From assembly GCF_003182135.1 (NCBI RefSeq), contig NZ_QGTL01000002.1, positions 62,001 to 126,000 of the forward strand: a DNA stretch of 64,000 nt. Direction: 5' to 3'. Every line of letters starts with the position of its first letter. The stretch's first letter is position 1. Positions 1-64,000 of the stretch are shown piece after piece. The notes below the pieces were generated by a model. That model was given only the letters and a program-made list of their open reading frames with translations. It was not told the origin of the DNA and searched no databases. Source of the stretch: Nocardia neocaledoniensis (lineage in GTDB: Bacteria; Actinomycetota; Actinomycetes; Mycobacteriales; Mycobacteriaceae). Both the position numbers and the translations under genes were made by a program.

Positions 1-225
1 TTCAAAGACCGCATGCGTCAGGCGGATACGACGGCGTTCGAGGACGATCCGCTCACCCGCGTCATCGGCTACGACGCCGGCGCACGCGCGTTCCTCACCG
101 TGATCGACAACAGCACCGGCAAGACGCCGGATTTCATGGCCCGCCTGGAGAAGACCTACGGCAAGGACATCACGACCCGCACCTGGCTCACGGTCCAGCG
201 CGTGGTGAAGAAGATGGAGGCCTGA
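1..225 (+). CDS. C-terminal end of a small protein, possibly DUF1697 family (5' truncated)
   Basis: An open frame enters from the left edge and ends at the TGA at 223-225, so only about 74 C-terminal residues are visible. The tail contains KDITTRTWLTVQRVV, which resembles the TTRNW-x-T-V ending typical of DUF1697 proteins, small uncharacterised proteins of about 180 residues. The middle of the fragment (GKTPDFMARLEKTYGK) fits that family only loosely, so the assignment is tentative. It lies 6 bp before the next gene on the same strand and may be cotranscribed with it. The start is outside the window. Confidence 0.5.
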   Translation, partial: FKDRMRQADTTAFEDDPLTRVIGYDAGARAFLTVIDNSTGKTPDFMARLEKTYGKDITTRTWLTVQRVVKKMEA

Positions 226-231
226 GTCCGG

Positions 232-933
232 GTGCAAGATCGAGGGGTGAGCCACCCGCACCTCCCGCGCGACATCGAGGAATTCCGCGCCCTCGCCAAG
301 GCCCGGTTGACGGCGTTTCCCCGGATCGCCGTCCCCGACGCCCCCGGCATGCGTCGCGCGGGCGTGACGCTGTGCGTGGTGCCGGGCGAGGACGGCCTGT
401 CGGTGCTCGTGATGAAGCGCGCCTACCGCGGTCGCAACGCGGGCCAGTGGGGGTTGCCGGGCGGGCGGCTCGAGCCCGGTGAGACCCCTGAGCTGGCGGC
501 GCTACGGGAACTGCACGAGGAGCTGAACCTGACCGCGAAACCGGCCGATGTGCTCGGCCTGCTGGACGATTTTCCGGCGACCTCCGGCTTCGCGATCACC
601 CCGATCGTGGTCACGGTCGCCGATGTCGACGCCCTGCGGCCCAATCCGGACGAGGTGTTCTCCGTCCACCAGGTCGACCTCGCCCGGCTCGCCGACGAGG
701 ACGTCCCGCACTGGGTGCGCCCCGAACACGCCACTCTCCAGCACGAACTGCGCGGCGATCTTCCGGAGGCGGATGCCGCCGGGCTGCTCCAGATGCGCAT
801 CGGCCCGAAGATGACCATCCACGCCCCCACCGGGGCCCTGCTGTGGCAGTTCCGCGCGGTCGTCCTGCTCGGCCACTCCCCCGCCGAATCCCGGGTCGCC
901 CACTTCACCCAGCCCGACTGGACCAGGCACTGA
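232..933 (+). CDS. NUDIX hydrolase
   Basis: This 233-aa protein has a clear NUDIX box near residues 80-103: GGRLEPGETPELAALRELHEEL, matching the G-x5-E-x7-R-E-x2-E-E pattern whose glutamates bind the metal for pyrophosphate hydrolysis. NUDIX enzymes cleave nucleoside diphosphate-X compounds; the substrate cannot be read from sequence. The GTG at 232 is used here because GGAGG lies about 11 bases upstream, inside the end of the preceding gene. A second GTG at 247 is a possible alternative. It converges with the minus-strand THUMP-like methyltransferase gene with only 3 bp between them. Confidence 0.85.
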   Translation: MQDRGVSHPHLPRDIEEFRALAKARLTAFPRIAVPDAPGMRRAGVTLCVVPGEDGLSVLVMKRAYRGRNAGQWGLPGGRLEPGETPELAALRELHEELNLTAKPADVLGLLDDFPATSGFAITPIVVTVADVDALRPNPDEVFSVHQVDLARLADEDVPHWVRPEHATLQHELRGDLPEADAAGLLQMRIGPKMTIHAPTGALLWQFRAVVLLGHSPAESRVAHFTQPDWTRH

Positions 934-936
934 CGC

Positions 937-2256
937 CTAGGGGGCGACCGCGGTGCAGAGGAAGGCGGCGCCGGTGCGGCCGATGCGGGTGAGGACGAGG
1001 GTGTAGGGAGTGGCGCCGCGTGGCTTGAGTTTCTTGCGGAGGGCGTCGGGATCGATGTCGACGCCGCGGACCAGGATCTCGAGGGCGCCGCAGTCGCGGC
1101 GGGACAGTTCCTGGCGCAGCGTCTTCTCCCGGAGTTCGAAGCGGTCCTCGATGCGGAAGCCGCGCATGCCCGCCGGGACCGTGTCGCCGGTGAGGTAGGC
1201 GATGTGCGGGTCCAGTTGCCAGAGGCCGTGTTTCGCGGCGTAGTGGCGGACCAGCCCCGCGCGGACGACGGCGCCGTCGGGATCGACGATCCAGTCGCCG
1301 GGCGCGCGCTCGGGGATGTCGTCGGGGTCGGCGTCGGTGAGAGTCGTTGCGCCGCCCCGGGAGTCGAGGACGGTGGCGCGCCGAGTGACGCCCGCCGCGG
1401 CGAGACCGGGCGACCACAGGCACGCCTCCCGCACAGCACCGTCGAGGGAGACGATCTCGACCTCGCCGTCCCAGCCGAGCCGGTCGAAGTCCAGGCCGGG
1501 CGCGGACTTCACCGCGAGGTCACGGCCCGCGTAGGCGGCCAGCAGATCGGGCAGCGGGGGTTGCAGTTTCGCCGGGTCGTAGGTGCGGCGGCCGTCGGCG
1601 CGACGGGCCGGGTCGGCGATGATCACCGTGTCGCGGGTGGTCGGGACGAGGGCGTCGGCCTTGGCCAGCACGATGTTTCGGCCACTGTCCGCCACGGTCG
1701 ACGCTGGTTGCGCGGCTGAACGCGCAGCCACCGACCATGCGACGGCAGCGGCGCTCGAGACGCGCGCCGATTCCGCCTCGCCGAGGTCCTGTCTGCCCGG
1801 GTCGGCGTCGGCCCCGGGTGCCGTGAGTGGGGCGACCGCGAGATTGTGGGCGGCCATGGCCAGCCGCACCTCGTCGAGATCGCTGCCGACCACCACCGGG
1901 CACACCGGAGCCAGCTCGGCCAGCTCGGCGCCGATCGAACAGGTGACATCGTGCACGGCGCGACCGGCCAGCCGCGCGGCCCGATGCCGGGCGACCAGGG
2001 CCGGCGTGGCCTGCTGCAGCGCGTCGTCGGTGAACAGCCACTCGGCGGCCGCCGACAGCTTCGCCGCGGCCTTGCGCCGCAGCCGCACCGTCTCGATCAG
2101 CGCGGCGGCGTGCTCGGCATGGGAACGACGCACCCGCTCGATGTCGCGCAGGTGCGTCGCGGTGGTCAGCTCCAGCCGGTCGACCTCGGCGAGCGCGGCA
2201 CGGCCTGCCGCGCTGCCGAGAAAGGCGACGTCGTCGCGGCCGAAGCGGTATCCCAC
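937..2256 (-). CDS. THUMP-like domain SAM-dependent methyltransferase
   Basis: This 439-aa protein resembles actinobacterial class I methyltransferases with a C-terminal THUMP-like domain. The Rossmann part lies around residues 95-240; after DVTCSIGAELAELA comes a conserved acidic loop (VVGSDLDEVRLAMAAHNL) that would bind S-adenosylmethionine. The last 80 residues (ILVRGVDIDPDALRKKLK, then TLVLTRIG) are the THUMP-like segment, suggesting an RNA substrate, though none is proven. The GTG start at 2254-2256 directly abuts the TAG stop of the upstream methyltransferase, so the two are probably translationally coupled. As I recall, M. tuberculosis Rv3037c has the same position and architecture. 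Confidence 0.85.
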   Translation of the reverse strand: MGYRFGRDDVAFLGSAAGRAALAEVDRLELTTATHLRDIERVRRSHAEHAAALIETVRLRRKAAAKLSAAAEWLFTDDALQQATPALVARHRAARLAGRAVHDVTCSIGAELAELAPVCPVVVGSDLDEVRLAMAAHNLAVAPLTAPGADADPGRQDLGEAESARVSSAAAVAWSVAARSAAQPASTVADSGRNIVLAKADALVPTTRDTVIIADPARRADGRRTYDPAKLQPPLPDLLAAYAGRDLAVKSAPGLDFDRLGWDGEVEIVSLDGAVREACLWSPGLAAAGVTRRATVLDSRGGATTLTDADPDDIPERAPGDWIVDPDGAVVRAGLVRHYAAKHGLWQLDPHIAYLTGDTVPAGMRGFRIEDRFELREKTLRQELSRRDCGALEILVRGVDIDPDALRKKLKPRGATPYTLVLTRIGRTGAAFLCTAVAP

Positions 2257-3234
2257 CTACTTCTGCGCCGCGCCCGGCTTCACGCCGGTGATCATGGCGT
2301 TGTAGAAGAACTCGCGGGGCACGACCTTGCGCAGGACGTTCTCGTCGAGCCAGCTCAGGCCCAGCCAGGCGCGGTACTGCGCCATGCGGTAGCCGATGGT
2401 GAGCTTCTCGTCGGGCACGGCGGCCTCGAAGGTGCGCACCGGCCAGCCCCACAGGGCCGCGGCGAACTCCTCGGTGGTGGCCTTCACGTCGACGGCGCCC
2501 GCCGACTTCGCCATCTTCTCCAGATCGCTCGGATCGAAGGTGTGCAGGTCGACCACGGCCTCGAGCGCGGCGGCGCGGGAGGACTCGTCCAGCTCGGTCT
2601 GCGGACGGCGCCAGCCGGACAGGAACGGCAGCTTGGTGATCTCGGTGGTCACCTTCCAGGTGGCCTGGCCGAGCTTGCGGGCGTAGAAGTTGCCGACGGT
2701 GGTGGGCTCACCGGCGAAGACGAAGCGCCCGCCCGGCTTGAGCACGCGCAGGCACTCCTTGAGCGCCAGTTCCACGTCGGGGATGTGGTGCAGCACGGCG
2801 TGGCCGCAGACCAGGTCGAAGGTGTCGTCGTCGTACGGGATGGTCTCGGCGTCGGCGACCCGGCCGTCGACATCGAGGCCCAGGTGCTCGGCGTTGCGCA
2901 GCGCGACCTTCACCATGCCGGGCGAGAGGTCGGTGACCGAACCCTTCTTCGCGATGCCACCCTGCATCAGGTTCAGCAGGAAGAACCCCGTGCCGCAACC
3001 GAGCTCGAGCGCCCGCTCGTAGGGCAGCGGGGCGGGGCCTACGGCGAGGTCGAACCGGCCGCGGGCATAGGCGATACAGCGTTCGTCGTACGAGATCGAC
3101 CACTTGTCGTCGTACGTCTCGGCTTCCCAGTCGTGATACAGGACCTGGGCGAGCTTGGTGTCCTTGAGCGCTGCTTCGACCTCGGCCTCGGTGGCGTGCG
3201 GGTTCGGCGCCGGGTCATCGGGGTGGACCGTCAT
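2257..3234 (-). CDS. Class I SAM-dependent methyltransferase
   Basis: This is a 325-aa protein when read from the ATG at 3232-3234; a longer TTG-initiated reading to 3270 is less likely. Motif I is ALELGCGTGFFLLNL near residue 75, followed by TDLSPGMVKVALRNAEHLG (motif II) and the post-motif region LVCGHAVLHHIPDVELALKECLRVLKPGGRF, all typical of methyltransferases acting on small molecules or lipids. The C-terminal 130 residues contain a hydrophobic, tryptophan-rich segment that may form the substrate pocket. It abuts the THUMP-like methyltransferase gene with no intergenic base. By order it corresponds to M. tuberculosis Rv3038c. Substrate unknown. Confidence 0.85.
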   Translation of the reverse strand: MTVHPDDPAPNPHATEAEVEAALKDTKLAQVLYHDWEAETYDDKWSISYDERCIAYARGRFDLAVGPAPLPYERALELGCGTGFFLLNLMQGGIAKKGSVTDLSPGMVKVALRNAEHLGLDVDGRVADAETIPYDDDTFDLVCGHAVLHHIPDVELALKECLRVLKPGGRFVFAGEPTTVGNFYARKLGQATWKVTTEITKLPFLSGWRRPQTELDESSRAAALEAVVDLHTFDPSDLEKMAKSAGAVDVKATTEEFAAALWGWPVRTFEAAVPDEKLTIGYRMAQYRAWLGLSWLDENVLRKVVPREFFYNAMITGVKPGAAQK

Positions 3235-3321
3235 AACCGCCAAGAGTAATAGGAGACCCTCAGCACGCAATGGGCGGTCTTGGTTCCGGCCGTTCCAACT
3301 GGTCGATTGACCGGTCTCAGC

Positions 3322-4098
3322 TCACCGTCCGGTGAAAACGGCGCTGTTCGGACCGTCGGCGGCGAAGGCGCGGGTGCCGGTGCGGGCGTCGTCGGTGTCG
3401 AACAACGCCGACCATTCGGTGACGGCCGCGGAGTGGCCGTGTGGGCCGGCCTCGAAGACCGCCTTGGCGGCGGCCAACGCGCGCGGCGCGGCCGTCACGA
3501 ACTGTTCGGCCCAACGGCGGGCGGCGGTGAGGACGTCGTCGGGCGCGACGACCTCGTCGACCAGACCGAGTGCCGCGGCCTCCTCGGCGTCGACGAAGCG
3601 GCCGGTGTAGACGAGGTCCTTGGCCCGGCTCGCGCCGATCAGCAGCGAGAGCCTGCGGATTCCCGACAGCGGGATCAGGCCCGCCTTGATCTGCGGCAAC
3701 CCGAGCTTGACGTTGTCGCCGATGATCCGATGATCGGCGCCGAGGGCCAGCTCGAGGCCCGCGCCGAGGCAGTAGCCGGTGATCGCCGCGACCGTCGGCT
3801 GCGGCACCCGGGTCAGACAGCCCAGCGCCGCCTGCAGGTCGGCTGCCATCGCCGCGGCCTGGCCCGCATCGAGTTCGGCGAGTTCGCTCATCTCGTCGCC
3901 CGCGCTGAACACCCGCTCGTCGCCGTAGACGATGAGCGCGGCCACCCCGGGGTGCTCGGCCACCGTCGCCGCCGCGGCCGCGACCTCACGGGCCAGCTGG
4001 GCGTCGACGAGGTTCAGCGGCGGACGATCGATGCGCAGCAGCGCGACGCCGCGTGCGGACGGCTCCGCGGGCAGCTCGATGGTGACGAATTCGGCCAT
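3322..4098 (-). CDS. Enoyl-CoA hydratase/isomerase family protein (EchA17-like)
   Basis: This 258-aa crotonase-fold protein has the oxyanion-hole segments FSAGDEMSELAEL (about residues 65-77) and AAITGYCLGAGLELALGADH (about 104-123). It would act on acyl-CoA thioesters, as in fatty-acid oxidation. The first catalytic glutamate, in the GxELAL motif, is present. At the position of the second one, usually within QPEI, the sequence reads LPQIKAGLIP, so glutamine replaces glutamate and the usual PGAGG loop is replaced by PLSG. Hydratase activity may therefore be altered. It starts with ATG and sits 10 bp downstream of the NUDIX gene. Order matches M. tuberculosis echA17 (Rv3039c). Confidence 0.85.
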   Translation of the reverse strand: MAEFVTIELPAEPSARGVALLRIDRPPLNLVDAQLAREVAAAAATVAEHPGVAALIVYGDERVFSAGDEMSELAELDAGQAAAMAADLQAALGCLTRVPQPTVAAITGYCLGAGLELALGADHRIIGDNVKLGLPQIKAGLIPLSGIRRLSLLIGASRAKDLVYTGRFVDAEEAAALGLVDEVVAPDDVLTAARRWAEQFVTAAPRALAAAKAVFEAGPHGHSAAVTEWSALFDTDDARTGTRAFAADGPNSAVFTGR

Positions 4099-4108
4099 GC
4101 GGCCAAAC

Positions 4109-4915
4109 CTACCGGCCGCCGAATCCGGCCTGCTGCGGGAGTTCCGCGAAATACCGTTCGTTGTCCGGGAAGTCCGAGAGCGGCCTGCCTCCGGCGCCGG
4201 GTGAGTACCTGGGCATGATCGGCACGATGTCGCGTTCGGCGGCCAGCACGGCGTTCGTGTCGGCGAATCCGCACAGCGCGTCGAGCTGCGACCAGGTCGG
4301 CGGCATCAGCACGTGTTCGCCCGCCCGCCAGCTCGCCAGCGCGGCCTGGGGCGTACTCCAGGCGACGTGCGCGGCCTCGGAGGTGGCGCCGTCGGCGATC
4401 TGGCCCTGCGGCAGCACCGCGACGAAGAAATGGGTGTCGTAGCGGCGCGGCTCGGATTCCGGGGTGATCCAGTTCGACCACGGCCGCAGCAGGTCGGCGC
4501 GCAGCACCAGGCCCTCGGCGGCCAGGAAGTCGGCCAGCGAGAGTTCCCGGCGCTCCAGCTTGCCCCTGGCCTCGCGGTAGCGCGTCGAATCGTCGACGAC
4601 GGAATCGGCGGTCGGCCCGGCCAGCAGCACACCGCATTCCTCGAAGGTCTCCCGCACGGCCGCGGCGACCAGCGCCTGCGCGGCCGGTTCGTCGGTGCCG
4701 AAACGCTTCGCCCACCAGGCGGGTTCGGGTCCGGTCCAGGCGATGTCGGCGACGCCGTCGGTGGCGTCGACCCCGCCGCCGGGGAACACGGTGACGCCCG
4801 CGGCGAAGGCCATCCCCGTCACCCGGCGCTGCAGGAACACCTCGAGGCCCGCGTCACCGTCGCGCACCAGCATCACCGTCGACGCGGCCCGTGCGGGCGC
4901 CCCGGACTCACTCAT
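4109..4915 (-). CDS. NUDIX hydrolase with extended box (Rv3040c-like)
   Basis: This 268-aa protein belongs to the longer NUDIX group in which the box is split: FPGGGVDATDG near residue 45 is separated by about 35 residues from AAVRETFEECGVLL. The REx2EE core is intact, so it should bind a divalent metal and hydrolyse a nucleotide-like or CoA-like diphosphate. I chose the ATG at 4913-4915 because GGAGAGGA lies about 6 bases upstream; the open frame reaches 5032, but the added residues are arginine/glycine rich and look untranslated. It is followed after 10 bp by the crotonase gene, suggesting an operon. Confidence 0.85.
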   Translation of the reverse strand: MSESGAPARAASTVMLVRDGDAGLEVFLQRRVTGMAFAAGVTVFPGGGVDATDGVADIAWTGPEPAWWAKRFGTDEPAAQALVAAAVRETFEECGVLLAGPTADSVVDDSTRYREARGKLERRELSLADFLAAEGLVLRADLLRPWSNWITPESEPRRYDTHFFVAVLPQGQIADGATSEAAHVAWSTPQAALASWRAGEHVLMPPTWSQLDALCGFADTNAVLAAERDIVPIMPRYSPGAGGRPLSDFPDNERYFAELPQQAGFGGR

Positions 4916-5110
4916 ACCGTTCCTCTCCACCGACCGACAGCCGGTCGGGCCACCGTGGACCCACGGCCGCCGAAGCGTCCGGCCGCCCGCTCCCGCGCCG
5001 TCGCGGCAGTCGGGGCGACCCGCCAGCACCATAACGCCCGTGTGGTTCGCAAGGGAAACAATTCCACCGCGCCCCGTCGCACCGGCCGCACGCTTCCCGC
5101 TGAGCGGGAA

Positions 5111-5944
5111 TCAGGCCCTGCGGTGCTGTCCAGCGCGTCGGGCCCGGCGGGCGAACCAGCGGCCGTCGACCCGGTCCAGCGCGATGGACTGGCTGAACGC
5201 CGCGCTGAGGTTCTCGGCGGTGAGCACGTCCTCGAGCAGACCCTGCCCGACGACCTCGCCCTCCTTGAGCAGCAGGGCGTGGGTGAAGCCCGGCGGGATC
5301 TCCTCCACGTGATGGGTCACCAGGACCATCGCGGGCGCGTCGGGATCGGCTGCCAGATTGCCGAGCCGCTCCACGAGTTCCTCGCGCCCGCCCAGGTCGA
5401 GGCCAGCGGCGGGCTCGTCGAGCAGCAGCAGTTCGGGATCGGTCATCAGGGCGCGGGCGATCAGTACGCGCTTGCGTTCGCCCTCGGACAGGGTGCCGTA
5501 GGTGCGATCGGAAAGGTGTTCGGCGCCCAGGGTTTCCAGCATGTCGATGGCGCGCTCGGTGTCGATCTCGTCATAGCGCTCCCGCCACCGCCCCAGCACC
5601 GCGTAGCCCGCCGAGACGACCAGATCGCTGACCTTCTCGTCAACGGGGATGCGGCTGGCGACCGCGGCCGAGGACAGCCCGATGCGTGGCCGCAGTTCGG
5701 TGACGTCGACGCGGCCGAGCGTCTCCCCCAACAGGTTCGCCGCGCCGGAGGTCGGATGGACCTCGGCGGCGGCCATTCTCAGCAGCGAGGTCTTGCCGGC
5801 CCCGTTCGGGCCGAGCACCACCCAGCGTTCGTCGAGTTCGACTTGCCAGCTGACCGGGCCGACGAGCGTTCGGCCCGAGCGGCGGATGGTCACGTCGGAG
5901 AAGTCGATGAGCAGATCGGGATCGGGTTGCGACACGCGCTCCAT
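5111..5944 (-). CDS. ABC transporter ATP-binding protein (stand-alone)
   Basis: This is a 277-aa ATPase with Walker [10 protein letters not shown] (about residues 45-53), signature LSEGERKR (about 152-159), Walker B LLLLDEPAAGLD (about 172-183) and switch histidine in VTHHVEEIP. The layout resembles ModF/YbbL-like cytoplasmic ATPases, and no permease gene lies next to it. It is flanked by a peptidyl-tRNA hydrolase-like gene and a NUDIX gene on the same strand. Its counterpart by order is M. tuberculosis Rv3041c. Start ATG at 5942-5944; a GTG nine bases further in is possible. Transport substrate, if any, is unknown. Confidence 0.85.
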   Translation of the reverse strand: MERVSQPDPDLLIDFSDVTIRRSGRTLVGPVSWQVELDERWVVLGPNGAGKTSLLRMAAAEVHPTSGAANLLGETLGRVDVTELRPRIGLSSAAVASRIPVDEKVSDLVVSAGYAVLGRWRERYDEIDTERAIDMLETLGAEHLSDRTYGTLSEGERKRVLIARALMTDPELLLLDEPAAGLDLGGREELVERLGNLAADPDAPAMVLVTHHVEEIPPGFTHALLLKEGEVVGQGLLEDVLTAENLSAAFSQSIALDRVDGRWFARRARRAGQHRRA

Positions 5945-6003
5945 CTTGGCCCACCGGAGCCGTCAGTGGAACGACCGGCCCGCGTCCGATTCGTCGGCGC
6001 TGG

Positions 6004-6783
6004 TCAGGCGGCGCCCGGCACCGCGATCACGGTCATCGAGCCGGGCGCGACCTCGGTGAAGCCCGCGTCGCGCACGGCCACCGCGCGTCCGGCCGCGACC
6101 TCGGCCACCAGCGCGGGCCACCGGTCGGGCCCGGCATCGCGCACCGCGCACCGGAATTCGCGTTCCGCCCAGGCCGCCGCCGCGGCCACGGGCAGCGCGC
6201 CCGCCAGCAACATGCTGGCGTGTCCGACCTGGGCGGCCGCCTTGCCGACCGACATTTCCAGCGCCGCGTTCACCCACAGCACGGGCAGTTCCGGATTGGG
6301 CGGGCCGGGTTCGTCGTGCTCGAGGTCGGTGCCGCCGATCTGGAGTTTGCGGATGCGCTGGTCGATCGCGCCGACCGGGCCGGGCACGAAGGCACGCGCC
6401 TGCGCGCCGTCGACCTCGATCGTCACCCCGTCGACCTCGCCCGCGGCCAGCCACTGCGCGCCACGGGCCCGGCGCGCGACCTTCCTGATCCTGGACCGCT
6501 TCCACGCCAGGTACCGCGATTCCCACTCCCCGCCCGGCCCCGAGCGCGGATCCAGGCACACCGCGACCGCGGCGGCCGCGGCGGCTTCCAGCAGCGCGCT
6601 GCGGGCGGGCGGCTCGGCCTTGGGGATGTGCAGCACCATCTGCATGGCCTGCACCATGGCGGGGTCGTCGGGATCGCCCGCGCCGCCGTAGCCCTGCGCC
6701 AATTCGGCGTGCCGGAGCGCGAATTCGGCCGCGTCGTCGCGCTCTCGCGCCTCGGTCTCCACGCTCACGTCCCCGCCGCTCAT
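6004..6783 (-). CDS. Peptidyl-tRNA hydrolase Pth2-like protein
   Basis: This 259-aa protein carries in its C-terminal third the segment ALEMSVGKAAAQVGHASML, the lysine-glutamine-histidine signature of the Pth2 fold, which hydrolyses the ester bond of peptidyl-tRNA. The N-terminal 140 residues are an actinobacterial extension rich in alanine and charged residues with no recognised motif. Pth2 is typically archaeal/eukaryotic, but Pth2-domain proteins occur widely in actinobacteria beside the normal Pth, and their real role there is unsure. Start ATG at 6781-6783. It is upstream of the ABC ATPase gene on the same strand with a 59-bp gap. Confidence 0.7.
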   Translation of the reverse strand: MSGGDVSVETEARERDDAAEFALRHAELAQGYGGAGDPDDPAMVQAMQMVLHIPKAEPPARSALLEAAAAAAVAVCLDPRSGPGGEWESRYLAWKRSRIRKVARRARGAQWLAAGEVDGVTIEVDGAQARAFVPGPVGAIDQRIRKLQIGGTDLEHDEPGPPNPELPVLWVNAALEMSVGKAAAQVGHASMLLAGALPVAAAAAWAEREFRCAVRDAGPDRWPALVAEVAAGRAVAVRDAGFTEVAPGSMTVIAVPGAA

Positions 6784-6861
6784 GCCTCAACACCCGATTC
6801 GATCGACACCACCACTGCCGACCACCCTATCGGCGCGGTCAGGCCGGCGACGCGACGGGCA

Positions 6862-7287
6862 CTAGGCCACCCGCACGGTGATGACGAACTCCGGCCCCGG
6901 CTCGATCGGCGCCTCGCTGGCCGGTCCGTAGGCGAACTGGATGGTCGAGGTCCCCGGCCCGACCCCGAGGAACGGCCACACCATGCTGGTGCCCTCCGAC
7001 ACCGGCGGTTCGGGGGCGAGCACACCGCGCTCGATGTTCACCGGCGACCAGGAGTCGGTGTCGTTCGAGTTCTGCGGCAACCGGACCAGCAGCCGTTGCC
7101 CGAGTTCGAGCGCGACCGTGCTCCCGTTGAACCGCTCGTCGACCTCGACCGGGCCCGCCGCGCTCTGCGGCGCCGCGGCCGGCAGCCGGATCGTGGTCGA
7201 GGAGAGGGTGCCGGCGGAGTCGTCGTCGTCTCCGCACCCGGTCACCGTCATCGCCACCGCGCAGACCGCGAGCAGGATTTTCCGCAT
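6862..7287 (-). CDS. Small lipoprotein, possibly chagasin/I42-like
   Basis: This 141-aa protein begins with a lipoprotein signal: a short basic N-terminus, a hydrophobic stretch and the lipobox VTGC at about residues 15-18. It then runs into an acidic linker (GDDDDS). The mature part (GQRLLVRLPQNSNDTDSW, then GTSTIQFAYGPASE) has the spacing of the beta-rich I42 peptidase inhibitor fold, where a strand ending in a polar loop precedes a GT-x-I strand. This similarity is by eye only. It would be anchored on the outer face of the membrane. Start ATG; GGGAGTG lies just upstream. Confidence 0.65.
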   Translation of the reverse strand: MRKILLAVCAVAMTVTGCGDDDDSAGTLSSTTIRLPAAAPQSAAGPVEVDERFNGSTVALELGQRLLVRLPQNSNDTDSWSPVNIERGVLAPEPPVSEGTSMVWPFLGVGPGTSTIQFAYGPASEAPIEPGPEFVITVRVA

Positions 7288-7369
7288 GGCACACTCCCAA
7301 CGCCGATGGACACCCTGCGCTGGAGGCTAACGCCGCGACCGGGATTGTGCCGGTCGCGACGCGCCAGGA

Positions 7370-10424
<3,055 letters not shown>

Positions 10425-10751
10425 TGATCCTCCTGAAGATGCCTGTACGTCACTCGCGGGCTTCTCCGTCCTCGGGCCAGAGGCAGACGACGGTCAGCAT
10501 GCGTTGGAGTGAATCGTAAACCGTGCTGCCGCAGCACGACGCGCGGGTCCTACTCTGTGTCGTATTCAGCGCGCCGTAGACGATCCGCGGCGTGTCGAAC
10601 CGACGCCGTTCTCGATCTTCCTCCGCAGGTCGCGCGGGTGCAACGGATGTCGCCGATGACTTTTCGGCCACACGGGCGTCATGATCGATGACGGTGGGTG
10701 CGCGTCGCCACCGTCTCTGTCGAGCCAGTCCCCCGCAGCCGAGGAGTCGCC
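10425..10751. other. Intergenic region between divergent ctaD and VOC genes
   Basis: About 330 bases carry the promoters of ctaD (minus) and the VOC gene (plus). Beyond the AGGAGG ribosome site of ctaD at its left edge and GAGGAG before 10752, I see no convincing gene, repeat or operator. A short minus-strand frame (10450-10671) has no recognisable family and no good ribosome site, so I leave it uncalled. Confidence 0.5.
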
Positions 10752-11555
10752 ATGTCCGTCACCCGCCAACCCGGTGATCCCACCTGGGTCGATCTCTACA
10801 CCGCCGATCTCGACCGCGCCATCGCCTTCTACGGCGAGCTGTTCGGCTGGACCGCCGAACGCGGCGGCGAGGAATTCGGCGGGTACACGACGCTGCGCAA
10901 GGACGGCAAGGCCGTCGCGGGTGCGATGAACCGGATGCCCGACGACGGCGATCCGTTCCCCGACCGCTGGACGGTGTACCTGTCGTCCTTCGACGCCGCG
11001 GCCACGACCACGCGGGCGGAGAACGGCGGCGGGAACGTGCTCGTCGCGCCGATGGCGGTCGGCGATCTCGGCACGATGGCGGTGCTGGCCGATGTCGGCG
11101 GGGTGGGCGTCGGGGTCTGGCAGGCCGATCAGTTCGCCGGGTTCGAGGCGATCGGCGAGGTCGGCGACGGCGTCTGGAGCGAGCACGCCGGGGTGCCGTC
11201 GTGGTTCGAGCTGATGACCCGCTCCTACGAGTCCTCGCTCTCGTTCTATCGCGAGGTCTTCGGCTGGAACGACGCGTTCACCGTCGCCGACTCCCCCGAG
11301 TTCCGCTACACCACCATCCACGCCACCTCGCCGATGCGCGGCGGCGTGATGGACGGCGGCGGCCATCTCCCCGAGGGCGTCCCCGGCGCCTGGACCGTCT
11401 ACTTCGGCGCCGACGACGTCGACAAGACCGCCGAACTCGCCAAGTCCCTGGGCGGCACCGTCGTCTTCGACCCCATGAACACCCCCTACGGCCGCATGGC
11501 CGGCCTCACCGACCCCACCGGCGCCCACTTCAGCATCGGCGGCAACGCCCGCTGA
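10752..11555 (+). CDS. VOC family (glyoxalase-fold) two-domain protein
   Basis: This 267-aa protein is built of two similar halves. The first begins GDPTWVDLYTADLDRAIAFYGELFGW; the second, near residue 135, begins VPSWFELMTRSYESSLSFYREVFGW. Each ends with a DPTGA-like segment or equivalent, the usual vicinal-oxygen-chelate arrangement with paired beta-alpha-beta units around a metal. Such proteins act as hydroxylases, lyases or resistance proteins; in actinomycetes many are annotated only as glyoxalase/bleomycin-resistance family. The ATG at 10752 is chosen because GAGGAG lies 5 bases upstream; the frame is open further up. A strong hairpin follows the stop. Confidence 0.85.
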   Translation: MSVTRQPGDPTWVDLYTADLDRAIAFYGELFGWTAERGGEEFGGYTTLRKDGKAVAGAMNRMPDDGDPFPDRWTVYLSSFDAAATTTRAENGGGNVLVAPMAVGDLGTMAVLADVGGVGVGVWQADQFAGFEAIGEVGDGVWSEHAGVPSWFELMTRSYESSLSFYREVFGWNDAFTVADSPEFRYTTIHATSPMRGGVMDGGGHLPEGVPGAWTVYFGADDVDKTAELAKSLGGTVVFDPMNTPYGRMAGLTDPTGAHFSIGGNAR

Positions 11556-11556
11556 G

Positions 11557-11591
11557 CGTGACGGCGACGCGCTTTCCGCGTCGCCGTCACG
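11557..11591 (+). terminator. Strong hairpin terminator after the VOC gene
   Basis: Perfect 15-base arms (11557-11571 and 11577-11591) enclose a 5-base loop immediately after the stop codon at 11555. There is no T-run, as is common for actinobacterial terminators. It separates the VOC gene from the PQQ/membrane gene 60 bp downstream. Confidence 0.75.
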
Positions 11592-11650
11592 GGCGCTAGT
11601 CTCGACGCGGCACCCGGGGGTGGTGCCGATCGAGTCATTTCGGGGGGAAC

Positions 11651-13417
11651 ATGTCCAGCGATCCGTCCATCGATCGCGCGCGTTCGCGGAGTCCGCTGCC
11701 GATCCTCGCGGGTGTGGTCGGTGCCGTGCTCCTGGTCGGCGGTGTGGCGCTGGCGCTGTACAGCCAGTTCTTCGCGGCGCCGATTCCGGTGCCGTTCGAC
11801 GACGACTACCCGAAAGCCCGCGATTTCCCCTTCCACCTCGTCCGGGGGACCCTCCTCCTCGCCGGCACGGTCGCGCTGATCGGGGCGGTGGTCCTCGGGG
11901 CCGCGGTGCTGAACCGCAGGCATCGCGTCGACGAACGCACCACGGGTATCACCGCCGGTGGTGTGCTCGCGATGGTCGCGGTGCTCATCGGCGGCATCGC
12001 GTTCGCGGTCACCGCGCACATCCCGTCGACGTATCAGCGGCTCACCTCGACCTTCGCCGTCACACCGAGGGTGCCATCGGCGATCGCCGCACTGGTCCTC
12101 GTTCTCCTCGGCGCGGCGCTGGTCTTCGTGCTCGTGGCGACACCGACGGTCGCGCGGCCCCGAGTGGCGGCGCTGGCGACGGCCGTCGTCGTCGGCGTCG
12201 TGCCGGTGCTCGGCGCCGCCGGGATCGCGGCAAGGCTGGGTGACGACACGACCTCGATCGATCGTGCCACCGCCGGACCCGGCCAGGAAACGGCCGCACC
12301 CGCGGTGTTGGGGCCGGAGCGGTTCCGACTGCGGCTTCCGGTTGATCCTGATCAGCCGAACGCTCGAATCATCACCACCGGAAACGGATTCGTCGTCTCG
12401 ACCCGGGACGGCGTCACGTCGCACGACGGTGCGACAGGGACCGAGCGCTGGCACTACCGGCGCCTCGGCGTCCGGTCCGACAACGTGGGCAACGTGCCGA
12501 AGGAGACCGTGGCCCTGCGCGGCGAGAATGCCGTGCTGACCTACTGGGAGAAGCGGGGCTGGCTGGCCTTCGACACTGTCACCGGCGAACTCCTCTGGAC
12601 GGCGACGGATCTTCCCGCCGACGACCGTGGCAGCATCGTGCGGGGCAACCTGCTCGCCTTCGTCTCCCATTACGGGACGGTGACTCGGGTCGACGCCAGG
12701 ACCGGCCGCACCCTGTGGACCTCTCCACAAGAATCGTCCGCGTGCGCCGGCACAGTTCAGCATGTCGTCGCCACGATGACCGCGATCTACCGAGTCGCGT
12801 CCTGCGGTCACGGTGACGAGACCGCGGTGGCCGTCACCGAACTCGACGCGGAGTCCGGTGAAATACTCGGCTGGCGCGCCTTTCCCGCGCCGAGCAGGCG
12901 ATTGCCCTGCTATGTCGAGGTCCAAGTGCTCGACAGCGGCTATGTCTGGACGACGTGCCGGCACGACGGTGGCGTGACCGACGTTCTCCTCTCCCCCAGC
13001 GCCCCGTTGGCCTCGGCGCTGGTCGTATCGAGCGAAGGGCACTCCGGGGTGCTCGCGGCAGGCAACGACATCCTGGCCAGTCCGTCCCTCCCCGGCGATC
13101 CTGTGCGCCGGTGGGAGATCCTGTCGGCGGCCGACGGAACGCGGACGGCCGAGCTCGACCGAGCATCGGTCGAGGAGCACGCGCGGTTCACCTACGCGAC
13201 GGCCGTGCTCGCCGACCAGGTCGTCACTGTCACCCGTCAGCACAACGCGTACACGCTGCGAACATGGGACAAGCGGACAGGTCTTCCTGGCCCGGCCCAA
13301 CCGGTCACCGTGCCATCTGAGACCGCGGCCCTGCGATGGACCACCCTCGGGGGCTCTCTCGTGTTGATCGCGACGGACCGCGACTACCGCGAAATCGAGG
13401 TCATCGGCTTCGGCTGA
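11651..13417 (+). CDS. Membrane protein with PQQ-type beta-propeller domain (paralogue 1)
   Basis: This 588-aa protein has about five transmembrane helices in the first 190 residues (around 18-38, 64-86, 97-120, 136-158 and 168-190) and then a long extracytoplasmic domain. The domain has repeated blades with the signature A-x-D-x-x-T-G-E-x-x-W (GATGTERWHY, TVTGELLWTATD, ARTGRTLWTSP), as in PQQ-like/BamB-type propellers. No catalytic residues are evident, so a scaffold, sensor or lipoprotein-handling role is as likely as an enzyme. It starts with ATG after GGGGGGAAC. A paralogue with the same layout lies at 36407-38113, on the far side of the NRPS locus. Function unknown. Confidence 0.8.
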   Translation: MSSDPSIDRARSRSPLPILAGVVGAVLLVGGVALALYSQFFAAPIPVPFDDDYPKARDFPFHLVRGTLLLAGTVALIGAVVLGAAVLNRRHRVDERTTGITAGGVLAMVAVLIGGIAFAVTAHIPSTYQRLTSTFAVTPRVPSAIAALVLVLLGAALVFVLVATPTVARPRVAALATAVVVGVVPVLGAAGIAARLGDDTTSIDRATAGPGQETAAPAVLGPERFRLRLPVDPDQPNARIITTGNGFVVSTRDGVTSHDGATGTERWHYRRLGVRSDNVGNVPKETVALRGENAVLTYWEKRGWLAFDTVTGELLWTATDLPADDRGSIVRGNLLAFVSHYGTVTRVDARTGRTLWTSPQESSACAGTVQHVVATMTAIYRVASCGHGDETAVAVTELDAESGEILGWRAFPAPSRRLPCYVEVQVLDSGYVWTTCRHDGGVTDVLLSPSAPLASALVVSSEGHSGVLAAGNDILASPSLPGDPVRRWEILSAADGTRTAELDRASVEEHARFTYATAVLADQVVTVTRQHNAYTLRTWDKRTGLPGPAQPVTVPSETAALRWTTLGGSLVLIATDRDYREIEVIGFG

Positions 13418-13463
13418 TCCCGTGTCCGGGAGCGCCCGACGAGAACGCCCGCCGCCGGGTTCA

Positions 13464-13518
13464 CCCACCTTGGGGTGGGAACCACGCCCCCTGGGAGTCG
13501 GCACCCCAACGCTGGGGT
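13464..13518. other. Two short hairpins between the PQQ gene and the adenylation-like gene
   Basis: CCCACC/GGTGGG pair around TTGG at 13464-13479, and ACCCCA/TGGGGT pair around ACGC at 13503-13518. Both lie in the 181-base gap after the PQQ gene and before the start at 13599. They could end the upstream transcript or lie in the leader of the biosynthetic locus; the sequence does not decide which. Confidence 0.4.
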
Positions 13519-13598
13519 TGCTGTCGGAAAGAGGGCTCGGGGACGAGATTGGAGGTGTACCGAAAAGCACCGCCGACTCGCCTTCGAGGAGACATCCG

Positions 13599-14018
13599 AT
13601 GAGCACTCTGGTCACCGCCGACAATGTCATCCAGCTGCCGCGCAGGCAGGCCGGCGCCCCGATCGCCGACGGACATCTCGCCGACACCGACCTGGACCGC
13701 TGGGCCAACCGCCTGGCCCGGCTGCTGCTCACGAGGGGCGCCGCGATCGGCGACCGGATCGCGCTGGCGATCGACGCCGACGTCGAGGCGATCGTCGCCG
13801 CGGCCGCGGTGCGCAAGATCGGCGCGACGCCGGCGGCTGTCGCCGACGGCGCGTCGGCCGCCCAGGACGCGCGTTTCGGGATCACCACCGCCGACCGCAG
13901 GCCCGAGCTCAGCGACGCGATCGACTGGCTGGTTCTCGACGACCGCTGGACGCTGCAGCGCTACCTGGTCAGCTCGGACGCGCCGCTGTCCATCACGGAT
14001 CTGCGCGCGGCTTCCTGA
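13599..14018 (+). CDS. Stand-alone fragment resembling the N-terminus of an NRPS adenylation domain
   Basis: This 139-aa protein aligns by eye with the first part of the adenylation domains in the NRPS just downstream. LDRWANRLARLLLTRGAAIGD matches [20 protein letters not shown] of the second adenylation domain, and DAIDWLVLDDRWTLQRYLVSSDAP matches its [23 protein letters not shown]. The stretch that normally holds the PIDP-YP-x-ERI motif is altered and shortened, and the protein stops before the phosphate-binding TSGSTG core, so it cannot activate an amino acid alone. It has its own start: ATG at 13599, with GAGGAGA about 8 bases upstream. It may be a decayed duplication or a small accessory protein of the synthetase. 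Confidence 0.75.
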   Translation: MSTLVTADNVIQLPRRQAGAPIADGHLADTDLDRWANRLARLLLTRGAAIGDRIALAIDADVEAIVAAAAVRKIGATPAAVADGASAAQDARFGITTADRRPELSDAIDWLVLDDRWTLQRYLVSSDAPLSITDLRAAS

Positions 14019-14080
14019 ACCTGTTCCGGTCGGGTCCCCACAGGTTCAGAATGGACCTTGTGAGTGCGCAGCGTCGAGCA

Positions 14081-14098
14081 CTACCTCACCGCAGGTAG
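14081..14098 (+). other. Hairpin in the NRPS1 leader
   Basis: CTACCT and AGGTAG pair around a CACCGC loop, 66 bases before the NRPS1 start. The wider 146-base gap also holds GGGTCCCC near 14034 and its complement GGGGACCC near 14114, which could form a longer-range stem in the leader RNA. Any regulatory role is a guess. Confidence 0.35.
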
Positions 14099-14164
14099 CT
14101 GCCCGTCCGGGTCGGGGACCCATGGTGAACACCGAGCTCCACACATGAGAACGCAGGTCTGCTC

Positions 14165-17100
14165 ATGACCCAGTCTTCCTCGCGTGCGACGACGACCGAG
14201 GCCACTCTTCCCCTGTCCGCCGCCCAGCGCGGCATCTGGTTCGCCCAGCACATCGCGGGCGAGACCCCCATCTCCATCGCCCAGTACATCGAGCTGACCG
14301 GCCCGGTCGACCACGCGGCGTTGACCGACGCCGTGCGGCGCACCGGCCGCGAATTCGGCACGGGGTACGTGCGGCTGGTCGACGTCGACGGCGAGCCGCG
14401 CCAGCTCGTCGACCTCTCGCTCGACGACGAGGTCGACGAACTGGACTTCCGGGCCGAACCGGACCCCGAGACGGCCGCCCACGCCTGGATGCGTGCGGAG
14501 TACTCCGCCCCACTCGACATGATGACCGACCGATTAGTCCGGGTCGCGCTGCTGCGGGTGAGCGAGGAACGCTGGTTCTTGTACGCGCGAATGCACCACA
14601 TCGTGCTGGACGGCATGGGCGCGCTCGCCCTGGTCCAGCGGACCGGCGAGCTCTACAACGCCCTCGTCGAGGGCCGCGAGCCACCGCCGTCCAAGGCCGA
14701 ACCGCTGTCGAAGATCGTCGAGGCCGATCTGGCGTACCGGACCTCCGAGCGCTTCGCGGCCGATCGCGAGTACTGGCGCGCGCACCTGGCCGGGATGGCC
14801 GATCCGGTGAACCTCGCCGGCCGGGACGCGCCCGTCGACGCCCACCCGGCCCGGGTGTCGGGCGCGCTGCCCGCGGAGACCGCGGCGTTGCTCGACACCG
14901 TTGCGGCGAAGGTCAATTCGGGTGTGGCGCCGACCGTGGTGGCGGCGTTCGGCGCGTATCTCGCGGCGATGACCGGTGCGACGGAGGTGGTGCTGAGTCT
15001 GCCCGTGTCGGCCAGGACCTCGGCGACGCTGCGCCGGTCCGGCGGCATGCTCGCCAATGTCGTCCCGCTGCGCGTCGCCCTCGCGCCGACGACGACGGTG
15101 GCCGACGCGATCCGCGCGGTGCAGGGCGAGCTGACCGGCGCGCTGCGCCGTCAGCGGTACCGGCAGGAGGACATCGTCCGCGATCTGGGCTGGTCGATGG
15201 ACGAGGCGGCGTCGTTCGGGCCCGCGGTGAATCTCATGATGGTCGACACCAGGATCGCGCTGGGCTCGGTCGTCGGGCGCCTGCACGTGCTCACCTCGGG
15301 GCTCATCGACGACCTGTTCGTCAACCTGTATCCGGGGGTGGGCGGCGAGAGCACCCACATCGACCTGCAGGGCAACGGCAATCTCTACAGCCCGGCCGAG
15401 CTGGCCGCCCACCACGCACGGTTCCTGCTGTTCCTGTACCAGTTCCTGGCGGCGGGGCCGGACGCGCCGCTGTCCACGGTGCCCGTCCTCGCGGCCGACG
15501 AGCAGGCGCTCTCGGTGCCGGCGCGTGGTCCTGCCGGCGTGGCGCCACGCACCCTCCCCGACATCCTGGCGGCGGGCGCGGCCATCGACCCGGACGCGGT
15601 CGCCCTGCGCTGGGGCAACGCGGAAACACTCACCTACCGGGCGCTGGACGAGTACACGAACCGGCTGGCCCGGGTGCTCATCGCCGCGGGCGCGGGTCCG
15701 GAACACGGTGTGGCGCTCTCGATTCCCCGCTCCGCGCAGTCGGTGCTGGCCACCGTCGCGGTGGCCAGGACGGGCGCGCCGTTCGTGCCGATCGACCCGA
15801 CCTATCCCGCCGACCGGATCGAGCACATGGTCGGCGACAGCGGCGTGGTCAGCGGGCTGACCGTGGCCGAGGCACGGAAGTCGCTGCCGGACAGCGTCTC
15901 CTGGCTCTGCCTCGACGACGAGGCGACCGTGCGCCGGATCGCCGAGCAGGAGACCGGGCCGCTCACCGATGCCGATCGGCGGGGCGCGGTCCACCTGGAT
16001 CAGGTGGCCTACATCATCTACACGTCGGGCTCGACCGGCCTGCCCAAGGGCGTGCTGGTGTCGCATCGCGGCCTGGCCAATCTCGTCGCGGGTTCGGGCG
16101 GCGGTTTCGGTGTCGACACGGGTTCGGTTGTCGCGCACGCTGTCTCGCCGAGTTTCGACATCTCCGTGGAGGAGATCCTGGTGACGCTCGCGAGCGGCGC
16201 CGCGCTGGCGATCGTGCCGCCGTCGGCGTACGCGGGCGAGGACATGGCGCAGGTGCTGCGCGCGCATCGGGTCACCCATCTCAATGTCACGCCCGCGGTG
16301 GTCGGTTCGCTGGATCCGGCGACGCTGCCCGAGTTGGGCACCATCGTGGTCGGTGGTGACGCGTGTCCGCCGGAACTGGTGTCGAAGTGGTCGGACCGGG
16401 TACTGCTCAACGGGTACGGGCCCACCGAGACGACGGTCACCACCACGCTGAGCGCACCGCTGCGGCCGGGAGCGCCCATGACCATCGGCGGTCTCGTCCA
16501 CGGTGTCACCGGGTTGGTGCTCGATCCGTGGCTGCGGCCCGTCGCGCCGGGCACCCTGGGCGAGCTGTATCTCGCCGGTCCCGGAGTGGCGCGCGGGTAT
16601 CACCGCCGCAGCGGATTGACCGCAAGCAGGTTCGTCCCGAATCCGCACGCGCCGGGTGAGCGGATGTACCGGACGGGTGATCTCGTCCGGTGGACGGCCG
16701 CCGACGGCCACGTCACCCTGGCATACCAGGGACGCAGCGATTTCCAGGTGAAGGTGCGCGGCTTCCGGATCGAGCTGGGTGAGATCGATGCCGCGCTGCA
16801 GCGGCTGGCCGAGATCGACTACGCGATCACCCTCGGCGTCGAATCACCCTCGGGTGCGACGGCGCTGGTGTCGTACGTGACGGCAGCGCCGGGCGCGGAG
16901 GTTCATCCCGAGGCGGTGAAAGCCGCTGTCGGTGAACAGCTTCCGGCCTACATGGTGCCGTCGGTCGTGATGGTCCTCGATCGGGTGCCGCTCACTCCTT
17001 TGGGCAAGGTCGACCGCAAGGCTCTGCCCGCCCCGGATTTCAGCGCCAGGGCGGTCGAGCTGCGGGCGCCGTCGAACCCACGCGAACAACTCCTGGCCGA

Positions 17101-20100
17101 GCTGTTCGCCGACGTCCTCGGGCTGGATGTGGTCGGTGTCGACGAGAGCTTCTTCGCCCTCGGCGGCGACAGCATCGTCTCCATCCAGCTGGTCTCCCGC
17201 GCCAAGGCCGCGGGACTGGGCTTCAGCGCCCGCGATGTCTTCGAGCGCAAGACCGTCGCCGCCCTGGCCGCGGTCGCCACCACCACCGAAGCCGCCGTGG
17301 TGCACGAATTGCCCGGCGGCGGTGTCGGTCCGGTGGAGCTCACCCCGATCGTGCACGCCATGCTCGAGCACGGCGACACCTGGCACCGCTACGCCCAGGC
17401 GGTGCTGATCGGTCTGCCCGCGGGCACCGATCGTGCCGCGCTGGCGACGGCGATCCAGGCGCTCACCGAGCACCACGACCTGCTGCGCTCGTCGCTGCGG
17501 CAAGTCGAAGGCCACTGGGAATGGGTTGTGGCCGAAGGTGGTTCGATCGACGTCGACGAATTGATCGAGGTGGTCCGGGTAGAGCCGGAAGCCGCACGCA
17601 CCAACGATCACACCTCCGCCGGTACCACGGCGCAGGACGCCGGCACCACCCTCGACTCCGTCAGCTCCCGCGACCGCGACCTGATCGAGCGCGCCCTCCA
17701 GCAGGCCGCGGACCGGCTCGACCCCACCTCCGGTGTCGTCGCCCGGTACGTCCTGCTCGAACGGCCGGAGGACTCGCCCCTGTGCTGGCTGGTCCTGCAC
17801 CATCTCGTCACCGACGGCGTCTCGTGGCGAATCCTGCTGCCCGACCTGGCCACCGCGGCGTACGGTGGCGCGCTCGACCCTGTCGGCACTTCGTTCCGGC
17901 GGTGGGCATACAGCCAGCCCGAGCAAGCGGCCGCACGCCGCGACGAATTGCCGGTGTGGCAAAGGATTCTGGCCACTCCGGACACCGCGTACGGCCACGC
18001 CACGTTCGATCCGGCGGGCGACACCGTCGCCACCATGGCGGAGTACCGCACGAAGATTCCGGCCGATCTCGCGCACTCGGTACTGACCACCCTGCCGGAG
18101 CGATTCCATTGCGGCGCCGACGATGTGCTGCTCGCCGCCCTCACCCTCGCGGTCTGCCGGTGGCGCGACCGCACCGGCGCGCTGCTGACCCTCGAGGGCC
18201 ACGGCCGCAGCGAATCCCTGCTCCCCGGCGCGGATGTCGCACGCACGGTCGGCTGGTTCACCAGCGTCTACCCCGTCGCCGTCGACCTGACCGGGATCGA
18301 CCTGGCCGACGCGTTCGCCGGCGGTCGGTCGGCGGGAGCGGCGATCAAGGCGACCAAGGAACAGCTGCGCGCGATCCCGGACAAGGGAGTCGGCTACGGC
18401 CTGCTGCGCTACCTCGACGACGAGACGGCGCGGGCACTGGCCGACGCCCCGACCCCGCAGCTCAGCTTCAACTACCTCGGCCGCGCGGTCACCGGCGGCG
18501 CCGATCCGTGGATCCCGCGCCGCTTCGCCGCGACCAACGACGACGATGCGCCCCTGGCGGCTGTGGTCGACATCAATGCCGTGCACACCGACGCGGGCCT
18601 CGAAGTCACCTGGGCCTACGCGAGCAGACTGCTCGACGCCGCCGCCGTGCGGGAGCTGGCCGATCTCTGGTCGGCCGCGCTCGAAGCGCTGGTCATCCAC
18701 GCGGCCGACGCGGGCGCGGGTGGCCGCACCCCGTCGGACTTCCCCCTGGTCACGCTCGACCAGCCACAGATCGAGCGATGGGAGAACGCATACCCGCGCC
18801 TCGCGGATGTCTGGCCGCTGTCCCCGCTGCAGTACGGCCTGCTCTTCCACGCCCTCTACGACTCCGACACCGCCGACGGCTACACGGTCCAGTCCCTGCT
18901 CACCCTCGCCGGCACGGTCGACGCCGCCCGCCTGCGCCGCGCGGCACAGGGCTTGATCGACCGGCACGAGAATCTGCGGGTGGCGTTCGTGGAAACCGAC
19001 GACGGGCCGCGTCAGCTCGTCCTCGACCACGCCGAGATCCGCTGGGACACGATCGATCTCACGGATATCGCCGACACCGAGGAGCGCACGCGCGAGCTCG
19101 ATCGGGTGATCGCGCTCGACGCGCGCACCCGCTTCGATCTGACCAGACCGCCGCTGGTCCGCTTCACCCTCGTCACCACCGCACCGGGCGAATTCCGGCT
19201 CGTCATGACCAATCACCACCTGGTGCTGGACGGGTGGTCGACGCCGTTGCTCGTGCGCGAACTGCTCGCGCTCTACGTCACCGACGGTGACGCCGCGGCG
19301 CTGCCGCCCGCACGTTCCTACCGCGAGTTCCTGTCCTGGCTCGCCGCCCAGGACGCCGACGCCTCCCTCGCGGCCTGGCGGCAGGCCCTGGCCGGGATCG
19401 ACACCCCGACCCGCGCTGTGCCCACCCTGGCCGGCATCGAGTCCACCGAGACCGGCATGCTCTCGCACGAGCTGACCGCCGACACCGTCCGGGTGCTCGA
19501 GGCCGCCGCCCGCGAGGCGGGCGCGACGGTGAACACCCTCGTCCAGGCGGCGTGGTCGATGCTGCTGGCCATGCTCACCGGCCGCACCGATGTGGTGTTC
19601 GGCAGCACGGTGTCGGGGCGACCGCCGGAGTTGTCCGGCGTCGAGGAGATGGTCGGGCTGTTCATCAACACCGTCCCGGTGCGGGTGACGCTGGATCCGG
19701 CGGAGAAGGTGAGCGATCTGCTGGCCCGCGTCCAAGCCGAGCAGGCCCGGCTCATGGATCACCAGCACGTCGGTCTCGCGGCGATCCACCGCGCGGTGGG
19801 TCTGGCCGAATTGTTCGACACCCTCACCGTTTTCGAGTCCTATCCGATCGATCGCGAGGCGCTGTCGCAGGCGCTCGACATCGCCGGGATGCGGGTACTC
19901 GACGTGGAGGGCACCGACGCGACGCCGTATCCGTTGAACCTCATGGTGATCCCGCTGCGCGGCGACACCGGCGACGCGCTGCGCATCACCGTGAAATTCC
20001 TGGCAGATCAGCTCGCCCCCACCGCCGCGCAGTCGCTGCTCGACCGGTTCGTGCGGCTGCTCGGGCAGCTCGCCGACCACCCGCATGCCCTGGTCTCGCA

Positions 20101-23100
20101 GCTGCAGCCCTGCGACGACATCGAACGGGCCGCCTTGGCGCCGGTGCGCGGCCCGAGCGCCCTGCCCATGCGGACTCTGCCCGACATCCTGGCGGCGGGC
20201 GCGGCCATCGACCCCGACGCGGTCGCGGTCACCGCGGGCGAATTGTCCATGCGCTACAGCGAACTCGACGCCTGGTCGAACCGCTTCGCGCGCGTGCTGC
20301 TGCGGCGCGGGATCGGGCCCGAGGTGTTCGTGGTGCTCGCGCTCACCCGCTCGCTGGAATCGGTGGTCGCGGTGTGGGCGCTGGTGAAGACCGGCGCGGC
20401 GTTCATGCCGCTGGACCCGAGCTACCCGGTCGAACGGATCGAGCACATGCTCGCCGATTCCAAGGCGCCGATCGGCGTCACGGTCACCGCGATCGGCGAG
20501 ACACTGCCCGCCACCATCGACTGGCTGCTGCTCGACGACCTGAACACCCTGCGCCGCGCCATGCTGGTCTCCGACGCGCCCATCACCGACGCGGAGCGCG
20601 GCGGTCCCATCGACCTCGATCACACCGCCTACCTGATCTACACCTCCGGCTCCACCGGCAAGCCCAAAGCGGTGCTGCTCAGTCATCGCGGCGTCGCCAA
20701 TCTCACGGCCGCCCAGCGGGAAACCATGGATCTGGACCCGACGGCCAGCGCCTTGCAGGTGGCCTCCCCCAGCTTCGACGCCTCCGTATTCGAGATGCTC
20801 ACCGCGCACGCGGCGGGCGGCAGGCTCGTGGTGTCGCCGCCCGAGGTGTACGGCGGCGACGAACTCGCCCAGCTGCTGCGCACCGAGCGGGTCACCCACG
20901 CGGTGATCACGCCGTCGGCCCTGGCCACCATGGAACCGGCCGGACTCGACGCGTTGCGCGTGCTCTCGGTCGCCGGCGAAGCCGCCACACCCGAGCTCAT
21001 CGAGAAGTGGGCGCCGGGGCGGCGCATGCTGAATCTGTACGGCCCCACCGAATTCAGCATCTGGGCCACCGGTCCGGCCGAACTCGTCGCGGGCGAACCG
21101 GTCACCATCGGCGGGCCGATCCGGGGTGCGGCGGTGGTCGTGCTCGACGGCTGGCTGCGACCGGTCCCCGTCGGCATCCAGGGCGAGCTGTATCTGGCCG
21201 GCCCCGCCTTGGCCCGTGGCTATTTCAACCGCTTCGAGATGACCGCGAGCCGCTTCGTCGCCAACCCGTTCGGCGCCGCCGGGGAACGCATGTACCGCAC
21301 CGGTGACATGGTGCGCTGGGTCGAGAACGACGGCGACCTGGCACTGGAATACCTGGGCCGCAGCGACTTCCAGGTCAAGATCCGCGGGCTGCGTATCGAA
21401 CTGGGCGAGATCGACGCGGTGCTCACCCGCGACGACCAGATCGACTACGCGGTCACCATCGGCCGCGCGGGACCTGCGGGCGCCACGGTGCTGGTGTCCT
21501 ATGTGCTGCCGGTGCCCGGGATCGATCTCGACACCGAACGGGTGCGTGCCGGGGTGGCCGCCGAGCTGCCCGGGTACATGGTGCCCGCCTACGTCGTGGT
21601 CCTCGACGAGATTCCGCTGACCCCGGTCGGCAAGCTGGACCGCAAAGCCCTTCCGGTACCGGACTTCTCGGTGACCGACCGTCCGTACCTCGCGCCCCGC
21701 ACGCCGACCGAGGAGGCCGTCGCCCGGGTGTTCGCCGACGTGCTCGGCGCCGAGCGGGTGAGCGTCGACCAGTCCTTCTTCGAACTCGGCGGCAACTCGC
21801 TCAGCGCCACCAAGGTCGTCGCCCGCGTCAATTCCGCCCTCGGCGCCACCATCGCCCTGCGCGACCTGTTCGACGCCCCCACGGTCGCGCACCTGTCCTC
21901 CCGGGTCGTGCCCGCCGCCGACGGCGGTCCCGGCCGCCCCGCGCTGGCCGCGCGCATCCGCCCCGACCGCGTCCCGCTCTCCCCCGCCCAGCAGCGCATG
22001 TGGGTCCTCAACCAGCTCGACCCCAGCTCCTCGGCCTACAACATCGCCATCGCCCTTCGCCTCACCGGCGACCTGGATGTCGACGCCATGCGCCGCGCCC
22101 TCGCCGACGTGGTCGAACGCCAGGAGACCCTGCGCACCCGCTACCCCGCCGACGCCGAGGGCCCGCGCCAGGTCGTCGTCGACGTCGACACCGCCGTTCC
22201 CCCCATGCCGGTCGTCACCACCGACGACGGTGCGCCCCTGCGTGCCCGCATCAACGACCTGGCCGGAACCGGCTTCGACCTCACCAGAGAACCGCCCCTG
22301 CGCGTCGCCCTGTTCTACATCGGCACGCCAGCGCCGGACCGGACCGGTGGCACCGACATGCGCGCAGCAGCGGTCGCCGGCTCCCCCTCGGGCGCAGACG
22401 CGGGGGAACACCCACCCGTCCACGTCATCGTCCTCGTCGTGCACCACATCAGTGCCGACGGTGCGTCGATGGCGCCGCTTGCCGGCGATCTGGTCGCCGC
22501 GTATTCGGCGCGGGTGGCTGGAGACGAGCCGGATCGGGTGCCGCTGGGTGTGCAGTACACCGACTTCGCCCTGTGGCATCGCGAACTGCTCGGCAGCGAG
22601 TCCGATCCGGATTCGATGGCCGCGCAGCAGATCCGGTACTGGGGCGAGGTTCTCGCGGGCGCGCCGGACGCACTCGAGCTGCCCAGCGATCGCCCGCGCC
22701 CGGCCGTGCAGTCGATGCGCAGCGACGACGTCGCCTTCACCATCGACGAGCGGACGCACCGCGCGCTGGTCGACACTGCCGCGGCGAACAACGTCAGCGT
22801 CTTCATGGTGGTGCACGCCGCGCTGGCGGTGCTGCTCGCACGGCTGGGCGGCACCGACGACGTCGTCATCGGCACGCCGGTCGCGGGCCGGGGCGAGGCC
22901 GCGCTCGACGACCTCGTCGGCATGTTCGTCAACACGCTCGCCCTGCGTACCCCCGTCGATCCGGGCACCGGTTTCCGGCAATTGCTCGGGCAGGTGCGGG
23001 CCACCGACCTCGAAGCCTTCGCCCGCGCCGATGTGCCGTTCGAGCGGCTCGTCCAGGTGCTCGACCCGGTCCGGTCGACCGCGCATCACCCGCTGTTCCA

Positions 23101-26100
23101 GGTGTCGCTGTCGCTGCAGAACTTCGTCGAGCCGGTCCTCGAACTCCCCGGCCTGCGGTTCGAGGTCGAGGACTTCGATCGCCGCTCCTCCGCCTTCGAC
23201 CTCACCCTCGATCTGCGCGAGCGCTTCGACGAGACCGGCCCCGCGGGCATCGAGGGCGTACTCACCTACGCGACAGACCTTTTCGACCCGCCCACCGTCA
23301 CCGAGTTCGCCGCCAGATGGCGCCAGGTGCTCACAGCGGTCCTCAACGACCCGGACCTCCGCATCGCCGACATCGACATCCTCGCGGAATCCGAACGCGC
23401 CGAACTGATCCCGGTCCGCGGCCCGTCCACCAGCGGCACGACCACCCTGGCCCGCCTGCTCACCGCCACCGCCGCCACCCACCCGAACCGCCCCGCCCTC
23501 GTCATCCAGATCCCGGACGATCGCGCCGCCGACGCCAGCGGTCACGCCCCCGCCGCCAGCACCACCTACCAGGCACTCGACGCACGCTCGAACCAGCTCG
23601 CCCGGCTGCTCATCGACGCGGGCGCGCGCACCGAAACCGTGGTGGCACTGGGCCTCCCCCGGTGCGCCGAGCTCCACATCGGCATCTGGGCGGCGGCCAA
23701 GACCGGCGCGGCGTTCCTGCCGGTGGATCCGAAGCATCCCACGGATCGGATCGCGCACATGCTCTCCGATTCGGGGGCGCCGGTGGGGCTGACGCTGGCC
23801 GCCTACCGGCCGCAGCTGCCCGACACCACGAGGTGGCTGGTCCTCGACGACCCCGAATGCGCCGCCCACCTGGACGCGATGAGCGCGGCCTCGCTCACCA
23901 CCACCGAACTCCCGGCCCCCATCCACATCGACAGCCCCGCCTGGATGATCTACACCTCCGGCTCCACGGGAACGCCGAAGGGCGTGACCGTCAGCCACCG
24001 CGGGCTGGCCGACCTGGTCGCCGCGCAACGCGCCGACCTGCGCCTGGACGAACAGGCCCGCGTACTCCAGGTCGCCTCACCGAGCTTCGACGCATCGATC
24101 TTCGAGGCCCTGATGGCCTTCGGCGCCGGCGGCGCGTCGGTGATCTCGCCGCCCGACGTCTTCGGCGGCGGCCCGCTCGCGGAGCTGATCGCGGCGGAGT
24201 CGGTGACGCACATGGTGATCACCCCGTCGGCGCTGGCCACCATCGACCCGGCCACCGTCTCGAGCCTGCGGGTCCTGGCGGTCGCCGGTGAGGCGGTCGG
24301 CCCCGACCTCGTCGCGCGCTGGTGCGGTGACGAGTCCGGGCGGACCATGGTCAACCTGTACGGCCCGACCGAATACACCATCTGGGCCACGGCCTCGGCG
24401 CCCCTGTCGGCGGACGAACCGGTGACCATCGGCGCACCGATCCGCGGCGCGGCGGCCCTCGTCCTCGACGACCGGCTCCGACCTGTACCGGTCGGCGTCG
24501 CCGGTGAGCTCTATCTCGCCGGCTCCGCCATGGCACGGTGCTACCACGCCCGCCCGGGCCTGACCGCCACGCGCTTCGTCGCGGACCCGTTCGGCGCGCC
24601 CGGCGAACGCCTCTATCGCACCGGTGATCTCGTGCGCTGGACCGGCAACGCCCGCCTCGCCCGGGGTGGTCACGTCGAGGCCGTCGGGCACCAGGAGCAC
24701 CGGGCGCACCCGGACCGGGAGCAGGTACTCACCCTGGAGTACCTCGGCCGCACCGACTTCCAGGTGAAGGTCCGTGGCCAGCGCATCGAACTCGGCGAGA
24801 TCGACGCTGTCCTCAGCCGCCTCGACGGCGTCGACGTCGCTGTGACACTGGGTGTTCCAGGCCCTACCGGCGCAACCGCACTCGCCGCCTATCTGGTGCG
24901 CTCCCCGGGCATCGACCTCGACATCGCCAGGATCCGCGCCGAAGCCGCCGACATCCTGCCGGGGTACATGGTCCCCGCGGCCTTCGTCGTCCTGGACGAG
25001 ATCCCCATCAACGCGGTCGGCAAGCTCGATCGAAAAGCGTTGCCGGAACCCGTGTTCACCGTCGAGGACGCGCCGTACCGCGCACCGGAGACGACGACCG
25101 AGCAGATCCTCGCCGAGGTCTACGCCGAACTGCTCGGCCGCGACCGCGTCGGGGTGGACGATTCCTTCTTCGCCCTCGGCGGTGACAGCATCCTCGCGAT
25201 CCAGCTGGTGACGCAGGCGAAACTGCGTGGCGTGCACTGCACTCCGCTGCAGGTGTTCGAGCACCGCACGGTCGGCGCGCTCGCCGCGGCCGTCGACACC
25301 GCGGGCGCGGCCGTCGAGCTGGCCGAGCTGCCCGGCGGCGGCGTGGGCGAACTCCCGCTCACCCCGATCGTCCGGTACATGGTCGAACGCGGCGGCGACT
25401 TCGACCGGTTCGCCCAGACCGCGGTGCTGGAACTGCCCGTCGGCATCGAGCGCCAGGGCCTGGTCGCGACCCTCGGCGCCGTGCTCGACCGCCACGACAT
25501 GCTGCGCTCGCGGCTCTGGCGGGACGAGCAGGGCTGGCACCTGCGGGTCGCCGAGCCCGGCTCCGTCGATGTCGACGCCCTGGTGCACCGCACCGAGTTC
25601 GACGCGCTCGACAGCATCGACCTGCGCGAATACGCGCAGACCGAACTCGAGGCCGCCATGAACCGCCTCGACCCCGCGCGCGGCGTGGTCCTGCAGTTCC
25701 GCTGGCTCGACCAGGTCGGTGACGCGGGCGCCCGCACCCGCCCGGGACGGCTCATCATCGTCGCCCACCACCTCGCCATCGACAGTGTCTCGTGGCGCAT
25801 CCTCGTGCAGGACCTGATCGGCGCGTGGGCGCAGGTGTCGGCGGGCGCCACCCCGGTCCTGGCCGACGTGGGCACCTCCATGCGTCGCTGGTCGTACGCC
25901 CTCACCGAGGCGGCAGGCGAGCGCGCCGAGGAACTCGGCTACTGGCGGCGCGTCGTCGACTGCCCCGACCCGCCGCTCGGCGACCGCGAACTCGATCCCG
26001 CGATCGACCTGAGCCCGACCGTGCGCCGCGTGGATCTCGAGGTCTCCGAGCAGGTCACCGACGCCCTGCTCACCACCCTGCCGCGGCTGTTCCACGGCAG

Positions 26101-27601
26101 CGTCACCGACGGCCTCTACGCCACCCTGGCGCTGGCCCTGATGCGGTGGCGCGCCCGCCGCGGTGTCGACGAGCGATCGGCGCTGCTGCGCCTGGAAGGC
26201 CATGGACGCCAGGAGGAGATCGTGCCCGGCGCCGACCTGTCCCGGACCATCGGCTGGTTCACCTCCCTGTACCCGGTGCGCCTGGACCTCGACGACATCG
26301 ATCTGGACGACGCGTTCGCCGGCGGTCCGGCCCTCGGCACCGCGATCCGCGCCGTCAAGCATCAGCTGCTCGCGGTGCCGGACAAGGGAATCGGCTTCGG
26401 CCTGCTCCGCTACCTGAACCCGGACACCGCCGCGCAACTCCCCACCCGGCTGCCCGGACAGATCGTCGTCAACTATCTCGGCCGCCACACCTCCGCCGAG
26501 ATCCCCGCCGGGCTGGAGGGTCTCGGCTGGCTCCCCGCCGACGATCTCGGCGACCTGCACGCGGCCGAACATCCCGATGTCCCGGCCATGTCGGCGATCG
26601 ATGTGAACGCCCTGGTGTCCGGCGACCGCCTGCGGGCCGACTTCGGCTACCCGGAACACCTCTTGACCCGCGAGGCCGTCACCGAACTGGCCGACCTCTG
26701 GGCCGAAGCGCTCAGCGCCGCAGCGCGATTCGCCGATTCTCCCGCCGCCCAGCGGGCCGCGGCCGAGGAGACCGCCGCGCTGGCGGCGCGCGCCGCCGAC
26801 GCCGGACCCGCCGGACTCGGCCTGGACGTGTTGCTGCCGATCCGGCTCGGCGGCGACCGCCCCGCCCTGTTCTGCGTGCACTCCTCCTCCGGAATGTCCT
26901 GGAGCTACCTGGGTTTCGCCGAACGACTGCGTCCAGGCCGCCCGATCTACGGACTACAGGCCCCCGACCTCAGCGGCCGCGAGCCCTCCGCCCGCTCGAT
27001 CGAGGAGTTCGCGCGGCGGTACGTGCGCGAGATACGGGCCGTCCAACCACACGGCCCGTATCACCTGCTCGGCTGGTCGTTCGGCGGGCTGATCGCCCAG
27101 GCCATGGCCGTCGAGCTGACGGCCGCGGGCGAGCGGGTGGGCGTGGTCGCCCTGCTCGACACCGACACCGCCGACATCGACGGCGACACCATCGAGCGCC
27201 TCACCCCCGGCGCCTTCATCAACACCTTCGGCTCGATCTTCGGCATCGACAACGTCCCCGCCGAGGCCACCGCCGCCGAAGCCGCCCAGCTCATCGCCGC
27301 GAAGATGGGCGGAGTCGAACTCCTCGACGCCGCCACCATCGAACGCATGGCGGGCTCCTACAACGCCTCCGCGGGGACCCGCACCGGCTATCAGCGCCCC
27401 GTCTACGACGGCGACGTCCTGTATTTCACGGCCACCGTCGACCCCGCCGAATGGATGGGGCCCGAGGGCTGGCGGCCCTACGTGACCGGCGAGATCGTCG
27501 ACGTCCCCGTCGACGTCACGCACGACGAGATGACCACTCCGCAAGCACTGTCGGCGATCTCGCCGGTGCTCGACGACCACATGGAAGCAGGAGACCGATG
27601 A
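14165..27601 (+). CDS. Three-module nonribosomal peptide synthetase (C-A-T-E / C-A-T / C-A-T-E-TE)
   Basis: This 4478-aa synthetase has every core motif visible. C1: HHIVLDG at 144. A1: YTSGSTG at 619. T1: phosphopantetheine serine 1003 (GGDS). E1: [10 protein letters not shown] at 1212. C2: HHLVLDG at 1684. A2: 2159. T2: serine 2545 (GGNS). C3: HHISADG at 2760. A3: 3263. T3: serine 3675. E2: [10 protein letters not shown] at 3868. TE: GWSFGG with serine 4305 and THDEM histidine near the end. C1 resembles the EntF starter condensation domain, so residue 1 may receive an aryl or acyl cap. Ten-residue codes read by hand are DIENVGGVTK (A1, near hydroxyornithine codes), DAFVSALIWK (A2) and DAFVAALIWK (A3). 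Residues 1 and 3 should be epimerised. Its stop overlaps the exporter start (ATGA). Product unknown. Confidence 0.96.
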
Positions 27602-28584
27602 GCGCAACGAGTTCCGGCGGCGTGCGCGTCGAAGGCATCGAGAAATCGTTCGGCGAGGTCCATGCCCTGCGCGGCGTCGATTTCGAGGCCCCGCCCGGCG
27701 AAGTGCTGGGGATACTCGGGCCCAACGGCGCGGGCAAGACCACCATGGTCAACGTCTTGTCGACGCTGATCAGCCCCGACCGGGGCCGGGCGGTGGTGGC
27801 CGGACACGATGTCGTCGCCGATCCCGCCGCGGTGCGCAGATCCATCATGCTGACCGGCCAGTACGCCGCCCTGGACGACATGCTCAGCGGCTACGAGAAC
27901 CTCGTGATGTTCGGCAGGCTGATGGGCCTGCGCAAACCCGCGGCCAAGGCCAGGGCGAGGGAACTGATCAGCGAGTTCGACCTGGACCGGGCCGCCGACC
28001 GCCGCGTCGGCACCTATTCCGGCGGCATGCGCAGGCGCATCGACATCGCCTGCGGACTGGTGGTCCGGCCCGACGTGGTGTTCCTCGACGAACCGACCAC
28101 CGGCCTCGACCCGCGCAGCAGGCAGGGAGTCTGGGATCTCGTGCGCGGCTTCAAGAAGGAAGGCATCACCACCCTGCTCACCACCCAATACCTCGAGGAG
28201 GCCGACGCGCTCAGCGACCGGATCATCGTGATCGACCACGGTGTCGTCATCGCCTCGGGCACCGCCGACGAACTCAAGCACCGCACCGGCGGCAGCTACT
28301 GCGAGATCGTCCCGCTCGACCTCGAGGAACTGCCCGCCATCGTGGCCGCGCTCGATTCGCTGCTGCCCGCCGACCACCTGGCGACGCTCGGCCCGGAGAC
28401 CGATCGCATCACCATCCCCGCCCCCGACGGCGCCAAAACGCTCGCCGAGGCGCTGCGCCGGCTCGACGACGCGGCCGTCGAGCTCGTCGACATCGCCCTG
28501 CGCCGCCCCTCCCTCGACGATGTCTTCCTGCAGCTCACCGGGCATCTCGCCACGACCGAGCCCGCGTCGGAGGCGTTCTCGTGA
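27598..28584 (+). CDS. ABC exporter ATP-binding protein, DrrA type
   Basis: This 328-aa ATPase has Walker [10 protein letters not shown] (about residues 41-49), the Q-loop at [13 protein letters not shown], signature [12 protein letters not shown] and Walker [14 protein letters not shown]. The C-terminal tail ([29 protein letters not shown]) is characteristic of DrrA/daunorubicin-type exporters. It would power export of the NRPS1 product. Its ATG at 27598 overlaps the NRPS stop by 4 bases (ATGA) and its own stop overlaps the next GTG (GTGA), so synthetase and exporter are translationally coupled. The frame is open far upstream, but that part is a shadow of the NRPS. Confidence 0.93.
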
Positions 28585-29399
28585 CCGCCACCACCTGGCG
28601 CACCGACCTGCGCGCCACACCCGACACCGTGCAGCAGTGGTGGGTGCTCACCACGCGCCTGATCGTCCCGTCGGTGAAGAGCGGCGAGGTGCTGGCCTCC
28701 GTGGTGGCGCCCGCCGCGTTCACCGCCAGCTTCTACATTCCGCTCAAGACGGTGATGATGTTCTCCGGCAACGGTTTCAGCAGCTACGCCCAGTACATGA
28801 TGCCGCTGGTGATCCTGCAGGCCGCGGCGTTCACCGCCATCTCGGCGGCGTTCCGGGCGGCCACCGATTCCGTCGCCGGACTCAACCGGCGGTTCGGCTC
28901 GATGCCGTTGCGGCCGCTCGTTCCGGTGGCGGCGCGCATGTCGGCCAATGTCTTCCGGCTGCTCATCTCGTTGGCGGCGGCGGTCGCGGCGGGGTACGTC
29001 ATCGGGTTCCGGTTCCGGCTGGACGCCGCGCACACCCTCGGTTTCCTGGCGTTCTCGCTGCTCATCGGGCTCGCTTTCACCCTCGGCGCCGATGTCATCG
29101 GAACGGTGTCGCGCAGTCCGGAGGCCACCTCCCAGGCGCTCGTGCTGCCGCCGTTGATCTTCGGCATGCTCTCGACCGGGCTCGCGCCCGCGAGTCAGTT
29201 CCCCAGCTGGATCCAGTGGTTCGTCCGCAATCAGCCCGTCTCGCAGTTCGCCACCGCCCTGCGCGCCCTCGCCGGTGACACCGCGGGCAACGCGGGCACG
29301 GTGAGCTGGTCGCTGATGGGCCCGCCGCTGTTGTGGGTGGGCGCGATCCTGCTGATCTGCACCCCACTGGCCATCCGGCTGAGCGCGAGGAGGGCGTGA
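28581..29399 (+). CDS. ABC-2 type permease, DrrB-like (first)
   Basis: This 272-aa membrane protein has about six hydrophobic helices and the ABC-2 features seen in DrrB/DrrC proteins. These include the conserved PLVILQAAAFTAISAAFRAA region near residue 75 and FPSWIQWFVRNQPVSQFATALRAL near residue 210, just before the last helix. The GTG start overlaps the stop of the ATPase gene (GTGA). With the following permease it should form a heteromeric channel for the ATPase. Confidence 0.92.
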   Translation: MTATTWRTDLRATPDTVQQWWVLTTRLIVPSVKSGEVLASVVAPAAFTASFYIPLKTVMMFSGNGFSSYAQYMMPLVILQAAAFTAISAAFRAATDSVAGLNRRFGSMPLRPLVPVAARMSANVFRLLISLAAAVAAGYVIGFRFRLDAAHTLGFLAFSLLIGLAFTLGADVIGTVSRSPEATSQALVLPPLIFGMLSTGLAPASQFPSWIQWFVRNQPVSQFATALRALAGDTAGNAGTVSWSLMGPPLLWVGAILLICTPLAIRLSARRA

Positions 29400-30196
29400 T
29401 GTCCACGACGAACCCCGCGTCGGAGACCTCGGTGGGCGCGCTGGTCCGGCACACCGCGATCCAGACCCAACGGCTGCTGCTGCGCTGGGCGCGCAATCCG
29501 ATCACCCTGCTCGAGACCCTGCTCATCCCGTGCCTGCTGCTGATCATGCTCGACATCGTCGTCGGCGGGCAGATCCAGAAGTTCACCGGCGAGGACGCGC
29601 TCTACGGCTCGGTGCCGATGGTTGCCATCGTCGGCGCGCTCTCCGGCGCCGTCGCGAGCGGAGTGCTGCTGGGCCGCGAACGCGACGCGGGGCTGCTGGC
29701 CCGGTTCTGGGTGCTGCCGGTACACCGCGCCTCCGGGCTGGCCTCGCGCATCATCGCCGAGGGCTGCCGGATCGTGCTCGGCACCCTCGCCGTGGTGCTC
29801 GTCGGTTTCCTGCTCGGCTTCCGTTTCCATCAGGGCCCGCTGGCCGCGCTCGTGTTCCTGCTGGTGCCCGTGCTGTTCGGGCTGGCGTTCGCCACGATCG
29901 TCACCGCCGTGGCCGTGTTCACCGCGAAAGCCTCACTGGTGGAGGGCATCACGATCCTCACCTCGCTGATGATGTTCTTCAGCACCGGGTTCGTGCCGCT
30001 CGTCGCGTTTCCCACCTGGATCCAGCCGGTGGTGCGCAATCAGCCCATGTCGGTCGCCGTCGACGCCATGCGCGGGCTCGCCGACCACGGGCCCATCGCC
30101 CGGCCGCTCGTGCTCACGCTGATCTGGTCGGCCGGGGCTATCGTGCTGTTCGCCGTCCCCGCCGCGATCGGCTTCCGGCGGGCCAGTCGCCGATGA
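29399..30196 (+). CDS. ABC-2 type permease, DrrC-like (second)
   Basis: This 265-aa protein has about six hydrophobic helices and is related to the preceding permease: FPTWIQPVVRNQPMSVAVDAMRGL matches its counterpart. It also has the typical LLGRERDAGLLARFWVLPVHRAS loop of daunorubicin-type permeases. Start ATG at 29399 overlaps the upstream stop by one base (TGATG), with GAGGAGGG ahead. It is the last gene of the coupled NRPS-exporter unit; fecB starts 49 bp later and may or may not be on the same transcript. Confidence 0.92.
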   Translation: MSTTNPASETSVGALVRHTAIQTQRLLLRWARNPITLLETLLIPCLLLIMLDIVVGGQIQKFTGEDALYGSVPMVAIVGALSGAVASGVLLGRERDAGLLARFWVLPVHRASGLASRIIAEGCRIVLGTLAVVLVGFLLGFRFHQGPLAALVFLLVPVLFGLAFATIVTAVAVFTAKASLVEGITILTSLMMFFSTGFVPLVAFPTWIQPVVRNQPMSVAVDAMRGLADHGPIARPLVLTLIWSAGAIVLFAVPAAIGFRRASRR

Positions 30197-30245
30197 CCTC
30201 GGCCCGCGACCGTCGCGCGCGCGACCACGCAGTACCCTCGTGCGC

Positions 30246-31340
30246 ATGCCGGTGAGCGCCCGAGAACGCACCCGATTCCGTCGCACCGCCGAGCAGGGCC
30301 GTGGCGCCCGCTCGCGCGGCGTCCTCGCCGTTGCCGCGCTCCTGTGCGTCGCCGTGGTCAGCGCCGGCTGCGCGGACAAGCACGACGACGCGAGCACGAT
30401 CATCCGCACCACCACCAATATCGCGGGCGCCGGCGTGGTCGGCGCCGACCGCGACACCGCGACGGCCTGCCCGCTGCCCAGCGCCCCCGATCCGGCGCAG
30501 GGCGCCACCCGCACCGTCACCCACGCGGCCGGGACCTCGCAGGTCCCCGCCGATCCGCAGCGCATCGTGGTGCTCACCAGTTCGGCCCTCGACGCCGCCT
30601 GCGCGGTCGGCCTGTGGGAGCGGGTCGCCGGCGCGGTGACCCTCGACGGCCCGCGGCCGCAGCCGATGTACCTGGGCTACGGCGTGCTCGAGGTGCCCAG
30701 CGTCGGCCCGATCGGGCAGCCCGACCCCGCGCGCATCGCCGAACTGAAGCCCGACCTGATCCTCGGCGACGTCGCCCCCGCCGCCGGTGGTTACGAGGCG
30801 CTCAGCGCGATCGCCCCGACGGTGCTGATCGGGTCCGGCGGCAGCTGGCAATCCGATTTCGCCGCCTACGCCGCGGGCATGGGCCGTGACGGCGCCGCCG
30901 ACGTCGCGCTGCAGAGCTACCTGTCCGAGGCACGCGACCTCGGCGCCGCGCTCAACGCGAACCAGTCGCAGGCTTCGGTGCTGCGCTTCACCGCGGACAC
31001 CACCCAGGCGCAGGGCACCGAAACCTTCGCCGCCCAGATCCTGTCCGACGTCGGCGTACAGCGGCCCACCGCCCAGCGCGGCACCTCCTTCGACATCGCC
31101 ACCGGCGAACTGGCCGACAAGGCCGAAGGCGACATCATCTACGTGATGTTCGCGGGCGAAGCCGGCGAGGAACACGGCAGGAAGGTGCTGCGCTCGGACG
31201 AGTTCGAGGAACTCGGCGCGGCCATGGACCGCCGCGTCTTCGCCGTCGACGACGCCATCTGGCACACCACCGGCCTCACCGCTGCCCGCGCCGTCCTCAC
31301 CGACCTGCGCAACAGCCTCAACGGCTACGTCACCGACTGA
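30246..31340 (+). CDS. fecB: Iron-siderophore-type substrate-binding lipoprotein FecB
   Basis: This 364-aa protein has a lipoprotein signal with lipobox VSAGC at about residues 37-41 and a periplasmic-binding-protein type 2 fold: RIVVLTSSALDAACAVGLWERVAGAV, then IAELKPDLILGDV, then AVDDAIWHTTGLTAARAVLTDL at the end. After the lipobox comes TTTNIAGAGVVGADRD, which closely recalls the M. tuberculosis FecB segment, as does its place after ctaD. FecB-type proteins bind ferric siderophores or heme outside the membrane. I use the ATG at 30246; a GTG at 30240 is equally possible. Confidence 0.85.
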   Translation: MPVSARERTRFRRTAEQGRGARSRGVLAVAALLCVAVVSAGCADKHDDASTIIRTTTNIAGAGVVGADRDTATACPLPSAPDPAQGATRTVTHAAGTSQVPADPQRIVVLTSSALDAACAVGLWERVAGAVTLDGPRPQPMYLGYGVLEVPSVGPIGQPDPARIAELKPDLILGDVAPAAGGYEALSAIAPTVLIGSGGSWQSDFAAYAAGMGRDGAADVALQSYLSEARDLGAALNANQSQASVLRFTADTTQAQGTETFAAQILSDVGVQRPTAQRGTSFDIATGELADKAEGDIIYVMFAGEAGEEHGRKVLRSDEFEELGAAMDRRVFAVDDAIWHTTGLTAARAVLTDLRNSLNGYVTD

Positions 31341-31407
31341 CCCGACTCCCAGCGAACTCCCAGCGTGTTCGCGGTTCCGGCGCAGGGGCCGGATCTACCG
31401 TCACGGT

Positions 31408-32280
31408 ATGGACGAACACGATCTGGGACTTGGGCACGATCTGCGGGTGATGTCGCGGCGTAAGGCGCTGGGCTTCTTCGGCGTCGCCGGCGTGGCGGCG
31501 GTGGCGGCGGGCTGCTCGTCGGCCACGGACACGAGCACCGCCACCACCACGGACCCGGCGACGCCCGCCGCGGCGCCCCAGGAGACTGCGGGCCCCTACC
31601 CGGGCGACGGCTCGAACGGACCGAACGTCCTGATCGAATCCGGCGTGGTGCGCTCCGACATCACCCCGAGCTTCGGCGCGTACACCGGTGCGGCGCAAGG
31701 TGTTCCGATGACGCTCACCCTGAACCTGCGCGACCTGGTCGCGGGCGCGGCCGGTGCGGGCATGGCCGTGTATGTCTGGCACTGCGACCGCGAGGGCCGC
31801 TACTCGCTCTACAGCGACGGCGTCACCGACCAGAACTACCTGCGCGGCGTGCAGGTCGCCGACGACACGGGCGTCGTCCGCTTCACCTCCGTCTTCCCCG
31901 CCTGCTACGCCGGGCGCTGGCCGCACATCCACTTCGAGGTCTACGACTCTCTCGCCACCGCCGTCGCGGGCGGGAACGCCCGCCTCACCTCGCAGATCGC
32001 GCTCCCCCAGGACGCCTGCCAGTCGGTCTTCGCGGCCGACTCCGGCTACTCCGCCAGCATCGCGAACATGTCTGGCGTGAGTCTGTCCTCGGACAATGTC
32101 TTCGGCGACGGCTGGGACGCCGAACTCGCCACCGTCACCGGTACACCGGCCAGCGGCATGGCGGTGTCACTGACGGTGGGCGTGGCGGCGAAATCACAGA
32201 ACACACAGTCCGACAACGGTTCTCCCGGTGGCGGCCGGGGTCCGGGTGGTCAGCCGCCGAGCGGGCCGCCGCCCCGGTAG
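31408..32280 (+). CDS. Exported intradiol ring-cleavage dioxygenase-like protein
   Basis: This 290-aa protein begins with MSRRKALGFFGVAGVAAVAAGC at about residues 15-36, a twin-arginine-like signal that ends in a lipobox cysteine. The mature part matches the beta-sandwich of protocatechuate 3,4-dioxygenase-type enzymes: ETAGPYPGDG, YVWHCDREGRYSLYSDG, then GRWPHIHFEVYD. The tyrosine and the two histidines of PHIH are candidate Fe(III) ligands. It would cleave catechol-type rings outside the membrane. The C-terminus is a Gly/Pro-rich tail. The gene starts 67 bp after fecB and converges with a TetR gene 18 bp away. Substrate unknown; a catecholate ring is an attractive guess. Confidence 0.85.
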   Translation: MDEHDLGLGHDLRVMSRRKALGFFGVAGVAAVAAGCSSATDTSTATTTDPATPAAAPQETAGPYPGDGSNGPNVLIESGVVRSDITPSFGAYTGAAQGVPMTLTLNLRDLVAGAAGAGMAVYVWHCDREGRYSLYSDGVTDQNYLRGVQVADDTGVVRFTSVFPACYAGRWPHIHFEVYDSLATAVAGGNARLTSQIALPQDACQSVFAADSGYSASIANMSGVSLSSDNVFGDGWDAELATVTGTPASGMAVSLTVGVAAKSQNTQSDNGSPGGGRGPGGQPPSGPPPR

Positions 32281-32298
32281 CGGACGCCGGGCCGCGGG

Positions 32299-32868
32299 TC
32301 AGTCGAACTGCACCGTCGCCAGCATCGCCCGCGCGAGCTCTTCGGGGTCTGTCGAAGAGGCCAGTTCCGATCCCTCCAGCGCGCCCTCCCGCCACAGCGT
32401 GGCGAAGCCGTGCACCAGTGACCACGCGGCCAGCCGGGTCGAGCGCTGCCGTTCGGCCGACTCCCCCGACCGCAGCTCCGCGATCCCCGACCGCAGGGCC
32501 GCGCCCGAGCGCGCCCTGGCCGCGAGCAGGTCGGGATCGTCGGCGCGCAGCACTTCGCGGCGGTACATGATGTCGAACCGGCCGGGATTGGCCAGGGCGA
32601 AGCGGATGTAGGCGACCGCGACCTCGCGCATGTCGTCGCCCGCGCCCGCCAATTCCGTTGCCAGCAGCTCGAATCCCTCGATCGCCAGCGCGGTGAACAG
32701 GCCGGCCCGGTCACCGAAGTGATGCGCGGGCGCCGCGTGCGACACCCCCGCCCGTCGTGCCAGCGCGCGCAACGACACCGCCTCGACGCCCTCGGCCGCG
32801 ATCTGCTCGGCCGCCGACTCGAGCAGCGCCGCCCGCAGATCCCCGTGGTGGTACCCGGTCTTGCTCAT
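32299..32868 (-). CDS. TetR/AcrR family regulator (with WHG-type C-terminus)
   Basis: This 189-aa regulator starts TGYHHGDLRAALLESAAEQIAAEG and has the helix-turn-helix VSLRALARRAGVSHAAPAHHFGDRAGLF (about residues 30-57). The C-terminal domain carries AAWSLVHGFATLWREGAL, the WHG-type ligand domain. I use the ATG at 32866-32868, with AGGA about 8 bases upstream, since the long upstream frame runs through the divergent gene. It is divergent from the DoxX-like gene over a 103-bp gap with two inverted repeats, so self-regulation and control of that gene are likely. Confidence 0.88.
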   Translation of the reverse strand: MSKTGYHHGDLRAALLESAAEQIAAEGVEAVSLRALARRAGVSHAAPAHHFGDRAGLFTALAIEGFELLATELAGAGDDMREVAVAYIRFALANPGRFDIMYRREVLRADDPDLLAARARSGAALRSGIAELRSGESAERQRSTRLAAWSLVHGFATLWREGALEGSELASSTDPEELARAMLATVQFD

Positions 32869-32887
32869 GCCTCGATCCTCACCCACA

Positions 32888-32942
32888 AACTTGCCATTGA
32901 CAAGTTCTTTGAGCGGTGTCAATCTTTGCAGTGTCAAGATTG
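32888..32942. promoter_or_regulatory. Promoter with two inverted repeats between TetR and DoxX-like genes
   Basis: AACTTG-N7-CAAGTT (32888-32906) and CAATCTT-N9-AAGATTG (32920-32942) are two imperfectly spaced palindromes. Between and across them lies a plus-strand TTGACA (32898-32903), 17 bases, then AATCTT (32921-32926), a good promoter for the DoxX-like gene. The first palindrome covers the -35 element and the second the -10, which is how a TetR repressor would block transcription. Confidence 0.6.
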
Positions 32943-32971
32943 TTGTCAGCGCTCGTCTCCGAGGAATCCCC

Positions 32972-33409
32972 ATGGCCCCCTTCATCGTCCTCATCGTCGT
33001 CACCGCCGCGACCCGGCTGATCGGCTGGCTCACCGACCTCACCTGGCCCGACTCCTGGCCGCACGCCCTCACCGTCGGCCTGGCCGCGATGTTCGCCCTC
33101 ACCGCCACGGCCCACTTCCAGCAGCCGCGCCGCGCTGCCCTCATCGCCATGGTCCCGCCGAGCTTCCCCTCGGCCCCCGCCATGGTCACACTCACCGGCA
33201 TCCTCGAAATCGCAGGCGCCCTCGGCCTTCTCATCCCCGCCACCACCGAACTCGCCGCGGCCTGCCTCTTCGCACTCCTGCTGGCCATGTTCCCCGCCAA
33301 CATCCGCGCCGCCCGCGAAAACCTGGGCATCAAAACCATGCCCCTCCCCGCCCGCACGGCCTTGCAGATGATCTTCCTCGCCGCGTGCGCCGTGGTGGTC
33401 GTGGGCTGA
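32972..33409 (+). CDS. DoxX-like small membrane protein
   Basis: This 145-aa protein has four hydrophobic helices (about residues 1-18, 30-45, 68-90 and 122-143) and the DoxX-like pattern LTGILEIAGALGLLIPATTELAAACLFALLLAMFPANI. DoxX-like proteins are often linked to redox or stress responses, but their biochemical role is unclear. The ATG at 32972 has GAGGAA ahead. It is divergent from the TetR gene and converges with the 33.4-kb regulator after 4 bp. Confidence 0.75.
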   Translation: MAPFIVLIVVTAATRLIGWLTDLTWPDSWPHALTVGLAAMFALTATAHFQQPRRAALIAMVPPSFPSAPAMVTLTGILEIAGALGLLIPATTELAAACLFALLLAMFPANIRAARENLGIKTMPLPARTALQMIFLAACAVVVVG

Positions 33410-33413
33410 CGGT

Positions 33414-34331
33414 TCAGCGTGCGAGCGCCTCGCGTTGCGCCGGGGACAGGCGGTCAGGTCCCGTGGTGACGGTGAATGTGTCTGCGCCAGTGGCGAGTAG
33501 GGCGAGTGGGTCGCCGAGGTTGGGGTGTCGTTCGAGCAAGTCGAGCGCGCCGACGACCCGGTCCCGGGGCCATGCCAGCGCGAGGCTCAGCGCGTCGATC
33601 GTGCGCGGACGGCCCGCGTGGACGAGGGCGGCGAGGACGGTCAGCGCGTCGTCGGCGGCACCGTCGGCGAGGTCGCTGCCGCCCATCTGCGCGCTGAGCC
33701 GGGCGAAGAACCGGCCCATCTCGGCGAGCCGGGCGCCCGCAGTCGTGTCGGCACCGAAGATCTCGATGCCCCGCTGGGCGGCGGTCGCTATCTCGCCGTG
33801 CGCGCCGGTGTCGGCCTGCCACGCGCGCAGCCACACCCCGTCGTCGACGCGGTAGCGCTCGCGTCGTCCCACCGAATCCGGTTGGCGCCGGACGAGTTCC
33901 ATCGTTTCGAGGTAGCCGATGGATTTGGAGACCGAGGCGGGGCTGACTCGTAGTTCGCGCACGAGGTCGGCGGAGGTCAGTCCCGCGGTGTCGGCGGTGA
34001 GCAGCCGCACGAAGACTCGCGCGACCATTCCGGGGAGGCCGGTCGCGGACAGCAGCGCCGCGAACCGGTCCACGAACTCGCGCTCCACCGCACCGGACTG
34101 CCCGTCGTCCGAGGTCGGCGGCGACGGCACTCGCCTGCGCGCACGGTGGCCCGCGGCCCGGTGCGCGCGCTCGGCGGCGTAGTCGCCGGATTCGCCGTTG
34201 CGCGCGACCTCGCGACTGATCGTCGAGGTCGGCCTGCCGAGCCGTCGGCCGATCTCGGCGTACCCGAGTCCGTCGGCGAGCCACACCGCGATCCGGCGGC
34301 GCTCCTCGTGCGTCAGCCTGCCTCCCTGCAC
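33414..34331 (-). CDS. Transcriptional regulator with IS30-type HTH fused to a MarR/GbsR-like domain
   Basis: This 305-aa protein starts at the GTG at 34329-34331, which has AGGAGG about 6 bases upstream; the longer frame to 34400 has no such site. Residues 5-45 (LTHEERRRIAVWLADGLGYAEIGRRLGRPTSTISREVARNG) form the helix-turn-helix usually found at the N-terminus of IS30 transposases. No DDE nuclease domain follows. Instead there is a winged-helix region (TSADLVRELRVSPASVSKSIGYLETMELVRRQ) of the MarR/GbsR kind. It is divergent from the small-protein/hydrolase pair at 34.5 kb and probably controls it. Confidence 0.75.
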   Translation of the reverse strand: MQGGRLTHEERRRIAVWLADGLGYAEIGRRLGRPTSTISREVARNGESGDYAAERAHRAAGHRARRRVPSPPTSDDGQSGAVEREFVDRFAALLSATGLPGMVARVFVRLLTADTAGLTSADLVRELRVSPASVSKSIGYLETMELVRRQPDSVGRRERYRVDDGVWLRAWQADTGAHGEIATAAQRGIEIFGADTTAGARLAEMGRFFARLSAQMGGSDLADGAADDALTVLAALVHAGRPRTIDALSLALAWPRDRVVGALDLLERHPNLGDPLALLATGADTFTVTTGPDRLSPAQREALAR

Positions 34332-34514
34332 CGCGACCTCCTTTGCTTTCCCGACAACGCAGTGCAACAACTCGCTCGCCAGAATTGCGTTAGTTGTCAA
34401 TGCTGTTGCAACGATTGGCGGATTGTCCTGGCATTACCCTGACAGGTCGTTGATCAGATAGTGAACGCAACATAGCTTTTTCTCATCCGGAAAGCAGGAA
34501 TGAGAGGCAGCGGA
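34332..34514. promoter_or_regulatory. Divergent regulatory gap with repeated GTTGT/ACAAC motifs
   Basis: This 183-base gap is less GC-rich than its surroundings and contains several copies of ACAACT/AGTTGT and TGCAAC/GTTGCA, including an ACAACT at about 34368 facing an AGTTGT at about 34392. These may be sites for the adjacent IS30-type HTH regulator. I could not define one clean operator. Confidence 0.35.
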
Positions 34515-34772
34515 ATGCATGTAATGGCTGTATCGACCGTCTCGGACAACGACAAATTCTGGAGTGGACTCCGGCGGGCACACGCCAGGCTCCCACGGGG
34601 CGCCGCATGGAAGGTGGCGGTAGCGAGCAAGGACGGCGCCGCGGCGGTGAACATCATCACCCACGACTCGATCGAGGCCGTCCGGGAGTTCGTCGAGGCC
34701 CACGCCGGCGACTACGCGACGACGCAGTACTTCGAAGCCGACGCCGCGAACGCGATCGGCCTCCCGCGATGA
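34515..34772 (+). CDS. Small conserved hypothetical protein
   Basis: This 85-aa protein (MHVMAVSTVSDNDKFWSGL... ending YFEADAANAIGLPR) resembles small alpha/beta proteins of the dimeric ferredoxin-like kind found in many actinobacteria and proteobacteria, in which a DxxxFW start and a YFEVDAANAMGL end recur. No catalytic residue is apparent. I prefer the ATG at 34515, with AGAGG upstream; ATG codons at 34500 and 34524 are also possible. Its stop overlaps the start of the serine hydrolase (ATGA), so the two are coupled and probably act together. Confidence 0.6.
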   Translation: MHVMAVSTVSDNDKFWSGLRRAHARLPRGAAWKVAVASKDGAAAVNIITHDSIEAVREFVEAHAGDYATTQYFEADAANAIGLPR

Positions 34773-36166
34773 CGCTCGATCTGTCGCGGTCCAGGGCCAG
34801 GATCACCGAACTACTCGCCGAACACGGCATCCCGAGCGCGGCGATCGGCGTGCTGCGCGACGGCGAGATCGCCGAATTCGCCACCGGGGTCAAGAATGTG
34901 GAAACGCGCGAACCCGCGACCACGGACACCGTCTACCAGATCGGGTCCATGACCAAGACGTGGACCGCGCTGGCGTTCCTGCGATTCGTCGACGAGGGCC
35001 GAGCCGACCTCGACGCACCGGTGCGGACCTACCTGCCCGATTTCGCGGTCGCCGATCCCCGCACGAGCGCCGCACTCACCGCGCGTCACCTGCTCCAGCA
35101 CACCCACGGCATCGAGGAGACCTACGGCGACCCCGGTGCGGACGACGACGTCTACGCACGCATGGTCGCCGGCATGGCCGACGCGCGACATGTGTTCCCG
35201 CTCGGACACACCCACGGCTACAGTCCCGCCCTCGGATACGCCGTCCTCGCACGGATCATGGAGGTGCTCGACGGCAAACCCTGGGACGCCGTCCTGCGCG
35301 CCCGGCTCTTCAACCCCATGGGCCTGACCAGTACGAACAGCAGACACGAGGAGGTCGACCAGACCAGGGCCGCGACCGGTCATCTGCTCCGCTCGCCTGG
35401 GGAGGACCCCTTCGTCACGCCCATCGACCACCTGCCGCGCGCCTTCGGCCCCGGCGGGAACATCACCTCCACCATCCGGGAGGTACTCGGGTTCGCCCAT
35501 GTCCTGCTCAACGAAGGCGTGGCGCCGAACGGGACTCAGATCGTCTCCGCCGCCGGCCTCCTGGAGATGACGTCTTCCCGGGTACCCGTGCCGGACCCGT
35601 ACCTGATCGGCCCCGAGTGGGCGCTCGGCCTCGTCGTGTGCGACTGGCACGGTGAAACCGTCTACGCCACCGACGGCAGCACCATCGGTCAGAACGCCCG
35701 CCTCCGCCTGCTCCCCGACTCCGGCACCGCGATCGCCGTCCTCATCAACGGCAGCCCCCGGGAGAGCTTCCACCGCGCGGCGTTCACCGCGATCCTCTCC
35801 GACCTCGGCACGACCACCCTCCCCGACGCACCCACACCGAACCCGACGCTGCGTCTCGACCCACACAGGTACGAGGGCGTCTACAGCGGCCCCGACGCCC
35901 GCTACGAGGTGTCCGCCGAGAACGACAAGCTCTACCTGACCATGGTTCTGGACCCGATGCGAGCCGACCTGCTCCACCACCCCGAGCGCCTCCGCTACGA
36001 GCTTCAACCGATAACCGAGACCCACTTCCTCATGCCCGCGATCGATCCCACCGAAGACACCCGAACGATCGCCCTCTACGACTTCACCGACGGCACCGCC
36101 CGCTACCTCCACACCAACGCCCGCGCCAACCCCCGCCTGGACACACCCCAGAACGCCGTGGAGTAG
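34769..36166 (+). CDS. Serine hydrolase, beta-lactamase (class C/PBP4-like) family
   Basis: This 465-aa protein has the nucleophile motif SMTK at about residues 59-62 within GSMTKTWTALAFLRFVDEGR. The usual YSN second motif appears as YSPALGYAVLARIME (about 151), so proline replaces asparagine. The third motif region reads YATDGSTIGQNARL near 299. A C-terminal 110-residue domain follows the hydrolase fold (YEGVYSGPDARYEVSAENDKLYL), as in D-aminopeptidase/EstB-like enzymes. No signal peptide is seen, so it is probably cytoplasmic. Its ATG overlaps the stop of the small protein by 4 bases. It is likely an esterase or amidase; true beta-lactamase activity is doubtful. Confidence 0.8.
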   Translation: MTLDLSRSRARITELLAEHGIPSAAIGVLRDGEIAEFATGVKNVETREPATTDTVYQIGSMTKTWTALAFLRFVDEGRADLDAPVRTYLPDFAVADPRTSAALTARHLLQHTHGIEETYGDPGADDDVYARMVAGMADARHVFPLGHTHGYSPALGYAVLARIMEVLDGKPWDAVLRARLFNPMGLTSTNSRHEEVDQTRAATGHLLRSPGEDPFVTPIDHLPRAFGPGGNITSTIREVLGFAHVLLNEGVAPNGTQIVSAAGLLEMTSSRVPVPDPYLIGPEWALGLVVCDWHGETVYATDGSTIGQNARLRLLPDSGTAIAVLINGSPRESFHRAAFTAILSDLGTTTLPDAPTPNPTLRLDPHRYEGVYSGPDARYEVSAENDKLYLTMVLDPMRADLLHHPERLRYELQPITETHFLMPAIDPTEDTRTIALYDFTDGTARYLHTNARANPRLDTPQNAVE

Positions 36167-36180
36167 CCGTTCCGGAACGG
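36167..36180. other. Perfect palindrome after the serine hydrolase gene
   Basis: CCGTTCCGGAACGG lies directly after the stop codon at 36166 and overlaps GGAAC-GG-GTTCC (36174-36185). It may be part of a terminator or a protein-binding site. The remaining 220 bases before 36407 show no gene; a short reading frame there has no family resemblance. Confidence 0.35.
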
Positions 36181-36406
36181 GTTCCCTCGAGCCTCAACGG
36201 AAAGGTTTCGCGCAGTCGATCGTGATCCCCATCCACCGATTCGCCATGCCTACCAGCATGAACGAATCGGGTGGTCCATGCTGGGCGTCATGCCGGAATC
36301 CGTGCGGGTGTCCGGTAGGGCTGCTGGGATTCAGCGCCGCATCAGACCGAGCGTTATCCTCGGTGCGGGAGGCGGACGGGGGAAGTACCGCCGCGGGGAG
36401 GGATCG

Positions 36407-38113
36407 ATGGACGACAGTCGGACGACTTTGCCACGGCTACGGGACTATTCGCGGCCTCTGACGGCCGCCGCGATTCTCGGTGTCGTCTTGTTGACCGGGG
36501 GCATAGCGCTGGGTCTGCACAGTCTTGTCTTCGCGGCGGGCAATCCCGTCGAGATCCAGCCGCGCATCGCCGGCGACATCGCCGACGAGCTAGGGGTTTT
36601 CGCCATCGTGCTCGGCGTGGCGGCGTTGCTGGCGCTCGCGGGCGCGCTGCGGTGGTCGCGGTCGCTGCAGGCCGCCGGGTTCGGCAACGTGCCGACCGTC
36701 GCGATGCATCTCATCGTCGTCGCCGAGTTCGTGATCAGCGTCAAGCTCGACATCCGCGACACCGTCATGCGGACCTTGGAGCACTACTCCCGGTTTCCGC
36801 AGCTACCGGTAGCGGTCGCGGCGTGGATCCTGACCGTGGTCGGCACGGTTCTGGTGCTCGGCGCGTCGTTCGCCCCTCCGGTGCGCGGTGCGCTGTCGCG
36901 GCGGTCCGGCGCCACGATGGCGATGATCGGTGTGCTGGTCTGCGCGATCGCGACGGGTATCGCCGTGCGCGCGGGGGACGACAGCCGGTTCATCGACCAC
37001 CGCACCGCACCGCCCGCGGCAGCGGCACCCGTGCCGAGCCGGCTGGGGACCGAACAGTTCCGGCTCGAGCTGCCCAGCTCGGCCACCGTGGTGGCGGGCG
37101 GGCCCGGATTTCTGGTCGGAACCGACACGGGCATCACGGCCTATGACGGCGTCACGGGTGAACCGCGCTGGCATCATCTGCGTCCGGGCGCGCACGAACA
37201 GGGCGTGCGCCTCGACGTTCGGTCCCTCGCGGTGATCGGACCCGAGAACGTTGCGATTTCCTACTGGAACCGGCTGGGATGGAAGGCTTTCGACGCTTCC
37301 ACGGGCGAAGTGCTCTGGACTTCCACCGATTTCAGCCACGGCGAGTCGACGGAGCTGGGCACGGTCGAGCCCGACGTCTCGCTCCCGATGTTGACCTGGC
37401 GCGACGGCGGCGCGCTCATCCGCTACGACGCGCGAACCGGGCGCCGGATGTGGTCCGCTCCGCGCGTCCCCGTCGACTGTGCGAAGGGACAGTCGACCAC
37501 CGCGATCACCTCGACGGCCGTCTACCAGGTGATGCTGTGCGGCACCGGATCCACCACGACGACCGCCATCCGCGCCCTCGACGCCCTGACCGGCACACCG
37601 ATCGCCCAGCGCGACCTCGCGGTACCCGACGCCCGGCGGGTGCCGGAAGTGTCCGTGGTGGACGATGTCGTTTCGGTCGACTGGGACCAGCGAGCCGGTC
37701 CGCTTCGCCACGTGCACTTCGCTTCTCCCGACGACCTGCGCACCGCCGAGGTGACCGAACCCGCGAGCGTACTGTCCGCCGACCCGACCGCCGTCCTCAG
37801 CACGGTGGGCAGCAGAACGACGCTGACCGAGCGCGACCACCCCGCTGGGACCAGGCCACTTCCCGTCGTCCTCGGCCACGCCAGGTACTCCCTGCCGTAT
37901 CGCGAGACGCTCCTGCTGGCCGAGGAGGTGGTCTCGATCGACGACGGCCTGCGCACGTGGCACCGCGGCGATCTCGTCGAGAACACGCCGCCGAACAGCC
38001 TCGCCCGGTGCGATCCGGCACAGCTGCTCCCGGCGCCGGGGATCGTGTTGATCCTGTGCGACGCCGCCACCACCGCCGAAACCCAGCAGATCATCGGTGC
38101 CGCTCACCGCTGA
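36407..38113 (+). CDS. Membrane protein with PQQ-type beta-propeller domain (paralogue 2)
   Basis: This 568-aa protein has the same plan as the protein at 11651-13417: about five transmembrane helices in the first 185 residues, a Thr/Pro/Ala linker, and a propeller domain. The domain has YDGVTGEPRWHHLRPG, SYWNRLGWKAFDASTGEVLWTSTDFS and YDARTGRRMWSAP. Shared landmarks with paralogue 1 include YWxxxGWxAFDxxTGExLWT and cysteines at matching places (VDCAKGQ versus SACAGT). The ATG at 36407 follows GGGGAGGG by 4 bases. No catalytic site can be pointed to. It is followed by a convergent TetR gene. The role is unknown. Confidence 0.8.
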   Translation: MDDSRTTLPRLRDYSRPLTAAAILGVVLLTGGIALGLHSLVFAAGNPVEIQPRIAGDIADELGVFAIVLGVAALLALAGALRWSRSLQAAGFGNVPTVAMHLIVVAEFVISVKLDIRDTVMRTLEHYSRFPQLPVAVAAWILTVVGTVLVLGASFAPPVRGALSRRSGATMAMIGVLVCAIATGIAVRAGDDSRFIDHRTAPPAAAAPVPSRLGTEQFRLELPSSATVVAGGPGFLVGTDTGITAYDGVTGEPRWHHLRPGAHEQGVRLDVRSLAVIGPENVAISYWNRLGWKAFDASTGEVLWTSTDFSHGESTELGTVEPDVSLPMLTWRDGGALIRYDARTGRRMWSAPRVPVDCAKGQSTTAITSTAVYQVMLCGTGSTTTTAIRALDALTGTPIAQRDLAVPDARRVPEVSVVDDVVSVDWDQRAGPLRHVHFASPDDLRTAEVTEPASVLSADPTAVLSTVGSRTTLTERDHPAGTRPLPVVLGHARYSLPYRETLLLAEEVVSIDDGLRTWHRGDLVENTPPNSLARCDPAQLLPAPGIVLILCDAATTAETQQIIGAAHR

Positions 38114-38131
38114 TCGGCGACCGATCACGGT

Positions 38132-38794
38132 CTAGCGGGTGGCGCTCAGACCGAGGTGGACTGTGTCGGCGAAGGCGGTCAGGTCCCTGATCAGGACGTC
38201 GATGTCGCCCGTGGCTCCCGCGTCGGTGTGCAACCAGTCGGAGACGGTTTCGAAGAGGCCGCCGATGGTGGCGACGGCGAGGGCGTGCAGGTCGATGCCG
38301 ATGCCTTCGGGCGGCACGAATCCGTATTCGCGCCAGAGGGTTTCGAGGAATTGGGCGGCCCAGCGGCGGTTGACGCGGCGCTGCTGTTCGACCTTGGCCG
38401 AGATGCCGCTGGCCTCGCCGAAGGTCACCTTCGCGACGCGCGGATCGTCGACCATCGAATGGGCGAAGGCGCCGATCACGGCGGCCACCACGGCGCGGCG
38501 GTCGCCGGAGGAGTCGGCCAGCGCCGCGGCGACCATGTCCTGGGCGCGTTCGCTCTGCTGCTGGAGCAGTGCCAGGTAGCAGTCCTCCTTGCTGTCGAAC
38601 AGCTCGTAGAACGCCTTGTTGCCGACGAACGCGGTCTGGCAGATCTGCTCGATCGCGGTGTTGACATACCCCTCGGCGGCGATCAGCTCGAACGCGGCGG
38701 CCAGGATCTGCTCGCGGCGGCGGGCGCGGCGCTGTTCGGCGTCCAGTCCCTGGATGCGCCGGGAGCGCACTGGACTCTTGTCGGTCGACGTCAC
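38132..38794 (-). CDS. TetR family transcriptional regulator
   Basis: This 220-aa protein has a basic start (QRRARRREQILAAAFELIAAEGYVNTAIEQICQTAFVGNKAFYELFDSKEDCYLALL) that forms the usual TetR helix-turn-helix around residues 30-75, then an all-helical ligand domain. I place the start at the GTG at 38792-38794; the open frame to 38872 would run across the palindromic operator. It faces the secreted lipase gene across a 95-bp gap, so it most likely represses itself and the lipase/acyl-CoA ligase pair. Confidence 0.85.
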   Translation of the reverse strand: MTSTDKSPVRSRRIQGLDAEQRRARRREQILAAAFELIAAEGYVNTAIEQICQTAFVGNKAFYELFDSKEDCYLALLQQQSERAQDMVAAALADSSGDRRAVVAAVIGAFAHSMVDDPRVAKVTFGEASGISAKVEQQRRVNRRWAAQFLETLWREYGFVPPEGIGIDLHALAVATIGGLFETVSDWLHTDAGATGDIDVLIRDLTAFADTVHLGLSATR

Positions 38795-38822
38795 GCAGCT
38801 CAGCCTACCGATCGCGCAATAA

Positions 38823-38850
38823 GAACAAGACCTCTTGTTCATAACAAGAG
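38823..38850. promoter_or_regulatory. Overlapping palindromic TetR operators
   Basis: Two perfect palindromes share their middle: GAACAAGA-CC-TCTTGTTC (38823-38840) and CTCTTGTT-CAT-AACAAGAG (38832-38850). They lie between the divergent TetR and lipase genes and overlap the predicted -35 of the lipase promoter. This is the clearest repressor site in the window. Confidence 0.75.
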
Positions 38851-38863
38851 AACCTGCTGTAAT
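38835..38863 (+). promoter_or_regulatory. Predicted promoter of the lipase gene
   Basis: TTGTTC (38835-38840), 17 bases, then TGTAAT (38858-38863), a near-consensus -10. The lipase ATG is 27 bases downstream. The -35 sits inside the palindromes, so bound TetR would exclude polymerase. Confidence 0.55.
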
Positions 38864-38889
38864 CGGGATCACCTACCGAAGGAGATGCC

Positions 38890-40167
38890 ATGCGACGCTG
38901 CACGGCCACCCACCGATCCCGTCTCGGCACCACCGCCCTGCTCGGCGCCGTCGCGCTGACGCTGGCCGCGGGGACTGCCACCGCCGACGATTTCCAGCTC
39001 CCGCCGCTGCCGAACGAGGCGCAGGTGTACCCGGCGGTGGTCCCGCTGCCCACACCCCAGAACGACCCCTGGTACGCGGACCCGGCCGACCTCGACAGCC
39101 GCGCCAACGGCGACGTCCTCCGGAGCCGCGTCGTGCAGACGTACGCGCTCGGCATCCCCGTACCGGTGCACACCACCCAACTGCTCTTCCGCAGCACAGA
39201 CGCGCAGGACACCCCCATCAGCACCGCGACCACCGTGCTCGTGCCGGGCATCCCGTGGCTGGGTCCCGGTGCGCGACCGCTCATCTCGTACCAGGAGGCC
39301 ATCGACAGTCTCGGTCAGCAGTGCAATCCCTCGTACACCCTGCGGGCGGGCATCCAGAAGGAAGTCGCGCTGATCGGCCAGTTCCTGTCGGCGGGCGCGG
39401 CGGTGGCGGTCACCGATTTCGACGGGAAGCGCAACACGATCATGTCCCCGGCCGAGGGCCGGATGGTGCTCGACGGCATCCGCGCGGCCAAGCGCGGCGG
39501 CCTCGGCCTCGAGGCGTCGCCGGTGGGACTGTGGGGCTACTCGGGCGGCGGCAATTCCTCGGCGTCGGCGGCCGAACAGCGCCGTCACTACGCTCCCGAG
39601 CTCGAGATCAAGGGCAGCGCGCAGGGCGGCATCCCCGGTGACAAGGTCGCCATCGCCCCGTTCGCCATCTCCGGTCAGCAGCCGCAGGCCAATTTCACCG
39701 GTTGGCTGGCGGTGCTCGGCCTGGCTCGCGAGTACCCCGAGTTCGATCAGGCCCTGCAGACCTACCTCACACCGGAGGGCAAGCAGGTGGCCGCGGATCT
39801 CGAAAACCGTTGTCTCTACACCACTGTCGCGTCCACGCTGCTGCGTCCCGTGGTCGACTACCTGACCGATCCGGAGGCCGCGCTGGCCGCCGCGCACGAA
39901 GCACTCTCGGCGGCGAGTTTCGGCCGGCCCGAGAACACGCCCGACATCCCGCTGCTCATGTGGCACTCGACCACCGATCAGCTGCTGCCCGCCGAACTCG
40001 CCATCGACAAGATCGCGGCGGCCTATTGCGCACGCGGGGTGAACATGCGGATGTTCCGGGTGCCGATGTCGGAGCACATCAGCGCCGAGATCGTGCCCGA
40101 GCTGGGGACGGTCGCCTGGCTGCTCGCGGTGACCGCGGGGGCGGATCCGGGGCCGCGGGTATGTTGA
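38890..40167 (+). CDS. Secreted lipase (LIP/secretory lipase family)
   Basis: This 425-aa protein has a signal peptide of about 32 residues (hydrophobic core TTALLGAVALTLAAGTATA) and an alpha/beta-hydrolase body. The nucleophile elbow is GLWGYSGGGNSS (about residues 213-224). The acid is probably in LLMWHSTTDQLLP (about 355-367) and the histidine in VPMSEHIS (about 391-398). It resembles actinobacterial secretory lipases that hydrolyse triacylglycerols or other lipid esters outside the cell. GAAGGAG lies just before the ATG. Its stop overlaps the acyl-CoA ligase start by 7 bases, pairing lipid release with fatty-acid activation. Confidence 0.88.
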   Translation: MRRCTATHRSRLGTTALLGAVALTLAAGTATADDFQLPPLPNEAQVYPAVVPLPTPQNDPWYADPADLDSRANGDVLRSRVVQTYALGIPVPVHTTQLLFRSTDAQDTPISTATTVLVPGIPWLGPGARPLISYQEAIDSLGQQCNPSYTLRAGIQKEVALIGQFLSAGAAVAVTDFDGKRNTIMSPAEGRMVLDGIRAAKRGGLGLEASPVGLWGYSGGGNSSASAAEQRRHYAPELEIKGSAQGGIPGDKVAIAPFAISGQQPQANFTGWLAVLGLAREYPEFDQALQTYLTPEGKQVAADLENRCLYTTVASTLLRPVVDYLTDPEAALAAAHEALSAASFGRPENTPDIPLLMWHSTTDQLLPAELAIDKIAAAYCARGVNMRMFRVPMSEHISAEIVPELGTVAWLLAVTAGADPGPRVC

Positions 40168-41822
40168 GCGGGCGCCGGTGGGTGCGCGCCGCGGGCACGT
40201 CACTGCGGCAGCTCACCGTCATGCAGCGGGCCGGACTCATCGACCTCCGCCGACCGGACGAGCTGGTCCGGACCGCCCGCACCATGCGCTCGCTCGGCCC
40301 GATCGCCGGGGGGATTCGCACCTCGGCGCGCCGGGCACCGGAGCGGATCGCTCTCATCGACGGCACGGTCCGGGTGAGCTACGGGGAACTGGACCGGCAC
40401 ACCGACGCGATCGCGGCGCGCTGGTACGCCGAGGGGTTGCGCGCGCGGGACACGATCGGCGTCCTCGCGCCCGACGGGCTGGCATTGGTCGAAACCATCG
40501 CCGCCGCAGCCAAACTCGGCAGCAGGCTGGTGCTGCTCAACACCGGATTCGGGGCGGCGCAATTGCGTGACGTGCTGGCCCGCGAGCAGGTCGGCGCGCT
40601 CGTGCTCGATCCAGGGCTCGCCGTGCTCGCGACGGATCTGCCGGCGGGAATCACCCTGCTCGACCCCAGCCCGTCACCGCCGACCGACAGCACTCTGTCC
40701 GATTCACGCACCGCCACGGACCCTGCGCGCGGTGACCACAAGCACGCGATCGGGCTCGGGCGATTCGCAGCGAGCGGCGCACGGCTCCCCGATCCGGTGC
40801 GGCAGGGCGGCTTCGTCCTGCTCACCGGCGGGACGACCGGCACGCCGAAGGGCGCACCGCGCAGGGTCGAATCACCTTTGGCCGGTGCGCAATTCGTCGA
40901 TCGGGTGCCGTTGCGACGAGGCCAGACGGTGCTGCTGTGCGCGCCGCTGTTCCACGGCACCGCCCTCTCGCAGTTCATCCTCGCGCTGAATCTCGGGTCG
41001 ACGGTCGTGCTGCACGGCAAGTTCGACGCGGCCCGGGCGCTCGCCCAGCTCGCCGAGCATCACGCCGAGATGATCGTCCTGGTCCCGACGATGCTGCGCC
41101 GCATCCTCGATCTCGGTCCGGGAGTACTGACCGCCGCCGACACCAGCGCCCTGCGCATCGTGTTCACGGCCGGCGCGGCGCTGCCGTCGGCGCTCGGGAC
41201 GCGGGCGATCGAGACGTTCGGCCCGGTGCTCTACAACTTCTACGGCTGCACCGAGACCGGCACCGCCACCATCGCCACACCCGCTGACTGGCTCGCCGCG
41301 CCGGGCACCGTCGGCCGAGCACCGGTCGGGATCACCGTGGCGCTCTTCGACGGTGACACGCCCGTCATCGAACCGGAGCGAATCGGGACCGTCCATGTCG
41401 GCAACTCGATCGCTTTCCAGGGGTACTCCGGCGGCGGCTCCAAGCAGGTCCGCGGTGGGCTGATGAGCACGGGCGATCTGGGCCACTTCGACAGCGGCGG
41501 GCGGCTTTTCATCGACGGACGCGACGACGACATGATCGTCTCCGGCGGCGAGAACGTCTTCCCCGGCGAGGTCGAGGACCTGCTCTACCGGCATCCGGCC
41601 GTCACCGAGGCCGCGGTGATCGGTGTTCCCGACGAGGAGTTCGGCCAGCGCTTGGCGGCCTTCGTGGTCCGCGCGGCCGACCTCGACGCCGACGCGGTGC
41701 GCACCTATGTGAAGGCGCATCTGGCGCGGTTCAAGGCACCGCGCGACGTGGTGTTCGTCGACGAACTGCCGCGCACGCCGACCGGCAAGATCGATCGCCG
41801 CGGACTGGCGGCCCTGCGCTGA
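40161..41822 (+). CDS. AMP-binding acyl-CoA synthetase (FadD-like)
   Basis: This 553-aa adenylate-forming enzyme has the P-loop LLTGGTTGTPKGAPR (about residues 217-231), the A5-like FYGCTETGTATIA, the hinge STGDLGHFDSGGRLFIDGRDDD and the C-terminal lysine motif TPTGKIDR. It should activate a fatty or other carboxylic acid as acyl-AMP and transfer it to CoA, or possibly to a carrier protein. A 45-residue polar insert (PSPPTDSTLSDSRTATDPAR...) precedes the P-loop. The ATG at 40161 overlaps the lipase stop by 7 bases, so the two are coupled and probably under the same TetR. A role in capping an NRPS product cannot be excluded. Confidence 0.88.
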   Translation: MLSGRRWVRAAGTSLRQLTVMQRAGLIDLRRPDELVRTARTMRSLGPIAGGIRTSARRAPERIALIDGTVRVSYGELDRHTDAIAARWYAEGLRARDTIGVLAPDGLALVETIAAAAKLGSRLVLLNTGFGAAQLRDVLAREQVGALVLDPGLAVLATDLPAGITLLDPSPSPPTDSTLSDSRTATDPARGDHKHAIGLGRFAASGARLPDPVRQGGFVLLTGGTTGTPKGAPRRVESPLAGAQFVDRVPLRRGQTVLLCAPLFHGTALSQFILALNLGSTVVLHGKFDAARALAQLAEHHAEMIVLVPTMLRRILDLGPGVLTAADTSALRIVFTAGAALPSALGTRAIETFGPVLYNFYGCTETGTATIATPADWLAAPGTVGRAPVGITVALFDGDTPVIEPERIGTVHVGNSIAFQGYSGGGSKQVRGGLMSTGDLGHFDSGGRLFIDGRDDDMIVSGGENVFPGEVEDLLYRHPAVTEAAVIGVPDEEFGQRLAAFVVRAADLDADAVRTYVKAHLARFKAPRDVVFVDELPRTPTGKIDRRGLAALR

Positions 41823-41825
41823 GAT

Positions 41826-41854
41826 GGTGGCGGCGGCGAGGGGTCGTCGCCACC
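41826..41854. terminator. Bidirectional hairpin between converging acyl-CoA ligase and NRPS2
   Basis: GGTGGCG (41826-41832) pairs with CGCCACC (41848-41854) in the 33-base gap between the two converging genes. There is no T-run. It is the only terminator-like element there. Confidence 0.5.
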
Positions 41855-41855
41855 G

Positions 41856-44800
41856 TCACCCGACGTCGGTGCCCTCGGCCGCACGATGGTCCACCGACGC
41901 GTGGGCTCGACGGGGACGCCCGTCGAGCGCCTCGGCCAGCGCGGGCCCGATCGTGCTCAGCGCGCGGGTGCCGGTGATGTTCCAGTGGGTGGCGTCGACC
42001 GGCACGTCGCGGATGTCACCGGCGATGTGGTCGCGCCAGGCGACGGCCACCCGGCCTTCGCCGCGGTCGTCGCGGTCGGCGGTGAAGAACAGCAGGTCGC
42101 CGTCGTAGACGCGGGGGCGGTGGGCCGCGCCGATCACCTGCGTGTGCAGGATGCCCGCGAAGAGCCGGTGCACCCGCTCCTCGGTCAGTTCCTCGAACGG
42201 GCCGGGCAGGCTCGACACCAGCGTGACCGCGTCGGCCGGCGTGAATTCGGTGACCGGAGTGGCGAGTTCGTGTTCGGTGCCGAACTGGCCGAGCAGGTCG
42301 CCCACCGTCACCGGATCCTCACTGCGGTAGCCGACGTCGCCGACGAAGGAATCCAGCATGGCCAGCACCTCCACCCGCTCCCCCAGGTCCCGCAGCCGGA
42401 CCGCCATGGCGTGCGCGATCACCCCGCCGACGCACCAGCCGAGCAGCCGGTACGGTCCGTGCGGCTGGACGGCGCGGATCCTCGTCACGTAGTCGGCGGC
42501 CATGGCCTCGATCGACTCGGGGTGCGCGGTGTCCTCGGCGATGGCGGGCGACTGCAGGCCATAGATCGGGCAGGACAGTTCGGCGGACAGACCGGCGAAG
42601 CTCCAGGCCAGGCCGACCACGGGGTGCACGCAGAACAGCGGCGCGCCGCGGCCGCGGCCGCGCAGGGTGAGCACCGGCGCCAGTGCGGATTCCGCGGCTC
42701 CCTCGCCGACCCGGCGGGCCAGTTCGGCCGGGGTCGGGTCGCTGAACAGCCAGGCGAGGGCGACGTCGGCCGACAGTTCCGCGCGCAGGCGGGACACCAC
42801 CCGGGTCGCCAGGATCGAGTTGCCGCCGAGATCGAAGAAGGAGTCGTCCGCGCCGACCCGGCCGGCGCCGAGGAGTTCGGCGAAGACCGCCGCGATCGTC
42901 TGCTCGGTGGCTCCCTCGGGCTCCCGGTACGCGCGGCCGGAGCCGAACTCGGGAGCCGGCAGCGAGGCGAGCGCCAGCTTTCCGTTCGGCGTCAGCGGCA
43001 GGGCGTCGATCACCATCACAGCGGCGGGAATCTGGTACTCGGGCAGCATGTTTCGCAGTCGGGCACGGACGGCGGCAGCCGTGATCTCGGCGCCCCTCGC
43101 CGCCACCACGTAACCGACGAGCTGCTGCCCCCTCGCCGGATCGTCGCGCACGACCACCACCGCCGCGGCGACACCGGCGCACTTCAGCAGCGCCACTTCG
43201 ATTTCCGCGGGCTCGATGCGGTAGCCGCGAATCTTCACCTGCCGGTCCGCGCGACCGAAGTGCTCGAGTCCACCCTCGCGATTCCAGCGGCCGAGATCAC
43301 CCGAGCGGTAGAGAACGCGGCCCACGGCACGGGGGTCCGCGACGAACCGGGTGGCGGTGAGCCCGGGCCGATGCAGGTAGCCACGGGTGACCTGCATTCC
43401 GCCGATATAGATTTCGCCCACGACACCGGTCGGCACGGGATGCAGCCGGGCGTCGAGCACCTCGACGGTGAGCCCGTCGAGCGGTCGGCCGATCGGGCTC
43501 CCGGCCCGGTGATGTTCGCCGTCGGTGATCGCGGTGTGTGTGACGTGCACCGTGGTCTCGGTGATGCCGTACATGTTCACCAGCCGAGGCCCATCGGACC
43601 CGTGCCGGTCGAGCCAGGAGGTGAGCCGGCGCGGATCCAGCGGCTCACCGCCGAACACGATGCGGCGCAGAGGCGGTGGGGCGTACTCGGCCGGCGGGCC
43701 ATGAGCGGGCTCCGGCTCGCCCCGGACCTCCGGAACTCGCCCGGCGCCCTGCGTCGCCCGCGGCGGGATCCGCCGCGCGCTCGACGTCTCCTGATCCGCA
43801 CGGCCCCGCGCGACGCGTTCGTTCGTCGTCGCCAGCGCGTCCGCCTCGTCCAGACCGGCGAAAGCGGACGGCGTCTGGCCCAGCACCGAAACCTGTTCGC
43901 GGCCGAGCATTTCACGCAGCCGCTCGGGTGACCGCGCGGTCTCGCGATCGACCACCACCAGCGCGGCGCCGGTGGTGAGCGCGCCCCACATCTCCCAGAC
44001 GGCGAAATCGAACGCGGCCGAATGGAACAGCGCCCAGACATCGCCGGCGCGGGTGGTCAGTGCCCGCCGGGACCGCTCCAGCAGCGCGACGATCTGACGA
44101 TGCTCGACCGCGACACCTTTCGGCGCGCCGGTGGACCCGGAGGTGTAGATCACGTACGCGACGTTCTCCGCACGAACCGGGGCGTGGCGGACCCGATCGG
44201 ACAGCCCGACGGCGGCGCCCTCGCACCGTTCGGCCAGTCCGCCACCGGCGACCGGGCGCACGACCAGCCCGTCCTCGATCACGCGCACCGGCCGCGCGTC
44301 GGCCAGCAGGTAGTCGATCCGCTCGCGTGGCGACTCCGGGTCGATGGGCACATAGGCCGCGCCGCTACGGATCACCGCGAGAACGGCCACGATCAGCTCG
44401 GCCGAGCGGCCGACGCGGACCGCGACTCGTCGCTCGGGGCCGGCTCCCGCCGCCACGAGCCGCCGGGCCAGGACCGCGCTGCGGTCGTCGAGTTCCCGGT
44501 AGGTCAGCGTGGTCGTCCCGGCGCGGACAGCCGTCGCGGACGCGTGCCGGTGTGCCGCGACGTCGAACAGGTCGTTCAGCGTACGGTGGTCGCGGCGGTC
44601 GGCGGGGGGCGCCGCCGGGGCGCTCGCATCGGTCAGGTCGATGTCACCGACCGTCGCGGCAGGGTCGGCGGCGACCGCGCCGGCGAGGCGCTCGAGAGTG
44701 TGGGCGAACAGCTCGATCGTCGCGCGGTCGAACAGGTCGGTCGCGTAGGTGAACGCCAGCGCGATGGTGTCGGCGGCTGGTTCCGACATCGTCAGCTGGA

Positions 44801-47714
44801 GGTCGAATTTCGCGGGGGTGAGCGAGGATTCGACGGGTTCGACGGCCAGACCGGCCGTTGCCGTGTCGACGGCGGCGGCCGCGGTGAGCACCACCTGGAA
44901 CAGCGGATGGTAGGCGCGGGTGCGCGGCGGATCAATCGCCTCCACGACGCGCTCGAACGGCAGATCGGCATTGGCCAGCGCACCCAGGTCGATGTCGCGG
45001 ACGCGGGTGAGCACGCCGGTGAAGGAATCGGCGGGGTCGACGGTCGTGCGGAGCACGACCATGTTGACGAACATGCCGACCAGGTCGTCCAGCTCCGGCC
45101 CGCCGCGACCGGCCACCGGAGTGCCGATGGCGATATCGCCTCCCGCGCCCGAACGAGCCAGTGCCACAGCGAGAATCGCGTGCACCACCATGAACTGGGT
45201 CGCGCCGTGCGCCACCGCGAGCCGCCGCAGCGCCGACGCGAGTTCAGGGCCGAGTTCGAGGGTGACGACCGCGCCCACGCCCGACGCGACAGCCGGAAGG
45301 GGCCGGTCGACGGGAAGGTCGATCCGGGGCGCGAGCCCGGCGAGCCGGGCCCGCCAGTACCGTAGCTGACTGTCGAATTCCGCCGCGCCGGCCTGACCGG
45401 TGAGCCAGTCCTGCTGTGCCAGTGCGTAATCGGCGTAGGCGGCGGGCAGCGGCGCGAAGTCGGGCAGACCGCCGTGTCGCCGCGCCGCGTACGCGCCGAA
45501 CAGGTCGCGCGCCAGCGGGCCCAGCGACCAGCCGTCGGCACTGATGTGGTGGACGACGAGGGCCAGCACGTGCTCGTCCGAACCGATCGCGAACAGCCTG
45601 GCCCGCAGCGGTGGCTCCGACGTGAGATCGAAACCCACGCTGCCGAATTCGGCCAGCGCGGGGTCCAGCCCAGCCGGGTCCACCATGACCCGATCGAGCG
45701 CGCCGCGCGCCCCGTCGATCGGCAGCACACGCTGGACACCGATGCCGTCGACCTCGGGGTACAGCGTGCGCAGCGGCTCGTGCCGCTCGATCACGTCGTC
45801 GAGGGCGGCCCGCAGCGCCGCGACCGACAGCGGACCACGCACGCGCACCGCCAAGGCGATGTTGTCCGCAGGCGACCGGTGGTCGATCCGGTTGAGCACC
45901 CACAGGCGCCGCTGGGCGGGAGCCAGCGGCAGGGCCGCCGGACGTTCGCGCCGCGTCACCGGTGGTCGCGGCGCCGTCCGCGAGAGCGTGCGCACCGTGG
46001 CGGCCAGCCGAGCCACGGTCGGCGCGTCGAAGACCGCGCGCACCGGGACGTGCTTGCTCGTCGCGGCGCCCAGCCGCGCCCCGAGCTGGGCCGCGAGCAG
46101 CGAGTTCCCGCCGAGGGCGAAGAAGTCGTCGTGCGCGCCGACCGGGGTACCGAGGAGTCCGGCCATGACCGTGCTCACCAGGCGTTCGACCGCGTCGGCC
46201 GGCTCGGCGCCGCGCCCGGTGGCGAAGGTGGGAGCGGGCAGGGCGGCCCGGTCGACCTTGCCGACCGGGGTCAACGGCAACTCGTCGAGCACGACCACGG
46301 TCGCGGGCACCGCGTGCGCGGCGAGCCGCTCGCGGGCGAAGGCCAGTACGCGGGGGATGTCCACCGTGTGTCCCGGTTCGGCGGTCACATAGCTCACCGG
46401 AACCAGCGCGCCCGCCGGATTGCGGCAGCCGGTCGTCACCGCGGCACGGATGTCGGCGTGCGCTGTCAGCACGGCGTCGATCTCGCCGGGCTCCAACCGG
46501 ATGCCGAGGACCTTGAGCTGAAAGTCCGTGCGGCCGAGGAACTCCAGATTGCCCTCGGCGTCGGAGCGGACGAGGTCGCCGGTGCGGTACCTGCGCGTCC
46601 CGGACGGCCCGGCGACGAACCGCGCCGCCGTCGCGCCCGGAGCGCGCCGATAGCCGCGTGCCACGCCCGGCCCCGACAGGTACAGCTCGCCGGGCGCGCC
46701 CGCGGGCACCGGGCGCAGGCGCTCGTCGAGGACCTGTGCCGTCCAGCCGTCGAACGCCGCGCCCAGCGCGACCGGCGCACCGGCGACCAAGCGCCGGGCG
46801 GTGACGAAGACCGTCGTCTCCGTCGGTCCGTAGCCGTTCACGTAGGTCCGGCCCGGCGCCCACCGCGCGATCAGCGCCGGATCCGAAGCGTCGCCACCGA
46901 CCATCAGCCCGCGCAGTGTGGTGTGCCTGCGCGGGTCGAGGGTCGCGAGCACGGCGGGCGTGATGATCGCGTGCGTCACCGCCTGCCCGGCGATGAGCTC
47001 GTCGAGTTCGGCGCCGCCGGTGATCTCCGGCGGCACGATCACCAGCGTCGCGCCGTGCGCGAAGGCCAGCAGGAGTTCGTTGACGAACAGGTCGAAGCCC
47101 GGCGAGGCGATCTGCAACACGCGCGCGTCGTCGAGTGGTCCGAGCGCGGCCGACACCTCGGCGAGCAGTGTGCCGAGCCCACGATGAGTCACCGCCACGG
47201 CCTTCGGCGCGCCGGTCGAACCGGAGGTGTAGATCACGTAGGCGAGCTGGTCGAGACGGGCCGGGGCCAGCCGGTCGGCATCGGTGAGCGGTGCCGGATC
47301 GTGCTCGGCGCAGCGGCGCAGGAGTTCCTCGTCGTCGAGCACGATCCAGGTGATCCAGCTCGGCAGCCCGGGCAGCACGGCCCTGGTGGTGATGCCGATC
47401 CGGGCGCCCGCCTCGGCCAGCAGCTGCCCGCGCCTGCTCGGCGGCTGCCGCAGGTCGACCGGGAGGAACGCGGCGCCGGTCGCGGCGACAGCCCACACCG
47501 CGCGCACCAGCTCCACCGATCGCGGCACCGCCACCAGCACCACGGTCTCCGGCCCGGCCCCCCGCGCCACCAGCTCGCGTGCGAGCCGGTGCGCGGTGTC
47601 GGCGAGCGCCCCATAGCTCCAGCTGCGCCCGCCGTCCACCACGGCGACGCGCTCCCCCGCCCCACCTCGACCGAGGAGCTCACCGAACGTGCCAAGCTGC
47701 CGGATCGCGGTCAT
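41856..47714 (-). CDS. Two-module nonribosomal peptide synthetase with cysteine-type thioesterase (A-T-C-A-T-TE)
   Basis: This 1952-aa synthetase starts directly with an adenylation domain. Domains: A1 (YTSGSTG at 162), T1 (serine 538, GGNS), C (HHISADG at 722), A2 (YTSGSTG at 1190), T2 (serine 1633, GGNS), TE. The thioesterase elbow reads LLGWCVGG, with cysteine 1761 where serine is usual; the histidine is in ATHWNI (1910). Codes read by hand are DLNIMGGVFK (A1, unknown) and DFWGVGMVHK (A2, close to the threonine code DFWNIGMVHK). A2 carries an insert of roughly 45 residues rich in Arg, Pro and Glu between its FDFAVWEM and FGGE motifs. The ATG at 47712-47714 is 79 bp after an alpha/beta hydrolase gene, likely the same operon. 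No epimerase or starter C domain. Confidence 0.95.
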   Translation of the reverse strand: MTAIRQLGTFGELLGRGGAGERVAVVDGGRSWSYGALADTAHRLARELVARGAGPETVVLVAVPRSVELVRAVWAVAATGAAFLPVDLRQPPSRRGQLLAEAGARIGITTRAVLPGLPSWITWIVLDDEELLRRCAEHDPAPLTDADRLAPARLDQLAYVIYTSGSTGAPKAVAVTHRGLGTLLAEVSAALGPLDDARVLQIASPGFDLFVNELLLAFAHGATLVIVPPEITGGAELDELIAGQAVTHAIITPAVLATLDPRRHTTLRGLMVGGDASDPALIARWAPGRTYVNGYGPTETTVFVTARRLVAGAPVALGAAFDGWTAQVLDERLRPVPAGAPGELYLSGPGVARGYRRAPGATAARFVAGPSGTRRYRTGDLVRSDAEGNLEFLGRTDFQLKVLGIRLEPGEIDAVLTAHADIRAAVTTGCRNPAGALVPVSYVTAEPGHTVDIPRVLAFARERLAAHAVPATVVVLDELPLTPVGKVDRAALPAPTFATGRGAEPADAVERLVSTVMAGLLGTPVGAHDDFFALGGNSLLAAQLGARLGAATSKHVPVRAVFDAPTVARLAATVRTLSRTAPRPPVTRRERPAALPLAPAQRRLWVLNRIDHRSPADNIALAVRVRGPLSVAALRAALDDVIERHEPLRTLYPEVDGIGVQRVLPIDGARGALDRVMVDPAGLDPALAEFGSVGFDLTSEPPLRARLFAIGSDEHVLALVVHHISADGWSLGPLARDLFGAYAARRHGGLPDFAPLPAAYADYALAQQDWLTGQAGAAEFDSQLRYWRARLAGLAPRIDLPVDRPLPAVASGVGAVVTLELGPELASALRRLAVAHGATQFMVVHAILAVALARSGAGGDIAIGTPVAGRGGPELDDLVGMFVNMVVLRTTVDPADSFTGVLTRVRDIDLGALANADLPFERVVEAIDPPRTRAYHPLFQVVLTAAAAVDTATAGLAVEPVESSLTPAKFDLQLTMSEPAADTIALAFTYATDLFDRATIELFAHTLERLAGAVAADPAATVGDIDLTDASAPAAPPADRRDHRTLNDLFDVAAHRHASATAVRAGTTTLTYRELDDRSAVLARRLVAAGAGPERRVAVRVGRSAELIVAVLAVIRSGAAYVPIDPESPRERIDYLLADARPVRVIEDGLVVRPVAGGGLAERCEGAAVGLSDRVRHAPVRAENVAYVIYTSGSTGAPKGVAVEHRQIVALLERSRRALTTRAGDVWALFHSAAFDFAVWEMWGALTTGAALVVVDRETARSPERLREMLGREQVSVLGQTPSAFAGLDEADALATTNERVARGRADQETSSARRIPPRATQGAGRVPEVRGEPEPAHGPPAEYAPPPLRRIVFGGEPLDPRRLTSWLDRHGSDGPRLVNMYGITETTVHVTHTAITDGEHHRAGSPIGRPLDGLTVEVLDARLHPVPTGVVGEIYIGGMQVTRGYLHRPGLTATRFVADPRAVGRVLYRSGDLGRWNREGGLEHFGRADRQVKIRGYRIEPAEIEVALLKCAGVAAAVVVVRDDPARGQQLVGYVVAARGAEITAAAVRARLRNMLPEYQIPAAVMVIDALPLTPNGKLALASLPAPEFGSGRAYREPEGATEQTIAAVFAELLGAGRVGADDSFFDLGGNSILATRVVSRLRAELSADVALAWLFSDPTPAELARRVGEGAAESALAPVLTLRGRGRGAPLFCVHPVVGLAWSFAGLSAELSCPIYGLQSPAIAEDTAHPESIEAMAADYVTRIRAVQPHGPYRLLGWCVGGVIAHAMAVRLRDLGERVEVLAMLDSFVGDVGYRSEDPVTVGDLLGQFGTEHELATPVTEFTPADAVTLVSSLPGPFEELTEERVHRLFAGILHTQVIGAAHRPRVYDGDLLFFTADRDDRGEGRVAVAWRDHIAGDIRDVPVDATHWNITGTRALSTIGPALAEALDGRPRRAHASVDHRAAEGTDVG

Positions 47715-47793
47715 CCACCGATTAGACCGACAACCCCCCACTTCCGAAAAGCCCGATTTCCATGGGCAACCGCCGACAGCGCGCGGGCGGCGT

Positions 47794-48489
47794 TCAGTCC
47801 GCGCTGCCCCTGATCGCCTCCTCGATCAAGTCGACGACCGGCCCCGGCTGCGACGCCAGGGAGGCGTGGCTCGCCGCGAGTTCCACGATCTTGCGCGGGT
47901 TCATCCGCTCGGCCATGCGGCGCTCGTTGTCCGGATGGATCATCCGGTCCTCCGTCGAGACCTGGTACCAGGTGGGCTTCGCCTTCCAGGCGGGCGCGGT
48001 CACCGTGTCGCCGAAGGTCGAGCCGAGCGGGGCCTTCTGCGTCACCGCCATCACCAGCGCCTCGTCGGCGGTCAGGTCCTGGCAGAAGCTGTCGTGGAAC
48101 TCGTCCCGCGCGATCCACAGGTAGCCGTCCGAATCCGGGGCGATCGCGGCGACCGCGGCGGGCGGCTGCTGCTCGGTGATCGCGCCGGGGCTCTCCCCCG
48201 CGTCGGGCGCGAAGGCCGCGATGTAGACCAGTCCGACGACATTGGGCAGGTCACCGGCCTCGGTGATCACCGCGCCGCCGTAGGAGTGCCCGACGAGCAC
48301 GACCGGGCCGTCGACCTGGGCCACCATCTTCCGCGTGCGCTCGGCGTCGTCGGCCAGCGAGGTGAGCGGATTCTCCACCGCGCGCACCTGCGTGACACCG
48401 CGCCGGTTCAGCTCGACGATCACCTTCGACCAGTGGGCGGCGCCACCCCAGAAACCATGCACCAGAACGATTGTCGGCTCCACAGCCAT
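47794..48489 (-). CDS. Alpha/beta hydrolase
   Basis: This 231-aa protein begins TIVLVHGFWGGAAHWSKVI, has the nucleophile elbow VLVGHSYGGAVI (serine about residue 69) and ends with the histidine segment VELAASHASLASQPGPVVDLIEEAI. This is the compact esterase/hydrolase type common in actinomycetes. I chose the ATG at 48487-48489, preceded by GAGAAGG. It reads in the same direction as NRPS2 with 79 bp between, so it may tailor, release or hydrolyse the NRPS2 product. It is divergent from the frameshifted AraC gene. Confidence 0.85.
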   Translation of the reverse strand: MAVEPTIVLVHGFWGGAAHWSKVIVELNRRGVTQVRAVENPLTSLADDAERTRKMVAQVDGPVVLVGHSYGGAVITEAGDLPNVVGLVYIAAFAPDAGESPGAITEQQPPAAVAAIAPDSDGYLWIARDEFHDSFCQDLTADEALVMAVTQKAPLGSTFGDTVTAPAWKAKPTWYQVSTEDRMIHPDNERRMAERMNPRKIVELAASHASLASQPGPVVDLIEEAIRGSAD

Positions 48490-48521
48490 GAATGCCTTCT
48501 CTCGGGTCGGGTTCACCGCCG

Positions 48522-48550
48522 TTGACACGACGGACAAGAGCCACGATATT
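48522..48550 (+). promoter_or_regulatory. Consensus-like promoter before the AraC gene
   Basis: TTGACA (48522-48527), 17 bases, then GATATT (48545-48550), 20 bases before the ATG at 48571. It implies a very short leader for the regulator gene. Confidence 0.55.
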
Positions 48551-48570
48551 TGGATGATGAGGCAAATACC

Positions 48571-50852
<2,282 letters not shown>

Positions 50853-51896
50853 ATGCCGCGCCACGTCACCCGAGCCGCTGTTCCGCTGGCCCTGCCACAC
50901 GGGCCGAGGGCCGACACCGAGCAGTCGCCGGCACGGCGGCGCTTCGGGCGGAAAACCCCTGCGCGACAGCTCGTTCTGGCCGCCGCGGCCGTGGTGCTGG
51001 CCGGGTGCGGAACTGCCGAGTCGTCGCGCGCAGCCGAACCGCCCGCCTTGCCGCCGGTGTCGGCGGACTGGTGGCACACCGTTCCGCAGACCGACGAGCA
51101 GAAGGCCGAGGTCGCCGCGCGGGCCCGGCAGATCGATGTCTGTGCGCTGGTCCCGCGCTCGGAGCTGGCCGCGCTCGGCGAGGTGCGCACGGTCGACAAC
51201 GACCAAACCGATTCCTGCCGGGTCGCATTCGCGTCGAACGGAGCGGTGGACAAGCTGAGCTGGGCGTCGATGGTCCTGTTCGGCGATGTCCCGCGCTTCC
51301 CCGGCTACACCGAGACCCAGCTCGGTGATGTCTCGCTGTCGATCCTGCCCGGCGACGAGGCCGAGGGCGCCACCGAGAAGACCTGCAACGCCACCGCGCG
51401 GTTCCGCTCCGGCGCCGCTCTCTACTTCCAGACCACCACGCCGAGCGCGGTCGACGGGTGCGCACGGCTGACCGCGCTGGCCGGTGCCACGGTGCAGCGC
51501 TGGCTGACGGCGCCGCCGCAGGGCACCTCCCCCGATACGCGGCGCACGGCCCTGCACGGCGCCGACCCGTGTGCCGTGCGGGCCCGCCTCGACGGCACCG
51601 GCGACTTCGGTGTGCCGACCATCACCGGCTGCGGGTTCACCTACCGCGGCGCGGATGTCGTCATCTCGTACAAGCTGCTCGAGCGCGCTTTCCTGAGCAA
51701 GACCGAGCAGAACATCGACGGGCGGACCGTGTACGCGCGCGACACCAGCTTGGTCGCCGTCGTCGGCCCGGAGCTGCCGCCTGGCCCGACCGGCTTCGGC
51801 GGTAACGTGGTTCCGGTGGTCGACGTTTTCGCCGATACCGAGGATGTCGCGAAAGACGTGATGCGACAGCTTCTACCGCTGTTCCCCCCTGCCTGA
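50853..51896 (+). CDS. Lipoprotein, tandem paralogue 1 of 3
   Basis: This 347-aa protein has a long N-terminal stretch before the lipoprotein signal; the hydrophobic core RQLVLAAAAVVLAGC ends in the lipobox cysteine at about residue 52. The mature part shares with its two neighbours the landmarks RQIDVCALVPR, SCRVAF, PPQGTSPDT, GADPCAVRA and VVGPELPPGPT, all with conserved cysteines that could form disulphides. The repeated DxCALxPR and DPCAVR segments suggest two homologous halves, as in DUF3558-like lipoproteins, though I cannot confirm that family. ATG at 50853 follows GGGGGA. An outer-membrane-side or cell-wall role is likely; the function is unknown. Confidence 0.75.
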   Translation: MPRHVTRAAVPLALPHGPRADTEQSPARRRFGRKTPARQLVLAAAAVVLAGCGTAESSRAAEPPALPPVSADWWHTVPQTDEQKAEVAARARQIDVCALVPRSELAALGEVRTVDNDQTDSCRVAFASNGAVDKLSWASMVLFGDVPRFPGYTETQLGDVSLSILPGDEAEGATEKTCNATARFRSGAALYFQTTTPSAVDGCARLTALAGATVQRWLTAPPQGTSPDTRRTALHGADPCAVRARLDGTGDFGVPTITGCGFTYRGADVVISYKLLERAFLSKTEQNIDGRTVYARDTSLVAVVGPELPPGPTGFGGNVVPVVDVFADTEDVAKDVMRQLLPLFPPA

Positions 51897-51912
51897 TCCG
51901 AAGGGACCCGCC

Positions 51913-52857
51913 GTGCGACGCACACTCCCGCTCCTCGCGGCGGCCCTCACGCTGGTCGCCTGCCAGGGCGAGGCGGTGGACGACACCATGCCGCGGGGCG
52001 GGTTCTGGTCCACCGCGGCGATCTCGGACCAGGACCGGTCCGAGGTGCTGCGGAAGGTGCGCGCGCTCGATGTGTGCGGGCTGCTGCCCCGCGTGCGGCT
52101 GGGCACGCTGGGCAAGGTCAGGGACGTCGAGAACGTGCATCCTCAGCAGTGCCGGTTCAACATCGCCGTCGACGGACATCTCACCGGGATCGACGCCACC
52201 TGGAGTACGGGGGTGAGTTTCTCCGGCGAGCCGAGCATGGACCTGCCGGTGCGCGAGCGGTCCATGGGCGATGTGCGCGTGCTCTTCCACGACGAGCCGT
52301 CCGGATCCGACGATCCGCAGGTCCGCGGAAGCTGTCAGGCGTGGGCGCGCTTCATCTCCGGCGCCGATCTGTCGATGAGCGTGCGGGCGCCGCGCGACGC
52401 CTGCGCCACCGCGGAGACGCTGATGCGGATCGCGCTGGTGCGGTGGCGCGAGGAACCGGCGCAGGGCAGCTCACCGGATTCGGACCGGACGGTGGTGACC
52501 GGGACCGACCCGTGCGCCGTCGCCCCGCTGCTCGGGGTCACCGTGCCCGTGGCCGATCAGGGTGTCACCACGTGCAAGCTGACGGTCGACGGGCACGCCG
52601 CGATCGTCACCTACGACTACAACGAGGAACGCACGATCGTCGACGACGTCCCCGCCTTCACCGTCGGCATCCGTCAGGTGTACCGCTTCGAGGGCACCCA
52701 GTCCGATGTCACGGCCCTTTCGGCGATCGTCGGCCCGCGCATGGCGCCCGGCCCGACCGACGCCCTGCTCGGCCCCCGGGTGCCGACCGTGGCGGTGACC
52801 GCCGATTCGGCCGTCGCCGAGCGGGTCATGCGCGAAACCCTCGCCGTGTTTCCCTGA
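51913..52857 (+). CDS. Lipoprotein, tandem paralogue 2 of 3
   Basis: This 314-aa protein begins MRRTLPLLAAALTLVAC, a short classical lipoprotein signal with lipobox LVAC at residues 14-17. It has the same landmarks as its neighbours in diverged form: RALDVCGLLPR, QCRFNIAV, PAQGSSPDS, GTDPCAVAP and IVGPRMAPGPT. It starts with GTG at 51913, 16 bp after the first paralogue, with AAGGGA ahead. It is the shortest and most diverged of the three. Probably cotranscribed with the first. Function unknown. Confidence 0.75.
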   Translation: MRRTLPLLAAALTLVACQGEAVDDTMPRGGFWSTAAISDQDRSEVLRKVRALDVCGLLPRVRLGTLGKVRDVENVHPQQCRFNIAVDGHLTGIDATWSTGVSFSGEPSMDLPVRERSMGDVRVLFHDEPSGSDDPQVRGSCQAWARFISGADLSMSVRAPRDACATAETLMRIALVRWREEPAQGSSPDSDRTVVTGTDPCAVAPLLGVTVPVADQGVTTCKLTVDGHAAIVTYDYNEERTIVDDVPAFTVGIRQVYRFEGTQSDVTALSAIVGPRMAPGPTDALLGPRVPTVAVTADSAVAERVMRETLAVFP

Positions 52858-52953
52858 GCAGGGTCACAACATTCCGGGCACGATGTTTGCGGCCCGATTG
52901 CCACCCGGGCAGACTCGGTGCGCGGGCCGGTTCCACCGAGGACAGGGGTGCTG

Positions 52954-53925
52954 ATGAATCGTCGGATGGTGCTGGCCGCCGCGGTGTTGCTGTGCTGCGC
53001 CGCGTGTGGTGACGATGACGCGAGCGAATCCCGGCAGGAGACCGCGCCGCCCGCGCCGGTGATCCCGGCGCCACCGCCCGAATTCTGGTCGCAGCCCGCC
53101 ACGACCGAACAGCAGCGCGCGACCGTCGCCCAGGCGACCAGGCAGATCGACGTGTGCGCACTGATCCCGCGCGACACCCTGTCGAGCATGGCCGAGATCC
53201 ACGACGTGACCGTCGGCCTCGACTCGTGCCGCGCGGTGCTCGGTTCGGCGGCGCCGGGCGAGGGCACCACCCTCACCTGGCACGCGACGCTGCTGCCCGA
53301 CCTGACGCCCGGTCGCGGTGTGAGCAAGAACCTCGGCGACGTGCAGATCCGCCTGGTCCCCGACCGCGACGACGCGATGCCGCGCTCCTGCGGCGCCACC
53401 GCCCACTTCCCGGCGGGCGCCGCCTTCTACCTCGGCCTGACCACCCCACCCGGCCAGGACCCGTGCGCGGTCGCCGACGGCTTGCTGCCCGGCATGCTCG
53501 ACCGCTGGCGGGCCGCCCCGCCACAAGGCACTTCCCCCGATACCGTCGCCACCGTGCTGCTCGGCGCCGACCCGTGCGCGGTGCGCGCGAATCTGGCGGG
53601 CACCACGCCCAGCGACGAGCAGCGCCTGACCCAGTGCCTGTTCGGCTACCGCGGCGAGAAGATCACCGTCGGCTACGAGTACCGCGTTCCCGCCTACCTG
53701 GCCGCGAACAGTACCGAGGAGCACCTCGACGGCCGCACCGTGCACCGCTCGGTCTCGGTGTACGACAGCAGGATTCCGATCTACACGGCCGCCGTCGGCC
53801 CCGAACTCCCGGCCGAATCGACCGCGTTCGGTCGCCGGATCCCCATCGTCGAGGTGGTCGCGAGCACCGACGACGTCGCCAGGGACGTGATGACGCGCGT
53901 CCTCACCCTGTTCCCCCAGAGCTGA
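52954..53925 (+). CDS. Lipoprotein, tandem paralogue 3 of 3
   Basis: This 323-aa protein begins MNRRMVLAAAVLLCCAAC, a lipoprotein signal with the lipobox cysteine at residue 18, then an acidic linker and a Pro/Ala-rich stretch. Landmarks RQIDVCALIPR, SCRAVLG, PPQGTSPDT, GADPCAVRA and AVGPELPAEST are very close to paralogue 1, closer than either is to paralogue 2. The ATG at 52954 has GAGGACAGGGG upstream. A 96-bp gap separates it from paralogue 2, so it may have its own promoter. Function unknown. Confidence 0.75.
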   Translation: MNRRMVLAAAVLLCCAACGDDDASESRQETAPPAPVIPAPPPEFWSQPATTEQQRATVAQATRQIDVCALIPRDTLSSMAEIHDVTVGLDSCRAVLGSAAPGEGTTLTWHATLLPDLTPGRGVSKNLGDVQIRLVPDRDDAMPRSCGATAHFPAGAAFYLGLTTPPGQDPCAVADGLLPGMLDRWRAAPPQGTSPDTVATVLLGADPCAVRANLAGTTPSDEQRLTQCLFGYRGEKITVGYEYRVPAYLAANSTEEHLDGRTVHRSVSVYDSRIPIYTAAVGPELPAESTAFGRRIPIVEVVASTDDVARDVMTRVLTLFPQS

Positions 53926-53934
53926 CCCACCGGC

Positions 53935-55092
53935 CTACTTCGCCGCGGTCCAGGTGCGAGCCTGCTCCGCGGCGATGGCGACCAGCCGGTCGTAGCCGAA
54001 GTTGATGTCGACGAGGTGGGATTCGAACAGCGGAATCTCGTTCATCCGGTCCGGGCCGGTGATCTCGACGTTGTAGAAGTTGTACCCGCCATGTTCCTCG
54101 CACTGCCCCCTGCCCCGAGCGGCGGTCGAGGTCCACGAAGATTCAGAGTGCGGTGGCGCTGCGGGAAAGGTCGTGTAGCCCAACAGGATCGAGATGATGC
54201 CGAACGCGTACGGCGCGGACGGCACGGTGACCGGCTGCGGGCTGTCGTCCCCGCTGAGCGCACCGGGATCGGTACAGGCCACCTGATAGCCGGGCCCGAG
54301 TGGCAGACCCCACCGCAGCGAGATCAGGCTCAGGTCCGCGTTGCCGAACAACGACAGCAACGGATCCTGCTGAGCCACCGAGTAGGCGACGACGCATCCG
54401 AACTCCCCGCGCCGCGTGCACACGGGAATCCGCGCGAAGTCGCCGCCGGTGGTGCTGCCACGTGCCGTGGTGACGTTGCCACCCATGAGGAATGCCCCGA
54501 CGAGCCGGGATCGAAGGGCCGGGTCCGGATCGATGTGTTCCCGGATCAGCCTGCGCGCCATCAGCGTGCCCTGCGAGTGACTGATGAAGATCACCCCGCG
54601 GCCACGGTTCTCGGTCGCCAGGTACTCGTTCCACGCGTTCTCGATGTCGCGGTAGCCGACCTGGGTGAGGTCAACGCCGGTCGCCAGACCCAGTGGCAGC
54701 GCGGGCAGCGTGACCTGGCGGTAGACCGGCGCGAACACCCGGCACAGGTTCGAGAACCGCGCCGCCTGGTACGTCGCGATCGACCGCACCTCCGGCTGGG
54801 CCACCGGATCCTGGTTCAGCGCGACCTGGTTGCTGACGGTGGGATAGAGATAGAAACAGTCGACCGGTTTGTCGGCCTCGGCGACCGGCGCGGGCGAGCT
54901 CACCTCGCCGGTGCCGAGGTCGGTGGTGTCGAGCGGCAGATCGCACGGATCGCCTTGCGCCGCCGGATGACACAGCCACGTGGTGGCACCGGCTGTCTCT
55001 GGCAGCGCACCCGCCGGCGCGGCGGGCAGTACGCAGGCGGCAACCGCCGCGACGACGACAACACCCGCGCCGAACAACCGCACCACGGTCAC
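53935..55092 (-). CDS. Secreted DUF3089 family protein (alpha/beta-hydrolase-like)
   Basis: This 385-aa protein has a signal sequence (VVVVAAVAACVLPAAPAGALP) and the DUF3089 hallmarks WLCHPAAQGDPCDLPLDTT, VDCFYLYPTVS and GRGVIFISHSQGTLMARRLIREHI, the last being a lipase-like elbow with serine in SHSQG. The final part (HGGYNFYNVEITGPDRMNEIPLFESHLVDINFGYDRL) contains the candidate histidine. Such proteins are exported by actinomycetes and are presumed esterases or lipases, but the substrate is unknown. The start is a GTG. It converges with the third lipoprotein after 9 bp and follows mgtE by 81 bp on the same strand. Confidence 0.8.
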   Translation of the reverse strand: MTVVRLFGAGVVVVAAVAACVLPAAPAGALPETAGATTWLCHPAAQGDPCDLPLDTTDLGTGEVSSPAPVAEADKPVDCFYLYPTVSNQVALNQDPVAQPEVRSIATYQAARFSNLCRVFAPVYRQVTLPALPLGLATGVDLTQVGYRDIENAWNEYLATENRGRGVIFISHSQGTLMARRLIREHIDPDPALRSRLVGAFLMGGNVTTARGSTTGGDFARIPVCTRRGEFGCVVAYSVAQQDPLLSLFGNADLSLISLRWGLPLGPGYQVACTDPGALSGDDSPQPVTVPSAPYAFGIISILLGYTTFPAAPPHSESSWTSTAARGRGQCEEHGGYNFYNVEITGPDRMNEIPLFESHLVDINFGYDRLVAIAAEQARTWTAAK

Positions 55093-55173
55093 CGCACCCT
55101 CTTCACCACTCGCACCGGTCCAGACCCGGCACGGACAGTACCGCCGGATCGGGCGGTGCGGACCGGATTCGGG

Positions 55174-56619
55174 TCAGATGCCCAGAACCAGCTTCGCCGT
55201 CGTGAAGTAGATGATCAGCCCGGTCGCGTCGACCAGGGTGGTCACCATGGGCGCCGAGACCACGGCGGGGTCGATGCGGAACTTCTTGGCCAGCAACGGC
55301 ATCGTGCCGCCGATGGTGGCCGCCCAGCCGCAGATGAGCACCAGGGTGATCGCCACGACGACCGCGATCTTCGGGCCGACGAACAGGGTGCCGATCAGCA
55401 GCCCCGCCGCGGCGAGCATGCTGCCGAGCACCAGCCCGACGCGGCACTCCCGCCAGATCACCTTGAACAGGTCCGAGACCCGCACCTCGCCCACGGCCAG
55501 GGCGCGCACACACGCGGTCGCGGCCTGCGCGCCCGCGTTGCCGCCGGCGCCGATCAGCAACGGGATGAACAGGGCCAGGCTCGCCGCCTGCTCGAGGGTC
55601 GTGGAGAACACGTCGGTGACGCTCACCGTCAGCGTGGCCGCGAACAGCAGCAACATCAGCCACAGGGCCCGGTAGCGCGCCAGCTGGAACACCTTGGCGG
55701 CCATGTAGTGGCCCTCCCACGGCGCCGAACCGGCCTGCTTGGCCACGTCCTCGCTGTCGGCGGCCTCGAGCACCTCCATCGCGTCGTCGATGGTGAGCAG
55801 GCCGACGACCCGGTCCTCGCTGTCGACAACGACCAGGTTGATGTCGTTGGTCGAGCTCATCAGGCGCGCGGCCTTCTCGGCGGAATCGGTGGCGCGCACG
55901 AAAGCCGGTTCGGTGACCACCAATTCGGAGACCATGGCCTCGGGGGCGTGCAGCACCAGCTCGCGCAGCTCGACGATGCCGGTGAGCTTGCGACCGCAGT
56001 CGACCACGGGCAGCGTGTACACCGTCTCGGCGTTGGCGCCCTTGGCGCGTACCCAGCTCAGCGCCTGGGCGACGGTGAGATTGTCCGGCAGCGCGACGAC
56101 TTCCGGCGTCATGTACTGCCCGACCGAGCCCTCGGGGTAGCCGAGCAGCGCGGCGGTCATCCGGCGCTCGCGCGGGCTGAGCCCGGCAAGGACCTTCTTG
56201 GCGACCTTCGCCGGCGCCTCGTGCAGCATGCGGGCGCGGTCGTCGGGGTCCATCGCCTCGACGAGATCGCGGAAGCTCTTCTCCCGCAGGCCCTGCAGGA
56301 TCTGCTGCTGGTCGACCGGCTCGAGCTCCTCGAAGACGGTGATGGCACGGTCCTTGTCGAGCAGCCGGAACACGACGCCTGCCTGCACGGCGTCCATGCG
56401 GGCGAGCGCGTCGGCGATGACGTGCGGCGGGCGGTTGTCGAGCCAGTCCATGGCGCCGTCGACCCGGTGGGTCTCGACGATGTCGCGCACCGACTCCGAC
56501 AGGATCTCCAGCGCTTCGGTCACCGAATGGTCTTCGGCGACAACAGGAGTCGGCTCGGGGCGCGGCGAATCCGCGTCGGGGGTGACGTGACGTGCTTCGA
56601 TGAGATCGATCTGCGACAT
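55174..56619 (-). CDS. mgtE: Magnesium transporter MgtE
   Basis: This 481-aa protein has the complete MgtE layout: an N domain of superhelical repeats (residues about 35-160, including LLDKDRAITVFEELEP and LVEAMDPDDRARMLHE), two CBS domains (about 165-285, starting GSVGQYMTPEVVAL), a plug helix and five transmembrane helices from about residue 310. It includes the pore segment IPLLIGAGGNAGAQAATACVRALA. The N and CBS domains sense cytoplasmic Mg2+. The ATG at 56617-56619 is used. No M-box riboswitch could be recognised in the 350-base upstream region. Confidence 0.95.
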   Translation of the reverse strand: MSQIDLIEARHVTPDADSPRPEPTPVVAEDHSVTEALEILSESVRDIVETHRVDGAMDWLDNRPPHVIADALARMDAVQAGVVFRLLDKDRAITVFEELEPVDQQQILQGLREKSFRDLVEAMDPDDRARMLHEAPAKVAKKVLAGLSPRERRMTAALLGYPEGSVGQYMTPEVVALPDNLTVAQALSWVRAKGANAETVYTLPVVDCGRKLTGIVELRELVLHAPEAMVSELVVTEPAFVRATDSAEKAARLMSSTNDINLVVVDSEDRVVGLLTIDDAMEVLEAADSEDVAKQAGSAPWEGHYMAAKVFQLARYRALWLMLLLFAATLTVSVTDVFSTTLEQAASLALFIPLLIGAGGNAGAQAATACVRALAVGEVRVSDLFKVIWRECRVGLVLGSMLAAAGLLIGTLFVGPKIAVVVAITLVLICGWAATIGGTMPLLAKKFRIDPAVVSAPMVTTLVDATGLIIYFTTAKLVLGI

Positions 56620-56972
56620 GGGAGAGTCCTCTGGTGCGAATGCGCGCACACCCACGACGAGGCCGCGGGAATGCTACGAGAGTGGATCGGGAAACGGTGT
56701 GGCACACCGCGGGCGTCGACCACCACGACCGTGTCGCACAGCCGATCTCACCGGCCGGGAATCAGTGCGAGGACGAAGGGGCGACGCCGCGCGGCCTTCG
56801 ACTGGGGGGTTCGCTGCGCATCGCAACACCACCTCCTCGCCGTCGCTGCAGGCCATCGCCGATGCAGATCGCTTGGAGTACCCACCCGGGCACACCCTTC
56901 CACCTGCAGAATACATGCGAGGGTCGCACGTTTCATCTTCACCGGGCGTACCACTGGTCACAGTGATCCACA
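56620..56972. other. Gap upstream of mgtE without a recognisable gene
   Basis: About 350 bases between the TetR gene end and mgtE start, both minus strand. Several short frames exist on either strand, but none has a family resemblance or good ribosome site. I looked for the conserved M-box pieces and did not find them. It presumably holds the mgtE promoter. Confidence 0.45.
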
Positions 56973-57554
56973 TCACACCGATTGCGGCAGACCTGCGATG
57001 ACCGTGTCGACCGCCCGCTCGGCCAGCGGCCACAGTTCGGCCCGATCCAGATGGCGCAGCGGGCCACGCAGGGCGAGTTCGGCGAAGCCGTGCACCGTCG
57101 ACCAGCAGCTCCACGTGGCGGCGGCGCGGGCGGCGGGATCGAGATCGCCGATGTGGACCATCATGTCCAGCGCGTCGGTCAGGGCGAGGTAAGCCGGCGA
57201 GTCCCGGACGGATTCGGGCGAGGTGTCCCCCGCGCCGAAGAAGGCCACGGCGAACCACCCCGGCTCGGCGAGCGCGAACCCGATGTAGCCGAGCCCGACC
57301 GCGCGCAGCCGGGCGCGCGGGCTGTCGGGCACCTGCTCCGCGGCCATGCCGACGGCCATCGCGGCCTCGATCGCGGCCGACACCGCGCGCAGCAGCGCCT
57401 GCCGATCGGGAAAGTGCCGGTAGGCGGCATTGGGCGTGACCCCGACGCGCCGAGTGGCCGCACGGATCGTGAGCGCCTCGGGTCCGCCCGACCTGGTGAG
57501 CTCCAGACCCGCGTCGACCAGGGCGGCGGCGAGATCGCCGTGATGATAGGCCAA
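56973..57554 (-). CDS. TetR/AcrR family regulator (WHG domain)
   Basis: This 193-aa protein begins AYHHGDLAAALVDAGLELTRSGG, followed by a helix-turn-helix LTIRAATRRVGVTPNAAYRHFPDRQALL (about residues 28-55) and a C-terminal ligand domain with ATWSCWSTVHGFAELALRGPL, the WHG type. The likely start is the TTG at 57552-57554, with GAGAGGAG about 9 bases upstream; no ATG or GTG fits better. It is divergent from the DUF899 gene with a long inverted repeat in between. It is related to the TetR at 32.3 kb by its HHGDL start and WHG tail. Confidence 0.85.
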   Translation of the reverse strand: MAYHHGDLAAALVDAGLELTRSGGPEALTIRAATRRVGVTPNAAYRHFPDRQALLRAVSAAIEAAMAVGMAAEQVPDSPRARLRAVGLGYIGFALAEPGWFAVAFFGAGDTSPESVRDSPAYLALTDALDMMVHIGDLDPAARAAATWSCWSTVHGFAELALRGPLRHLDRAELWPLAERAVDTVIAGLPQSV

Positions 57555-57578
57555 CCCTTGACGCTCCTCTCCGGCGAA

Positions 57579-57617
57579 GTCTACGGTGTGAACATATCAA
57601 ATGTGCACGCCGTAGAC
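57579..57617. promoter_or_regulatory. Long inverted repeat operator between TetR and DUF899 genes
   Basis: Twelve-base arms (57579-57590 and 57606-57617) match at 11 of 12 positions, including the perfect GTCTACGG/CCGTAGAC ends, around a 15-base AT-rich centre. It fills the 80-base gap between divergent starts, so the TetR protein probably controls both genes. Confidence 0.65.
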
Positions 57618-57634
57618 ATTGAAGGGTGATCCCC

Positions 57635-58321
57635 ATGACCGCATTGCCGACGATCGTCGACCACGACACCTGGCAGGCCGAGCTCGACAAGCTCCGCGTG
57701 CGCGAGAAGGCCGCGACCCGCGAACTCGACGCCGTCGCGGCGCAGCGGCGCCGCCTGCCCGCCGTCGAGCTGCCGCCGTACACGCTGAAAGCCGAGGACG
57801 GCAGCGATGTCACGCTCGCCGAGGTCTTCGACGGGCACTCTCAGCTGATCACCTACCACCACATGTGGACCGACGGGAACACCTGGCAGTGCCCCGGCTG
57901 CACCGGCCTGACCGCGCAGTACGCGCGGCTGGACTTCCTCGCCGCCTACGACGCGCGCTTCGTGATCGTCACGCAGGGGCCGATCGAGGAGGTACTGGCC
58001 TACAAGCACCGGGTGGGCAACACGATGACCTGGTATTCGACCCACGACAGCCCGTTCGGCGCCGACATGGGTGCCGGACCGGGCGCGGGCTTCGCGGTGA
58101 ACACCTTCCTGCGCGACGGCGACACCGTCTACCGCAGCTGGCACACCGACGGCCGCGGCACCGAACAGCTCGCCTACACCTTCGGCCTCGTCGACGCGCT
58201 GCCCTACGGCAGGCAGGAGGAATGGCAGGACAGCCCCGAGGGCTGGCCGCAGTCGCCGACCTACAGCCGCTGGCCCAGCTCCAAGGACATCGCCGCCTCC
58301 TACGGCGACCCGAACGCCTGA
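57635..58321 (+). CDS. DUF899 family thioredoxin-like protein
   Basis: This 228-aa protein has the DUF899 pattern: a helical start (TWQAELDKLRVREKAATRELDAVAAQRRRLPAVEL) and then a thioredoxin-like core with LITYHHMWTDGNTWQCPGCTGLTAQYARL, where the CPGC pair takes the place of a redox-active CxxC. The substrate and electron partner are unknown; the proteins are often under TetR control, as seems so here. I chose the ATG at 57635, with GAAGGG about 9 bases ahead, rather than the GTG at 57626. Confidence 0.82.
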   Translation: MTALPTIVDHDTWQAELDKLRVREKAATRELDAVAAQRRRLPAVELPPYTLKAEDGSDVTLAEVFDGHSQLITYHHMWTDGNTWQCPGCTGLTAQYARLDFLAAYDARFVIVTQGPIEEVLAYKHRVGNTMTWYSTHDSPFGADMGAGPGAGFAVNTFLRDGDTVYRSWHTDGRGTEQLAYTFGLVDALPYGRQEEWQDSPEGWPQSPTYSRWPSSKDIAASYGDPNA

Positions 58322-58350
58322 TCCGCGCGGAGCCCGAATTCCGGCATGCC

Positions 58351-58369
58351 GACCGGATAACGGCCGGTC
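58351..58369 (+). terminator. Short hairpin after the DUF899 gene
   Basis: GACCGG (58351-58356) pairs with CCGGTC (58364-58369) around seven bases, 30 bp after the stop. It lacks a T-run and is only a weak candidate terminator. Confidence 0.35.
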
Positions 58370-58471
58370 CAGGATTCGGCGCGGCGCGCGTTCAATAGTT
58401 GCGCGGGTGCCCCACGGTGGGAAAAGTGGGCGGGGCAGTTCACGTCAGATCCACACACCGAGGAGAAACTC

Positions 58472-59464
58472 GTGCGCTTCGGCATCTTCGTCCCCCAGGG
58501 TTGGCGGCTCGACCTGGTCGGCATCGAACCGGCGGACCAGTGGGCGGTGATGCGTGAGTTGGCGCAGCGCTTCGACGCGGGCTCGGACTGGGAATCGATC
58601 TGGGTGTACGACCATTTCCACACGGTGCCGGTGCCGACGAACGAGGCCACCCACGAGGCGTGGACCCTCATGTCGGCTTTCGCGGCCAGCACCTCCCGGG
58701 TTCGGCTCGGCCAGATGTGTACCGCCATGAGCTACCGCAACCCCGCCTACCTGGCCAAGGTGGCCGCCACCGTCGACCTGATCTCCGGTGGCCGGGTGGA
58801 GATGGGCATCGGTGGCGGCTGGTACGAACACGAGTGGCGCGCCTACGGTTACGGCTTCCCCTCCGCCGGTGAGCGGCTGGGCCGGCTCGACGAGGGCGTG
58901 CAGATCTTCCGGCAGGCGTGGTCGACCGGCCGGGCCACCCTGAACGGCAAGTACTACCAGGTCGACGACGCCATCGTGCATCCGAAGCCGCTGCAGGAGA
59001 ACGGCATCCCGATCTGGATCGCGGGCGGCGGCGAGAAGAAGACGCTGCGCATCGCCGCGACCTACGCCGACTACACCAACTTCTCCGGCGAGCCGGCGGA
59101 GTTCACCCGCAAGTCCGACATCCTGCGCGCCCACTGCGCCGAGGTCGGCACCGACTTCGCCGCCATCACCCGCAGCTCCAACTTCAACGCCATCGTCGGC
59201 AGCACCGAATCCGAAGTCCAGGAACGACTCTCGACGGTGATCGACCGCTACACCCCGTTCCTCGGCGCCGACGAGGCCAAGCTGCGCGTGCACGAACTGT
59301 TCGACAACAGTGCCGCCGTCGGCACGCCCGAGCAGATCGTCGAACGCCTCAGCGCCGTCAAGGATCTCGGCCTCGCCTACGCCATCCTCAACTTCCCCGA
59401 AGCCGCCTACGACACCTCCGGCATCGAGCTCTTCGAACGCGAGGTCATCCCGGCGCTGCGCTGA
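58472..59464 (+). CDS. LLM-class flavin/F420-dependent oxidoreductase
   Basis: This 330-aa TIM-barrel protein is of the luciferase-like monooxygenase family: MRFGIFVPQGWRLDLVG at the start, WVYDHFHTVP near residue 44, MCTAMSYRNPAYLAKVAATVDLISGGRVEMGIGGGWYEHE (about 82-121) and IPIWIAGGGEKKTLR (about 180-194). These features, in actinomycetes, usually mean coenzyme F420 or FMN as cofactor. It would reduce or oxidise a small substrate that cannot be named. The GTG start has GAGGAG about 7 bases upstream. Confidence 0.88.
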   Translation: MRFGIFVPQGWRLDLVGIEPADQWAVMRELAQRFDAGSDWESIWVYDHFHTVPVPTNEATHEAWTLMSAFAASTSRVRLGQMCTAMSYRNPAYLAKVAATVDLISGGRVEMGIGGGWYEHEWRAYGYGFPSAGERLGRLDEGVQIFRQAWSTGRATLNGKYYQVDDAIVHPKPLQENGIPIWIAGGGEKKTLRIAATYADYTNFSGEPAEFTRKSDILRAHCAEVGTDFAAITRSSNFNAIVGSTESEVQERLSTVIDRYTPFLGADEAKLRVHELFDNSAAVGTPEQIVERLSAVKDLGLAYAILNFPEAAYDTSGIELFEREVIPALR

Positions 59465-59602
59465 CCCGACCGCGCGGAACCCGAATCACGGCCCCGTTTG
59501 TGGCCTTGACCACATGTGCACGGGACGGCTATGGTCTCTCGCCAACAGAGCTGGACACTCGTTCAAATGGACGATTGTCCACCTGAGGATCGAGGGAAGT
59601 AC

Positions 59603-61153
59603 ATGGCCAGCACGGCGATTCGGCGGCTGATTCGGCAAGGGCGATCGCCATGGCGCAGCCGGCTGACGCGATGGTCGGTGGCGGCGACGCTGGTCGCGGG
59701 AATAGCGGCGACCGGGGGCGGACAAGCGGGCGCGGAGACGGGCGCGGAGTTGTCGCCCCTTCGAGCGCAGGGCGCGGCGCTGGTCGACGGGTTCGGGCGA
59801 ACGGTGCTCCTGCACGGGGTGAACAACGTCGACAAGGACGCGCCGTATCTGATGCCCGGTGACGGGTTCACCCTCACCGATTCCTCTGCGGCGGTGCTGG
59901 CCCGGCACGGGTTCAACACGGTGCGGTTGGGCGTGTCGTTCGACGGGCTGATGCCGACCGAAGGGGTGGTCGACACCGCGTACCTGGACCGGGTCGAGAA
60001 CGTGGTGGACACGCTCGCGGCGCACGGGATCTACACCCTGCTCGACAATCATCAGGACGGTTTGTCGGAGATCTGGGGAGGCAACGGATTCCCCGAGTGG
60101 GCCCTGCGCGCACGACCCACCGACGGTGAGCCGAACCCCGGATTCCCGCTGTACTACCTGATGCCGAGCATGAACGCGGGCTGGGACGAGGTGTGGAACA
60201 ACACCTACGGGGTGCTCGATCACCTCGGGAACGCGCTGGGCGCGCTCGCCGAGCGGATGAACGGGCGCGCGAGCGTGCTCGGGATCGAATTGCTGAACGA
60301 GCCGTGGCCCGGCTCGCCGTTCCTCACCTGCTTCCCCAACGGCTGCCCCGACTTCGACACGAAATACCAAAGCGCACTGCAGAAGCTGACCGACGCGGTA
60401 CGGGCGCGCAATGCCGCGGTGCCGGTGTTCTGGGAACCGAATGTCACCTGGAACGAGACGATGCCGAGCCATCTCGGCAAGAATCCACCGATCACCAGCC
60501 CGAATATCGTGTTCTCGCCGCACGATTACTGCATTCCGAGTCAGCTCGCCATCTACCTCGGCCTGCCCGAGGAGCTGCGGGCGGTGTGCTCGGTGCAGCA
60601 GGACAAGACCTGGGCCAATATCGACGCGTTCACCGGGCGCACCGACATCCCCACCCTCGTCACCGAATTCGGTGACGGCGATCCGACCGTACTGCGCAAC
60701 ACCACCGCCCGCGCCGACGAGCGCTTCGTCGGCTGGCACTACTGGCACTACAGCGCCGGCGAGGGCGATCCGTTCCGCGGGGACCTCGGCCGGGAGCTGG
60801 TTCGCACCTATCCGCGAGCCACGGCGGGCACGCCCGAAGCGATGGTGTTCGATTCCGGCACCGGCGATTTCGCGTACCGGTACCGGCCCCGCGCCGCCTC
60901 GGCCCCGACCGAGATCTACGTCTCCGACCTGGCGCATCCCGAGGGCTACGAGGTGCGGGTTACCGGCGGCCGGGTCACCTCGGCGGCGGGCGCGCGGATC
61001 GTCACCGTGGAGGCCGACGGCACCGGGCCGGTCACCGTCCGGATCCACCGCCCGGGTTCATCGGGCGCCGAGCTGCCGAGCGGCGGCGGGAGCGGTTCCG
61101 GCGGGAGTGGATCAGCCTCCGGATTCCCCTGGTCGACCGGCTCGGCGGGCTGA
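59603..61153 (+). CDS. Secreted GH5 glycoside hydrolase, endoglycoceramidase-like
   Basis: This 516-aa protein has a basic N-terminus and signal peptide (WSVAATLVAGIAATGGGQAGAE, about residues 25-46), followed by a GH5 barrel. The acid/base glutamate is in LGIELLNEPWPGSP (about 229-242), the nucleophile in TLVTEFGDGDP (about 352-362). LHGVNNVDKDAPYLM at the start of the domain and a C-terminal beta-sandwich are as in actinobacterial endoglycoceramidases, which cut the sugar chain from glycosphingolipids. It ends in a Gly/Ser-rich tail. The ATG at 59603 follows GAGGGA. Plain cellulase activity is less likely. Confidence 0.85.
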   Translation: MASTAIRRLIRQGRSPWRSRLTRWSVAATLVAGIAATGGGQAGAETGAELSPLRAQGAALVDGFGRTVLLHGVNNVDKDAPYLMPGDGFTLTDSSAAVLARHGFNTVRLGVSFDGLMPTEGVVDTAYLDRVENVVDTLAAHGIYTLLDNHQDGLSEIWGGNGFPEWALRARPTDGEPNPGFPLYYLMPSMNAGWDEVWNNTYGVLDHLGNALGALAERMNGRASVLGIELLNEPWPGSPFLTCFPNGCPDFDTKYQSALQKLTDAVRARNAAVPVFWEPNVTWNETMPSHLGKNPPITSPNIVFSPHDYCIPSQLAIYLGLPEELRAVCSVQQDKTWANIDAFTGRTDIPTLVTEFGDGDPTVLRNTTARADERFVGWHYWHYSAGEGDPFRGDLGRELVRTYPRATAGTPEAMVFDSGTGDFAYRYRPRAASAPTEIYVSDLAHPEGYEVRVTGGRVTSAAGARIVTVEADGTGPVTVRIHRPGSSGAELPSGGGSGSGGSGSASGFPWSTGSAG

Positions 61154-61204
61154 GAGAAGCGCCGTCCGTCTCCGGGCAGGTGGAATGGTCGGCCCGCGGT
61201 CACG

Positions 61205-62248
61205 TCATCGCTTCTCCGGTAGCGGGTCGGCGAAACCCCAGCCCTCTCCGAGGAGGTCGTCGACGGCTGCCACCGCATCGGCGAGGCGTCGCCGATGCGG
61301 GCCCGACAGCACGACGAATCTCCTTCCGGTCCGGGCAAGTTCGTCGCGGAAGCGCTGAGTCATCCACGGGCGCAGGTGTTCGCCGTCGCGCAGGCCGTCA
61401 TCCTCGAACGGCACACCGACGTGATCGGTGAGCAGCCAGAGGTGCTGCCGCGCGTCCGCGGCGAGGCCGGGATGGGCGTAGCCGAGGTAGCGCTCGTGCC
61501 AGATCGAGGTGGCGAACGCGTCGGTGTCGCAGACGAGCACGGGGCCCCCGTCGCGGGCGGCGAGATCCTCGATCGCCTGCTGGCGCGCCGCGATGCGCGG
61601 GAACTCCGCCGACGCGAACTCGACCTGCGACCAGTGCGCACCGGGGCCGAGGGCGGCGAGTTTGCGCGCGCTGTACTCGCGGCCGTACTCGGGAACGTAT
61701 CGGGCGCCGTAGTGCTCGGCCAGCGCGTTCGCCAGCGTGGTGGTGCCCGTCGATTCGGCGCCGAGCACGACCACCCGCCGCGCGAGTGCGGCGCGCACGG
61801 GGGCGGCGAGATACCGCCACTCGGCCGCGGGGTCGGCCCGAACAGCGGTCGCCGACACGGGATATCGCGTCCGTGCCGAGTCCACGTCGATCGCGTCCGC
61901 GCCGAAGCGCCTGCCCAGTTCGGGGCCGTACACCTCCGAGGTGAAGACCGCGTCGACCGCTTCGGGTACCGCCGCGCGGAAGACCGCCATGTGCGCGTCC
62001 CACACGTCCGGGTCGGTCAGATCCATCGGAATGTCGTCGACCGTGCCGACGACGTGAATGTGCTTCTCCGCGTGGACTTCCCGCATCCAGTCGACACGGT
62101 CGGCGAGGGGGATGGATTCCACCGAGGACGCGCACACCAGCACGGTGAGCCGGTCGCACCGGGCCGCGGCGGTGCGCACCAGGTGGTGGTGACCCGGGTG
62201 CGGCGGATAGAACTTGCCGAGCACCAGACCGTGGCCGTACCAACTCAT
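61205..62248 (-). CDS. nadR: NadR-like nicotinamide-nucleotide adenylyltransferase / nicotinamide riboside kinase
   Basis: This 347-aa bifunctional protein has an N-terminal adenylyltransferase half with GLVLGKFYPPHPGHHHLV (about residues 7-24), the nucleotidyltransferase HxGH motif, and ISATxxR-like VSATAVRADP. The C-terminal kinase half has the P-loop-like VVLGAESTGTTTLANAL (about 160-176), in which threonine stands where the Walker A lysine is normal, and LVCDTDAFATSIWHERYLG. It should convert nicotinamide riboside to NMN and then NAD. Its ATG overlaps the pnuC stop by 4 bases (ATGA), which pairs uptake with salvage. Confidence 0.85.
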   Translation of the reverse strand: MSWYGHGLVLGKFYPPHPGHHHLVRTAAARCDRLTVLVCASSVESIPLADRVDWMREVHAEKHIHVVGTVDDIPMDLTDPDVWDAHMAVFRAAVPEAVDAVFTSEVYGPELGRRFGADAIDVDSARTRYPVSATAVRADPAAEWRYLAAPVRAALARRVVVLGAESTGTTTLANALAEHYGARYVPEYGREYSARKLAALGPGAHWSQVEFASAEFPRIAARQQAIEDLAARDGGPVLVCDTDAFATSIWHERYLGYAHPGLAADARQHLWLLTDHVGVPFEDDGLRDGEHLRPWMTQRFRDELARTGRRFVVLSGPHRRRLADAVAAVDDLLGEGWGFADPLPEKR

Positions 62249-62880
62249 GCCGCGACCATCACCGGCGACTCGACCACATCGCGCCGCCACGCGATCAGTC
62301 CGCGCACGCACAGCGCGAGGAAACCGAGGTACAGCAGGGCGGTCAGGAAGAGTCCCTTGTAGGCGTAGAGCGGGATGTAGACGAGGTCGGCCGCGATCCA
62401 CAACCACCACGACTCGAGCCGCTTGCGGCACTGTCCGTAGGTGGCCATCAGCGACAAGGCCGTGGTCAGCGCGTCCCAGAACGGGACCGTGGATTCGGTC
62501 GCGGTGTCGAGCAACACGGTGATCACGGCGGTGCCGAGTACGCCGGCGGTGATCAGCAGTGCCCACTCGGTGCGCGTGGTCCGGCGCACCGGCACCTTGT
62601 CGGCCACGCGGGGGCCGTGCGTCCACGTCCACCATCCGTAGGCGGCGAGGGCGATGAAGACCACCTGCAATCCGGCGTCGGCGAACAGGCCGGCCTGGGT
62701 GAACAGCAGGATGAAGAACAGATTGTTCGCGATGACGATGGGCCAGTTGGCGATGTGCTGCCGGGCAACCAGCCAGACGCACAGCGCACCGCTGCCGAAG
62801 CCGAGCACCTCGGTCCAGCTCACCGGGGTGCCGAGCACCGTGAACAGCGGCTGCTGCAGAGCAGCGATCAGATCGAGCAC
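62245..62880 (-). CDS. pnuC: Nicotinamide riboside transporter PnuC
   Basis: This 211-aa membrane protein has seven hydrophobic helices and PnuC landmarks: WTEVLGFGSGALCVWLVARQHIANWPIVIANNLFFILLF (about residues 22-60), then VVFIALAAYGWWTWTHG and LESWWLWIAADLVYIPLYAYKGLFLTALLYLGFLAL. It would bring nicotinamide riboside into the cell for the coupled NadR-like protein. I favour the GTG at 62878-62880, with GGGGGAA ahead; a TTG at 62916 would add 12 residues. Confidence 0.9.
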   Translation of the reverse strand: MLDLIAALQQPLFTVLGTPVSWTEVLGFGSGALCVWLVARQHIANWPIVIANNLFFILLFTQAGLFADAGLQVVFIALAAYGWWTWTHGPRVADKVPVRRTTRTEWALLITAGVLGTAVITVLLDTATESTVPFWDALTTALSLMATYGQCRKRLESWWLWIAADLVYIPLYAYKGLFLTALLYLGFLALCVRGLIAWRRDVVESPVMVAA

Positions 62881-63001
62881 GGCGTTCCCCCACGTCGCTA
62901 TTGGTCGGATCGACAATAACCCAGGCGCCGTTGCGGCGCAAGCGATCGCGGCAAGGTCTCCGCCGGGTGTTCGTTAAGCGGCGTGGCGCACGCTCGGCAC
63001 C

Positions 63002-63454
63002 ATGACCTACGCAGCACCGCCCCGACGCGCGACGAGGACCGGCGCCTACGAGCGCGACGCCGAAGGCCACCTGAGGTACGTCGCCGCCGAGCCCGCCGAG
63101 CCCGCCCCGCCGAAGGACGAATTCGTCCGCACCGGAACCACTTCCGACGGTGCCGAGACCGGCGTCATCCCCGCCTTCCTCATCGACATGGCCCTGCACG
63201 CCGCGATCGGCGCCACGGTCTGGCATCTCGCCGCGGGCCCGATCGCCGTCATCTACGGCATCCTCGCCTGGCTCACCGCCTCGTTCCTGCACCGCACGAT
63301 CGTCCAGCGCCTCACCCGAACCACCATCGGCAAGTGCTCCTTCGGCCTGCGCCTGCGCAACTCCGACGGCACCTACCCCTCCCTCTGGCAGCTCATCGCC
63401 CAGTGGTTCCGCGGCGGCTGGGCCTGCTTCGACGTCTTCGGCACCTTCAGCTGA
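63002..63454 (+). CDS. RDD family membrane protein
   Basis: This 150-aa protein has a polar 50-residue N-terminus (rich in Pro and charged residues), then two hydrophobic helices (about residues 55-75 and 79-95) and a TTIGKCSFGLRLRNSDGTYPSLWQLIAQWFRGG segment typical of RDD domains. RDD proteins are small membrane proteins of mostly unknown function, some linked to ion transport. The ATG is at 63002. It converges with nrdE across a strong bidirectional terminator. Confidence 0.8.
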   Translation: MTYAAPPRRATRTGAYERDAEGHLRYVAAEPAEPAPPKDEFVRTGTTSDGAETGVIPAFLIDMALHAAIGATVWHLAAGPIAVIYGILAWLTASFLHRTIVQRLTRTTIGKCSFGLRLRNSDGTYPSLWQLIAQWFRGGWACFDVFGTFS

Positions 63455-63493
63455 CAAAAAGGGCGGCCTCCCAACGGAGGCCGCCCTTTTTGT
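63454..63493. terminator. Bidirectional rho-independent terminator between RDD gene and nrdE
   Basis: Perfect 18-base arms (63454-63471 and 63476-63493) enclose a CAAC loop. The stem is GC-rich and flanked by five A residues on the left and five T residues on the right, so it works on both strands. It starts at the last base of the RDD stop codon and ends 12 bp before the nrdE stop. Confidence 0.92.
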
Positions 63494-63505
63494 CACGTGC
63501 TCAGC

Positions 63506-64000
63506 TCACAGCATGCAGGAGACGCAGCCCTCGACCTCGGTGCCTTCCAGGGCCATCTGGCGCAGGCGGATGTAGTACAGGGTCTTGATGCCCTTGCGCC
63601 AGGCGTAGATCTGGGCCTTGTTCAGGTCGCGGGTGGTGACGGTGTCCTTGAAGAACAGGGTCAGCGACAGGCCCTGGTCCACGTGCTGGGTGGCCGCGGC
63701 GTAGGTGTCGATGATCTTCTCGTAGCCGATCTCGTAGGCATCCTCGTAGTACTCGAGGTTGTCGTTGGTGAGATACGGGGCCGGGTAGTAGACGCGGCCG
63801 ATCTTGCCTTCCTTGCGGATCTCGATCTTCGACGCCACCGGGTGGATCGAGCTGGTGGAGTGGTTGATGTAGGAGATCGAGCCGGTCGGCGGGACGGCCT
63901 GCAGGTTCTGGTTGTAGATACCGAACTCCTGCACCTTCGCCTTCAGCTCACGCCAGTCGTCCTGGGTGGGGATGTGTACACCGGCGTCGGCGAAGAGCTG
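63506..64000 (-). CDS. nrdE: Class Ib ribonucleotide reductase alpha subunit NrdE (C-terminal part, runs off the right edge)
   Basis: Only the last 164 residues are inside the window. They include [43 protein letters not shown], the NrdE barrel segment, a stretch with YYIRLRQM that carries the tyrosines of the radical pathway, and the C-terminal CVSCML, whose two cysteines accept electrons from NrdH glutaredoxin-like protein. It reduces ribonucleotides with NrdF as partner. The start and any nrdH/nrdI genes lie outside the window. Confidence 0.96.

Follow-up and report, generated by a model that had tools for sequence, protein, structure and literature searches.

Which product does a nonribosomal peptide synthetase release when its terminal thioesterase carries a cysteine as nucleophile? 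The question is raised by NRPS2, a synthetase gene of Nocardia neocaledoniensis located in a stretch of 64,000 nucleotides (hereafter the window), for which a preliminary description had suggested release of a beta-lactone or beta-lactam ring in the manner of ObiF or SulM.

Domain architecture of NRPS2

A Pfam scan of NRPS2 revealed two AMP-binding, two PP-binding, one Condensation and one Thioesterase domain in the order A-T-C-A-T-TE, and an N-terminal (starter) C domain was absent (Table 1). The synthetase is complete, and the two modules without a starter condensation domain that had been described before are thus borne out by Pfam. From such a two-module architecture a small dipeptide-like product, as proposed earlier, would be expected. 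The 16 proteins compared (window, P0004-P0018) all have the serines of both carrier domains and the C-domain motif HHISADG. The thioesterase domain scores 92.5 bits against PF00975 (curated cut-off 26.4) and is located at the C-terminus after a carrier domain, and therefore shows the features of a type I NRPS thioesterase. Its elbow had been read as GWCVGG with cysteine 1761 encoded by TGC, and we found the same at positions 42434-42432. The last adenylation code, DFWGVGMVHK, noted before as close to that for threonine, was likewise recovered when the codes of both A domains were read by alignment columns. The structure model of the thioesterase has a pLDDT of 84.2, and Cys1770, Asp1797 and His1919 (ORF numbering) are each present in 15 of the 15 two-module rows. 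An MbtH-like gene is absent from the window; the genome, which comprises 7.32 million bases, has two, on contigs C3 and C9.

Table 1. Features of NRPS2 and of the gene directly upstream, in positions of the window.
Feature	Position	Strand	Basis
NRPS2, two-module synthetase A1-T1-C-A2-T2-TE	41856..47714	-	ORF opens 47741, ATG 47714, Pfam
A1 adenylation domain, code DLNIMGGVFK, variable pocket (11 codes/15 orthologues)	46257..47669	-	Pfam, alignment columns
T1 carrier domain, FFALGGNSL	45996..46211	-	Pfam
C condensation domain, HHISADG	44628..45932	-	Pfam
A2 adenylation domain, code DFWGVGMVHK, pocket identical in 15/15 orthologues	42978..44567	-	Pfam, alignment columns
T2 carrier domain, FFDLGGNSI	42708..42902	-	Pfam
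TE thioesterase domain, Cys nucleophile	41922..42668	-	Pfam
TGC codon, nucleophile Cys (residue 1761 from ATG, 1770 in ORF)	42432..42434	-	
Predicted catalytic Asp, position I, 27 residues past Cys, directly after strand in model	42351..42353	-	
Asp at place of position II, kept also in 67/108 Ser rows	42069..42071	-	
Predicted catalytic His (DATHW)	41985..41987	-	
Alpha/beta-hydrolase gene directly upstream of NRPS2	47794..48489	-	

A clade of cysteine thioesterases in Nocardia

The best protein matches to NRPS2 are Nocardia proteins, the nearest named one being from N. neocaledoniensis with 97% over the searched region (best 120 of 3359 matches). Within these 120, the nucleophile is Cys in the 15 nearest homologues, of which P0004-P0017 are two-module and P0018 is a three-module enzyme, and Ser in 104 of the 105 others, where the nucleophile of the remaining protein, P0033, was not readable and was left out of the count. 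In a tree of 145 rows, 18 Cys thioesterases (window, P0004-P0018, L012, L013) are set off together by a branch with an SH-aLRT support of 100, separate from 19 other Cys rows (L019-L037); P0033 as well as P0038 and P0052, which both have Ser, were left out of this tree. The concern that the cysteine might be incidental is answered by its retention in the 15 nearest homologues and by this single clade, and judging from these alignments the Cys of the NRPS2 thioesterase is kept by selection. A single-base accident or a sequencing error in the nucleophile codon was also considered and rejected, as Cys is found in 18 of 18 related thioesterases.

Besides the Cys, the clade has 12 invariant thioesterase residues that occur in at most 10% of the 108 Ser rows, and 8 of them are located at TE positions 112-179 in the lid region. 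It can be argued that thioester chemistry is needed, because the Cys is strictly retained together with these 12 co-fixed residues. Over A1, C, A2 and TE the dN/dS ratio (NG86; window versus L009, L010 and L011) is 0.16-0.40, and the gene is therefore under purifying selection. Ser/Cys changes occurred at least twice on the 145-row tree, which is a rough lower bound because the tree is a quick one with SH-aLRT support only and several long branches, and the other Cys rows were collected by a pattern mostly demanding Cys.

The clade was detected in 7 of 150 Nocardia genomes (E up to 1e-70), all with Cys, five of them carrying two-module and two three-module genes as judged by frame length. A search of 397 genomes of the order (E up to 1e-60) gave matches in four; two belong to the same genus and had already been counted, and the other two, from other genera, contain three matches (L111-L113), all with Ser. 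As far as searched, the Cys clade thus appears to be confined to Nocardia.

An invariant terminal pocket and a drifting first pocket

Over their whole length the domains A1 and A2 have diverged to a similar extent (all-pairs identity 0.792 and 0.779, respectively, with 49% invariant columns each). Over the nine pocket columns, A2 has one code in 15 of the 15 two-module orthologues (window included), whereas A1 has 11 codes in the same 15. The most conserved domain of NRPS2 in this set is the thioesterase with an all-pairs identity of 0.846. The Thr-like terminal pocket proposed earlier is supported by the alignment-column code, and it is conserved together with the Cys. From the code, A2 is predicted to load a Thr-like beta-hydroxy amino acid; the Gly that replaces Asn at the fourth code position suggests a substrate larger than Thr, and the pocket letters of A1 look aliphatic. 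In the open-licence literature we found no paper on the code DFWGVGMVHK or on cysteine thioesterases in Nocardia.

The three-module relatives, i.e. P0018, L012 (N. speluncae) and L013 (N. carnea), combine the Cys of the clade with the plain Thr code DFWNVGMVHK. L012 and L013, in which the elbow reads GWCYGG, share with NRPS2 the Cys clade and a Thr-type terminal code, but differ by an extra first module that starts with a C domain, as the three-module members of the clade do, and by Asn in the terminal code where NRPS2 has Gly. Proteins outside the clade served as a control: among the matches listed 101 were readable, and 13 of these end in a DFWN(I/V)GMVHK module and yet have Ser; P0020, P0033, P0047 and P0123 were left out of this count, as their last detected A domain lay outside the final module. 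Therefore, a Thr end alone does not call for Cys.

A further observation on A2 is a stretch of 65 residues between code positions 278 and 299 (43665-43859), which is rich in Arg, Pro and Glu. Among the 12 of 15 homologues in which it is readable, this stretch comprises 17-30 residues in P0007, P0010-P0012, P0014-P0018 and P0004 (30 in P0004), 65 in P0005 and 57 in P0006. Part of its DNA matches contig C4 with 81% over 52 bases.

Comparison with ObiF, SulM and other cysteine thioesterases

ObiF1, which has a starter C domain, shares with NRPS2 the Cys nucleophile and a small product; the beta-hydroxy terminal residue is only predicted in NRPS2. ObiF and SulM are marked by a catalytic Asp moved to position II after strand beta-7, with Gly at the ordinary place in ObiF1 (PMC11298585, PMC6668435), and ObiF1 has a fused MbtH-like domain, unlike NRPS2 (PMC6668435). 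Within the clade, Asp is at the ordinary place, position I, in 18 of 18 rows, as in 108 of 108 Ser rows. An Asp is also found at the place of position II in all 18 clade rows, but in 67 of the 108 Ser rows too. SulM has a Cys nucleophile and a small product in common with NRPS2, but is described with a Gln-Cys-Asn motif, Asp at position II and sulfotransferase and diaminopropionate genes in its cluster (PMC11298585). Enzymes of the SulM type are further marked by positively charged residues at two of three active-site arginine positions and by a last A domain that activates diaminopropionate. In NRPS2 the nucleophile stands in the context Trp-Cys-Val, and a Pfam scan of 34 of the 40 genes called in the window found no sulfotransferase gene. 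PF00685, the one family searched genome-wide, has a single match, on another contig (C6). The likeness to ObiF and SulM assumed in the preliminary description is hence not supported: as the relocated Asp and the two SulM characters, motif and sulfotransferase gene, are missing, we file NRPS2 under neither, which does not say that it cannot make the same ring.

ObiF1 is not among the 44 sequences found by a profile of the clade (E up to 10). Its chain 6n8e was matched in Protein Data Bank searches via the A domain, the T domain and the beginning of TE. ObiF1 and SulM are not in the first 50 fold matches listed, which carries no weight either way. The nearest folds to the thioesterase are skyllamycin cyclase, AB3403, EntF and Vlm2. 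The skyllamycin cyclase thioesterase (7crn, 7dxo) has a Ser nucleophile in the 7crn alignment, unlike NRPS2, and is referred to as a bifunctional epimerase and cyclase in a title cited by PMC11735501.

By its Cys, the Asp at position I 27 residues on and the His, the NRPS2 thioesterase resembles, at the level of sequence, Cys thioesterases with an ordinary triad such as AB3403 and BulbE. AB3403 of Acinetobacter baumannii (4zxh), a four-domain enzyme compared with the two modules of NRPS2, has a Cys with an ordinary Asp and is called uncharacterised in PMC11298585. BulbE of the bulbiferamide pathway in Microbulbifer, which we likened by its published description, has Cys961 and Asp988 27 residues apart and a His, and its Cys is not replaceable by Ser; it closes a ureidopeptide via the indole nitrogen to a macrocyclic indolylamide, unlike NRPS2 with its predicted dipeptide and Thr-like end (PMC11536411). 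A Cys thioesterase with ordinary spacing therefore need not form a four-membered ring.

Other Cys thioesterases were seen along the way. A Lysobacter synthetase (L019:7853-10789) has the elbow GWCLGG, and its position I is occupied by Asn instead of Asp (CAVNYF); by sequence it is thus a stronger candidate for a relocated triad of the ObiF kind than NRPS2 is. Actinobacterial thioesterases with GWCGG[SGA] and LLDP at the Asp strand (L020-L031, L034, L035, L037) occur in Streptomyces, Crossiella, Glaciibacter, Nocardiopsis and Frankia and stand apart from the Nocardia clade in the tree, and Solimonas synthetases (L032, L033, L036) have GWC[IV]AGA.

Possible routes of product release

We infer that NRPS2 releases from a thioester a compound of the size of a dipeptide, the first residue of which is variable. 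As leading mechanism we tentatively propose that NRPS2 releases a predicted Xaa-Thr-like dipeptide as a beta-lactone. A1 would load the variable residue onto T1 and A2 the Thr-like beta-hydroxy amino acid onto T2, the C domain would join the two residues, and the chain would move from T2 to the TE Cys as a thioester, the carbonyl of which would be attacked by the beta-hydroxyl of the last residue to free the four-membered lactone. In such an enzyme the fixed part, A2 pocket and Cys thioesterase, would build the warhead and the drifting A1 pocket would set the recognition residue. The sequence provides the residues for it, with Cys-Asp-His in the usual places and the carrier serines and the C-domain motif intact. 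We favor the beta-lactone because such a warhead would need just those parts that are most fixed, and because ObiF depends on the thioester: without its Cys the lactone is not closed, and hydrolysis is the main activity of the C-to-S variant (PMC6668435).

Several points speak against the beta-lactone. The Asp has its ordinary place, in contrast to ObiF and SulM with their Asp at position II (PMC11298585), and BulbE with its ordinary spacing gives a macrocyclic indolylamide (PMC11536411). Terminal Thr codes occur with Ser thioesterases in the 13 proteins mentioned above, the nearest folds are those of skyllamycin cyclase, AB3403, EntF and Vlm2, and the A2 substrate is predicted from a code without a match in open-licence papers. 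Furthermore, the expected free N-terminal amine could close a diketopiperazine instead.

Plain hydrolysis, or transfer to an amine or alcohol supplied in trans with the Cys as a habit of the lineage, is unlikely, but would fit the repeated Ser/Cys changes on the tree and AB3403, whose Cys and ordinary Asp belong to an uncharacterised enzyme (PMC11298585). The strict retention of the Cys with its 12 co-fixed residues argues against it, as do the ObiF variant mentioned above and the SulM C2818S variant, which rapidly hydrolysed the product made (PMC6668435 and PMC11298585, respectively).

Slightly less probable still is the attack of a free N-terminal amine on the Cys thioester to give cyclo(Xaa-Thr-like). 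Closure of a six-membered ring is easy, and the amine is expected to be free because NRPS2 has no starter C domain. Thioesters moreover favor aminolysis over oxoesters, as stated in PMC11536411. On the other hand, the clade includes the three-module enzymes opening with a C domain, for which a capped amine is expected, and a diketopiperazine gives no reason for the fixed Thr-like pocket. We regard a cyclic depsipeptide oligomer, in which two or three Xaa-Thr units would be joined via the Thr hydroxyl and cyclised in the style of EntF and Vlm2, as somewhat less probable again: EntF and skyllamycin cyclase have Ser in the alignments, the catalytic residue of Vlm2 is a serine (PMC6668435), and a siderophore transport gene common to the carriers was not found between the CoA ligase and reductase genes. 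Either a diketopiperazine or an oligomer would represent another use of the Cys thioester in peptide release. The sulfazecin-like beta-lactam from a diaminopropionate-type terminal residue, which had also been suggested, is disfavored to the point of being hardly credible, since the Cys nucleophile and a beta-heteroatom terminal residue, possible in principle, are opposed by Trp-Cys-Val instead of Gln-Cys-Asn, the Asp at position I, the Thr-like A2 code and the location of the genome's only PF00685 match on contig C6, with no sulfotransferase among the window genes scanned.

Returning to the beta-lactone, the members of the clade likely produce related small and reactive rings, which are predicted to be beta-lactones. 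A wider reading, more doubtful than the beta-lactone itself, is that of a single-gene beta-lactone factory: the Nocardia Cys thioesterases would have reached four-ring closure independently of ObiF and SulM while using an ordinary triad. In the fused enzyme the warhead module would keep its Thr-like pocket constant and the recognition module would change fast, and the species would therefore make differently aimed dipeptide beta-lactone inhibitors. If the beta-lactone is true, closure of a four-membered ring would not depend on the relocated Asp seen in ObiF and SulM. NRPS2 would then offer covalent inhibitors from a single gene that is easy to express, with a recognition residue that nature has already varied. 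With either outcome, a two-module enzyme makes it possible to test why Cys is used by some thioesterases.

The NRPS2 locus

A block of TetR, lipase and CoA ligase genes lies near the gene for the ribonucleotide reductase small subunit in ten genomes, i.e. the window and those nine of 14 retrieved stretches that contain the reductase gene; L097-L101 (without reductase) and the lipase locus G029 were left out. NRPS2 is located between block and reductase gene in five of the ten (window, L088-L091), and an NRPS2 match is missing in the five others with the same neighbourhood (L092-L096). At the empty site of L092 the flanking frames are 61 bases apart, and in L088 NRPS2 directly adjoins the reductase gene. 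By this comparison of sequences NRPS2 is an inserted gene at the locus. The lipase, CoA ligase, TetR and reductase genes were rejected as partners, as they occur together without NRPS2 in L092-L096; hence the block does not belong to the NRPS2 pathway. Apart from NRPS2, no gene of the locus was found that each of the five carriers has and the five empty sites lack; thus, the core chemistry seems to work without a partner encoded at the locus.

A pair of AraC and alpha/beta-hydrolase genes is found beside NRPS2 in three of the five carriers (window, L089, L091) and is missing in L088 and L090. In a genome-wide search at E up to 1e-40 the hydrolase had no match in the five empty-site genomes or in L088 and L090. 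Therefore, the pair may be an accessory that is not always present and not required, the hydrolase acting, for example, on the product. An epoxide-hydrolase-like gene (named by eye) was rejected as a partner: it lies beside NRPS2 in L089-L091, but also in the empty sites L094 and L096.

A luciferase-like monooxygenase near the three-module synthetase L012 (L012:10845-11837) is 77-79% identical to one in the window (58472-59464), about 11 kb from NRPS2, which places two- and three-module synthetases in the same chromosomal neighbourhood; possibly both derive from one ancestral locus. The window also contains NRPS1 (14165-27601), which no result links to NRPS2 and which encodes 4478 residues with three A domains (DIENVGGVTK, DAFVSALIWK, DAFVAALIWK) and a Ser thioesterase; the genes that follow it encode an ABC-2 transporter and a periplasmic binding protein.
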